From: Gammaproteobacteria bacterium | GTDB taxonomy: Bacteria > Pseudomonadota > Gammaproteobacteria > JACCXJ01 | Direction of reading: 5' to 3' | Assembly (NCBI GenBank): GCA_013697045.1 | Contig: JACCXJ010000031.1 | Location: forward strand, 1-39,901 | Length of the DNA: 39,901 nucleotides | In this document: in pieces, positions 1 through 39,901 of the stretch | Layout: each line of letters opens with the position of its first letter | How positions within the stretch are numbered: the stretch's first letter is position 1 | The notes under the pieces: model-generated | The model's input: the letters and a program-made list of their open reading frames with translations, nothing else | Told to the model about the DNA's origin: nothing | The model's database searches: none | Program-made: the position numbers and the translations under genes

Positions 1-108
1 TGGGACATCCCGGACCTCCAGCAACCCTCCCAGGACGAGTTACGGACGGTACGCGACTTGATCGAGAGCAAAGTTAAAGCCGCCCTTGCTGCGCTCGGGG
101 CCATCTAA
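1..108 (+). CDS. C-terminal end of a low-molecular-weight phosphatase / arsenate reductase-like protein (partial)
   Basis: The window opens inside a reading frame of 35 codons that ends at TAA 106-108. The fragment begins WDIPDL and continues into an amphipathic helix (DELRTVRDLIESKV). This resembles the C-terminal helix of ArsC/low-molecular-weight tyrosine phosphatases, which often read W-x-I-P-D-P followed by RxxRDxI. The catalytic P-loop would lie upstream of the window, so the assignment rests on the tail only and is tentative. Confidence 0.35.
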   Translation, partial: WDIPDLQQPSQDELRTVRDLIESKVKAALAALGAI

Positions 109-181
109 CATCTAATCGGGTAGCCGGGTGTTTAACCCCAGCCCCCACAACACCCCAACCTACGCGGGCTAAGAAGAGACT

Positions 182-356
182 ATGAACAAATGGATATTGG
201 TCTACGACGCCGGCGACCCACACCACCGAAGTGGAGGCCGAGACGATGGCCGCCGCCCTGGCCGCGAGTGGGCTACCGCCCAGACACATCTGGGCGTGTG
301 CGTTACACGACCACCTCGAGTCTGCGGCCGCGTACTTAATTTACGGAGGGACCTGA
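182..356 (+). pseudogene. small phage-like ORF, apparently frameshifted
   Basis: An ATG at 182, preceded by a purine-rich AAGAAGAGA, starts MNKWILVYDAG. After that the frame turns into arginine-rich shadow sequence. The +1 frame from about 213 instead reads a protein-like stretch (ETMAAALAASGLPPRHIW ... AAAYLIYGGT) and stops at TGA 354-356, exactly overlapping the next start as TGATG. The simplest reading is one ~58-residue gene with a one-base indel near 210-230. Alternatively the real gene begins at GTG ~231 or ATG 246 with no frameshift. No family recognised. Confidence 0.35.
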
Positions 357-463
357 TGCCCATGCGACTCATCTACCAGCTCCTCGAGCTGCTGGACCAC
401 ATGAACCCGCTCCTGCGGCTGCTGGACCGGAACAAGAAGCGGCGGAAGGAGCGGGAGGATTGA
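356..463 (+). CDS. 35-residue basic peptide, translationally coupled
   Basis: The ATG at 356 overlaps the upstream stop (TGATG, 354-358). It is preceded by a strong ribosome-binding site, GGAGGG at 345-350, with five-base spacing, which is why this start is preferred over the longer in-frame ATG at 182. The product begins MPMRLIYQLLELLDHMN, a leucine-rich amphipathic segment of about 25 residues, and ends in a highly basic tail (NKKRRKERED). Size, coupling and context suggest a small phage-type gene. No function can be assigned. Confidence 0.45.
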   Translation: MPMRLIYQLLELLDHMNPLLRLLDRNKKRRKERED

Positions 464-473
464 CGGCGCCGCT

Positions 474-1076
474 TTATAGCGCGTTCGGGGTGAGCGCCGA
501 GTTAGACGTACGCGCGTCTTGGCGACTTTCCAGAATCGAATCTCGAAGGTGCTGCCAGAAGGATATTACTTGTCGCTTCCAGGCGGGGACAATCTGCCAC
601 GTGCTTATGGTGCGAACAAAAGCTTCGGGCTGCCGAATGATTCTATCGAGCAAGATCATAGGGAGAGAAGTGATTATGGCGTCCAAGAGGGCATCATTAT
701 AAGTGTCCACGAGTTTGTGAACTTCTTCGTCCGACTGGCGAATCTCCTGAAGAAGGTCCGATTCTTTGCTCCGCGCAGACAACGCAACCTCCCGGTCTAC
801 CTGCTTCAACAGATCAGAGAAACACAAGCCAGCGTCCCTGTGACTGTGAATGATGGAAGCATTCTGGCTGTAGAAGAACTTGAAGATGTTACTGTCTTCT
901 GCAAGCTTTCCTTCCACGGCCAACTGGGCTATCGAATCCCTCACGCGGCAGAACCTGTATAGTATTCGATCATGCTCCTTCGCGAGTCGGAGATGATACA
1001 CAGTGTACAAATCCCAGGCGACAGAACAAACAGCAAGTATGGCGAGAGCAGGCAACAACCAGAGTAGTGTAATCAT
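474..1076 (-). CDS. membrane-anchored protein of unknown function (200 aa)
   Basis: The gene starts at 1076 with ATGA overlapping the stop of the gene upstream (1073-1076), so the two are translationally coupled. Residues 1-22 (MITLLWLLPALAILAVC...) form one hydrophobic N-terminal anchor. The rest is soluble and mostly helical, with charged heptad-like stretches near 110-135 (KESDLLQEIRQSDEEVHKL). Base composition is visibly less GC-rich than in the housekeeping genes to the right, which fits acquisition by transfer. No catalytic motif or known family was recognised. With its partner it forms a two-gene membrane/coiled-coil unit. Confidence 0.6.
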   Translation of the reverse strand: MITLLWLLPALAILAVCSVAWDLYTVYHLRLAKEHDRILYRFCRVRDSIAQLAVEGKLAEDSNIFKFFYSQNASIIHSHRDAGLCFSDLLKQVDREVALSARSKESDLLQEIRQSDEEVHKLVDTYNDALLDAIITSLPMILLDRIIRQPEAFVRTISTWQIVPAWKRQVISFWQHLRDSILESRQDARTSNSALTPNAL

Positions 1077-1321
1077 GGTCTTTTGGTCTCCAGGAGTTTA
1101 TTTTCGAGGTTCTTAACTGTAACGGCCAGCCGTGCAATTTCTGCGTCTTTGTCTTTCAAGCGGGCTTCATATAACCTGGCGATTTTTCTGTTAGTGAGCC
1201 ATTTTGATACCCACGCGGCAACAACTGGAACTATGATGACGCCAAGAATGATAAGTAGATTTACGTAGTTACCGCGATTCGCCTCTCGCAAGAGCATTCC
1301 AATGAGGTTGTCTTGTTCCAT
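1073..1321 (-). CDS. small single-span membrane protein with C-terminal coiled coil (82 aa)
   Basis: The product has a short polar N-terminus, one membrane span at about residues 19-41 (YVNLLIILGVIIVPVVAAW), then a basic stretch and a clear coiled coil at about 52-80 (KDKDAEIARLAVTVKNLENK). This architecture is seen in many phage and accessory small proteins, and no specific family is implied. It is the first gene of a leftward pair, overlapping the 200-residue membrane gene by ATGA. A perfect TATAAT -10 element lies about 130 bp upstream (1453-1458, minus strand). Confidence 0.6.
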   Translation of the reverse strand: MEQDNLIGMLLREANRGNYVNLLIILGVIIVPVVAAWVSKWLTNRKIARLYEARLKDKDAEIARLAVTVKNLENKLLETKRP

Positions 1322-1452
1322 TCTAAACGATCCTGCGTCGCAAGGCTAGAGGAAGATTAGACTTGCGAAAACGCCGTATGCCCCGCACGGCTAACATGGA
1401 GTAGCTAGAAACTGTCCGCACGGACGTTGTCCGGCACCGGATATCTACAGCC

Positions 1453-1480
1453 ATTATAGCACCCTAGGGCCTGTCCGCAA
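1453..1480 (-). promoter_or_regulatory. sigma70-type promoter for the 1321-474 gene pair
   Basis: On the minus strand there is TTGCGG (1480-1475), a 16-base spacer and a perfect TATAAT (1458-1453). It faces the two-gene membrane operon that starts at 1321 and would give a 5' leader of roughly 125 bases. The -35 is weak; the -10 is consensus. Confidence 0.45.
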
Positions 1481-1668
1481 GGGGCCGCCAAGGCGGCGCC
1501 CTCAACCCCCGAGACCCCGAGCCGCTACAGACACCGCCACGGCCGCCGCTCAAGTGTCTCCCTCCGTGTGTCGGACCCCGCGCTACGGACAGTGCGTGCG
1601 CCTCCCACAGCCCGCTCAAGGATTGGGCAGGTAAGCCAAGCGGCGGTGGTGGCCCCTCCCCCAAAACG

Positions 1669-1689
1669 AAGCCCCGTCGAGCGGGGCTT
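1669..1689. terminator. perfect 8-bp hairpin, terminator-like
   Basis: AAGCCCCG, loop TCGAG, CGGGGCTT. Read on the minus strand the stem is followed by CGTTTT, so it would terminate leftward transcription. On the plus strand there is no T-run. It lies in a spacer without an obvious gene directly upstream on either strand. Confidence 0.5.
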
Positions 1690-1837
1690 GAAGTTCCCAG
1701 GACAGGGAAACTAGCTGTATTCGTGCTCTCTCTCTGCCTAAAGTCTCTCACTTAGCTGCCCGATAGCCGTCCCGCGCCGCAGCTCATCCCCTGCCCCCAC
1801 GCCATGGCTAGGTCTCTTCCCCGGGTGGCGCCGGGCG

Positions 1838-1867
1838 TTGGTGACGATCTGCGGCGCGCCTTATGAT
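1838..1867 (+). promoter_or_regulatory. candidate promoter of the 1906 gene
   Basis: TTGGTG at 1838-1843 and TATGAT at 1862-1867 are separated by 18 bases. They lie about 40 bases before the start codon at 1906 and upstream of its strong AGGAGG site. Partial match to sigma70 consensus. Confidence 0.35.
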
Positions 1868-1905
1868 GGGGGAGCGCCGCTTAACTTTCTCGCTAGGAGG
1901 TACTT

Positions 1906-2187
1906 ATGCCAGCAAACCAACACGTACATGAACTAGATAAGTTCGTTCTGGAACAAGACGACCTATATATGTTGCTCTTCAACCTCATCATCCGTCATGA
2001 TGAGCGTCTTCGGACGAACGTTGTCGAAGCGATTCAGCATATCCTGCAAAATCAATCCCGAACTCCGCCGGTACCGCCAAGCGTAGTACGGCAGTCATTG
2101 CAAGCCTTGCTAGATGAGCTGCTGAAGCCCGTCCCTCAAAGGCTCGTTGAAGTAACGTCTGCGCATCCGGTGCGGCTGGTAACATAG
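1906..2187 (+). CDS. hypothetical helical protein (93 aa)
   Basis: A strong ribosome-binding site (TAGGAGG, seven bases before the ATG) and a plausible promoter support this start. The product begins MPANQHVHELDKFVLEQDD and is predicted mostly helical and soluble. It has a hydrophobic patch around LYMLLFNLIIRHDERL and a proline break (RTPPVPP) near residue 54, and no membrane span or cysteine cluster. It stands alone and converges with the AP2/HNH-type pseudogene on the other strand. Family not recognised. Confidence 0.55.
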   Translation: MPANQHVHELDKFVLEQDDLYMLLFNLIIRHDERLRTNVVEAIQHILQNQSRTPPVPPSVVRQSLQALLDELLKPVPQRLVEVTSAHPVRLVT

Positions 2188-2228
2188 TGTGCATATTCAC
2201 CTCTCCCTTTAAGGTCAAGTTCAAAACC

Positions 2229-2743
2229 CTACTGCCCCCTGCCCACGCCTTGCCTTCCCCTGTTTCGGTTCTGCTCTGCGGGAGTAGCCCAACGACAGTT
2301 ACCAGGTTCGTAGTTCCCATCGTTGTTAGTCCCGTCGAGGGTCGTACCTGCGGGCCGATCGCCCATGTCGGTCAGGAAGTTTTCGAAGAGCGTTCCCACC
2401 TCTGGCAAACTGTTATGCCGCGACCGCCGTAGTCCTTCCATGACGGGTCCGTCGATAAGCTGCAGCGCTGTTTCATGGCGCGCCATGATTTATACGTGCG
2501 GTCAGCCGAGTTTTTTCTCGTTCTTCCATGTGTTGTCTTTGTTTCTGCTGCGCGTTCTTTATTATAGCATCCCCATGAACACGTCTGCCCTCTCTTGAGA
2601 TTTCCACCACATATCGTGGGTCCGCTTCCACAGTCGCACCGACACACATACTGCGCGTGCCTGCCCTTGCCGTCGCTCCCAGTCCTGTGAAGCACGAGTA
2701 ACCTCCCAAACCTCTGCCCCGTGAGGTCAATCAGCCTGCTCAT
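2229..2743 (-). pseudogene. phage-type AP2/HNH-like DNA-binding protein, frameshifted
   Basis: The N-terminal part (from 2743) has the hallmark LTGQRFGRLLVL, a Cys-rich segment (CRCDCGSG) and WRAMKQRC ... [10 protein letters not shown]. These are typical of the phage homing-endonuclease/AP2-associated family. The rest of the family signature, FENFLTDMG ... [15 protein letters not shown], continues in another frame. A one-base indel at about 2388-2394 therefore splits the gene, and the first frame stops after WERSSKTS. The usual LDRIDNDGNY also reads [10 protein letters not shown] here. Members of this family bind or cut DNA in mobile elements. This copy looks inactive unless the indel is a sequence error. 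Confidence 0.7.
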
Positions 2744-3198
2744 GCCGCGCTTCCATCCAACTCACCCAGCCCGCGTCTGACTTATGTGGCGACTCTTCTA
2801 CATTGACTGGCATCCGAAACGTGATGCCGTGCTTGGCATTAGTGATCCACAGCGGCTGACGCGGGGGCTCGAAGCCGAAGTTGCCCTGGTTCGCGTACTC
2901 GTCGTAGCCCTTGAGCGAGCCGTTCACGGATGAGGCGATTGAGCTCGATGAGCTGGTGCCAGTGGCCGATCACCAGCGTGTCGTAGCCCATGTCGATCTG
3001 ACCGTTCCGCGAGCGCTTCTTGTGGTCGCCGCGGATGATGGGGCCGAGCGCGCCAATCATTCCATCACCCCCGCGGAACTGGTGGCCGTGGGTCAGGAGA
3101 TATCGGTGGTTGTAGACCCGGTACAAACAATCCGGGCCGTCGGGGATGGCGAACTGCACCCGAGCGTTGCGCGCGGAACGCCGGCCGCCCGCAGCGGG
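2727..3198 (-). pseudogene. metallophosphoesterase, 5'-truncated and frameshifted
   Basis: The frame read from about 3198 (GTG at 3159) contains LLTHGHQFRGGDGMIG and GHWHQLIELNRLI, the C-terminal metal-binding half of a calcineurin-like phosphoesterase. The remaining conserved end (NGSLKGYDEYANQGNFGFE, then PPRQPLW) lies in the next frame from 2927. Removing one C near 2929 joins them as LIVNGSLKG. The N-terminal half with the DxH, GD and GNHD metal sites is absent: an in-frame stop sits about 50 bases upstream, right beside the zinc-ribbon gene's stop. This looks like a phage gene with both a 5' deletion and an indel. It overlaps the start of the AP2/HNH-type gene by 17 bases. Confidence 0.7.
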
Positions 3199-3206
3199 CT
3201 TTCAAA

Positions 3207-3475
3207 TCAACAGTCTCGCTCCTTCGTTTCCAGCGCATCCAGCCGTTCCGTCACCCGGGCGAGCGCCGCCTGGATCTCGCCGAGCTTGCGATAGGCCCTC
3301 ACATTGACCTCGCAATCGAGCTCGGCGCGCTGGTCTCCATCAACTCTTCGGTCACATAGCGAAACTCGCCGAGTGCCTTGTGACATTCGGCGTTGCCGCA
3401 GAAGACCGCATCGTGGGGGTTCTCGCACTGGCAGCAGGGGCAGATGATGGGTGTCGGCGCAGCTTGCACGCTCAT
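3207..3475 (-). pseudogene. zinc-ribbon plus coiled-coil small protein, frameshifted
   Basis: The start at 3475 overlaps the stop of the upstream gene (ATGA). The first frame reads CPCCQCENPHDAVFCG followed by NAECHKALGEF, a two-knuckle zinc ribbon. It then runs off through RYVTEELMETS to an early stop. The next frame supplies a convincing C-terminus, AELDCEVNVRAYRKLGEIQ then ALARVTERLDALETKERDC, which is a short coiled coil. A single indel near 3325-3345 would join them into a protein of about 85-90 residues. The role is unknown; zinc ribbons of this kind occur in phage and regulatory proteins. Confidence 0.5.
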
Positions 3476-4116
3476 GTTCGGTTCTCCGCGATGACCGATC
3501 GCATTTCAACCGGCTGATGCCCCGCGAGCACCGCGCGCAGGGTACCCACAAAACGTCGGTACAGCGACGTAGGCCTGCGCAGGCCCGAGGGGTCCAGTCC
3601 CGCAAACAGCGTTGTCCGCAATCCATAACTCAGCTCCAACTGCACGCCGCGACCCGAGACACAGCGGTTGCAGATGTTCGACGGCGAACGCCCCTGGCGG
3701 GTCGGGCTCGGGTCGTCGACGGCCAGGAATCCGGCACTGATCAGGGCCTCGGCGATGCGCTCGCGCAGCACGAAGTCGAGCCCGCCAAGATAGGCGGCGG
3801 GCTCCCGGCCCTTCGCGCCATGGATCGTGATCAAGGCCCGTACCCCGCGCACGAGCCTGAGTGCTTGCGGTTCGTCGAAACGATTGCTGGTCAGGTGCAG
3901 GACGTGATTACCGACGGATTTCAATCCTTCGAAGGCATAAAACCCATGCTCCCGCCCCGCGATGCCATCGGCCACCTCCGAGGTGCCGCGCTCGATGCCA
4001 CCGCCGTGTGGCGCCACGATAGCGACACCCGAGCCCCCCATCCGCCAGCGGATGCGGTAGTCTCGGCCTTCGCGCTCACGGCGGCTCAGGTGGGCGAAGC
4101 TAGTGTAGAGATCCAT
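3472..4116 (-). CDS. poly-gamma-glutamate hydrolase-like / phage replication YmaC-type zinc peptidase
   Basis: The 214-residue product carries the family hallmarks in order: VAIVAPHGGGIERGTSE (zinc-ligand His plus downstream Glu), FYAFEG, LHLTSNRFDEP, LITIHGAKG and a C-terminal LGGLDFVLRERI. These match the PF05908 poly-gamma-glutamate hydrolase family (phage PghP, Bacillus YmaC), zinc carboxypeptidase-fold enzymes that cleave gamma-glutamyl polymers. The gene leads a leftward phage-like series and overlaps the zinc-ribbon gene by ATGA. No obvious Shine-Dalgarno precedes ATG 4116, so the start could be slightly different. Substrate here is inferred from the family only. Confidence 0.75.
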   Translation of the reverse strand: MDLYTSFAHLSRREREGRDYRIRWRMGGSGVAIVAPHGGGIERGTSEVADGIAGREHGFYAFEGLKSVGNHVLHLTSNRFDEPQALRLVRGVRALITIHGAKGREPAAYLGGLDFVLRERIAEALISAGFLAVDDPSPTRQGRSPSNICNRCVSGRGVQLELSYGLRTTLFAGLDPSGLRRPTSLYRRFVGTLRAVLAGHQPVEMRSVIAENRT

Positions 4117-4571
4117 CGTAGGTAGAAAAAATACGATGCGACGTGCACGCCGGATTGGTGGGCAGGAGTGCGCCGAGCAGCCCCTCGGCGTTGGTCGGAT
4201 CGTCGTCGCGGTGCCGGAGCGGTTGACGACGTCCTCGCCCCGAGGCCCCCTCCACCTCGGCCAGCGTACGGTGGCCCGCCGAGCGCATCAAGACCACGCC
4301 CAGCACGCCCACCCCGGCATCCGGCCGACCCAGGTGGTGCCTATGGCCTTCGCGACAGAGCCCCGGGGCACGCCTCGGATCGCGCGGCTGCTCTACATCG
4401 CTACCGTACATGAGCCGTGGCCTACGACACTCTTGCGACGGTAACGCGATGGCAGCGAGCGAGCCCGAGCGCCGTGCTAGAATGGCCGGAGTGGATAGGG
4501 GGGTTCGTTGGTCCACACCCAGACAGGGTTGGAGGTGCACGCCTTGATTCGGGCACTCCGGCGAGCGGGAC
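4117..4571. other. spacer between the phage-like block and ampD
   Basis: No supported gene. All open frames here give low-complexity Arg/Pro/His/Ala products. The stretch separates the leftward phage-like genes from rightward ampD. Confidence 0.35.
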
Positions 4572-5153
4572 GTGCCTGAGAGGGATGCCTCGTGGCGCCT
4601 CGATCCGGTGAGCGGCTGGCTCGAAGGCGTGCGGCGGGTCCCATCGCCCAACTGTGACGAGCGGCCGCCGGAGACCGACATCGATCTCGTGGTGGTGCAC
4701 GGCATCAGCCTGCCGCCACGGGTCTATGGGGGGGAGCACATCGACCGGCTGTTCACGAACACGCTCGACCCGGATGCCCACGCGGATTTCAGGCCCGTCG
4801 CCGGGCTGCGGGTCTCCGCCCACGTCCTCATCCGGCGCGACGGCGGCCTGACCCAGTACGTGCCCTTGCACCTGCGGGCCTGGCATGCGGGTGCATCTCG
4901 GTTCGAGGACCGGACTGGTTGCAATGACTTTTCCATCGGTATTGAATTGGAAGGCTGGGACCGGGATCCGTACGAACACGTTCAATACCAAATACTTGCC
5001 GAGCTCATCGGGACGCTCTCGGTACATTGGCCGGGCATCCGGCCCGAGCGGGTGGTCGGACATAGCGATATCGCCCCGGGACGCAAGGCCGACCCGGGGC
5101 CGGCGTTCGAGTGGCGGAGGCTGAGACAATTGCTGTCCATCTACATGAGTTGA
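4572..5153 (+). CDS. ampD: 1,6-anhydro-N-acetylmuramyl-L-alanine amidase
   Basis: AmpD is the cytoplasmic zinc amidase that removes the peptide from anhydro-muropeptides during peptidoglycan recycling, thereby keeping AmpR-type beta-lactamase induction low. At 193 residues it is close to the E. coli length. The zinc ligands are visible as His43 (VVHGIS), His164 and Asp174 (GHSDIAPGRKADPG), about ten residues offset from E. coli His34, His154 and Asp164. WHAG and the NDFSIGIELEG core are also present. A GTG start at 4572 is used; no alternative ATG retains the N-terminus. ampE follows 22 bp later. Confidence 0.95.
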   Translation: MPERDASWRLDPVSGWLEGVRRVPSPNCDERPPETDIDLVVVHGISLPPRVYGGEHIDRLFTNTLDPDAHADFRPVAGLRVSAHVLIRRDGGLTQYVPLHLRAWHAGASRFEDRTGCNDFSIGIELEGWDRDPYEHVQYQILAELIGTLSVHWPGIRPERVVGHSDIAPGRKADPGPAFEWRRLRQLLSIYMS

Positions 5154-5175
5154 GAATGACGGAGGAACCATAACA

Positions 5176-6027
5176 ATGAAACTCTTGATAGTGTTGATAA
5201 CTACGGCGGCGGACAAGTGTCTGAGGGAACCCTTGCGGAAGCTCAAGGCGCTGCGGCGACTCGATTGGTACCACCGCCTGGTGGGCCTGATCGAACAGAA
5301 GCTCGGTAGCGTGGAGGTCTTCAAGGGCCCGGCCGGGGTGGCGGCTATGCTGGCCTTGCCGCTCCTCGTGTTCTGGTTGCTCCTGTCCGTGATCGGCGGC
5401 TGGCACGCGATCCTGGCGTTTCTCCTCACCGTCGCGATCCTGTTCTATTGTCTCGGGCCCGACGACCTGGATGACCAGGTAGGGGCGCTCATCGCCGCGA
5501 TCCGCGGGGGCAACGATGACGAGGCCAACCGCCTCGCGCAGGCAGTCGGGCGTTCGGCCCAGCCAGTCCCGGCCGAGACCCGCGGCCACACGGTAGTCGA
5601 GTCGATCCTGACCGAATTCCAGGAGCGCGTCTTCGGCGTGTTGCTCTGGTTCCTGATCCTGGGGCCGATCGGGGCGGTGCTGTTCCGGTTCTCGGCGGAG
5701 TTGCGCCGCTACGCCATACAGGCCTCGTCGGGCCTGCGGGACTGGGCCGGCCGCGTCTACAACGTGCTGGCCTGGCTCCCATCCCGCATCGTCGCGCTGG
5801 GTTATGCGCTAGCCGGCAACCTCACCGGCGCCTTCGAGAGCTGGCGGGTGCTCGACACCCTGACCCTGGAGCAGAACGAGACCGCGCTCCGCCAGAGCGG
5901 TACCGGTGCCCTTCAGGTCGGCTCCGACGCTGGCGAGGTGGAGCGTATCACGGCCGCGCAGGGTCTCGTGACGCGCACGCTCATCTTGTTGCTCGCGATC
6001 CTGACGGTCCTGTACGTGATCGCCTGA
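5176..6027 (+). CDS. ampE: AmpE inner-membrane protein
   Basis: A 283-residue polytopic membrane protein of the AmpE/CobD-like family. It has hydrophobic spans near residues 55-100 and 150-180 and a terminal span (TLILLLAILTVLYVIA). The characteristic motif CLGPDDLDDQV follows the second span. AmpE accompanies AmpD in many Gammaproteobacteria and is thought to sense or transmit cell-wall stress; its chemistry is unproven. The start has a good ribosome-binding site (GGAGGA) and lies directly behind ampD, indicating a two-gene operon. Confidence 0.9.
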   Translation: MKLLIVLITTAADKCLREPLRKLKALRRLDWYHRLVGLIEQKLGSVEVFKGPAGVAAMLALPLLVFWLLLSVIGGWHAILAFLLTVAILFYCLGPDDLDDQVGALIAAIRGGNDDEANRLAQAVGRSAQPVPAETRGHTVVESILTEFQERVFGVLLWFLILGPIGAVLFRFSAELRRYAIQASSGLRDWAGRVYNVLAWLPSRIVALGYALAGNLTGAFESWRVLDTLTLEQNETALRQSGTGALQVGSDAGEVERITAAQGLVTRTLILLLAILTVLYVIA

Positions 6028-6045
6028 ATCACATAGCGCTTGCAG

Positions 6046-6094
6046 CGTTCCGTTCCACGGCGAGGGTCTCGAAGGACCTCGCCGCGACGGAACG
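6046..6094. terminator. two-part hairpin after ampE
   Basis: CGTTCCG (6046-6052) pairs with CGGAACG (6088-6094), and an inner GGCGAGG pairs with CCTCGCC. The structure is strong but is not followed by a T-run. It could act as a 3'-end stabiliser or weak terminator between ampE and the DUF4242 gene. Confidence 0.4.
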
Positions 6095-6199
6095 AGCCCG
6101 CCGGTCAGTGGGGCATCCCGTGCGGAGAAGGGTCCCCATCGGCCCATTTCGTCTCAGCGGTGGGGCGTCATCGAACACCAAAATTGATGGAGGATCACC

Positions 6200-6481
6200 A
6201 TGCCCAGGTTCGTCATCGAACGTAACATCCCCGGGGCCGGCAAGCTCGGCCCCGACGCGTTGCAGCGCGTCTCCCAGAAGTCCTGCAGCGTGCTCCAGGA
6301 GATGGGTCCCCAGATCCAATGGGTGCATAGCTATGTGACCGACGACAAGATCTATTGCGTCTATCTCGCGCCGAGCGCCGATCTCATCCGCAAGCATGCC
6401 CAGGCGGGCGGTTTTCCCGCGGATCAGATCAGCGAGGTCCGTGCCGTGATCGACCCGACCACGGGGGACGCGGCCCGGTAG
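6200..6481 (+). CDS. DUF4242 (SCO4226 nickel-binding-like) protein
   Basis: The 93-residue product starts MPRFVIERNIPGAGKL and contains WVHSYVTDDKIYCVYLAPS, then IRKHAQAGGFPAD. This is the signature of the small ferredoxin-like-fold DUF4242 family, one member of which (SCO4226) binds nickel. A GGAGG ribosome-binding site precedes the ATG. It sits 46 bp upstream of the thiolase gene and may be co-transcribed with the beta-oxidation genes. Function is not established. Confidence 0.8.
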   Translation: MPRFVIERNIPGAGKLGPDALQRVSQKSCSVLQEMGPQIQWVHSYVTDDKIYCVYLAPSADLIRKHAQAGGFPADQISEVRAVIDPTTGDAAR

Positions 6482-6527
6482 CGAGACTCGGCCATTACTG
6501 GCCCCCTGGATAATGGAGCGATAGACC

Positions 6528-7832
6528 ATGACACACTCCAAAGCACAGCTCGGAGGCCGTCCCGTGTTCGTCGTGGACGGCGCCCGCACCCCGTTCCTCA
6601 AGGCCCGCGGTAGGCCGGGACCCTTCACCGCCTCCGACCTCGCCGTGAACGCCGCGCGCCCGCTGCTCGCGGGGCAGCCATTCCAAGCGACGGACCTCGA
6701 CGAGGTCATCCTGGGTTGCATCATGCCCGGCCCCGATGAGGCCAATATCGCGCGCGTCGTGGCGCTGCGGCTCGGTTGCGGCAATGCGACGCCGGCCTGG
6801 ACCGTCCAGCGCAACTGCGGCTCGGGGATGCAGGCCCTGGACTCTGCCGTGCGCGACATCGCGCTCGGTCAGGCCGATCTGGTGCTCGCCGGCGGCACGG
6901 AGGCCATGAGCCATGCGCCTGTGTTGTTCGGGACGGCGATGGTGGCCTGGCTCGGGCAATGGACCAGCGCCAAAGGCTTCGCGAGCCGCATGCAGGCCCT
7001 GGGCAAGTTTCGGCCGGCCATGCTCACCCCCGTGATCGGCCTACTGCGCGGCCTGACCGATCCCATCGTGGGTCTGTCCATGGGCCAGACCGCCGAGGTC
7101 CTGGCGCACCGCTTCGGGATCACCCGCGAGGCGATGGACGCCTATGCCGTTGAGAGTCATCGGCGCCTGGCGGCCGCACAGAACGAAGGCCGGCTCGCGG
7201 AGGTCGAGGGGATGTACGACTGGCAGGGCAAGGTCTACGAGAAAGACGAAGGCGTGCGGCCGGACAGCAGCGTGGAACAGCTCGCCAAGCTGTCCCCGGT
7301 GTTCGACCGGCCCTACGGCAAGGTCACGGCCGGCAACAGCGCCCAGGTGACCGACGGGGCGGCCTGTTTGATCGTGGCGAGCGAAGAGGCCGTACAGGCG
7401 CATGGCCTGAAGGTCATGGGACGCATCGTGGATAGCGAGTGGGCGGGCCTGGACCCGAGCCAGATGGGTCTCGGTCCGGTACACGCTGTGGCGCCGCTCC
7501 TCCGGCGCCACGGGCTCGATATCGATCAGATCGCTTACTGGGAGATCAACGAGGCCTTCGCCGCCCAGGTGCTGGCCTGCCTCGTGGCCTTGGCGGACGA
7601 GGGTTATTGCCGCACCGAGCTCGGTCTTTCGGAAGCGCTCGGCGAGATCCCGCGCGAGCGTCTCAACGTCGATGGCGGCGGTGTGAGTCTCGGCCACCCG
7701 GTCGGCACGAGCGGCGCCCGCATCGTCCTGCACCTCCTGCACGTGCTCGAGGCGCATGACGGCCAGTTCGGCGTCGCCGCGCTTTGCATCGGCGGGGGCC
7801 AGGGCGGGGCGATGCTGCTGGAACGCACCTAG
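6528..7832 (+). CDS. fadI: acetyl-CoA C-acyltransferase (3-ketoacyl-CoA thiolase), FadI/FadA-like
   Basis: This is a 434-residue thiolase catalysing the last step of fatty-acid beta-oxidation, the thiolytic release of acetyl-CoA from 3-ketoacyl-CoA. The active-site Cys is residue 97 (RNCGSGMQAL). The GHP histidine is about residue 390 (VSLGHPVGTSGAR) and the second Cys about residue 420 (ALCIGGGQGG). NEAFAAQV is also present. Length near 430 matches FadI better than the shorter FadA, but the exact subfamily is inferred. A multifunctional alpha subunit begins 37 bp downstream, giving the usual two-subunit complex. Confidence 0.88.
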   Translation: MTHSKAQLGGRPVFVVDGARTPFLKARGRPGPFTASDLAVNAARPLLAGQPFQATDLDEVILGCIMPGPDEANIARVVALRLGCGNATPAWTVQRNCGSGMQALDSAVRDIALGQADLVLAGGTEAMSHAPVLFGTAMVAWLGQWTSAKGFASRMQALGKFRPAMLTPVIGLLRGLTDPIVGLSMGQTAEVLAHRFGITREAMDAYAVESHRRLAAAQNEGRLAEVEGMYDWQGKVYEKDEGVRPDSSVEQLAKLSPVFDRPYGKVTAGNSAQVTDGAACLIVASEEAVQAHGLKVMGRIVDSEWAGLDPSQMGLGPVHAVAPLLRRHGLDIDQIAYWEINEAFAAQVLACLVALADEGYCRTELGLSEALGEIPRERLNVDGGGVSLGHPVGTSGARIVLHLLHVLEAHDGQFGVAALCIGGGQGGAMLLERT

Positions 7833-7869
7833 CGGCGCACATCGATGGGGGGAAACGGGGGACCACGCA

Positions 7870-9924
7870 ATGGCAGAACAACAACTGAAAACCGGGCCCT
7901 ACCAACACTGGCGGATAGAGCGCGATGATGCCGGCATCGCTCGGTTGTACATCGACCAGGCCGGGTCGGGGACCAATGTCCTGTCTTCGGACGTCCTGCG
8001 GGAGCTCGGGGCGGTCCTCGACGAGCTGACGGCGCGCCCGCCGGCGGGTCTCATCCTGCTCTCGAACAAGGCGAGCGGCTTCATCGCCGGGGCAGATGTC
8101 CGGGAGATCGCATCCATCACGGACACCAAGGCGGCGCTCGCGCTGGTCCAGCTCGGCCACGCGACCTTCGATCGCATCGAGGCCCTGTCGTTCTCGACGG
8201 TCGCGGCCATCAAGGGCTTTTGCCTCGGCGGGGGATTGGAGCTGGCGCTCGCGCTGCGCTATCGGGTGGCGGTGGACGACCCCGGCACCCGCCTCGGGTT
8301 GCCTGAGGTCCTGCTCGGCATCCATCCCGGCTTCGGCGGCACCATGCGCAGCATCCGGCTCATCGGGGCCCCGGCGGCCATGGACCTCATGCTGAGCGGG
8401 CGCACGGTCGATGCGCGCGCCGCCGAGCGCCTCGGGCTCGTGGATCGCGCAGTGCCCGAGCGCCACTTCTCTGCCGCGGCCCTGGCCTATGCCACCCGGC
8501 CCTCGGCCCCCCACCGCCCGGGCGTCCTGGCGCGGCTGGCAACGATGAAACCGCTGCGCTCACTGGTCGGCGCCTACCTGCGCCGCGAGGTCCGGAAACG
8601 CGCCCCGGCCGCGCACTACCCGGCGCCCTATGCCCTCATCGATCTCTTCGAGCGTTACGGCGGTGACGAGCGCCGCATGCTCGGCGAGGAGGCGCAGTCC
8701 ATCGCAAGACTCGCGACCGGGAGCACGGCGCGCAACCTGGTGCGCGTGTTCTTCCTGCAGGAGCGTCTGAAGTCCCTGGGCCGCAGGGAAACCGGCGCCA
8801 AGCCCCGCGTACACGTCATCGGTGCCGGGGTCATGGGCGGGGACATCGCCGCCTGGTGTGCCCTGCGCGGCCTGCAAGTGACCCTGCAAGACCGCGCCCC
8901 CAAGTACATCGCCCCGGCGCTACGCCGCGCCAACGACCTCTATTCCAAGCGCATCCGCGATCGGCGCCTGCGGCGGGCTGCGCTCGACCGCCTGGTCCCC
9001 GATCCCCAGGGGCTCGGGATACCCAAGGCCGATGTCGTCATCGAGGCCATCATCGAGAACATCGAGGCGAAGCAAGACCTCTACCGCGCCGTCGAACCAC
9101 GCTTGAAACCCGAGGCCCTGCTGGCGACCAATACCTCCAGCATCCCGCTCGAGACCCTCGCGGAATGCCTGAAGCGGCCGGAGCGCTTGGTGGGTCTGCA
9201 CTTCTTCAACCCGGTGGCCAAGATGCAGCTCGTCGAGATCATCTCGACGCCCTCGACCGATCGCGCCGTCCAGAGCCAGGCCGCGGGTTTCGCCCGCCGC
9301 ATCGACCGCCTACCGCTGCCCGTGCGGAGCGCCCCCGGATTTCTCGTCAACCGTATCCTATTGCCCTATCTCATGGAGGCGATCACGATGCTCTCCGAGG
9401 ACGTACCGGCGACGCTCATCGACCAGGCCGCCACCGACTTCGGGATGCCCATGGGCCCCATCGAGCTGGCCGACACGGTCGGTCTCGACGTGTGTCTCTC
9501 GGTCGGCGGGATCCTGGGCCGGCATTTCGGCAGCCCGGTGGCGGCGCGCCTGGAAGAGCTGGTCAAACAGGGGCATCTGGGTCGCAAGAGCGGGCAAGGG
9601 TTCTACAAGTATCGCAAGGGCAAGGTCAAGCGGCCTGCCGTGCCCAAGGACCACGGCCCCAGCGACGACATCACCGACCGGCTGATCCTGCGCATGGTGA
9701 ACGAGTCTGTCGCCTGCTTGCGGGAGGGGGTGGTCGAAGACGCCGATCTGGTGGACGCCGGCATGATCTTCGGGTCCGGTTTCGCGCCGTTCCGCGGGGG
9801 ACCCATGCATTATTTGAAGGAGCGCGGCCGGGATCAGGTGGCAGAGAGGCTGTCCGATCTCGCGGCGCGCTTCGGTAGCACCTATCGTCCGGACGCGGGC
9901 TTCGCGAATATCTCCCTCGAATAG
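7870..9924 (+). CDS. fadJ: enoyl-CoA hydratase / 3-hydroxyacyl-CoA dehydrogenase, FadJ-like
   Basis: A 684-residue fusion enzyme for the two middle steps of beta-oxidation. The N-terminal crotonase domain shows the oxyanion-hole and acid/base glutamates Glu124 (GGGLELALAL) and Glu146 (GLPEVLLG). The dehydrogenase domain starts near residue 312 with the NAD motif VIGAGVMGG and has the catalytic His444 (LHFFNPVAKMQ). The C-terminal 3HCDH domains follow (GMPMGPIELADTVG). The start at 7870 (MAEQQLKTG) is chosen over an earlier in-frame codon that would overlap the thiolase gene. It is slightly shorter than E. coli FadJ (714). Confidence 0.9.
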   Translation: MAEQQLKTGPYQHWRIERDDAGIARLYIDQAGSGTNVLSSDVLRELGAVLDELTARPPAGLILLSNKASGFIAGADVREIASITDTKAALALVQLGHATFDRIEALSFSTVAAIKGFCLGGGLELALALRYRVAVDDPGTRLGLPEVLLGIHPGFGGTMRSIRLIGAPAAMDLMLSGRTVDARAAERLGLVDRAVPERHFSAAALAYATRPSAPHRPGVLARLATMKPLRSLVGAYLRREVRKRAPAAHYPAPYALIDLFERYGGDERRMLGEEAQSIARLATGSTARNLVRVFFLQERLKSLGRRETGAKPRVHVIGAGVMGGDIAAWCALRGLQVTLQDRAPKYIAPALRRANDLYSKRIRDRRLRRAALDRLVPDPQGLGIPKADVVIEAIIENIEAKQDLYRAVEPRLKPEALLATNTSSIPLETLAECLKRPERLVGLHFFNPVAKMQLVEIISTPSTDRAVQSQAAGFARRIDRLPLPVRSAPGFLVNRILLPYLMEAITMLSEDVPATLIDQAATDFGMPMGPIELADTVGLDVCLSVGGILGRHFGSPVAARLEELVKQGHLGRKSGQGFYKYRKGKVKRPAVPKDHGPSDDITDRLILRMVNESVACLREGVVEDADLVDAGMIFGSGFAPFRGGPMHYLKERGRDQVAERLSDLAARFGSTYRPDAGFANISLE

Positions 9925-9988
9925 CCCTGCATGACGCCCTCCGAAGCCCGACCCCCCTCGCCCTAGGCACCCGGCTCCGCTGCATGGC

Positions 9989-11731
9989 ATGAAGACGACC
10001 CGCCGGTCACTCGGGCTCGTCCTCGGCGCGCTCGTGCTCGCGGCCGCATGCGCTCACCGCCCCTCCCCTGCTCCGGGCGACACGAGCCCAGGGCAGGCAA
10101 CGGGCACGGGACACCCGCAATGGGATCAGTTCGTGAGCGGGTTTCTCGACCAATACTACAAGGACTATCCGAGCTACGCCGTACAGCTCGGCCGCCACGA
10201 GCTCGATGGCCACCTGCCGGACTGGCGCGCCACGGCGCTCAAGGAGTTGGCCGCCCGCCTGCACACCGCGCGTGCCCAGGCCCTCGCCTTCACCGCCCTG
10301 ACCCCGAACGCGCGCTTCGAACGGGATTACCTGATCGCGCAGCTCGATCGCGAGCTGTTCTGGCTCGAAGAGGCCAGATGGCCCCACAAGAACCCGCTCT
10401 ACTACAGCGATGCGCTGGACCCCAATGCCTATGTCGTTCGTGCTTACGCCCCGCTCGCCGATCGCTTGAAGGCCTACGTCGGCTATGCCGAGGCCATCCC
10501 GACGGCGGTCGCTCAGATCCGTCAGAACCTCGCGGGGCCATTGCCCAGGACCTATCTGGATCTCGGTGTGACGCTCTTCGGCGGGCTCGCGGACTATTAT
10601 GAAAAGGCCGTGCCCGCGGCCTTCGCTTCCGTGTCCGATGCGCCGCTGCAAGCGCGCTTTCGGGCCGCCAACGCCCGCGCCGCGAGCGAGATGCGAGGCA
10701 TTGTGGCCTGGCTCCACGGCAAGCGCCGCACGGCACCCGGCCGCTACCCCCTCGGGGCCGAGCGCTTCCGCGCGATGCTGCGGGCGACCGAAGGCGTGGA
10801 CCTCCCGCTCGATCGATTGGAGCAGGCCGGCTGGGACGATATGGCGCGCAATCTCAGCGCCTTGCGGGCGGCCTGTGATCGTTATCTCCCGAGCGACGAC
10901 CTCAAGGCCTGCGTCGCCCGGATGCGCCTGGCCAAGCCCGCCGGCGGCCCGGTCGCCGAGGCCCGCCGCCAGCTCCCGGTGCTCAAGCGCTTCGTGGAGA
11001 GCCGCGGGCTCGTCACCATTCCCGGCACCGAAGAGGCCGAGGTCGCGGAATCGCCTCCCTATCAGCGCTGGAACCCGGCCTACATCGATATCCCCGGCCC
11101 CTTCGAGCATGGCCTCATGTCGATCTATTACGTCGCCCCGCCGGACCCGAAGTGGTCGCCACTCGAGCGCAGCGCCTATGTCCACGCCGAGGCCGATCTC
11201 GTGTTCATCTCGGCCCATGAGGTGTGGCCGGGCCATTTCCTGCAAAACCTGCACGCCCACCGCGCGCGCTCACGGCTCGCCCAGGTGTTCGTCGGCTATG
11301 GCTTCAGCGAGGGCTGGGCCCACTACGCCGAGGAGCTCTTGTGGGAAGCAGGGTTCCGCCACGGCGATCCGGCGGCCCATATCGGACAGTTGTTGAATGC
11401 GCTCCTCCGCAACGCGCGTTACCTGTCCGCCATCGGGTTGCACACCCAGGGCATGACGGTGGCGGAGTCCGAGCGCATGTTCCGGGAGCTGGCGTTCCAG
11501 GACCCGGCCAACGCCCGCCAGCAGGCGGCGCGCGGGACGTTCGATCCGGCCTATCTCAACTATACGCTCGGCAAGTTGATGATCCGGAAGCTCCGTGACG
11601 ACTGGACGCGGCGGCACGGCAGCCGCTCGGGCTGGCGCACCTTCCACGACCGGCTCCTGTCCTACGGCGCTCCCCCCATCCCGCTCGTGCGCCGAGAGAT
11701 GCTCGGCCCTGCGGCCGGACCGGCGCTCTAA
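9989..11731 (+). CDS. DUF885 family lipoprotein, putative metallopeptidase
   Basis: This 580-residue protein has a lipoprotein signal: a basic start, a hydrophobic core and the lipobox LAAAC with Cys about residue 21, so it is probably anchored in the envelope. The body matches the DUF885 family. The zinc-type motif HEVWPGH lies at residues 410-416, followed by GFSEGWAHYAEELLWEAGF, which supplies a conserved Glu/His cluster. DUF885 members are regarded as peptidases related to M32-like folds; the substrate is unknown. It follows the beta-oxidation genes after 64 bp and may be the operon's last gene. Confidence 0.85.
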   Translation: MKTTRRSLGLVLGALVLAAACAHRPSPAPGDTSPGQATGTGHPQWDQFVSGFLDQYYKDYPSYAVQLGRHELDGHLPDWRATALKELAARLHTARAQALAFTALTPNARFERDYLIAQLDRELFWLEEARWPHKNPLYYSDALDPNAYVVRAYAPLADRLKAYVGYAEAIPTAVAQIRQNLAGPLPRTYLDLGVTLFGGLADYYEKAVPAAFASVSDAPLQARFRAANARAASEMRGIVAWLHGKRRTAPGRYPLGAERFRAMLRATEGVDLPLDRLEQAGWDDMARNLSALRAACDRYLPSDDLKACVARMRLAKPAGGPVAEARRQLPVLKRFVESRGLVTIPGTEEAEVAESPPYQRWNPAYIDIPGPFEHGLMSIYYVAPPDPKWSPLERSAYVHAEADLVFISAHEVWPGHFLQNLHAHRARSRLAQVFVGYGFSEGWAHYAEELLWEAGFRHGDPAAHIGQLLNALLRNARYLSAIGLHTQGMTVAESERMFRELAFQDPANARQQAARGTFDPAYLNYTLGKLMIRKLRDDWTRRHGSRSGWRTFHDRLLSYGAPPIPLVRREMLGPAAGPAL

Positions 11732-11828
11732 TAGTCGGTCGCATCGTCCAGCGAGGCGATCGTCGTTTGGCAACACGGGGAGACCTCGACATCATCTCGG
11801 GCCCTCCGCGGGCACACGTACAGGATCC

Positions 11829-13811
11829 ATGGAACCATCGCAACTCAACTGGATCGCCAACTTCATCTGGGGCATCGCGGACGACGTCCTCCGCGATCTC
11901 TACGTCCGCGGCAAGTATCGCGACGTCATCCTCCCCATGACCGTCCTGCGCCGTCTCGACGTCGTGCTCGAGCCGACCAAGCGGCCCGTGCTCGACATGA
12001 AGGCGTCGCTCGACAAGGCGGGCATCGTCCACCAAGACCAGGCGCTGCGGCAGGCGGCGGGACAAGCCTTCTACAACACATCGAAGTTCACCCTCCGGGA
12101 CCTTAAAAATCGCACCAGCCAGCAGCAGCTCAAGGCCGACTTCGAGGCCTATCTCGACGGCTTCTCACCGAACGTGCAGGATATCCTCGACAACTTCGAG
12201 TTTCGCAATCAGATCCCGCGGCTCTCGAAGGCCGATGCGCTCGGCACGCTGATCGAGAAGCTCCTCTCGCCCGAGATCAACCTGAGCCCCAACCCTGTAT
12301 TAAAACGCGACGGCTCGATGAAGCATCCGGGCCTCGACAACCATGCGATGGGCACGATCTTCGAGGAGCTGGTACGCCGCTTCAACGAGGAGAACAACGA
12401 GGAGGCGGGCGAGCACTGGACGCCGCGGGATGCCGTAAAGCTGATGGCACGGCTCATCCTCCTGCCGATCGCCGATCAGATCGAATCGGGCACGTATCTC
12501 CTCTATGACGGCGCCTGCGGCACTGGCGGGATGCTCACCGTGGCGGAGGAAACGCTTCAGCAGCTCGCCAAGGAGCATGGCAAGCAGGTGGCAACCCACC
12601 TGTACGGCCAGGAGTCCCAGCCAGAAACCTACGCGATCTGCAAGGCCGACCTGCTGCTGAAGGGCGAAGGGGAGCAGGCAGACCACATCATAGGCGGCGC
12701 CGAGTACTCGACCCTGTCGAACGACGCTTTCCCATCGCGCGAGTTCGATTTCATGCTCAGCAACCCGCCCTACGGCAAGAGCTGGAAAAGCGATCTCGAA
12801 CGTATGGGTGGAAGAAACGGGATCAAGGACCCGCGCTTCGTGATCAAGCACGCCGGAGACGCCGAGTATTCGCTCCTCACCCGTTCGAGCGATGGCCAGA
12901 TGCTGTTCCTGACCAACATGCTCTCGAAGATGAAGGCGGGCACACGGCTCGGCAGCCGCATCGCCGAGGTACACAACGGATCATCGCTTTTCACCGGCGA
13001 CGCCGGCCAGGGCGAGAGCAACATCCGCCGTTGGATCATCGAGAACGACTGGCTCGAAGCCATCGTTGCCTTACCGCTCAACATGTTCTACAACACCGGC
13101 ATCGCGACCTACGTCTGGATGCTCACCAACCGCAAACCCGCACATCGCCGCGGCAAGGTGCAATTGATCGACGCCACGCCGTGGTTCAAGCCCCTGCGCA
13201 AGAACCTCGGCAAGAAGAACTGCGAGCTGTCCGAGGCGGACATCCAGCGCATCTGTGACACCTTCCTCGCGTTCAAGGAGACCGAGCAGTCCAAGATCTT
13301 CCCGAACGCCGCTTTCGGCTATTGGAAGGTTACCGTAGAGCGGCCACTGCGCCTCAAGGGCGTGGATGCCAACCGCGCCTATAGCCCCAAAGAAATCAAG
13401 GCGCTCAAGGAGACCGCCGAGCGTGCGGAAGGCGCCCAGCCGGTCATCAAGAAGATCCACAAGCGCGGCACCGCGCCCGCGCCGCTGCGCGGCCTATTCG
13501 AGGCCACCGTAGACGGCAAGCGCTGCGCCGTCGAGTACGAGCCCGACACCGAGCTGCGCGACACCGAGCAGGTGCCGCTGCTGGAAGAAGGCGGGCTCGA
13601 GACCTTCCTGCGCCGCGAAGTCCTGCCGCACGCGCCTGACGCCTGGTACGTGCCGGACAGCGTCAAGACCGGCTACGAGATCAGCTTTACGCGCTATTTC
13701 TACAAACCGCAGCCGCCGCGCGCGATCGAGGAGATCCGCGCCGACATCCTGGCCCTGGAGAAGGAGACCGAGGGGCTGCTCGGCGAGATCATCGGGGCAG
13801 GGAGAACGTAA
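11829..13811 (+). CDS. hsdM: type I restriction-modification DNA methyltransferase subunit
   Basis: A 660-residue HsdM. The N-terminal helical HsdM_N domain (LNWIANFIWGIADDVLRDL ...) is followed by the adenine-N6 methyltransferase domain. The SAM-binding motif DGACGTGG is at about residue 227 and the catalytic NPPYG at about 312. The start at 11829 (MEPSQLNW) is chosen because the longer open frame overlaps the DUF885 gene. The C-terminal extension beyond 500 is characteristic of this subfamily. With HsdS it would methylate adenine in a bipartite target. The rest of the locus (fic, hsdR) is damaged. Confidence 0.93.
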   Translation: MEPSQLNWIANFIWGIADDVLRDLYVRGKYRDVILPMTVLRRLDVVLEPTKRPVLDMKASLDKAGIVHQDQALRQAAGQAFYNTSKFTLRDLKNRTSQQQLKADFEAYLDGFSPNVQDILDNFEFRNQIPRLSKADALGTLIEKLLSPEINLSPNPVLKRDGSMKHPGLDNHAMGTIFEELVRRFNEENNEEAGEHWTPRDAVKLMARLILLPIADQIESGTYLLYDGACGTGGMLTVAEETLQQLAKEHGKQVATHLYGQESQPETYAICKADLLLKGEGEQADHIIGGAEYSTLSNDAFPSREFDFMLSNPPYGKSWKSDLERMGGRNGIKDPRFVIKHAGDAEYSLLTRSSDGQMLFLTNMLSKMKAGTRLGSRIAEVHNGSSLFTGDAGQGESNIRRWIIENDWLEAIVALPLNMFYNTGIATYVWMLTNRKPAHRRGKVQLIDATPWFKPLRKNLGKKNCELSEADIQRICDTFLAFKETEQSKIFPNAAFGYWKVTVERPLRLKGVDANRAYSPKEIKALKETAERAEGAQPVIKKIHKRGTAPAPLRGLFEATVDGKRCAVEYEPDTELRDTEQVPLLEEGGLETFLRREVLPHAPDAWYVPDSVKTGYEISFTRYFYKPQPPRAIEEIRADILALEKETEGLLGEIIGAGRT

Positions 13812-13853
13812 GACCGGTATTGTGGTCTGGCTTACACAAGGGCGATCCGGCCG

Positions 13854-13893
13854 CCTATATTATAGGCAAGCTTTAATATAAGCTCGATCGAGC
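13854..13893. repeat. cluster of short palindromes in an AT-rich gap
   Basis: CCTATATTATAGG at 13854-13866 is a perfect inverted repeat with a one-base centre. GCTT/AAGC flank 13870-13883. GCTCGATCGAGC at 13882-13893 is a perfect 12-bp palindrome. The gap is strikingly AT-rich against its neighbours and sits where the 5' part of the Fic gene is missing. It could be an operator, or the scar of the deletion. Confidence 0.45.
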
Positions 13894-13942
13894 AGCATAC
13901 TAAAGTCACAACGAGCCATGGAACGACAGACGGAACCATTGA

Positions 13943-14155
13943 CGCCAGGCCCAACGGCCAATCCTGTCGGTGAACGCCGTGAAGGAGCTGACCGGCACCA
14001 GCTACGCGGCCGCCAACCAGCTGGTCGAGCGGCTGGTGACCATCGGCGTGCTCAGGGAGATGACCGGCCAATCCCGTAACCGGCGTTTCCGCTACGACAC
14101 CTACATCCGCCTCTTTGACGAGCCTGGGGTGGATTCGGAAGGAGCAGGCGCGTGA
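13943..14155 (+). pseudogene. C-terminal winged-helix remnant of a Fic family protein
   Basis: The open frame after an in-frame TGA at 13940 reads RPILSVNAVKELTGTSYAAA, then NQLVERLVTIGVLREMTGQ and SRNRRFRYDTYIRLF. This is the helix-turn-helix tail that follows the Fic (AMP-transferase) domain in many Fic proteins. The catalytic Fic core with HPFxxGNGR is nowhere between hsdM and this fragment, so the 5' two-thirds has been lost. Its stop overlaps the hsdS start as GTGA, as in intact hsdM-fic-hsdS loci. A truncated regulator could still be made from GTG 13970 (61 residues). Confidence 0.7.
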
Positions 14156-15522
14156 TAGCCGACCTCAAGCCCTATCCTGCGTACAAGAATTCCGATGTGC
14201 CGTGGCTGGGGGAGGTGCCGGGGCATTGGGACACAAGGCCGCTCAAGCGTTGGGTCAGGATGAACGCTGAGGTGCTGCCAGAAACGACCGCACCCGACTA
14301 CGAGTTTTGCTACCGGGATATTGGTTCGGTCGGAATGCGGATTCTGACCCAGAAGCCACAGCGGCTTCGCTTCGCAACTGCCCCATCAAGAGCGCGGCGT
14401 GTTGTTCACAAAGGCGACACGATCGTTTCGACTGTCAGGACGTACCTGAAGGCGATCTACTTCGCTGATCGAGAACCAGACGAGTTTGTCTGCTCTACGG
14501 GCTTCGCGGTCCTCACACCCCGTGTCGGGACGCTGCCAAAGTTCGTAAGCTACCTGGCCCAGAGCAATCCATTCACGGACCGAGTCACGTCGTACTCCGT
14601 GGGGATTGCATATCCAGCGATTGCTGAGACTCGACTTGGCTCATTTCATGTCGCGGTCCCACCTCTCACCGAACAAGCCGCCATCGTCCGCTTCCTCGAC
14701 CACGCGGACCGGCGGCTCCGGCGCTACATCCGCGCCAAGCAGAAGCTGATTAAGTTGCTGGAGGAGCAGAAGCAGGCCATCATCCACCACGCCGTCACCC
14801 GCGGCCTCGACCCAAACGTGCACTTCAAGCCCTCCGGCGTGGAGTGGCTGGGGAATGTGCCACAGCATTGGGAGGTAAAGCGGCTCAAGTGGGTGACACG
14901 ACTTCAGCGCGGATACGATCTTCCTGCGGATCGGAGAATCTCCGGCCCGTTTCCAGTCGTTTCCTCGGGAGGCATAATCGACTCTCATTGTGAGGCGCGA
15001 TCACGCGGACCAGGGGTTGTCATGGGCCGTTATGGTTCCACCGACGCCGTGTTCTTTCTCGATACGGATTTTTGGCCCCATAATACTGCTCTTTTTGTCA
15101 CCGACTTCCACGGGAATCGCCCCCGTTGGTGCTATTTCATGCTTCGCACGATCTCGAAGGCTGACCATGCAGGAAAGTCGGCTGTGCCTGGAGTCGATCG
15201 GAAGGACCTCTTCGAGATTGTGGTGGCAACACCTCCGGTGTCAGAACAAGACGGAATTGTTGCGTGGATAGAGACCGTCTCAGCCAACCTCGACCGCGCT
15301 ATTGCGGCGGCCCAACGCGAAATCAACCTTCTCCGCGAATACCGCACCCGCCTGATCGCCGACGTGGTCACCGGCAAGCTCGATGTGCGCGAGGCTGCGG
15401 CGCGGCTGCCCGACGAAGCCGAGGAGCCGGAATCGCTCGACGAGGCGGATGCGCTTAGCGACGTCGAGGAGGACGCGGACGACGACCTTGCCGCCGAGCT
15501 TGCAGAGGCCCACACAGAATGA
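14152..15522 (+). CDS. hsdS: type I restriction-modification specificity subunit
   Basis: HsdS (456 residues) sets the DNA target of the type I complex. Two half-subunits are visible. Each begins with the conserved proximal motif (VPWLGEVPGHWDTRPLK near residue 17 and VEWLGNVPQHWEVKRLK near 224), followed by a target-recognition domain and a coiled-coil spacer (residues ~180-210 and ~370-400; LLREYRTRLIADVVTGKLDVR). A 60-residue acidic tail rich in Asp/Glu follows. The GTG start overlaps the Fic remnant's stop by four bases. Both TRDs look complete, so specificity is probably intact. Confidence 0.93.
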   Translation: MIADLKPYPAYKNSDVPWLGEVPGHWDTRPLKRWVRMNAEVLPETTAPDYEFCYRDIGSVGMRILTQKPQRLRFATAPSRARRVVHKGDTIVSTVRTYLKAIYFADREPDEFVCSTGFAVLTPRVGTLPKFVSYLAQSNPFTDRVTSYSVGIAYPAIAETRLGSFHVAVPPLTEQAAIVRFLDHADRRLRRYIRAKQKLIKLLEEQKQAIIHHAVTRGLDPNVHFKPSGVEWLGNVPQHWEVKRLKWVTRLQRGYDLPADRRISGPFPVVSSGGIIDSHCEARSRGPGVVMGRYGSTDAVFFLDTDFWPHNTALFVTDFHGNRPRWCYFMLRTISKADHAGKSAVPGVDRKDLFEIVVATPPVSEQDGIVAWIETVSANLDRAIAAAQREINLLREYRTRLIADVVTGKLDVREAAARLPDEAEEPESLDEADALSDVEEDADDDLAAELAEAHTE

Positions 15523-15548
15523 ACCGCAGAGAGAGAGGAGGGCTGGAC

Positions 15549-16005
15549 ATGCCGCTGACCAATACCGAGTTTGCTTCCATCGTTGAAGACGGCTCCAAGC
15601 GTATCGAAGGGCACATCGCCTGGTGTGAGGACGAGGATCATTCCCCGGCGCTGGAATTCCGGGCCGAAGTTCTGTCGGGAGCAGGTTGGCCACTCTTCGT
15701 CCGAGGCAGTTACAACCGGCTGGCGGGTACCCTGACCTACGCGCTCATCCTCAAGACTGAGGGGCGTATCTATGCGTTTGACCTGGGCAAGGACCACCAT
15801 AACCCCCAATGTATGCAGGTCGGCGACAAGCACAAGCACCGCTGGTGCGAGCAGTTTCGGGACAAGGAGGCCTATGTGCCAGACGACATCCGTACCGATC
15901 TCGGATCCCGTAGTGGTTTGGGAGCAGTTCTGCGCGGAGGCTAAAATTGAGCACACGGGCAGTCTGGCGCAGCCGCCCGCAGTGCAGGAGGAGTTGTTTT
16001 CATGA
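15549..16005 (+). pseudogene. DUF6978-like protein in the type I RM locus, frameshifted near its end
   Basis: A GGAGG site precedes ATG 15549. The first ~115 residues look like a real protein, including LTYALILKTEGRIYAFDLG, KDHHN and HKHRWCEQFRDKEAYVP. The C-terminus then shifts: the true ending, PISDPVVVWEQFCAEA ... AVQEELFS, is one frame away and stops at 16003-16005, overlapping the next start as ATGA. An extra C at about 15892 (GACATCCGT) explains the break. I recall the family as DUF6978, commonly beside DUF1828 proteins, but the name should be checked. Function unknown; context suggests defence cargo. Confidence 0.65.
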
Positions 16006-16781
16006 ACACACCAATAGCTTGCGAGGCACTGACGGCGGATCTCGGAGAATTGTTCACCTGCACGGAGCAGGGCGTTTACCAGCGGATCCGTACACCCTAT
16101 CTCTACCCGGATGGCGACAACATCGACCTGTTCTGCAAGCCCGAAGGCGACGTGATGACGGTAACGGATCTGGCCGAAACCACCCGTTGGCTTCGCATGC
16201 AATCGGTGTCGCCGCGGCGTTCGCCGAGGCAGCGCCAACTCATCGAGGATATCTGCCTGACCCATGGGGTGGAGTTCTACCGCGGCATGCTTCAGGCCCG
16301 CAGTCGGCGGGGCGACTCCTTGGCGGCGGTGGTCACGCGGGTGGCCCAGACGGCGCTGCGGGTCTCCGACCTTTGGTTTACCTTCCGAACCCGGGCGGTC
16401 GAGTCCATTACCGATGAAGTGGCCGACTATTTGACGGAGCGCCAACTGCCCTTCGACCGCTCTGAGAAACTGGCGGGCCGCTCTGGGCGCACTTGGAGCG
16501 TGGACTTTCATGTCCGGACTCCGGCGCGCAGTTCCCTGGTCTACGTCCTGAGCACGGGTAACCGCTCGGCCGCCCACTCCGTGGCCGAACACGTACTTGC
16601 AGCCTGGTATGACCTGAACCACTTGGCGGCGGGGCCAGAGGCGTTGTGTTTCGTGTCCCTGTTCGACGATACGGTGGACGTCTGGGCAGGCGAGGATTTC
16701 AGACTGGTGGAGGGGCTGTCCACAGTCACGCGCTGGTCACGTCCAGACGAGTTTGCGATCGTTCTCTTGGAGGCGGCGTAA
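16002..16781 (+). CDS. DUF1828/DUF1829 domain protein
   Basis: A 259-residue protein. The N-terminal domain carries the DUF1828 hallmark DGDNIDLFCKPEGD, then VMTVTDLAETTRWLR, and the C-terminal half (residues ~150-259) resembles DUF1829, with FVSLFDDTVDVW near the end. It is translationally coupled (ATGA) to the DUF6978-like gene and stops 16 bp before the hsdR remnant. DUF1828 proteins are often found in mobile and defence contexts without a proven role. No catalytic motif is evident. The placement between hsdS and hsdR makes it cargo of the type I locus. Confidence 0.78.
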   Translation: MNTPIACEALTADLGELFTCTEQGVYQRIRTPYLYPDGDNIDLFCKPEGDVMTVTDLAETTRWLRMQSVSPRRSPRQRQLIEDICLTHGVEFYRGMLQARSRRGDSLAAVVTRVAQTALRVSDLWFTFRTRAVESITDEVADYLTERQLPFDRSEKLAGRSGRTWSVDFHVRTPARSSLVYVLSTGNRSAAHSVAEHVLAAWYDLNHLAAGPEALCFVSLFDDTVDVWAGEDFRLVEGLSTVTRWSRPDEFAIVLLEAA

Positions 16782-16797
16782 GCCCCCTGGGGCCTTC

Positions 16798-17490
16798 GTG
16801 AGTACGGACACCACCGAACAAGGGCTAGAAAGCCTTATTGTCAAGGCGATGACTGGGCTGGCCAGCGACGGAATGACGCCGGTCGATGCGGTCCGGAAGC
16901 CGGCCGTTTCGTACGGCGGGACCGGTTGGCTGCTTGGAGACCCCACCGACTACGACCGCGAGCACTGCGTGGACCTGTTCCAGCTCCGCGCCTTCCTGCA
17001 GGCGACGCAGCCGAAAGTCGCACAGGCGCTCGACCTCGGCCAGGACAGCCCGAGACGGCGCAAGGTTCTGGCCCGCTTGCACGGCGAGATCACGAAGCGT
17101 GGCACCATCGACGTGCTGCGCCACGGCGTGAAGCACGGCCCGCTGCACCTCGACCTCTTCTACGGCACGCCCTCGCCCGGTAACGCGGTAGCGGCCGAGC
17201 GCTATGCCCGGAATGCCGACCGGGTCCACAAGCTCATCACCGAGGACATCCCGGCGCGGGTGGCGGCGGATACGGCCTTCCAGAACGCGAAGAAGAACTC
17301 CGACAAGCAGAACGCCCGCATCGAGCACGACAAGGCATTGGCACGGGTCATGACCGCGGTGCTCAAGGACGACACCGAGTTGTTCAAGCAGTTCATGGAC
17401 AACGAGTCGTTCAAACGATGGCTGACGGACACCGTGTTCGGGCTCACCTATGAGCCACCGGTGGCGGCAGGCTCAACGGCCGGTCGTTAG
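16798..17490 (+). pseudogene. hsdR: type I restriction endonuclease subunit with a large in-frame internal deletion
   Basis: The first ~140 residues are the N-terminus of HsdR (STDTTEQGLESLIVKAMTG, DYDREHCVDL, FLQATQPKV, GVKHGPLHLDLFYGTPSPG). After AERYARN the sequence jumps directly to the C-terminal helical domain of HsdR (HKLITEDIPARVAADTAFQ, NSDKQNARIEHDKAL, LFKQFMDNESFKRWLTD). Total length is 230 residues against about 1000. Missing are the PD-(D/E)xK nuclease core (ELK motif) and the whole DEAD-type translocase. The frame is preserved across the junction. The product cannot restrict DNA. The GTG start at 16798 follows the upstream stop by 16 bases. Confidence 0.85.
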
Positions 17491-17525
17491 CCGCCATGCC
17501 GAAGAAAACCCTCTGGGCATCGTAG

Positions 17526-17747
17526 GCGATCCAGGCGGCGCGCGAGGCGCTCGACCTCGCGGCCCATCTCGACTGCCAGTACGCCTGGGGCGAGGCGGAT
17601 GCCGCCTACGTCTGGGGCGAGGCCTACCTCGCCAACCATGAGCCGACGCTCGCCAACCGCGCGTTCACCCGCGCGCTCGCGGTACGCCGGCGCACCGAGC
17701 GTCCCGGCGTCGCCGAGACGAAACGCTGGCTCGCCCGCGCCGGCTGA
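17526..17747 (+). pseudogene. 3' remnant of a TPR-repeat protein
   Basis: The frame after TAG 17523-17525 encodes AREALDLAAHLDCQYAWGEA, AAYVWGEAYLANHEP, LANRAFTRALAVRRR and VAETKRWLARAG. These are TPR-like helices ending the way tetratricopeptide proteins of genomic islands often do. No start codon, ribosome-binding site or upstream part is present; an MPKKTLWAS segment at 17496 runs into the TAG. It is read as a fragment left after rearrangement next to the RM locus. Confidence 0.5.
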
Positions 17748-17834
17748 GGGGTTCCGTTCGCTCCATCACGTCCTGCGCTCATCGCCGATCCCGGGACCGA
17801 CTCCGCACGCCAGCGAAGCCACCCACCCACCCTA

Positions 17835-17864
17835 TTGACAGGCGCGCGTTACGTCGGAGATAGT
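17835..17864 (+). promoter_or_regulatory. promoter of the btuB transcript
   Basis: A perfect TTGACA (17835-17840), an 18-base spacer and GATAGT (17859-17864). It lies just upstream of the cobalamin riboswitch, as expected for a regulated btuB leader. Confidence 0.6.
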
Positions 17865-17870
17865 GTGGCG

Positions 17871-18072
17871 GCTTCAGGTGTCCCGGAGGACCTTGGTCCG
17901 AGGGGATGAAACGGGAAGCCGGTGCGCGGCGTGGTTTGATCCACACGCAATGCCGGCGCTGCCCCCGCAACGGTAAGCAAGCAAAGGCGCGGCACTACGC
18001 CACTGTGCTACGGCACGGGAAGGCGCCGCCCCAGGGTCCCTACCCGCTTGTGAGCCCGGAGACCGGCCTGAA
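17871..18072 (+). promoter_or_regulatory. cobalamin (adenosylcobalamin) riboswitch controlling btuB
   Basis: Conserved elements appear in order: GCTTCAGGTG at the 5' end, GGATGAAACGGGAAGCCGGTG-like core, GCGCTGCCCCCGCAACGGTAAG (written in part), CACTGTGCTACGGCACGGGAAGG, and the B12 box AGCCCGGAGACCGGCC at 18053-18068. A hairpin GGCATC/GATGCC follows, and there is no T-run before btuB, so control is probably at translation. B12 binding would shut off synthesis of the receptor. Confidence 0.93.
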
Positions 18073-18199
18073 GGGATTGCAATGGCATCGCGGAGGGTGA
18101 TGCCGGGGCACCCGGGCCATCCTTCCCGCCTTGCCCCCTTCCTCTGCGTGCCTTGCCCGAGCTTTCATTGCTGCGCGGGTGTGCGCGGAGGAGAAAAAC

Positions 18200-20176
18200 A
18201 TGCGATTGCGCCGAATACCGGCAGTCCTGCTGCCGCTGGGTCCCTTGTCTTTTTGCCCCTCGTTGGCCGCCGAAGAGCCGACCGAGTTGGAGCCGATCAT
18301 CGTTACCGCCACGCGCCTCGAGACGCCGATCGACCGGCTTCCCGTTTCGGTGTCCGTGGTGGAAGGCGAGGAGGTCGAGCGGCAGCAGGTCAAGGACATA
18401 TTCGAGGTCCTGCGCGACGTTCCGGGCTTCACCATCGTGCAGAACGGGAGCCGCGGCGGCACGACCTCGCTCTTGGTCCGGGGCGGCCAGTCGGACTTCA
18501 ATCAAGTCTTGATCGACGGCGTCAAAGTGAACCAGGCCGGCGGCGACTTCGACTTCTCGGACCTCACGACCGACGGGCTAGCCCGCATCGAGATCGTTCG
18601 CGGACCGCAGAGCGCGCTCTACGGATCGGACGCGGTCACCTCCGTAGTGCAGGTCTTCACCCGCCGCGGGGAAGGGCCGCTCTCCGCGCGCCTGGGCTTC
18701 GCCGGCGGCGAGTTCGAGACCTACGAGGGCGGCGGCGGGATCTCGGGCGGCACCGAGCGGTACGGTTACTCGATCGACGTCGGTCGCATCGATACCGATG
18801 GCATCCTCGATATCAACAACCGCTACGGGAACACGACCGTCGCCTCGCGCTTCGACCTGAGCCCGCTCGAGACGCTGGACCTCACGACCACGGTGCGCTA
18901 CAACGACTCGCGCTTCGAGTTCCCGAGCGAAATCGCGGGAGATCGGTTCCCGCCGCTCGACCCGAACCAGTTCACGGAGCGGGAAAGGCTGGTCGTCGGG
19001 CCGCGCGCGGTCTGGAACCCCTCGCCCTGGTGGCGCCACGCGCTCCAGCTCGGGTACTACCATGAGGATTTCGCTTTCGAGGACCCCGCGGATGCAGGGG
19101 TCGATTTCGGGTCCTTCCGAAACGACACCACCCAGGAGCGCCTGTCGGCCGACTACAACTCGAGCTTCCTCCTGCCGTCCTTCGCGGGCATCACGCCGAC
19201 CGTGACGCTCGGCGGATATGGCGAGGCGGAATCCTTCGAGCAGGACACGCTCTTTGAGTTTCAGGGTTTCCCATCCTCGAGCCGCGCGGACGAGACCCGC
19301 GACGCCGGGGCCTTCTATTCACAGATGATCCTCGATTGGCAGGAGCGGGTGACCTTGATCGCCGGCTTCCGGCTCGACGAAGCCTCTACCTACGGCAGTA
19401 AGGTCAACCCGCGCGCCGGGCTCTCCTACCGCCTCCCGGGGACCGAGACCAAGCTCCGCGTGAGCTACGGGACCGGGATCAAGAACCCCACCTTCTTCGA
19501 GAACTTCGGCAGAACGATCTTCGGAAGGGGTGACAAAGGGCTCGGTCCCGAGCGATCGGAGAGCTGGGAGGTCGGCTTCGACCAACCGCTGGCCTTCGGC
19601 GATTACCGGGCCGAGGTGTCCGCGACGTACTTCTCCTCGGATTTCGAGGACCTCATCAGCTTCATCCCGCAGCCGGATCCTGACGAGATTGCCTTTTTCA
19701 ACATCCAGGAGGCGGAGAGCCAGGGCGTCGAGCTCGGATTGCGGGTCGTGACCCCGATCGGCCTCGGCTTCCGCGGCAGCTATACCTTCCTCGATACCGA
19801 AGTGCTCGAGGCCGGTCCGTCGGGGGGCACCCTGTTCGTCGAGGGCGAGCCGCTCCTGCGCCGCCCCGAGCATTCCGGGGCCTTCACCGTCGACTACACC
19901 GCCGAGCGCTGGACGGCCAGCTTCAACCTGACGATCAAGGGAAGCTCGATCGACCTCGATTTCAACGCCGATCCGGGCGGTCGCCGAGTCCGTCTGGATG
20001 GTTACGCGAAGGCCGACATCGCGGTTGCCTACCGCCTGATCGAGGACCGGTTCGGCATGGAGTCCCTCTCGATCACCGCCAAGGGGCAGAACGTCTTCGA
20101 CGAGGACTACGAGGAGACGTTCGGGTTCTCGACCGCGGGGGCGAGCTTCCTGATCGGCTTCCGCGCCGAGCTCTGA
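18200..20176 (+). CDS. btuB: TonB-dependent vitamin B12 receptor
   Basis: A 658-residue outer-membrane receptor. A signal peptide of about 25 residues ends at LAAEEP. The TonB box EPIIVTATR follows at about residues 31-39. The plug domain includes VRGGQSDFNQVLIDGVKVN and RIEIVRGPQSALYGSDA, and the C-terminus is a typical beta-barrel ending in an aromatic-free SFLIGFRAEL. The start at 18200 follows GGAGGAG; a longer frame upstream is non-coding leader. The cobalamin riboswitch in its leader identifies the substrate as B12 or a related corrinoid. Confidence 0.92.
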   Translation: MRLRRIPAVLLPLGPLSFCPSLAAEEPTELEPIIVTATRLETPIDRLPVSVSVVEGEEVERQQVKDIFEVLRDVPGFTIVQNGSRGGTTSLLVRGGQSDFNQVLIDGVKVNQAGGDFDFSDLTTDGLARIEIVRGPQSALYGSDAVTSVVQVFTRRGEGPLSARLGFAGGEFETYEGGGGISGGTERYGYSIDVGRIDTDGILDINNRYGNTTVASRFDLSPLETLDLTTTVRYNDSRFEFPSEIAGDRFPPLDPNQFTERERLVVGPRAVWNPSPWWRHALQLGYYHEDFAFEDPADAGVDFGSFRNDTTQERLSADYNSSFLLPSFAGITPTVTLGGYGEAESFEQDTLFEFQGFPSSSRADETRDAGAFYSQMILDWQERVTLIAGFRLDEASTYGSKVNPRAGLSYRLPGTETKLRVSYGTGIKNPTFFENFGRTIFGRGDKGLGPERSESWEVGFDQPLAFGDYRAEVSATYFSSDFEDLISFIPQPDPDEIAFFNIQEAESQGVELGLRVVTPIGLGFRGSYTFLDTEVLEAGPSGGTLFVEGEPLLRRPEHSGAFTVDYTAERWTASFNLTIKGSSIDLDFNADPGGRRVRLDGYAKADIAVAYRLIEDRFGMESLSITAKGQNVFDEDYEETFGFSTAGASFLIGFRAEL

Positions 20177-20178
20177 CC

Positions 20179-20400
20179 ATGAGGATCGGGCTAGACGATG
20201 GTGGAGGCCGGGGCGGTCTCCGCGCGCAGTTGCTCGAGGATCCGGCCTTCCGGGACGTGGAGGCGATTCGGCGCGAAAACGTGCATGAGCTTCCGACCCG
20301 TCTCACGAGCACGCGCATGCTCGCCAAGGGCATCCTCGGCCTGGTGATCCCATCGAACGAGCGAACGAGCGCGGCGATCGTTTATTTGATCCGCAAGTGA
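20179..20400 (+). CDS. hypothetical small protein, possibly a substrate-binding-protein tail
   Basis: A 73-residue frame starts two bases after the btuB stop. The segment LLEDPAFRDVEAIRRENVHE, then LPTRL, loosely recalls the C-terminal end of BtuF/FecB-type periplasmic binding proteins (DPxFxxxxAVRxGxVxxLP). This would fit a lost btuF, but the similarity is weak. The ending NERTSAAIVYLIRK runs straight into the direct repeat at 20395. No clear ribosome-binding site. It could also be non-coding. Confidence 0.3.
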   Translation: MRIGLDDGGGRGGLRAQLLEDPAFRDVEAIRRENVHELPTRLTSTRMLAKGILGLVIPSNERTSAAIVYLIRK

Positions 20401-20462
20401 GAGATGGCAGTCTTCCCCTTTCTGGATACACTGTGACGCGAACAGGGGGGATCATAGACCCC
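20395..20462 (+). repeat. direct repeat A flanking the metE cassette
   Basis: About 68 bp with roughly 80% identity to 23625-23694. Shared landmarks are AAGTGAGAGATGG, TACACT(G/A)TGACGCGAACA and GGGGAT(C/A)ATAGACCCC, the last able to form a GGGG/CCCC stem-loop. It lies 219 bases after btuB and opens the segment that carries the second riboswitch and metE. Confidence 0.75.
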
Positions 20463-20490
20463 ATCAAGGAACATGCCGCATCGAAGGACG

Positions 20491-20527
20491 GCTAAGGAAC
20501 CTCTGAATTAATCAGAGGTTCCTTAGC
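20491..20527. repeat. perfect 16-bp inverted repeat, terminator or mobile-element end
   Basis: GCTAAGGAACCTCTGA, loop ATTAA, TCAGAGGTTCCTTAGC, followed by TTT. The stem is perfect. It could be a rho-independent terminator for the btuB transcript, but GGAACCTCTGAATTA also looks like paired insertion-sequence ends brought together. It lies just inside direct repeat A. Confidence 0.6.
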
Positions 20528-20611
20528 TTTCCGAAATCGTGGATGTCTGAAAAGTTTGACACAAGCACAGTAAACGGCTACACTTTTTGGTCTTGGCTTT
20601 TTCATCCATGG

Positions 20612-20800
20612 GATAAGGTTTCGCGTAACGCGAAATAACAGGGAATCGTGTGCAAATCACGAGCTGTCGCGCGACCTGTAGGTAACGCATAAAGCTTTTG
20701 GCGAATATGCCCACGGTTCCAGCGGAATGGGAAGGGCGGCAAGAGTGTTTTATCCGCAACGGCGATGCTGCCGCGGTCCGAGGCTCACTCAGGTGGAGCC
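20612..20800 (+). promoter_or_regulatory. cobalamin riboswitch upstream of metE (divergent 3' part)
   Basis: The core AACAGGGAATCGTGTGCAAA, then TCACGAGCTGTC, matches the conserved cobalamin-riboswitch segment (GGGAA..GTG.AAATC..AGCTG). It is preceded by a TTTCGCG/CGCGAAA stem and followed by CCACGGTTCC and AATGGGAAGGGCGG. The expected B12 box is not clearly recognisable near 20775-20800, so the 3' boundary is uncertain. Placement ahead of metE is the classic arrangement: B12 sensing represses the B12-independent enzyme. Confidence 0.65.
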
Positions 20801-20898
20801 CTATTGTGCCCGTACGGGCGAGGTTTGTCTGCCTCCCTCTTTCTGCGGTGACATCGCGAAGTTATCGATAGCGTTAACCCGTGAAAGGAAAGGTACAC

Positions 20899-23205
20899 AT
20901 GCTTACACATAACCTCGGCTATCCGCGTATTGGTAGCCATAGAGAGCTCAAGAAAGCCTGCGAGAGTTACTGGTCTTCCCAGATCAGCCTCAATGAGCTC
21001 CTAGACGCTGGCCGGGCCATCCGCCGGCACAACTGGCAGCGCCAGCATGAGGCTGGCATCGATCTGATCCCGTGCAACGATTTCTCGTTTTACGACCACG
21101 TGCTGGATCTCTCGCTCACGGTCGGCGCGATCCCCGCGCGCTACCGGCCGCTGCTCGATATGCCTGATAGCTCTGAGTTGGATTTGTGCTTTGCCATGGC
21201 GCGGGGCTATCAGAAAGACGGTCTCGACCTCATCGCCATGGAGATGACCAAGTGGTTCGACACCAATTACCACTACCTAGTCCCCGAGTTCACGAAAGAT
21301 CAGACCTTCAGCTTGACATCACGGAACGTTCTGGATGAGTTTCAGGAGGCAAGAGCGCTCGGCATCAACGCCACGCCCGTCTTGGTCGGGCCGGTGAGTT
21401 ACTTGCTCCTGGGCAAGGAGAAAGTACCGGACTTTAATCGGCTCGACCTCCTCGACCGGCTTATGCCGGTCTACTTGCAGATCCTGGGCGAGCTTCAAGG
21501 TCTCGGCGCACAATATGTCCAAATCGACGAACCCTTCCTCGCGCTGGATTTGCAGGATGAAACGAAGCGCGCCTATGAATCGGCCTATGCCGCAATCACC
21601 CGGGCCTGCCCCGAGCTCAAGTTCATCCTCGCGACTTACTTTGCCGGACTTGAGGATAACGCGGAGCTAGCTGCGAGCCTTCCCGTAAACTATCTGCACT
21701 TGGATCTCGTCTGCGCGCCCGCGCAACTGGACCAGGTGCTGTCCCTGATCCCGCCTCAGCTTGGCCTCTCGCTGGGGGTCGTGGACGGTCGCAACGTGTG
21801 GAAGAATGATCTCAAGCGCTCTTTGGAGTTGATCAGCAAGGCCGTAGAGAAACTCGGCAGTGAGCGCGTGGCGTTGGCGCCTTCCTGCTCACTGCTGCAC
21901 GCGCCTTGTGACCTGGTGCTTGAACGCGACGAGACGGCGTTGCCTAGCGAGATCAAAGGCTGGCTGGCTTTTGCCCGGCAAAAGCTTGATGAGATCGTCA
22001 CGCTGAGGGGACTGGCGCAGCCCGAGACTCACCGACAATATGCCGACAAGCTCAAGGAAAATATGCTCGACATGGAGAGCCGTCGCCAGTCGGCTTTGAT
22101 CCACCGGCCAGCGGTGCAACAGCGCTTTGCCGCCGTCCGCCCCGACGATCTCAAACGCCAAAGCCCCTTTGGCGTGCGTCAGGAAAAGCAATGCGCGGAC
22201 CTCAATCTGCCTTTATTTCCCACGACCACCATCGGGTCTTTCCCGCAAACCGATGACGTGAGAAGGCTCCGGCTTCGGCTCAAGAAAGGCGAACTCACGC
22301 CGGAACAGTACGAGGCGGCGATCCGCACGGAAACCGAGCAGGCCATCCGCTGGCAGGAAGACGTGGGTCTGGATGTGCTGGTGCACGGTGAGTTCGAACG
22401 CAACGACATGGTGGAATACTTCGGTGAACTTCTGAAGGGCTTCGCGTTCACCGGTAGCGGATGGGTGCAGAGCTACGGCTCGCGCTGCGTCAAACCGCCC
22501 ATCATCTACGGCGATGTGGAACGCCAAGCGCCGATGACGGTGAAATGGTCGAAATACGCGCAGTCGTTGACCGCGAAACCCATCAAAGGAATGCTCACGG
22601 GGCCGGTCACGATCCTGCAGTGGTCATTTGTGCGCGATGATCAGCCGCGTTCCACCACGGCGAAACAAATCGCCTTGGCGATCCGCGATGAAGTGTGCGA
22701 TCTCGAAAAAGCCGGGATCCGTATCATCCAGATCGATGAACCGGCCATCCGTGAGGGACTGCCTCCGCGTCAGGCCGATTGGAAAGACTATCTCAATTGG
22801 GCGGTCGAAGCGTTTCGACTGGCCTCCTCCCGAGTGGTCGACGAGACTCAAATCCATACCCATATGTGCTACTCGGAGTTCAACGACATCATTGAGTCCG
22901 TCGCCGAGATGGATGCCGACGTCATCACCATCGAAACGTCCAGGTCGCAGATGGAGTTGCTCGACGCCTTCGTAAGCTTCCGTTATCCCAACGAGATCGG
23001 CCCAGGCGTATACGACATCCACTCGCCCCGCGTTCCGACCGAGCAGGAGATGACTGCACTCCTGCATAAAGCGCTGGCTGTGCTGCCGGCTCGCAACCTC
23101 TGGGTCAACCCCGACTGCGGCCTGAAAACCCGTAAGTGGCCGGAGACCAGGCGGGCGCTCGTCAATATGGTCGCCGCTGCAAAAGCGTTGCGAGAGCAAG
23201 TATAA
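20899..23205 (+). CDS. metE: cobalamin-independent methionine synthase
   Basis: A 768-residue MetE that transfers the methyl group of 5-methyltetrahydropteroyl-triglutamate to homocysteine. The N-terminal domain starts LTHNLGYPRIGSHRELKK. The catalytic zinc ligands are all present as His655, Cys657 (HTHMCYSEF), Glu679 and Cys740 (NPDCGLKTRKW), uniformly 14 residues beyond E. coli His641, Cys643, Glu665 and Cys726. The start at 20899 follows AAAGGAAAGG. Base composition is less GC-rich than in neighbouring genes and a direct repeat brackets the cassette, suggesting insertion. A riboswitch lies in its leader. Confidence 0.97.
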   Translation: MLTHNLGYPRIGSHRELKKACESYWSSQISLNELLDAGRAIRRHNWQRQHEAGIDLIPCNDFSFYDHVLDLSLTVGAIPARYRPLLDMPDSSELDLCFAMARGYQKDGLDLIAMEMTKWFDTNYHYLVPEFTKDQTFSLTSRNVLDEFQEARALGINATPVLVGPVSYLLLGKEKVPDFNRLDLLDRLMPVYLQILGELQGLGAQYVQIDEPFLALDLQDETKRAYESAYAAITRACPELKFILATYFAGLEDNAELAASLPVNYLHLDLVCAPAQLDQVLSLIPPQLGLSLGVVDGRNVWKNDLKRSLELISKAVEKLGSERVALAPSCSLLHAPCDLVLERDETALPSEIKGWLAFARQKLDEIVTLRGLAQPETHRQYADKLKENMLDMESRRQSALIHRPAVQQRFAAVRPDDLKRQSPFGVRQEKQCADLNLPLFPTTTIGSFPQTDDVRRLRLRLKKGELTPEQYEAAIRTETEQAIRWQEDVGLDVLVHGEFERNDMVEYFGELLKGFAFTGSGWVQSYGSRCVKPPIIYGDVERQAPMTVKWSKYAQSLTAKPIKGMLTGPVTILQWSFVRDDQPRSTTAKQIALAIRDEVCDLEKAGIRIIQIDEPAIREGLPPRQADWKDYLNWAVEAFRLASSRVVDETQIHTHMCYSEFNDIIESVAEMDADVITIETSRSQMELLDAFVSFRYPNEIGPGVYDIHSPRVPTEQEMTALLHKALAVLPARNLWVNPDCGLKTRKWPETRRALVNMVAAAKALREQV

Positions 23206-23223
23206 GGGGAACCGTGCATTCCT

Positions 23224-23451
23224 ATGCCGCGCCACGAAGATAAGATTTGCCCTCGCTGCGGCGTAACCTTTGAGTGCAAGGTGGGCACAGTTCTGATCTG
23301 TCAATGCTCCAGTGTAGATCTTTCAAGAGAAGAACGCGCTTATATCATGGATTACTACGATGACTGTCTGTGTGCTGATTGTTTGAGGGAACTGAAAGCT
23401 GACCACACTATTAAGGACTTCCCCATCTTTGTAAAGCACCCCCGTCAGTAG
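23224..23451 (+). CDS. cysteine-rich CWC family protein
   Basis: A 75-residue protein with paired cysteines: CPRCGVTFECKVG, ICQCSSVDLS and YDDCLCADCLREL. These match the cysteine-rich CWC family, small putative metal-binding proteins of unknown role. It follows metE by 18 bp and probably belongs to the same transcript. Its low GC content also matches metE rather than the neighbouring genes. Confidence 0.8.
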   Translation: MPRHEDKICPRCGVTFECKVGTVLICQCSSVDLSREERAYIMDYYDDCLCADCLRELKADHTIKDFPIFVKHPRQ

Positions 23452-23484
23452 TATAGCGTATGTAATAATGTAAGACAGAGGGGT

Positions 23485-23646
23485 ATGACCTACCTGGCTG
23501 ACACCGATGAGGTTTTCGATCTCGACGTGCCCGTGACCCGGAACCCGGTCACCGGAACCCTGCAGATCGTACCGCTCGGCCCGAACGGGCGAGGTCGGAC
23601 GAATAGGAGCGATGATGGAAGAGAAAGTGAGAGATGGGAGACTTGA
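23485..23646 (+). CDS. possible 53-residue ORF
   Basis: The ATG at 23485 is preceded closely by AGAGGGG. The product starts MTYLADTDEVFDLDVPVTRN and continues PVTGTLQIVPLGPNGRG, with a charged hydrophilic tail that runs into direct repeat B. No family is recognised. It may be a small gene or a fragment at the edge of the inserted metE cassette. Confidence 0.25.
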   Translation: MTYLADTDEVFDLDVPVTRNPVTGTLQIVPLGPNGRGRTNRSDDGRESERWET

Positions 23647-23694
23647 CCCTTTTCCGGCTACACTATGACGCGAACAACGGGGATAATAGACCCC
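23625..23694 (+). repeat. direct repeat B flanking the metE cassette
   Basis: Second copy of the ~70-bp repeat also at 20395-20462. It ends 19 bases before the BtuM-like start and contains a GATAAT hexamer and TTGACC, so it may carry promoter activity for the downstream transporter. Together the copies delimit about 3.2 kb holding the second riboswitch, metE and the CWC gene. Confidence 0.75.
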
Positions 23695-23713
23695 AACGCA
23701 TGAGGAAAAACCC

Positions 23714-24298
23714 ATGAACGACAAGACCGACCGCCGCACCGCTCTCATCGCCCTCGCCCTGGTCCTCTGCATGGCCGCCACCCGCAGCGACCACTTCGCC
23801 GGTGAATTGCACCTCCCCGATGCCTCTGCCGCGGTGTTCTTCCTCGCCGGCGTGTATCTGCGCCCGATGTGGATAGCGGCCGCCCTGTTGGTCGAAGCGG
23901 CGCTCATCGATTACGCCGCCATTGCCTTCGGAGGGGTGTCGAGCTTCTGTATCAGCCCCGCTTACGGATTTCTCCTACCCGCTTACGGGGCCCTGTGGCT
24001 CGCCGGCCGCTGGTACGCGGTTCGCCATCGCTTTGCTTTCTCGACCTTGCTGCCCCTGGCCGCGAGCGTCGTCATCGGCGGCTTGGTGAGTGAGTTGTTT
24101 TCGAGCGGCGGGTTCTATTTCTTCTCCGGGCGTTTCGAGCCGAACCTCGCGGAATTGGGCGCGCGGATCGCGAGAGACTTTCCGTCCTCCCTGGCCACGC
24201 TCGCGTTCTACGTCGCCGTCGCGGCGATCGTGCATGTCGCGTTCGGCGCCGTCCGCCTGTCAGGGGCCCGTGATAGGCGGGCGCTGGGCGGGAACTGA
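23714..24298 (+). CDS. btuM: BtuM-like cobalamin transporter (solitary ECF S-component)
   Basis: A 194-residue protein with about six membrane spans. Hallmarks are RSDHF near the N-terminus, LPDASAAVFFLAGVYLR, then a span carrying GGVSSFCISPAYGFLLPAYG. The single Cys in that stretch is residue 79, matching the conserved cysteine (Cys80 in the Thiobacillus denitrificans BtuM) that coordinates cobalt and decyanates B12. Such proteins import cobalamin across the inner membrane without a dedicated ECF module. The gene lies between direct repeat B and cobO, inside a B12 region, which supports the call. Confidence 0.75.
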   Translation: MNDKTDRRTALIALALVLCMAATRSDHFAGELHLPDASAAVFFLAGVYLRPMWIAAALLVEAALIDYAAIAFGGVSSFCISPAYGFLLPAYGALWLAGRWYAVRHRFAFSTLLPLAASVVIGGLVSELFSSGGFYFFSGRFEPNLAELGARIARDFPSSLATLAFYVAVAAIVHVAFGAVRLSGARDRRALGGN

Positions 24299-24303
24299 GA
24301 ATC

Positions 24304-24919
24304 GTGGATCCCGCCATGGATCCCCTCCCGCCGGAAGAACGCCACCGGGAGCGCATGCAGCGCAAGAAGGCGGTCGTCGACGCCGCCATCGCCCGCGCCA
24401 CCACGGACAAGGGATTGCTCCTGGTCCTGACCGGCAACGGCAAGGGCAAGTCCAGCTCGGCCTTCGGCATGGTGGCGCGCGCCTTGGGGCACGGCATGCG
24501 CGTCGGGGTCGTGCAGTTCATCAAGGGGCATCCCGACCGGGGAGGCGGCGTTCCTCCGCCGCGTTCCCGATCTCGAGTACCACGTCATGGGCGAGGGCTA
24601 TACCTGGGAGACCCAGGACCGCGGGCGCGATGCGGAGGCCGCTCGGGCGGCATGGGAGGTGGCGCGCCGCATGTTGCAGGATCCGGATCTCCAGCTCGTG
24701 GTGCTCGATGAGTTGACCCTGGTGCTGAAATACGGGTATCTAAGCACGGAAGAGGTGCTGCGTGGCATCACGGTGCGCCCGCCCATGCAGCATGTCGTCG
24801 TCACCGGTCGTAGCGCGCCGGCCGGGTTGATCGAGGCCGCCGATACCGTGACCGAGATGCGGGCGGTCAAGCACGCCTTCGAGGCCGGTGTGAGGGCACA
24901 GAAGGGCATCGAGCTCTGA
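24304..24919 (+). pseudogene. cobO: cob(I)yrinic acid a,c-diamide adenosyltransferase, frameshifted
   Basis: CobO/BtuR attaches the adenosyl group to corrinoids using ATP. The first frame has the P-loop LLVLTGNGKGKSSSAFG and VGVVQFIKG. The rest of the family sequence (TGEAAFLRRVPDLEYHVMG, GYTWETQDRGRDAEAAR, LVVLDELTLVLKYGYL, VVVTGRSAP) lies in another frame. The break is at about 24537-24545, where GACCGGGGAG replaces the expected GACACCGGGGAG, a loss of two bases. All other motifs are intact, so this is either a recent mutation or a sequence error. It follows btuM by five bases. Confidence 0.85.
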
Positions 24920-24946
24920 CCGCCCGAGGCGTTCGAGGAGGTCATC

Positions 24947-25501
24947 ATGAATGAAACGCAAACGCCCCGCCGCGAGATCGTCGACAACCCGGACGGGACG
25001 GTAACAGAGTACTCCGACTTCGAGCCCACGGAGGCAGCGATGCAAAGGCTCGCCGATCTCCTGTTCAAAGAGCATTGGGGCGAGATCACCGTCGGGCCCT
25101 GCATCGAAGGCGCGGTCTTCGAGATCCGGTTCAAAGACCCGCCCAAGGTTTCGCTCTTCGACGGTTATCTCACCGTGGACCTCGGCCACTGGCACTTCCA
25201 CCTCTGCATCGGGACGCACCAGGGCGCGCCCTCGCCGGAGCTTGCCGCGAAACGCCGGGTGGCGCGCGCCGCGTTCTTCGAGGCGCGGGGTGGGAAATGC
25301 GGCGGGGGCCGGAGCTGGGGCCTGCGCCTCTGGAACGGGTTCGGCGAGCAGATGACGACCGTGTTCCTGCCGAGCCCGTTCCTGTCGGAGGACCTCAAGG
25401 TGCTGAAAGAGCCCCGCTGGGAGCGGTTGCGGCTCTGGTACTCGTTGCGCGAAACATTTCTCGGCGAGCCGAGGCCGCAGGACCTGAGTCGCCCGTCCTG
25501 A
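24947..25501 (+). CDS. conserved hypothetical protein linked to the cobalamin cluster
   Basis: A 184-residue soluble protein with a good GAGGAGG site. Distinctive segments are VDLGHWHFHLCIGTHQG (a His-rich patch that could bind metal), CGGGRSWGLRLWNGFGEQM and FLPSPFLSEDLKVLKEPRW. I recall homologous proteins annotated only as domains of unknown function, commonly near cobO-type genes. It is 27 bp downstream of cobO and probably co-transcribed. No enzymatic motif can be named. Confidence 0.6.
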   Translation: MNETQTPRREIVDNPDGTVTEYSDFEPTEAAMQRLADLLFKEHWGEITVGPCIEGAVFEIRFKDPPKVSLFDGYLTVDLGHWHFHLCIGTHQGAPSPELAAKRRVARAAFFEARGGKCGGGRSWGLRLWNGFGEQMTTVFLPSPFLSEDLKVLKEPRWERLRLWYSLRETFLGEPRPQDLSRPS

Positions 25502-25567
25502 GCACGACGTGGCACTGGCTGTGCCTGTGCGGGCCCTGTGTATCCGTCGGCGCGAGATCGGGCAGTG

Positions 25568-26509
25568 TCCAACGTTACCGGGCCGGTCGCGGCGGCCGGC
25601 CCTCGGTACCGAGGGGCCGTCCCTCGCAACGTCGTGGTCCTCGGCCTCACCAGCTTCTTCACCGACATCTCCTCGGAGGCGCTGACCGCGGTCCTGCCGC
25701 TGTACTTCGTGCTCGAGCTGCGCATGACGCCATTGCAGTTCGGATTGCTCGACGGCCTCTACCAAGGCGCCAGTGCCATGGTACGTGTGGCAGGGGGGCT
25801 AGTCGCCGACGCCCGTGGTCGCTGCAAGCCGGTCGCGTTCGTCGGCTACGCGCTGTCGGCGCTCTGCAAGCTCGGCCTCCTGCTCGTGGGTTCGGCCTGG
25901 GCACCGATCGCGGCGCTGCTCATGATCGACCGGCTTGGGAAGGGCATCCGCACCGCGCCCCGCGACGCGTTGATCACGCAGAGCAGCGAACCCTCCCGTC
26001 TCGGCGCCGCATTCGGCCTGCCCCGGACCATGGACACCGCCGGGGCGGCGCTCGGGCCGGTCGTCGCGTTCGCGGTCCTGACCGCGGCGCCGGGGGCCTA
26101 TGACGCGGTGTTCGTAGTGAGCCTCGCGGTGGCGCTGGTGGGTCTCGCCATCCTCGGCCTGTTCGTCGAGGACCGTCGGGCTCGGCCAGAACGCGCGGTC
26201 GCCGGGGCGTCGGCGCGAGCGCGCCTGGGCGCCGTCCTTGCGGGCCGGCGCTTCCTTGCGCTCGTCATCGCGGGGGGAGTCCTGGGGCGCTCGCCGGCAG
26301 TGTGCTGCAGAAAGAACATCTGACCACGGGCCTGGCGATCCTCGGCACCACCACGGCGTTGTCGCGCCTCTCTCTTCGGCGCCCTTTGGAGCTGGCGCGG
26401 TCCCACGGAGGCGCTCGTCCTCTTCGGCCTGGGCCTCCTGTTCGCCGCCGTTCTCGCGGCCGTCCTCCTGCGCGTGGCACGACCCTGGGGGCCGGCCACC
26501 GCGAAGTGA
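25568..26509 (+). pseudogene. MFS transporter with internal deletion and frameshift
   Basis: The first ~240 residues (GTG 25568) look like an MFS protein, with FFTDISSEALTAVLPLY, LGKGIRTAPRDALI and SRLGAAFGLPRTMDTAG covering TM1-6. At LVIAGGVLG the frame changes. One frame then gives LAGSVLQKEHLTTGLAILG, and a third gives LFGALWSWRGPTEALVLFG, then LGLLFAAVLAAVLLRVARPW, ending at TGA 26507-26509, which is a typical last pair of spans. About TM7-TM10 are missing and at least two shifts are present. Drug/sugar-type permeases of this kind cannot work without both halves. Confidence 0.75.
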
Positions 26510-26513
26510 TCCG

Positions 26514-27695
26514 GTGTCGCGTCGAGCACTGTTCTTGACGGTGATCGTGACCTCCTGCCTTGGAGGCGCCGGCGCTTATGTCCTTTATGCCGTGCAGCGA
26601 GCAGCGCACGGTGTTCTCGTCCCGCCGCTGTCGGCCGGATCCCGCCAGACGACGACCCCCGATGCGACGCCGGGCGCCGATGGCCCACAGCCATCGGTCG
26701 CATCTCCTCAGACGAGCATCGCCGATCCGACGCCACTGCTCGCGCCGGGCGAGGCCCCCCCGGCCGGACCGCTCCTGGTGTTCAGGCGCACCTCGCTCGA
26801 TGCCTACAATGGCGCGCTCGGCATCGCGCCCATGGCCGATCCGGCGTCGCCGCGGTTCGTGCCGGCGCTCCGCTGCGAGCGCGTGCACATGGCCGCCGGC
26901 CGGGGCGTGTGCCTCACGGCAGATCGAGGCGTCTTCACCAGCTATCAAGCCGTGCTCTTCGACCGGACCTTCAACCCGCTGGCCAAGCTACCCCTGGCGG
27001 GTGCGCCGAGCCGGCTACAGGTGGCACCGGACGGAAGATGGGCAGCGACCACCGTGTTCGTCGCCGGGCACTCCTACGCGACCGCTGGATTCTCCACCCG
27101 GACCTCGATCATGAACCTCGCAACCGGGCAGTGGCTGGTCGAGGATCTGGAGACATTCACCGTCCGTCGCCACGGCCAGCCGCTGCGCGCGGCGGACTTC
27201 AACTTCTGGGGCGTGACCTTCACGCCCGACGCTCGCACGTTCTACGCGACGCTTGGCACGGGCGGCGAGACCTTGCTAGTGACGGGCGACATCGATGCGC
27301 GCACCGTCGAGGTGATGGAAGACAACGTCGAGTGCCCATCGCTGTCGCCCGACGGCCGCCGCGTCGCATTCAAACACCGCGAAGGCGGCCTCATCGGTCC
27401 GGTCACGTGGCGACTGTGGGTACTGCATCTCGGCACACGCCGGCGGCACGCGCTCGCCGAGCCCCGCAGCGTCGACGACCAGGTGCAGTGGCTCGACGAC
27501 GAACAGGTGCTCTACGCCCTACCGGGCGCAGCAGATCGAGCGGCGATCATGGACGAGTGGGTGGTGCCGGCGGACGGCGGTGGCGCGCCGCGGCTCTTCC
27601 TGCCGCAGGCGTACTCCGCGGCCGTCGTACTGGGAGATCCCGATCGCGCAAGCGAACAGAGAACCGAGGCGCCGAAACCCAGCCCCACCCCTTGA
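26514..27695 (+). CDS. TolB-like beta-propeller (PD40) protein with signal anchor
   Basis: A 393-residue protein starting at GTG 26514, four bases after the MFS remnant ends. Residues ~5-28 (LFLTVIVTSCLGGAGAYVLY) form a signal peptide or anchor and are followed by a Pro/Thr-rich linker of ~60 residues. The rest contains PD40/TolB-like repeats (LQVAPDGRWAATTVF, VTFTPDARTFYATLG, PSLSPDGRRVAFKHR, VQWLDDEQVLYALPG). It is probably periplasmic. No enzymatic residues are evident; propellers of this type usually mediate binding. Confidence 0.7.
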   Translation: MSRRALFLTVIVTSCLGGAGAYVLYAVQRAAHGVLVPPLSAGSRQTTTPDATPGADGPQPSVASPQTSIADPTPLLAPGEAPPAGPLLVFRRTSLDAYNGALGIAPMADPASPRFVPALRCERVHMAAGRGVCLTADRGVFTSYQAVLFDRTFNPLAKLPLAGAPSRLQVAPDGRWAATTVFVAGHSYATAGFSTRTSIMNLATGQWLVEDLETFTVRRHGQPLRAADFNFWGVTFTPDARTFYATLGTGGETLLVTGDIDARTVEVMEDNVECPSLSPDGRRVAFKHREGGLIGPVTWRLWVLHLGTRRRHALAEPRSVDDQVQWLDDEQVLYALPGAADRAAIMDEWVVPADGGGAPRLFLPQAYSAAVVLGDPDRASEQRTEAPKPSPTP

Positions 27696-27919
27696 AGCGT
27701 AGGTTCTTCCAGAAGCTCGGCAAGCCCACAGCGGCGCGCACGAAGTCTGTACACGGCGATCGCCCTGCGGCGCCGGTGCGAACAGCGGATTGAAAGAGTA
27801 CGACCGATCGAGCCCGTCAAGCCTTCGGTGCTCGGCTCCGCAGAGCTCGCGGCCCTGGGATCCGATCCACCACAGGAACCAGTGGTCGAAATTCTGGGAT
27901 CCACTGAGGTGTAGGTGGG

Positions 27920-27953
27920 CGACCTCCGCCGCAAGCGGCGGAGGTCGTTTATT
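27920..27953 (+). terminator. rho-independent terminator
   Basis: CGACCTCCGCCG, loop CAAG, CGGCGGAGGTCG: a perfect 12-bp stem followed by TTTATT. It faces rightward and would end the transcript of the beta-propeller gene. It also sits just beyond the leftward 24-residue gene, on whose strand it lacks a T-run. Confidence 0.8.
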
Positions 27954-27968
27954 CTAACGCGCGAGTCT

Positions 27969-28043
27969 CTAGAAGACGCCTAGCAACGCCAGAATAATAA
28001 TGACGGAAAGGGGTACACCCAGAAGCCACAATATAATAGGCAT
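27969..28043 (-). CDS. 24-residue hydrophobic membrane peptide
   Basis: A perfect AGGAGG with a five-base spacer (minus strand) precedes ATG 28043. The 24-residue product starts MPIILWLLGVPLSVIII and ends LALLGVF: a single membrane span with a conserved-looking LLGVPL motif. I recall very similar tiny proteins as orphan membrane peptides in Proteobacteria, without known function. A larger frame here (71 residues) overlaps it in another register and lacks a good start. The surrounding stretch is AT-rich. Confidence 0.6.
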   Translation of the reverse strand: MPIILWLLGVPLSVIIILALLGVF

Positions 28044-28466
28044 TAAATCCTCCTGTTACGATGAAACCAACGATAGCTGCACTTGCGCCCTTCGGCCAAG
28101 CCGAAACAGGCCCAATTAAAGTCATGTTGTGTGCCAAGAGCTGCGCCATGAAGAAGACACGCAAATATCAATAGGATAGCTAATTGTCTCGGGGTTGCCG
28201 AGCTTGCGGCGGAGATCGGATCGGTAATCGTTGCCGCTTCGCGCGCAAAATCTTGCAAAAGGGCCCACAGTTCGGCCTCGAGACCTCTCCCCTCACCCCG
28301 CTTCAGCTCTTAATTGGTCGTCAAGGACGCGCGGAAAGCTATAGAGTCACCGTGAGTCACCGTCTTGAGGCAGCCGCACGGCGCACCCGTCGGGCCGCAC
28401 AAGACCGCCAGCTCGGGGCTCCCCATCGGGCGCACCAGACCGGCTCGCGAGCGGTGGCGTGCGCCC
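28044..28466. other. stretch without supported genes
   Basis: AT-rich to about 28180, then GC-rich. Open frames on both strands give low-complexity Arg/Ala/Pro products. The minus strand upstream of the 24-residue gene should contain its promoter, but no clear sigma70 pair stands out. Confidence 0.3.
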
Positions 28467-28565
28467 CTAAGACCCAGGCGCCTTCTCGCACTCCCCTTCG
28501 CGATCGATCGAGACACCCGCACTGGCGGCCTCGCAGGCGTTGCCGTAGGTCTTGCCATCGCAGGC
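28467..28565 (-). pseudogene. remnant of a Kazal-type protease-inhibitor domain
   Basis: The minus-strand frame encodes CDGKTYGNACEAASAGVS then IDREGECE and stops at TAG. This is the unmistakable Kazal core (C-x-DG-x-TYxN-x-C ... C). An in-frame TGA lies immediately upstream of the first residues, where intact proteins read PVCGCDGKTYGN, so the first cysteines and the signal peptide are lost. Secreted Kazal proteins occur in many environmental Proteobacteria. Here only about 33 residues survive. Confidence 0.65.
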
Positions 28566-28674
28566 TCAGGCCGAGACCACTGGCGTCGTGCGGCTGGCAG
28601 CAGGGCATCGACCGTACGGTGCAGCCGCTCGCTCGGCGAGCGCCATGTCGAGTGCCTGCGGTAGGCCGCGGCGT

Positions 28675-28905
28675 CGGCGGGGCCCGCGAGCTCCGGTATG
28701 TCCCACCTGCTGCAAAGCAATGGAAGATGCCCGCTTCGTCCGTTTCGTCGAGGATGACGGGAGCGTGAAGTATTACGCCACGTACACGGCCTTCGACGGA
28801 GATCCCGCCTTAGCTGGATAGAGACAGAGGACTTCGTGTCCTTCACGACCCTGAACGGCGCCGCGGCACAGGGCACAGAATAAAGGGCATGGCGAAACGA
28901 CGAGG
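28675..28905 (+). pseudogene. remnant of a GH130 glycoside phosphorylase-like protein
   Basis: The plus strand encodes MEDARFVRFVEDDGSVKY then YATYTAFDG. After a shift it encodes IETEDFVSFTTLNGAAAQ, and after another shift QNKG and MA. This order (ED.RFV, YYATYTAFDG, Q-L-I-E-T-DF, LNG..A.NKGMALFPR) is the middle of GH130 enzymes, which phosphorolyse beta-mannosides. Only about 75 residues can be traced and they occupy two or three frames, so the gene is dead. The catalytic Asp region upstream and the C-terminal half are absent. Confidence 0.55.
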
Positions 28906-29127
28906 TCGTTCGTTAGTCGACGGCTCGGCGTTGTTACGCGCGTTTACGCATCCTTTGCCCTCAGAACGGGGCCACGCGCTTTAGGTCATACGATCTCCGA
29001 TCGCGGTCATAGATTTTACGACCCTACGCCAACCACCCGTTTTCTGAGACTTTTGAACCCCTCCCTGAGCTTCTCCTCACCATAATTCTAGCCAAAGATA
29101 TTTGAAATGTCTGCAAATTGAGAGGTT
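28906..29127. other. intergenic stretch without supported features
   Basis: No gene, RNA or clear motif recognised. The sequence passes from GC-rich to AT-rich just before the inverted repeat at 29128. Confidence 0.3.
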
Positions 29128-29209
29128 CCCTCTCCCTCCGGGATAGAGGTTAGGGTGAGGGGATCGATTTGATTCCCCTCATCCTACCCTTCTCCCGCAG
29201 GGAGAAGGG
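29128..29209. repeat. imperfect inverted repeat of dispersed-repeat type
   Basis: Two ~35-base arms (29128-29162 and 29175-29209) are imperfect reverse complements. Each is itself a CCCTCTCCC...GGG(A)GAGGG-like hairpin separated by GATCGATTTGATT. This is the familiar intergenic CCCTCACCC/GGGAGAGGG style of dispersed bacterial repeats. It lies upstream of the phoD-like gene. Confidence 0.65.
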
Positions 29210-29346
29210 ACCGGTGTGTTCCTGTATGCTTCTGTTCAACATTTAGGGCGATAGAATCTATCAGACAGTCGTACTAGGAATTACGCCCGGTTTTGACCGG
29301 CGCCTGCAAGGGCAGGCCGTTTCGTGGTAGTGTCCGGGCGCAAGCC

Positions 29347-30917
29347 ATGGCTAGCACGACGAACGGAGACGCTGACAAACCTTCATGCACCCGCCGCGCG
29401 TTCCTGACCGGGACGCTCGCGGGCGCGGCCATGCTCGCGAGCCCCATCGTGCGCGCGGCGCCGCGCTTTGCGCGCTATTCGTTCGCCCTCGGCGTGGCGT
29501 CCGGCTATCCCACGGAGGACGGCGTGGTGCTGTGGACGCGCCTTGCGCCGGACCCGCTCCACGGTGGCGGGATGGGGGCGCTGCCCATCGAGGTGCGGTG
29601 GGAGGTGGCCCATGACGAATGCTTTCGGCGCACCGCCCGGCGCGGCGTCACGCTGGCGAGACCGGAGGACGCTCATTCCGTACACGTCGAGGTGACGGGA
29701 TTGGCGCCCGGGCGCTGGTACTGGTATCGCTTCAAGGCAGGCTCGGAGCTGAGCCCGGTCGGACGCACACGCACGGCCCCGGCCGTTGGTGCCGAGCTTG
29801 CTGATCTGCGCTTCGCCTTTGCCTCGTGCCAGCACTACGAGCACGGCTACTACACGGCCTATCGGCACATGGCCCGCGATGCGCTCGACCTCTGCGTGCA
29901 CCTCGGCGATTACATCTACGAGAGCTCTTGGGGAGAACACCCGGTCCGCGCACACACGGGGGCGGAGACCGTAAGTCTCGGCGATTATCGGAACCGCTAC
30001 GCGCTGTACCGATCCGATCTCGATCTGCAAGCGGCCCACGCCGCCTTTCCCTGGATCGCGATCTGGGATGACCATGAGGTCGACAACGACTATGCCAATG
30101 ACCGCTCCGAGGATCTAATCCCGCGCGAGCAATTCCTGGCTCGCCGGGCGGCGGCCTACCGGCCTATTACGAGCACATGCCCCTGCCCGCGAGCGCGCGC
30201 CCGAGGGGACCCGATATGAGGCTCTACGCGCGGGTCGGTTTCGGTAAACTCGGCGCATTCCATCTGCTTGATGACCGCCAATATCGCGACTATCAAGCCT
30301 GCCCCAGCCCGGGACGGGGCGGCTCCAACACCGTCGAGGCATGTGCGGAGCGCAGCGATCCGAACCGCAGCCTCCTCGGATCCGAGCAGGAACGGTGGCT
30401 CGCCGAGGGGCTCGCGCGCTCGAGGACGCGGTGGAACCTCATCGCCCAGCAGACCCTCATGGCCCAGGTGGATCAAAAGCCCGGGCCCGGGCAATCGTTC
30501 TGGACGGACGGCTGGGACGGCTATCCTGCGGCCCGTTCGCGCCTCTTGCGCTCGCTCGCCCTGCGGCGCGTCTCGAATCCGATCGTGCTGGGCGGCGACG
30601 TCCACGGCTTCTATGCCGCCGATCTCAAGCTCGACTTCGACGATCTCCGGTCCCCGGTCGTGGCCACGGAGTTCGTGACCACCTCCATCAGCTCCGACGG
30701 CAGGCCCCCGGAGCGCGTCGCTGCGGCCTTGTCCGAAAACCCGCACATCAAGCTCGCCGACGGCACGCGACGCGGCTACACGCGCGTCACCCTGTCGCGT
30801 GATCGCGCGGTCGTCGAAATGCAGGCCGTGGATACCGTGAAGACGCCGGGAGCGCCGATCTCGACCCTGGCGACGTTCGTCGTCGAGGACGGGAAGGCGG
30901 GGGCGGTACGGGGATGA
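29347..30917 (+). pseudogene. phoD: PhoD-family alkaline phosphatase, frameshifted
   Basis: The start at 29347 gives a Tat signal (CTRRAFLTGTLAGAAMLASP). The PhoD N-terminal domain follows (FALGVASGYP, VVLWTRLAP). The metallophosphatase core has FAFASCQHYEHGYYTAY, CVHLGDYIYE and IWDDHEVDNDYAND. At about 30165 one base is missing (TACCGG|CCTATTAC), and the remainder continues in the next frame with YYEHMPLPASARPRGPDM, RWNLIAQQTLMAQVDQ and VLGGDVHGFYAADLK, which hold the last metal ligands. Both halves are fully conserved, so decay is recent or the indel is an error. The product would be a secreted phosphodiesterase/phosphatase. Confidence 0.88.
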
Positions 30918-31101
30918 GTTCCGGGGGGATCGAGCTCCGGGGCTGGCCGCCCGGCAGCGGAGTTCCGTCCCGCGCTTTTACCAGGCGGGCTTCCCACTCG
31001 GGACCGTGCACCCGGTGACGCTGCCCTGCCCTTCCTGGCGGGGTTGCGCGTCACCCCGTGGAGCAGCCGGACAACGTGTGTTTCCACCGGAGAGTCGCGA
31101 A

Positions 31102-31389
31102 ATGCGCCGCCCGACCATTATCACGGTGATCTATTTTTACTTGCTCTTAACGATGTCGCTCCCGCTGGGCGGTTGCGCGACGTTTCGGACCTTATCGACG
31201 TTCGATCCGGAGCGGCCCATGATCTTCAGCGGAACGAGATTGGATTGGAACGTCACGGTGGGGGACGAGAGCTGGCCGCGGAAATTCGGAATAGCGCCAC
31301 CACGGTATCCAGTGATCGATCTCCCGTTCAGCTTTATCTTGGATACGGTGATGCTTCCCGCCACAATAAACGCCGAGATCTTCCATTAG
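31102..31389 (+). CDS. YceK/YidQ-like lipoprotein (DUF1375)
   Basis: A 95-residue precursor with a hydrophobic leader and lipobox LGGC (Cys about residue 25). Mature features are FSGTRLDWN, a central PP and the ending IDLPFSFILDTVMLPATI, the conserved YceK/YidQ signature IDLPFSxxxDTxxLP. It is likely anchored in the outer membrane; no function is proven for the family. The start at 31102 is chosen because earlier in-frame codons precede a non-signal sequence. Confidence 0.8.
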   Translation: MRRPTIITVIYFYLLLTMSLPLGGCATFRTLSTFDPERPMIFSGTRLDWNVTVGDESWPRKFGIAPPRYPVIDLPFSFILDTVMLPATINAEIFH

Positions 31390-31457
31390 TATATTAGTTT
31401 CATCGCGAGCCCTCCCGAATCGGCCGGTAAGCGCGGTTGAGCGGAGCGCTGCCCGGG

Positions 31458-31487
31458 AAACCCGGGTCGGTTGCCGGGTTTCGTTTC
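31458..31487 (+). terminator. rho-independent terminator after the YceK-like gene
   Basis: AAACCCGG, an eight-base loop, CCGGGTTT, then CGTTTCT. An overlapping alternative stem CCCGGG-AAA-CCCGGG lies just 5', so two mutually exclusive hairpins are possible. Confidence 0.6.
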
Positions 31488-31591
31488 TCCGTGGCGGCCT
31501 GTTCAGACGACGGCGTCGCTGAGTTCGCGTCTGTGGCCGCGGCGCCGCGCTGCGAAAAACCGCGGCGTGGGGTAGACCTTTCAGCGTGCGT

Positions 31592-31999
31592 TTACAGGAT
31601 CGTGAAACGACCGTAGGCGCGGAAGTGCCGGTCGAAGGCGATGGCTTCCGCGATATGAAGTCGCTCCATCACCACGAAGCTCAGCGCGTCGCAGAGGGAA
31701 TAGTCTTTATCAGCGTGGCCTCGCACCAACGCGATGGCGCGTTCTTCGTCCGCCTTGCGGATGTGCTCGTGGTATGCATCGCTGGCCATGATATCCAGAA
31801 ACCCGAGGGCGTTACGACGTCCACCACGCGAGCGGGCGACGAGCAATGCGTGGGTTTCGATGACGACCGCGTTGGTGGTTACAAGGTGCCAGCGTTCGCT
31901 GTTGGCCCGTAAGAACAGCGTGCAGGCGTGCGCGTGAAACTGATCCTCCGGGGCTAGGAGCCCGAAGAATCCACCGCTATCGACGAAAACACGCTTCAC
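31592..31999 (-). CDS. PIN-domain ribonuclease toxin, VapC-like
   Basis: A 135-residue PIN-domain protein. The acidic residues expected to bind Mg2+ are visible as Asp7 (VFVDSGGFFGLL), Glu48 (VVIETHALL), Asp99/Asp104 (DKDYSLCDALSF) and Asp123 (AFDRHF). Such toxins cleave tRNA or other RNA when freed from their antitoxin. The start overlaps the antitoxin stop by four bases (ATGA), the usual toxin-antitoxin arrangement. The catalytic set is complete, so the toxin is probably active. Confidence 0.85.
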   Translation of the reverse strand: MKRVFVDSGGFFGLLAPEDQFHAHACTLFLRANSERWHLVTTNAVVIETHALLVARSRGGRRNALGFLDIMASDAYHEHIRKADEERAIALVRGHADKDYSLCDALSFVVMERLHIAEAIAFDRHFRAYGRFTIL

Positions 32000-32241
32000 C
32001 TACGATCGTTCGTGACCGCGTAGGCCTCGGCGAGGTGCCGATACTTGTCGGATGAAACGTCCGTGAAATCCGTGTGGGCGGTGCCGGCGAACGCCAAGGA
32101 CCGAGCGTAAGGACCTTCCGGGAGGAGCCGCTCTTCCCCTGGCTCCGCGGCTAGCGAGTCTTGCAGTTCGTCTATGAGACGTCGGCGATCCTGCGGGGAC
32201 AAGCGGTGCGCTTGTTCGATGATGTCCTCGATGGTGTGCAT
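31996..32241 (-). CDS. antitoxin partner of the PIN toxin
   Basis: An 81-residue acidic protein immediately upstream of and overlapping the PIN toxin. The N-terminal half (MHTIEDIIEQAHRLSPQDR, RRLIDELQDSL) is an amphipathic helix like those of addiction-module antitoxins. The C-terminal half (FTDVSSDKYRHLAEAY) is probably the toxin-binding arm. It does not show the AbrB-type DNA-binding fold of classical VapB, so the exact antitoxin class is open. Confidence 0.75.
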   Translation of the reverse strand: MHTIEDIIEQAHRLSPQDRRRLIDELQDSLAAEPGEERLLPEGPYARSLAFAGTAHTDFTDVSSDKYRHLAEAYAVTNDRR

Positions 32242-32420
32242 CGCTTCGACCTCTACCCGACCCCGAGCGCAAAAGCACCGGAATCCTGCGGAAGTTTATC
32301 GATTTAGGGTAGCATCCTGCTGGAAGTGGAACAAGCTTCTGCCGCGAGCCGCCGATCTCGGCAGTCCCCCCGAGCATGCGAGCGTCCCGCAAAACCCGGC
32401 ATAGGGTATGTGAATCCGTT

Positions 32421-34061
32421 TCACGGGGGGCGTCGTTCACGGAGGCTCTCGGTTCCTCGGGACGACGATCGCAGCCCGGAGGTGCCGTCCACGCCCGCGA
32501 CCGGCCCGAAAAGCGTGCGGAAAAGCCGCCGGGTACGTGGCCGGGCGAAGCGCTCCCAGGACGCGTCGAATGTTGCCCGGTGGGCCTGCTCCTCCTCCCA
32601 CAGCACCGCCTCGAGCATCTTCATAGCCACGCCGGTCTCGGAGGGGGCCGGGTCTTCTAGCACAAGCGCATCGCCGAAATGCCGCAAGAGCCGGCGCTGG
32701 ACATCCCGGTCCACGATCGCCCCGAGGCAGTCTTGCAGGTGTTTCAGCTCCGAGACGACCTGCCGCACGGCATCGGGCCGGTACAGCGACTGAAAGGCCT
32801 CGATGAGATAACGGAGCTTCTTGCCGGTCTTGCGCAGCTCGTGCAGGGCCTCGATGGGCGTGTCCTCCAGGACCGCGAAGCCTTGGCTCAGGAGGGCGTG
32901 GTAGGCGCGCCAGATCGCCCGGCTCGCGAGATCCACGGCGCGGCCGGCCCCGGGCCCATTGTGTACTCGGCGCCTGGCGGCCCGTGCCAGCCAAGCCGGG
33001 TAATCGCGCTTGAAGCCCCGGTAGCGTTCCGAGGTCAAAACCTCGACCAGCCGCCCGTGCTCGACCCGCCTTTGTCGGCCCAGATAGGCACGCAAGGGAT
33101 CGAGATGCGGGCGCCACAGCGACGGCAGTCGTGCCGTGTGCTCATCCAGATCGCCGAGAAACACATCGAGATCGCGCTTGGGACCGGTGATCTTGCCGAG
33201 CCAGGCGAGGTCCGCGCGCGCCTTTTCGTGCTCGCGCTCGGGAAACACCTCGCGCATGCGATTCAGGACCGAGCGCGAGGAGCGCGTCGCGACGCGAAAA
33301 TCGTGCAGGAACTCGACATCGAGGTCGGCGACGATGCCGCCCTCGTTGGCGTCCAGGGTACGGAAATAGGCCCCGAGGACCCGGGCCACCGCTGCGGTCC
33401 CGACCATCGCCGGCTCGAGCGCCACCTTGGGCCGTGCCAGATCTGCCGGTGCCGGCTCGGCGCCCGCCGCGAGCGCGGCCTCGAACGGGTCGCGGGTGGG
33501 GTCCTCGACCCCCTCATGGCCCTCGATGAGCGACTGGACCCGCTCGCGCAGCTTGCGCGGCCCATCGCCCTCATCATCCAATCGCACCCAGCACCCGAGC
33601 GCCTGGTCTGCGACGCGGGCGCCGTTTCGCAGCCGCGCCTCGTCGAGCTCGATCACGAACCCCACCTGGCCTTGTTTATCGAGCACCGAGAGGGGTGTCA
33701 CGCGCGAGCGCACGCGCGCCACCGGGAGCAGCACGCGCGGGCCTGCGAGCGCCGCCAGCTTTTCCCGCAGGGTCCCTTCGGGTAGGTCCCTGGCAAAGCG
33801 TGGAGGCGCCGCAATGGCCTGGGTCGCCAGCGCGCGGCCGTTCCCCAGCGCTCGCAGGAGCAGGCTGCGCTCGCCGCGCCGCTCGCAGAGCTCCAGCACA
33901 CATCCGGCGCGGTACAAGCGCCGATCGGGGGTGTCGTAATAGGTGCGGGACAGGGCATGGACCCGCGCCGGACGCACGCCGAAGGAGGCCCGGAGCGCGG
34001 CGCGCAGCGCCGCCAGGGCGCCCTGGTCCGCGACGCTGTAACAGGGGAGATCTGTGGCCAT
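32421..34061 (-). CDS. CYTH-CHAD domain protein
   Basis: A 546-residue protein. Residues ~1-200 form a CYTH-like triphosphate tunnel domain (TYYDTPDRRLYRAGCVLELCE, LFVIELDEARL-type strands). Residues ~215-510 form a CHAD domain with the conserved basic helices VEFLHDFRVATRSSRSVL and LHELRKTGKKLRYLIEAF. CHAD domains bind inorganic polyphosphate, and CYTH domains act on triphosphates. The CYTH EXEXK signature at the N-terminus is degenerate (no clear ExExK), so its catalysis is doubtful. It lies downstream of the DUF155 gene on the same strand. Confidence 0.85.
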   Translation of the reverse strand: MATDLPCYSVADQGALAALRAALRASFGVRPARVHALSRTYYDTPDRRLYRAGCVLELCERRGERSLLLRALGNGRALATQAIAAPPRFARDLPEGTLREKLAALAGPRVLLPVARVRSRVTPLSVLDKQGQVGFVIELDEARLRNGARVADQALGCWVRLDDEGDGPRKLRERVQSLIEGHEGVEDPTRDPFEAALAAGAEPAPADLARPKVALEPAMVGTAAVARVLGAYFRTLDANEGGIVADLDVEFLHDFRVATRSSRSVLNRMREVFPEREHEKARADLAWLGKITGPKRDLDVFLGDLDEHTARLPSLWRPHLDPLRAYLGRQRRVEHGRLVEVLTSERYRGFKRDYPAWLARAARRRVHNGPGAGRAVDLASRAIWRAYHALLSQGFAVLEDTPIEALHELRKTGKKLRYLIEAFQSLYRPDAVRQVVSELKHLQDCLGAIVDRDVQRRLLRHFGDALVLEDPAPSETGVAMKMLEAVLWEEEQAHRATFDASWERFARPRTRRLFRTLFGPVAGVDGTSGLRSSSRGTESLRERRPP

Positions 34062-34152
34062 ATCGGCGGGGGATCGGGCGGGCGGCGCACGGTAGCGGGT
34101 AAACGATTGAAATTATAGCGCGTTGTCAAGGCGGCCGCGCGCGGCACCCCGA

Positions 34153-34953
34153 TCAGGGGGCCCCATGCCAGAACAACCCGTAGAGACTCAGGACGATCTC
34201 GGCGACGATCAGCACCACGATGTACCACTCGACGCGTAACGCGCGCCGCGACTGCAGGAGGTCGAGCACGGTCTCGACGGTCTGGCCGATGACCTCCAGC
34301 TTGCGGTGCAGGGCCAACTGGCGTTCTTTGAGCTCGAACTCGTCCTCGAGCCGGAGATACAGGCGCTCGAGATCGGGCCGTTCCCACAGGGCATCGGGCT
34401 TCTCCCCGACCTCGACCCGCCCGACCATACGGTGCATGACCAGGAGGTTGCGACCGGTATGCCGGATCAGCTCCCCGGCGCGGACCCCGATCCCGCCGCT
34501 CCGCTCCAGGCGCGCGGCCAGGGGCTCGATGCGGTCGAAGGTGCCGGCCACGCGACGCTCGTACTCGGCCAGCACCACGCTCTTGGCGAGCACATCGGCG
34601 ATGATCTGCAGCCGTTGCAGACCCACGTCCTGGATGTAGAGCTGATCGCGCTCGAAGCCCTCTTTGGCGTCGGGCGCGATGTGGAGGTCCAGGGTCTCGA
34701 TCTCAGGCTCAGGGAGGGGATCGGCGAGGAGCGACTTCACGTGCTCGAGGAACGCGACCTCCTGCAGCGGCGGGACATCGAAGAGCACGGCGGCGCCGTA
34801 GCGAAACAGCACCACGCACCCGTGGTCCGCGATGGGTAAGGTAAGCGGCTGGGCGGCGAGCTGCTCGGCGTTCCGAAGCGGCTTCAGGTCCAAGCGCTCG
34901 CCTAACAGGAGGGCGCGGGCGCGGATCGCGGTCTTGTTGTTGAAGAGCGGCAT
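34153..34953 (-). CDS. RMD1/DUF155 family membrane protein
   Basis: A 266-residue protein with the DUF155 features: an N-terminal strand-rich domain (GCVVLFRYGAAVLFDVPP), the helical segment QIIADVLAKSVVLAEYERRV, a coiled coil (RLYLRLEDEFELKERQLALH) and one C-terminal span (WYIVVLIVAEIVLSLYGLFW). Eukaryotic relatives (Rmd1, Sad1-interacting factors) are mitochondrial or vacuolar; the bacterial role is unknown. The start at ATG 34953 is uncertain because LPPxGHMPLxNxK is conserved upstream in the duplicate at 37.8 kb, so translation may begin earlier. Confidence 0.8.
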   Translation of the reverse strand: MPLFNNKTAIRARALLLGERLDLKPLRNAEQLAAQPLTLPIADHGCVVLFRYGAAVLFDVPPLQEVAFLEHVKSLLADPLPEPEIETLDLHIAPDAKEGFERDQLYIQDVGLQRLQIIADVLAKSVVLAEYERRVAGTFDRIEPLAARLERSGGIGVRAGELIRHTGRNLLVMHRMVGRVEVGEKPDALWERPDLERLYLRLEDEFELKERQLALHRKLEVIGQTVETVLDLLQSRRALRVEWYIVVLIVAEIVLSLYGLFWHGAP

Positions 34954-35143
34954 GTGCCCGTGCGGCGGGAGACCCCAAGAGTGTGGCGCCCGAACCGCCG
35001 GCACCGCCTGCGCGATGAGCCGCGCAAACGACGACCGACGGGGACGGGCGAGCCGATAGCCTAGTCTACCCGAAGGGCGCGGACATGCCCGATGGTCCCT
35101 CCGGCTCGCAGTGTGGCGAACGCCTCCGCGGAACGCCGCCATT
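34919..35143. repeat. left copy of a ~220-bp duplicated segment
   Basis: This stretch matches 37790-38012 with roughly 75-80% identity (landmarks GGCATGTGCCC, CCGCCGGCACCG, ACGACGACCGACGGGGAC, CTAGTCTACCC, GAACGCCTCCGCGG). On the minus strand it holds a dead fragment of the glycosyltransferase C-terminus (RRSAEAFATLRAGG) followed by the start of the complete DUF155 gene. Confidence 0.8.
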
Positions 35144-35164
35144 CGCGCGTGCCGTGCTCAGCGC

Positions 35165-35240
35165 CCGTTCGTGTCAGGATGATGAAACGGACTGATGCCG
35201 CCCCGGGCTTGCGAAGTCGGGTTGTGTTACCTATCCTCCT
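35165..35240. repeat. left copy of the hydrolase upstream region
   Basis: Matches 39813-39901 (CGTGTCAGGATGATGAAACG, GATGCCGCCC, CTTGCGAAGTCGGGTT, GTTACCTATCCT). The right copy carries about 14 extra bases in the middle. In the right copy this sequence lies directly upstream of the LpxH-like gene. Here it is only about 20 bp from the glycosyltransferase fragment, so the hydrolase gene has been deleted from this copy. Confidence 0.8.
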
Positions 35241-35278
35241 GTGATATGGATGCCGGGCTCCGCAGGATGTCAAGTTAG

Positions 35279-36460
35279 ATGCCAGAACAAAATAACCGCG
35301 GCACCCTAGCATTGGCGGTCAGCGGTGGGGGGGCTAGGGCCGCGTATCAGGTGGGATTTCTGGAGTGGCTCGCGGAGCATTACCCCGATCTCGAAATCCC
35401 GATCTTGACGGGGGTCTCGGCCGGGGCGATCAACACGGCCTACCTGGCCAATCACCACGGGACGTTTCGCGAGAAGGTCAAAGGCCTGGCGGCCGTCTGG
35501 GAAACGCTTACCCTGGATCGGGTCTTTCGAGTCGACGCCGGCTCTATTGCAGGTCACGTCGCCCGTTGGGGCGTGCGCCTGCTCATGGGGAGGGCCTCGC
35601 ATGTCATGGAGATCCGCAGCTTGTTCGACGCCTCTCCGTTGCAGGCTTTATTGGAGCAGGTATTGAAACCGGTATCGGGTGTGCTGGCCGGCATTCACGA
35701 GAATCTGTTAGAACGCCGCCTACGTGCGGTCGCCATTACGACATCGAATTATTCTACGGGCCAGGCGGTCACCTGGGTCCAGGGGATAAATCTGGTGCCC
35801 TGGACACGCGCCCACCGTAAAGCCATCCCCTGTACGCTGTGCTTAGATCACATATTAGCCTCTGCCTCTCTACCGCTTTTCTTCCCGGCGGTGAATATCG
35901 GTGGATGCTGGTATGGTGATGGCGGAATCAGAATGACGGCACCGCTGTCGCCGGCTGTGCACCTGGGCGCCGATCGCATCTTGGCGATTTCGACCAAATA
36001 TGCACCGTCCAGCGAGGAAGCTGAGCGCCCGAATATCAACGGCTATCCACCTCCCGTGCAAGTGCTGGGCGCCCTGTATAATGCGCTCTTCCTCGATGTT
36101 TTTGATTACGATGCCTTGCGTATCGAACGTATCAACTTCCTGGTGAAGCAGGTACCGCTCGACAAGCGGGATGGCTTGCGTTGTGTGGACCTATTGCTGC
36201 TGAGGCCCTCATGCGATCTGGGCAAGCTCGCGAACGCATATGAGCTCGAGCTTCCGAGCGCCTTCCGTTTCATGACCCGGGGTCTGGGCACGCAAGAGAC
36301 CCGATCAAATGATATCTTAAGCGTATTGATGTTTCAGCCAGACTACCTGCGGCAATTGCTGGATTTAGGCTACGCGGATGCAGGAGCGCGCCGCGAGGAA
36401 ATCGCCGCGTTCTTTGCGAAAAGCCCGCTGTGCCCGGATCCGGCGAACGGTGTGATGTAA
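35279..36460 (+). CDS. patatin-like phospholipase
   Basis: A 393-residue serine lipid acylhydrolase. The oxyanion motif SGGGARAAYQVGFLEWL is at about residues 15-30. The catalytic Ser lies in GVSAG (about residue 48) and the catalytic Asp in YGDGG (about residue 215). The ~150 C-terminal residues extend beyond the patatin core and include predicted helices (VQVLGALYNALFLDVFDYD). No signal peptide is seen, so it is probably cytoplasmic or peripheral on the membrane. It faces right, between the two copies of the duplicated segment, and converges with the antiporter gene. Confidence 0.9.
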   Translation: MPEQNNRGTLALAVSGGGARAAYQVGFLEWLAEHYPDLEIPILTGVSAGAINTAYLANHHGTFREKVKGLAAVWETLTLDRVFRVDAGSIAGHVARWGVRLLMGRASHVMEIRSLFDASPLQALLEQVLKPVSGVLAGIHENLLERRLRAVAITTSNYSTGQAVTWVQGINLVPWTRAHRKAIPCTLCLDHILASASLPLFFPAVNIGGCWYGDGGIRMTAPLSPAVHLGADRILAISTKYAPSSEEAERPNINGYPPPVQVLGALYNALFLDVFDYDALRIERINFLVKQVPLDKRDGLRCVDLLLLRPSCDLGKLANAYELELPSAFRFMTRGLGTQETRSNDILSVLMFQPDYLRQLLDLGYADAGARREEIAAFFAKSPLCPDPANGVM

Positions 36461-36539
36461 TCGCACGTGGCGTATCGTTGTTCGGTGGGAAGGTGGCAAC
36501 GCAAGAGTTTCGAATCGCTTGCCATAAAGGATCTGCTTT

Positions 36540-37683
36540 TCATTTCTCGAAGATGAGCGCCAGATAGGCGAGAAACAGGAGCAGATGCACCGCCCCGAGT
36601 AGGACGTTGGTTCGTTCAAGGGCGAAGGTCAGCATGCTCACCGCCAAGGTCAATAACAGCAAGGTCGTATCGACGGCATTGAGTCCGAGGATGATCGTTC
36701 TGTCCGTAATGAAGCCGATGGTGAGGACCGCCGGGATCGTCAGGCTGAATGCTCGACAGCGCGGTTCCCAGCGAGAGATTAATGGAGCGCTGAAGCTGGT
36801 TCGCCAGCGCGGCTCGGACAGCGGCCAGGGATTCGGGAGACAGTATCAGCACCGCCACGAGCAGACCCCCGAGCGCGGCAGGCGCACCCAAAACGCGGAT
36901 GCCGTAGTCAATCGGCACCGCGATCCGTTTGGCGAGGACAACGATTGGGACGACATACGCCAGCAGCAGGAGGCCGTGATAGCCCACCGACTGAACTAGA
37001 AGCCTGCCATGCATGTCCGCACCTTGGTGATCCGTCGTAGCCGCCGCGGCGCCGGGCGAAACAAAATAGTCGCGATGGCGCATGGTCTGGATCGCGAGGA
37101 ACACACCATACAAAACCACCGACATAAAGATGAGAAACACGGACTGGAGTGGGGAGAGGGTGGGTCCCGCAGACGACACGGTGAACTTCGGCAGCACCAG
37201 TCCGAGCACCGACAAGGGCAGGATCACGGCCAGAAAGGCGTTCGCCCCGTAGAGGTTGTACGTCTGCTCGTGGTAGCGCAAGCCGCCGAACAAGAGGCTG
37301 GTGCCCACCAGCCCGTTCAGTACGATCATCACGATTGCGAGCATGGTGTCGCGCGCCAGCGAAGATCCCCCTTGGCCGGTGTACATCACCGCCGCGAGCA
37401 TCATCATCTCCATGCCGCTCATGGAGAGCGTCAGCACGAGCGCACCCAAAGGCTCGCCGAGCCGCGCGGCGAGCCCCTCTGCATGGCGCACCACGGCGAA
37501 CGCCGAAACCAGAATCGCAGCGAAGAGCCATCCCAGCAGGAAGGCGAACCAGACAGGATCGGAGAGATCGGCGAGCCATTCGGTCCCGAACACGAGAAAA
37601 AGCGCCGTGGTGGCGACGCTCACCGGGAGCGGCCATTCGGTCCGCAACCTAGAAATGAGCTGCCGTGTGCGCGGCGTCGTCAT
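36540..37683 (-). pseudogene. Ca2+/H+ antiporter (ChaA/Cax type), frameshifted near the C-terminus
   Basis: The first ~305 residues contain about nine spans and the exchanger motifs LVLTLSMSGMEMMMLAAVM, then YTG, and DTMLAIVMIVLNGLVG, matching ChaA-type exchangers. At about 36752 an extra base (ATTCAGCCTG for ATTxGCCTG) shifts the frame. The true last spans (LTIPAVLTIGFITDRTIIL, LLLLTLAVSMLTFALE, HLLLFLAYLALIFEK) continue in the next frame to TGA at 36540-36542. The function would be cytoplasmic Ca2+ (or Na+/K+) extrusion. The acceptor glutamate is moved or replaced compared with the usual motif, which should be checked. Confidence 0.82.
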
Positions 37684-37870
37684 AGAGATACCGGGCGCGA
37701 CTTCGTCTGACAGCTTCGCGTATTGGGTGCCCGGGACGCCGGCTCAGAGCCTCGGGGCCGGAAGAAAAGACGCTCACCGTCCGCCTGCATTCGCGGATCG
37801 TGCTCTTGTCATTCAAAAGCGGCATGTGCCCATACGGAGGGAGAACCGCGATGGTGGCGCCCAAACCGCC
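37650..37870 (-). pseudogene. 5' remnant of a second DUF155 gene
   Basis: The minus-strand frame reads LPPYGHMPLLNDKSTIREC, matching LPPHGHMPLFNNKTAIRAR at the start of the intact DUF155 gene near 34.95 kb. It then diverges into unrelated sequence and stops. It follows the 3' end of the glycosyltransferase, the same neighbourhood as in the left copy. Confidence 0.7.
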
Positions 37871-38012
37871 GGCACCGTGCGGATGAGCCGCGCGAACGAC
37901 GACCGACGGGGACCGGCGAAACGAGGGGCTAGTCTACCCCAAGGGCCCCGACATGGCCGATGTTCCCGGCGGCTCGATCAGGGTGACGAACGCCTCCGCG
38001 GAGCGGCGCCAT
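37790..38012. repeat. right copy of the ~220-bp duplicated segment
   Basis: Counterpart of 34919-35143. Here it contains the genuine 3' end of the complete glycosyltransferase gene and the truncated beginning of a DUF155 gene. Confidence 0.8.
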
Positions 38013-38968
38013 GAGTAACGGCGGGCGTGGGCGATGCACTCCTCGCCGCCGAGCTTGAGGGCCTCCACGGTGGCCCTCTGCAGGTCCTCGTGCAAGACGC
38101 CGGTACGGTTCTGGATGACCACATCGCTCGGCCCGGGCACCGGGTAGGCCGCCACCGGGACCCCCGAGGCCATGGCCTCCAGCAACACCAGTCCGAAGGT
38201 ATCGGTGCGGCTCGGGAAGACGAAAACATCGGCCGCGGCCAGGTAGGCGGCGAGGTCCTCACCATGCCGGTATCCGACGAAGCGCGCCTCGGGATAACGA
38301 TGGGCGAGTCTCTCTCGAGCCGGCCCGTCTCCGACCACGAACTTGCTGCCCGGCAGGGCCAGGGACAGGAACGCCTCCAGGTTCTTTTCGATGGCGATCC
38401 TTCCAACGTACATGGCGATGGGGCGAGGGGCGTCCAGAAAGCCTTTGTCGCGCGGATGGAACAGGCCGGTGTCGACGCCCCGCGCCCATACCACCACGTT
38501 GCGGAACCCGTGCGCCGCGAGCCGTTTCCGGAACGATACGGTCGGCACCAGGGTCGAGCGCGCGCTCCCGTGGAAGCGCCGCAGGTAGGCATAGGTCCAA
38601 TCGATCGGCACCGGCCAGCGCAGCCGCAGGTATTCCGGGAACTGGGTATGGTAGGAGCTGGTGAAGCACAGGGCGGCCCTGAGACAATAACGGCGCACGG
38701 CGTGCCCGATCGGCCCCTCGGTGGCGATATGGACCGCGTGGGGCGCGAACTTGCTCAAGTGCTCGGCGACCCCCCGCCTCGGTGCGATGGCGAGCCGGAT
38801 GGAGGGGTAGCTCGGGCACGGGATGGTACGGAAGAGCCCCGGGTTCAGGACCAGGACCTCGAAGCCGAGCGCCCCGAGCTCGGCTGCCGTGCGCTCCAAG
38901 GTGGTGACGACCCCATTGACCTGGGGGTGCCAGGCATCGGTCGCGATGGCGATGCGTGTCGGGGTCAA
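37934..38968 (-). CDS. GT4 family glycosyltransferase
   Basis: A 344-residue GT-B glycosyltransferase. The N-terminal domain begins IAIATDAWHPQVNGVVTTL, the donor-binding half starts about residue 185 (MYVGRIAIEKNLEAFL), and FPSRTDTFGLVLLEAMASG is the E-x7-E nucleotide-sugar motif. It resembles the alpha-mannosyltransferases (MgtA-type) that decorate diacylglycerol or lipid intermediates. Acceptor and sugar are inferred from family only. It follows the LpxH-like gene by 10 bases, implying one lipid-related operon. Confidence 0.85.
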   Translation of the reverse strand: MTPTRIAIATDAWHPQVNGVVTTLERTAAELGALGFEVLVLNPGLFRTIPCPSYPSIRLAIAPRRGVAEHLSKFAPHAVHIATEGPIGHAVRRYCLRAALCFTSSYHTQFPEYLRLRWPVPIDWTYAYLRRFHGSARSTLVPTVSFRKRLAAHGFRNVVVWARGVDTGLFHPRDKGFLDAPRPIAMYVGRIAIEKNLEAFLSLALPGSKFVVGDGPARERLAHRYPEARFVGYRHGEDLAAYLAAADVFVFPSRTDTFGLVLLEAMASGVPVAAYPVPGPSDVVIQNRTGVLHEDLQRATVEALKLGGEECIAHARRYSWRRSAEAFVTLIEPPGTSAMSGPLG

Positions 38969-38978
38969 ACCCCTGGGA

Positions 38979-39773
38979 TCAGGCCGCGGCCTGCACCTGT
39001 TTGAGCGAGTGACAGGCGTCGGACCAGTGGATCAGCTCGAGCGTCCCGTCATGAAGCTCGACGAGCGCCGTGCAGCTCTCCACCCAATCCCCGCTGTTGC
39101 AATACAGAACCCCGTTCACGTGGGTGATCTCGGCGCGATGGATGTGACCGCAGATGAGCCCATCGACCTGCTGGCGGGCCGCCTCATAGGCCACCGCCGA
39201 CTCGAAGCTCGACATGTACTGCACGGCGGTCTTGACCTTGTGTTTCATGAAGGCCGCGAGCGACCAGTAACCGAACCCGAAGCGCCTGCGCACCTGGTTC
39301 ACCACCCCGTTCAGACGCAGCAGCCAGTCGTAGGCCTTGGTCCCGAGCAGCGCCACGGCCTTGGAGCACTGCACCACGGTGTCGAACTCATCGCCGTGCG
39401 TCACCAGGAAACGCCGGCCGTCGGCCGTGGTGTGGATCACGCGGTTCTGGATCGAGAGGTTGCCGAAGGAAAGACCCACGTGATCCCGGAACACCTCGTC
39501 GTGGTTGCCGGGTATATACACGACGCGCGTGCCGTGCTTGGCCTTGCCGAGCAGCGTGCGCACCACGTTGTTGTGCTCCTGGGGCCAATAGAGCCGCTTC
39601 TTCATGCACCAGACATCGATGATGTCGCCGACCAGATAAAGCTGATCGCAGCGCGTCGAGTGCAGGAAGTCGAGGAGGAACTCCGCCTTGCAGCCCGAGA
39701 AGCCGAGGTGGACGTCCGAGATCCAAACGGTGCGGTAATAGGCCGGCCGATCCGTCGCGTGCAGCGTCTTCAT
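38979..39773 (-). CDS. UDP-2,3-diacylglucosamine diphosphatase-like metallophosphoesterase
   Basis: A 264-residue calcineurin-like hydrolase with every metal motif in order: ISDVHLGFSGCKAEFL, LVGDIIDVW, YIPGNHDEVFRDH, LVTHGDEFD and GLICGHIHRAE. It matches the LpxH-related family, often annotated UDP-2,3-diacylglucosamine diphosphatase (fourth step of lipid A synthesis). Many members of this longer type act on other lipid pyrophosphates, so the exact substrate is uncertain. The glycosyltransferase follows in the same direction. Its upstream region is the right copy of the repeat at 39813-39901. Confidence 0.85.
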   Translation of the reverse strand: MKTLHATDRPAYYRTVWISDVHLGFSGCKAEFLLDFLHSTRCDQLYLVGDIIDVWCMKKRLYWPQEHNNVVRTLLGKAKHGTRVVYIPGNHDEVFRDHVGLSFGNLSIQNRVIHTTADGRRFLVTHGDEFDTVVQCSKAVALLGTKAYDWLLRLNGVVNQVRRRFGFGYWSLAAFMKHKVKTAVQYMSSFESAVAYEAARQQVDGLICGHIHRAEITHVNGVLYCNSGDWVESCTALVELHDGTLELIHWSDACHSLKQVQAAA

Positions 39774-39812
39774 GCCCGTAGCCCTGTCCCCATGGAACGG
39801 CAGGCTAGCACC

Positions 39813-39901
39813 CCTTCGTGTCAGGATGATGAAACGACGCGATGCCGCCCTGGGCTAGGCGCGGGTTGGCTTGCGAAGTCGGGTTGGGTTACCTATCCTT
39901 C
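39813..39901. repeat. right copy of the hydrolase upstream region
   Basis: Counterpart of 35165-35240, starting 40 bases upstream of the LpxH-like start codon and running to the end of the window. It may continue beyond. It probably contains the operon's promoter, although no consensus pair stands out. Confidence 0.75.

Follow-up and report, generated by a model that had tools for sequence, protein, structure and literature searches.

A divided operon in a gammaproteobacterial contig: two diverged copies of an LpxH-like/GT4/DUF155 unit, each retaining different genes

The DNA analysed here (the window) is a contig of 39,901 bases from an assembly of 4.57 Mb in 417 contigs, with an estimated completeness of 90.04% and contamination of 1.57%. 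It contains two real and well-preserved operon copies that probably reflect duplication and differential loss, resembling the SNAP model; the case is new and the process is already known. The explanation that we consider probable as a whole is that an ancestral unit, comprising an upstream element with a Pho-box-like site, a PlcP-like hydrolase, an Agt-like GT4 and DUF155, gave rise to a second copy in the same orientation, and that the two then drifted apart to about 85% identity. Subsequently, the left copy would have lost the hydrolase, except for 15 bases, and most of GT4, and the right copy would have retained the hydrolase and GT4 but no more of DUF155 than its first 11 codons. The gene set would thus now be divided between the copies, such that losing either would remove a unique gene. 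Features of the locus are summarized in Table 1; the gene identities given in a first-pass annotation of the sequence were upheld by Pfam.

Table 1. Features of the duplicated locus (window coordinates)
Feature	Coordinates	Strand	Evidence
DUF155 (RMND1/Sif2 family), intact copy, 266 aa	34153..34953	-	Pfam PF02582, E 4.4e-35
Block 1, left copy: start of DUF155, intergenic segment, GT4 tail relic	34920..35142	-	186/219 identity
GT4 3'-end relic (RRSAEAFATL...)	35072..35142	-	60 identities, 11 mismatches, 5 gap positions
LpxH-like gene relic, 15-base exact	35144..35158	-	Identical to 39524-39538
Upstream element (block 2), left copy	35160..35237	-	71/78 to 39807-39899
Pho-box-like site, left copy, GTTTCAT-CATC-CTGACAC	35171..35188	-	11/14 consensus positions
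Patatin-like phospholipase, between copies	35279..36460	+	Pfam PF01734, E 3.3e-28
ChaA/CaCA-type cation/proton antiporter, broken frame	36616..37683	-	Pfam PF01699
DUF155 start relic, 11 codons, downstream of GT4	37792..37825	-	Alignment to left copy
Right copy of block 1	37792..38012	-	Alignment to 34920-35142
GT4 glycosyltransferase, probable Agt (glycolipid synthase)	37934..38968	-	Pfam PF13692/PF00534/PF13439; pair conserved
LpxH-like metallophosphoesterase, probable PlcP (phospholipase C)	38979..39773	-	Pfam PF12850/PF00149
Upstream element, right copy	39807..39899	-	Alignment to 35160-35237
Pho-box-like site, right copy	39818..39835	-	44 bases before LpxH-like ATG

The two copies match in two blocks. 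Block 1 (34920-35142 against 37792-38012) has 186 identities in 219 aligned columns with 6 gap positions, and its identity is similar throughout, with 82% in the DUF155 start, 86% in the intergenic segment and 85% in the GT4 tail. Block 2 (35160-35237 against 39807-39899) has 71 identities in 78 positions, with 15 gap positions; its apparently higher conservation relative to block 1 is not significant (p 0.25). The alignment scores of 139 and 45 for blocks 1 and 2 are far beyond the maxima of 18 and 20 obtained from 200 shuffles each, which bears out the pair of matching blocks proposed in the first-pass annotation. Neither repeat has a further copy elsewhere in the genome.

In transcription order, the right block consists of the upstream element, the LpxH-like gene, GT4 and the first 11 codons of DUF155, and the left block consists of the upstream element, a hydrolase-gene relic, the tail of GT4 and DUF155 in full. 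These gene orders give an ancestral order of upstream element, LpxH-like gene, GT4 and DUF155. The hydrolase relic lies in the 17 bases between the two matched pieces of the left block, 15 of which (35144-35158) are identical to 39524-39538, on the same strand as the hydrolase gene and in collinear order, with the GT4 tail on one side and the upstream element on the other. A match of 15 was reached by no 17-mer among 3000 shuffled and 1000 genomic ones (maximum 13). The left copy therefore formerly held the LpxH-like gene, which adds support to the earlier proposal that a single unit once existed and was duplicated; the same proposal described the left block as having no hydrolase, which is correct for the gene but not for these surviving bases. 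The GT4 tail relic of the left copy is disrupted by indels relative to the right copy. The left copy has certainly lost the LpxH-like gene and most of GT4, and at least two deletions are the simplest reading of the hydrolase relic. The truncated DUF155 start in the right block was also confirmed, as 34 bases encoding 11 codons (MPLLNDKSTIR versus MPLFNNKTAIR), and no DUF155 remnants above chance were found in 37684-37791. This truncation may be a loss or may mark the end point of the duplicated (or imported) segment. Accordingly, of the reciprocal trimming that had been suggested, the loss from the left copy stands and a different loss from the right copy depends on which of these two origins applies.

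The LpxH-like/GT4 pair is old and common in Gammaproteobacteria. Of the 28 other class homologues of the hydrolase that were closest and were examined by tblastn, 20 have a GT4 gene next in line, and the pair also occurs in G001, the only family relative in the comparison set, which included no congener. Given this wide distribution in the class and the occurrence in the relative, the left copy is the deletion derivative. DUF155 is patchily distributed (22 of 369 class genomes at E<=1e-60) and was not detected in G001 at E<=1e-20, so that the family relative has the pair without DUF155. The undivided three-gene operon that the first-pass annotation proposed to seek in relatives was found neither in the 22 DUF155-bearing class genomes nor in the 80 loci of a genome-contig profile search, for which a three-sequence alignment, the narrower of two, was used. 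This absence from the genomes and loci searched counts against the history proposed here. DUF155 was never a neighbour of the pair in about 100 loci, and so far this window is the only known instance of the three-gene unit.

The hydrolase was rejected as LpxH itself (UDP-2,3-diacylglucosamine diphosphatase), as it scores far under the curated cut-offs of the NCBIfam LpxH models (50.4 versus 134 and 43.5 versus 190.35). PlcP is an LpxH-like metallophosphoesterase. The metallophosphoesterase gene is followed directly by the glycosyltransferase gene, as in PlcP-Agt, and, judged by this architecture and the possible Pho box, the pair is most likely to be a PlcP-Agt operon of phosphate-starvation lipid remodelling, with the enzyme activities predicted accordingly from the analysis. 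Published plcP-agt operons, which swap phospholipids for glycolipids in phosphate starvation, have the gene order seen here, with a phospholipase C gene, a glycosyltransferase gene immediately after it and Pho boxes upstream (PMC4796936, PMC8528852). The likeness is one of architecture rather than of comparison with tested PlcP or Agt enzymes and, unlike in those operons, DUF155 belonged to the unit here.

The upstream element contains, on the minus strand, the site GTTTCATCATCCTGACAC, which agrees with CTGTCAT-N4-CTGTCA(T/C) at 11 of 14 positions, a score that is expected by chance about 3.7 times per window. The 18 bases of the site are identical in the two copies. When the 148-base stretch upstream of the hydrolase was shuffled 500 times, no shuffle reached the score of the right site, 44 bases before the ATG. 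Among 29 homologous upstream regions, the best Pho-box-like site reached p<0.05 in six, two of them from one genus. By itself the site is only suggestive; its position and the published Pho boxes add weight to the Pho-box reading, and the operon may be under Pho regulation. The first-pass annotation also held that DUF155 had been separated from its original promoter, which the left copy does not support in that form: its upstream element, with the identical site, precedes DUF155 by about 206 bases (the site itself is separated from the ATG by 217 bases), and the difference is confined to the bases where the -10 hexamer would be expected (TAGCCT in the right copy, TGAGCA in the left). The left hexamer is located at the deletion edge, such that the site is kept and the DUF155 promoter may be damaged at -10. 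No sigma-70 consensus promoters were found. An RNA element in the upstream repeat was considered and rejected, as Rfam gave no match and neither copy folds better than shuffled sequence.

The origin of the copies can be judged in part from the patatin and antiporter genes that separate them. The genome has no second antiporter and no second patatin apart from a broken, different gene on contig C219 (5640-6760; frame change and stop), which adjoins miaB/phoH/ybeY/corC/lnt. From sequence comparison, the C219 gene, with 71-75% identity to the G001 patatin, appears to be the native orthologue and the intact window copy, with 61%, does not; the window patatin was therefore probably acquired horizontally. 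The patatin part is poorer in G+C: the bins between 35500 and 36999 have 57-59%, versus 63-69% from 38000 onward and 68% for 34000-34999. The antiporter loses its reading frame near 36745, and its C-terminal portion runs on in another frame to about 36540, either as a pseudogene or owing to a sequence error; the gene scores below the cut-offs of PRK10599/TIGR00846. The two genes do not behave as a travelling pair, since an antiporter adjoins none of 29 patatin loci, and mobile-element borders were rejected for want of inverted repeats at the two ends of the stretch.

Because the patatin looks acquired and lies in a G+C-poor stretch, the import of a homologous fragment is a serious rival to duplication within the lineage, albeit a distinctly less probable one. 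A foreign patatin, the antiporter and a homologous operon piece from a related species would have recombined into the genome at this operon, the duplicate would be a xenolog and the DUF155 truncation would be the import edge rather than a later loss. The 15% divergence between the copies suits this account. No donor was found, the borders have no inverted repeats, and the deletion relics of the left copy mean that a full copy was once there, with which an import is still compatible. A simple tandem duplication, for its part, leads one to expect a patatin/antiporter copy upstream of the right copy, where the contig ends, two bases past the upstream-element repeat (39899; contig end 39901); the lack of such a copy in this genome, about 90% complete, counts against duplication. 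As the contig ends at the right repeat, tandem duplication and import look alike here. We infer duplication within the lineage, with the patatin and antiporter inserted or retained between the copies. A chimeric assembly, in which two strains or species from one metagenome bin were joined, is very improbable: the number of contigs, the estimated contamination and the contig end at the right repeat would be in keeping with one, but the longest exact word common to both copies is just 22 bases, which makes a k-mer assembly join unlikely, and a chimera leaves the internal deletion junction of the left copy unexplained. Chance similarity or a common intergenic repeat is refuted by the shuffle scores and the genome search.

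Tandem duplication with random loss is a model known from mitochondrial genomes. The SNAP model comprises duplication, selection, inactivation and fixation (Brandis and Hughes 2020, PMC7055797). As in SNAP, two homologous copies are present in one genome and the new order cannot collapse without losing a unique gene, and the segmental duplication proposed here may have been followed by the loss of different genes per copy; the scale there is tens of kilobases to more than a megabase and the visible unit here is about 2-3 kb. Unlike in SNAP, the operon is split rather than reshuffled, and the likeness covers the gene layout, not the selection step. For asymmetric loss in the ribosomal operon cluster, an explanation offered for operon alteration is that a second copy arises by duplication, or comes in from a relative, and one of the copies is then lost (PMC8046335); here, by contrast, physical relics of both copies persist side by side. 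Duplication and differential loss are rarely seen at an intermediate stage in which the relics on both sides can still be read, and this locus shows how an operon may be divided into two units, each retaining the same upstream site.

To our knowledge, a role for DUF155 (RMND1 family) in bacteria has not been established, and the probable phosphate-starvation operon in which it once stood hints at its function. Three Allochromatium DUF155 genes (L069, L083 and L086) have 12/14 Pho-box-like sites at about -125, -87 and -87. In view of the Allochromatium sites, and of the operon with a Pho-box-like site that it formerly shared with the probable PlcP-Agt pair, DUF155 might take part in a phosphate-starvation lipid-remodelling response in some Gammaproteobacteria, a suggestion from sequence context that we regard as unlikely. 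No general enrichment of Pho-box-like sites was found upstream of DUF155 (6 of 89 regions at p<=0.05). In Allochromatium L083 and L086, a CATAAT hexamer follows the site. In the window, a CHAD-domain protein gene (32421-34061) lies directly 3' of DUF155 on the same strand.
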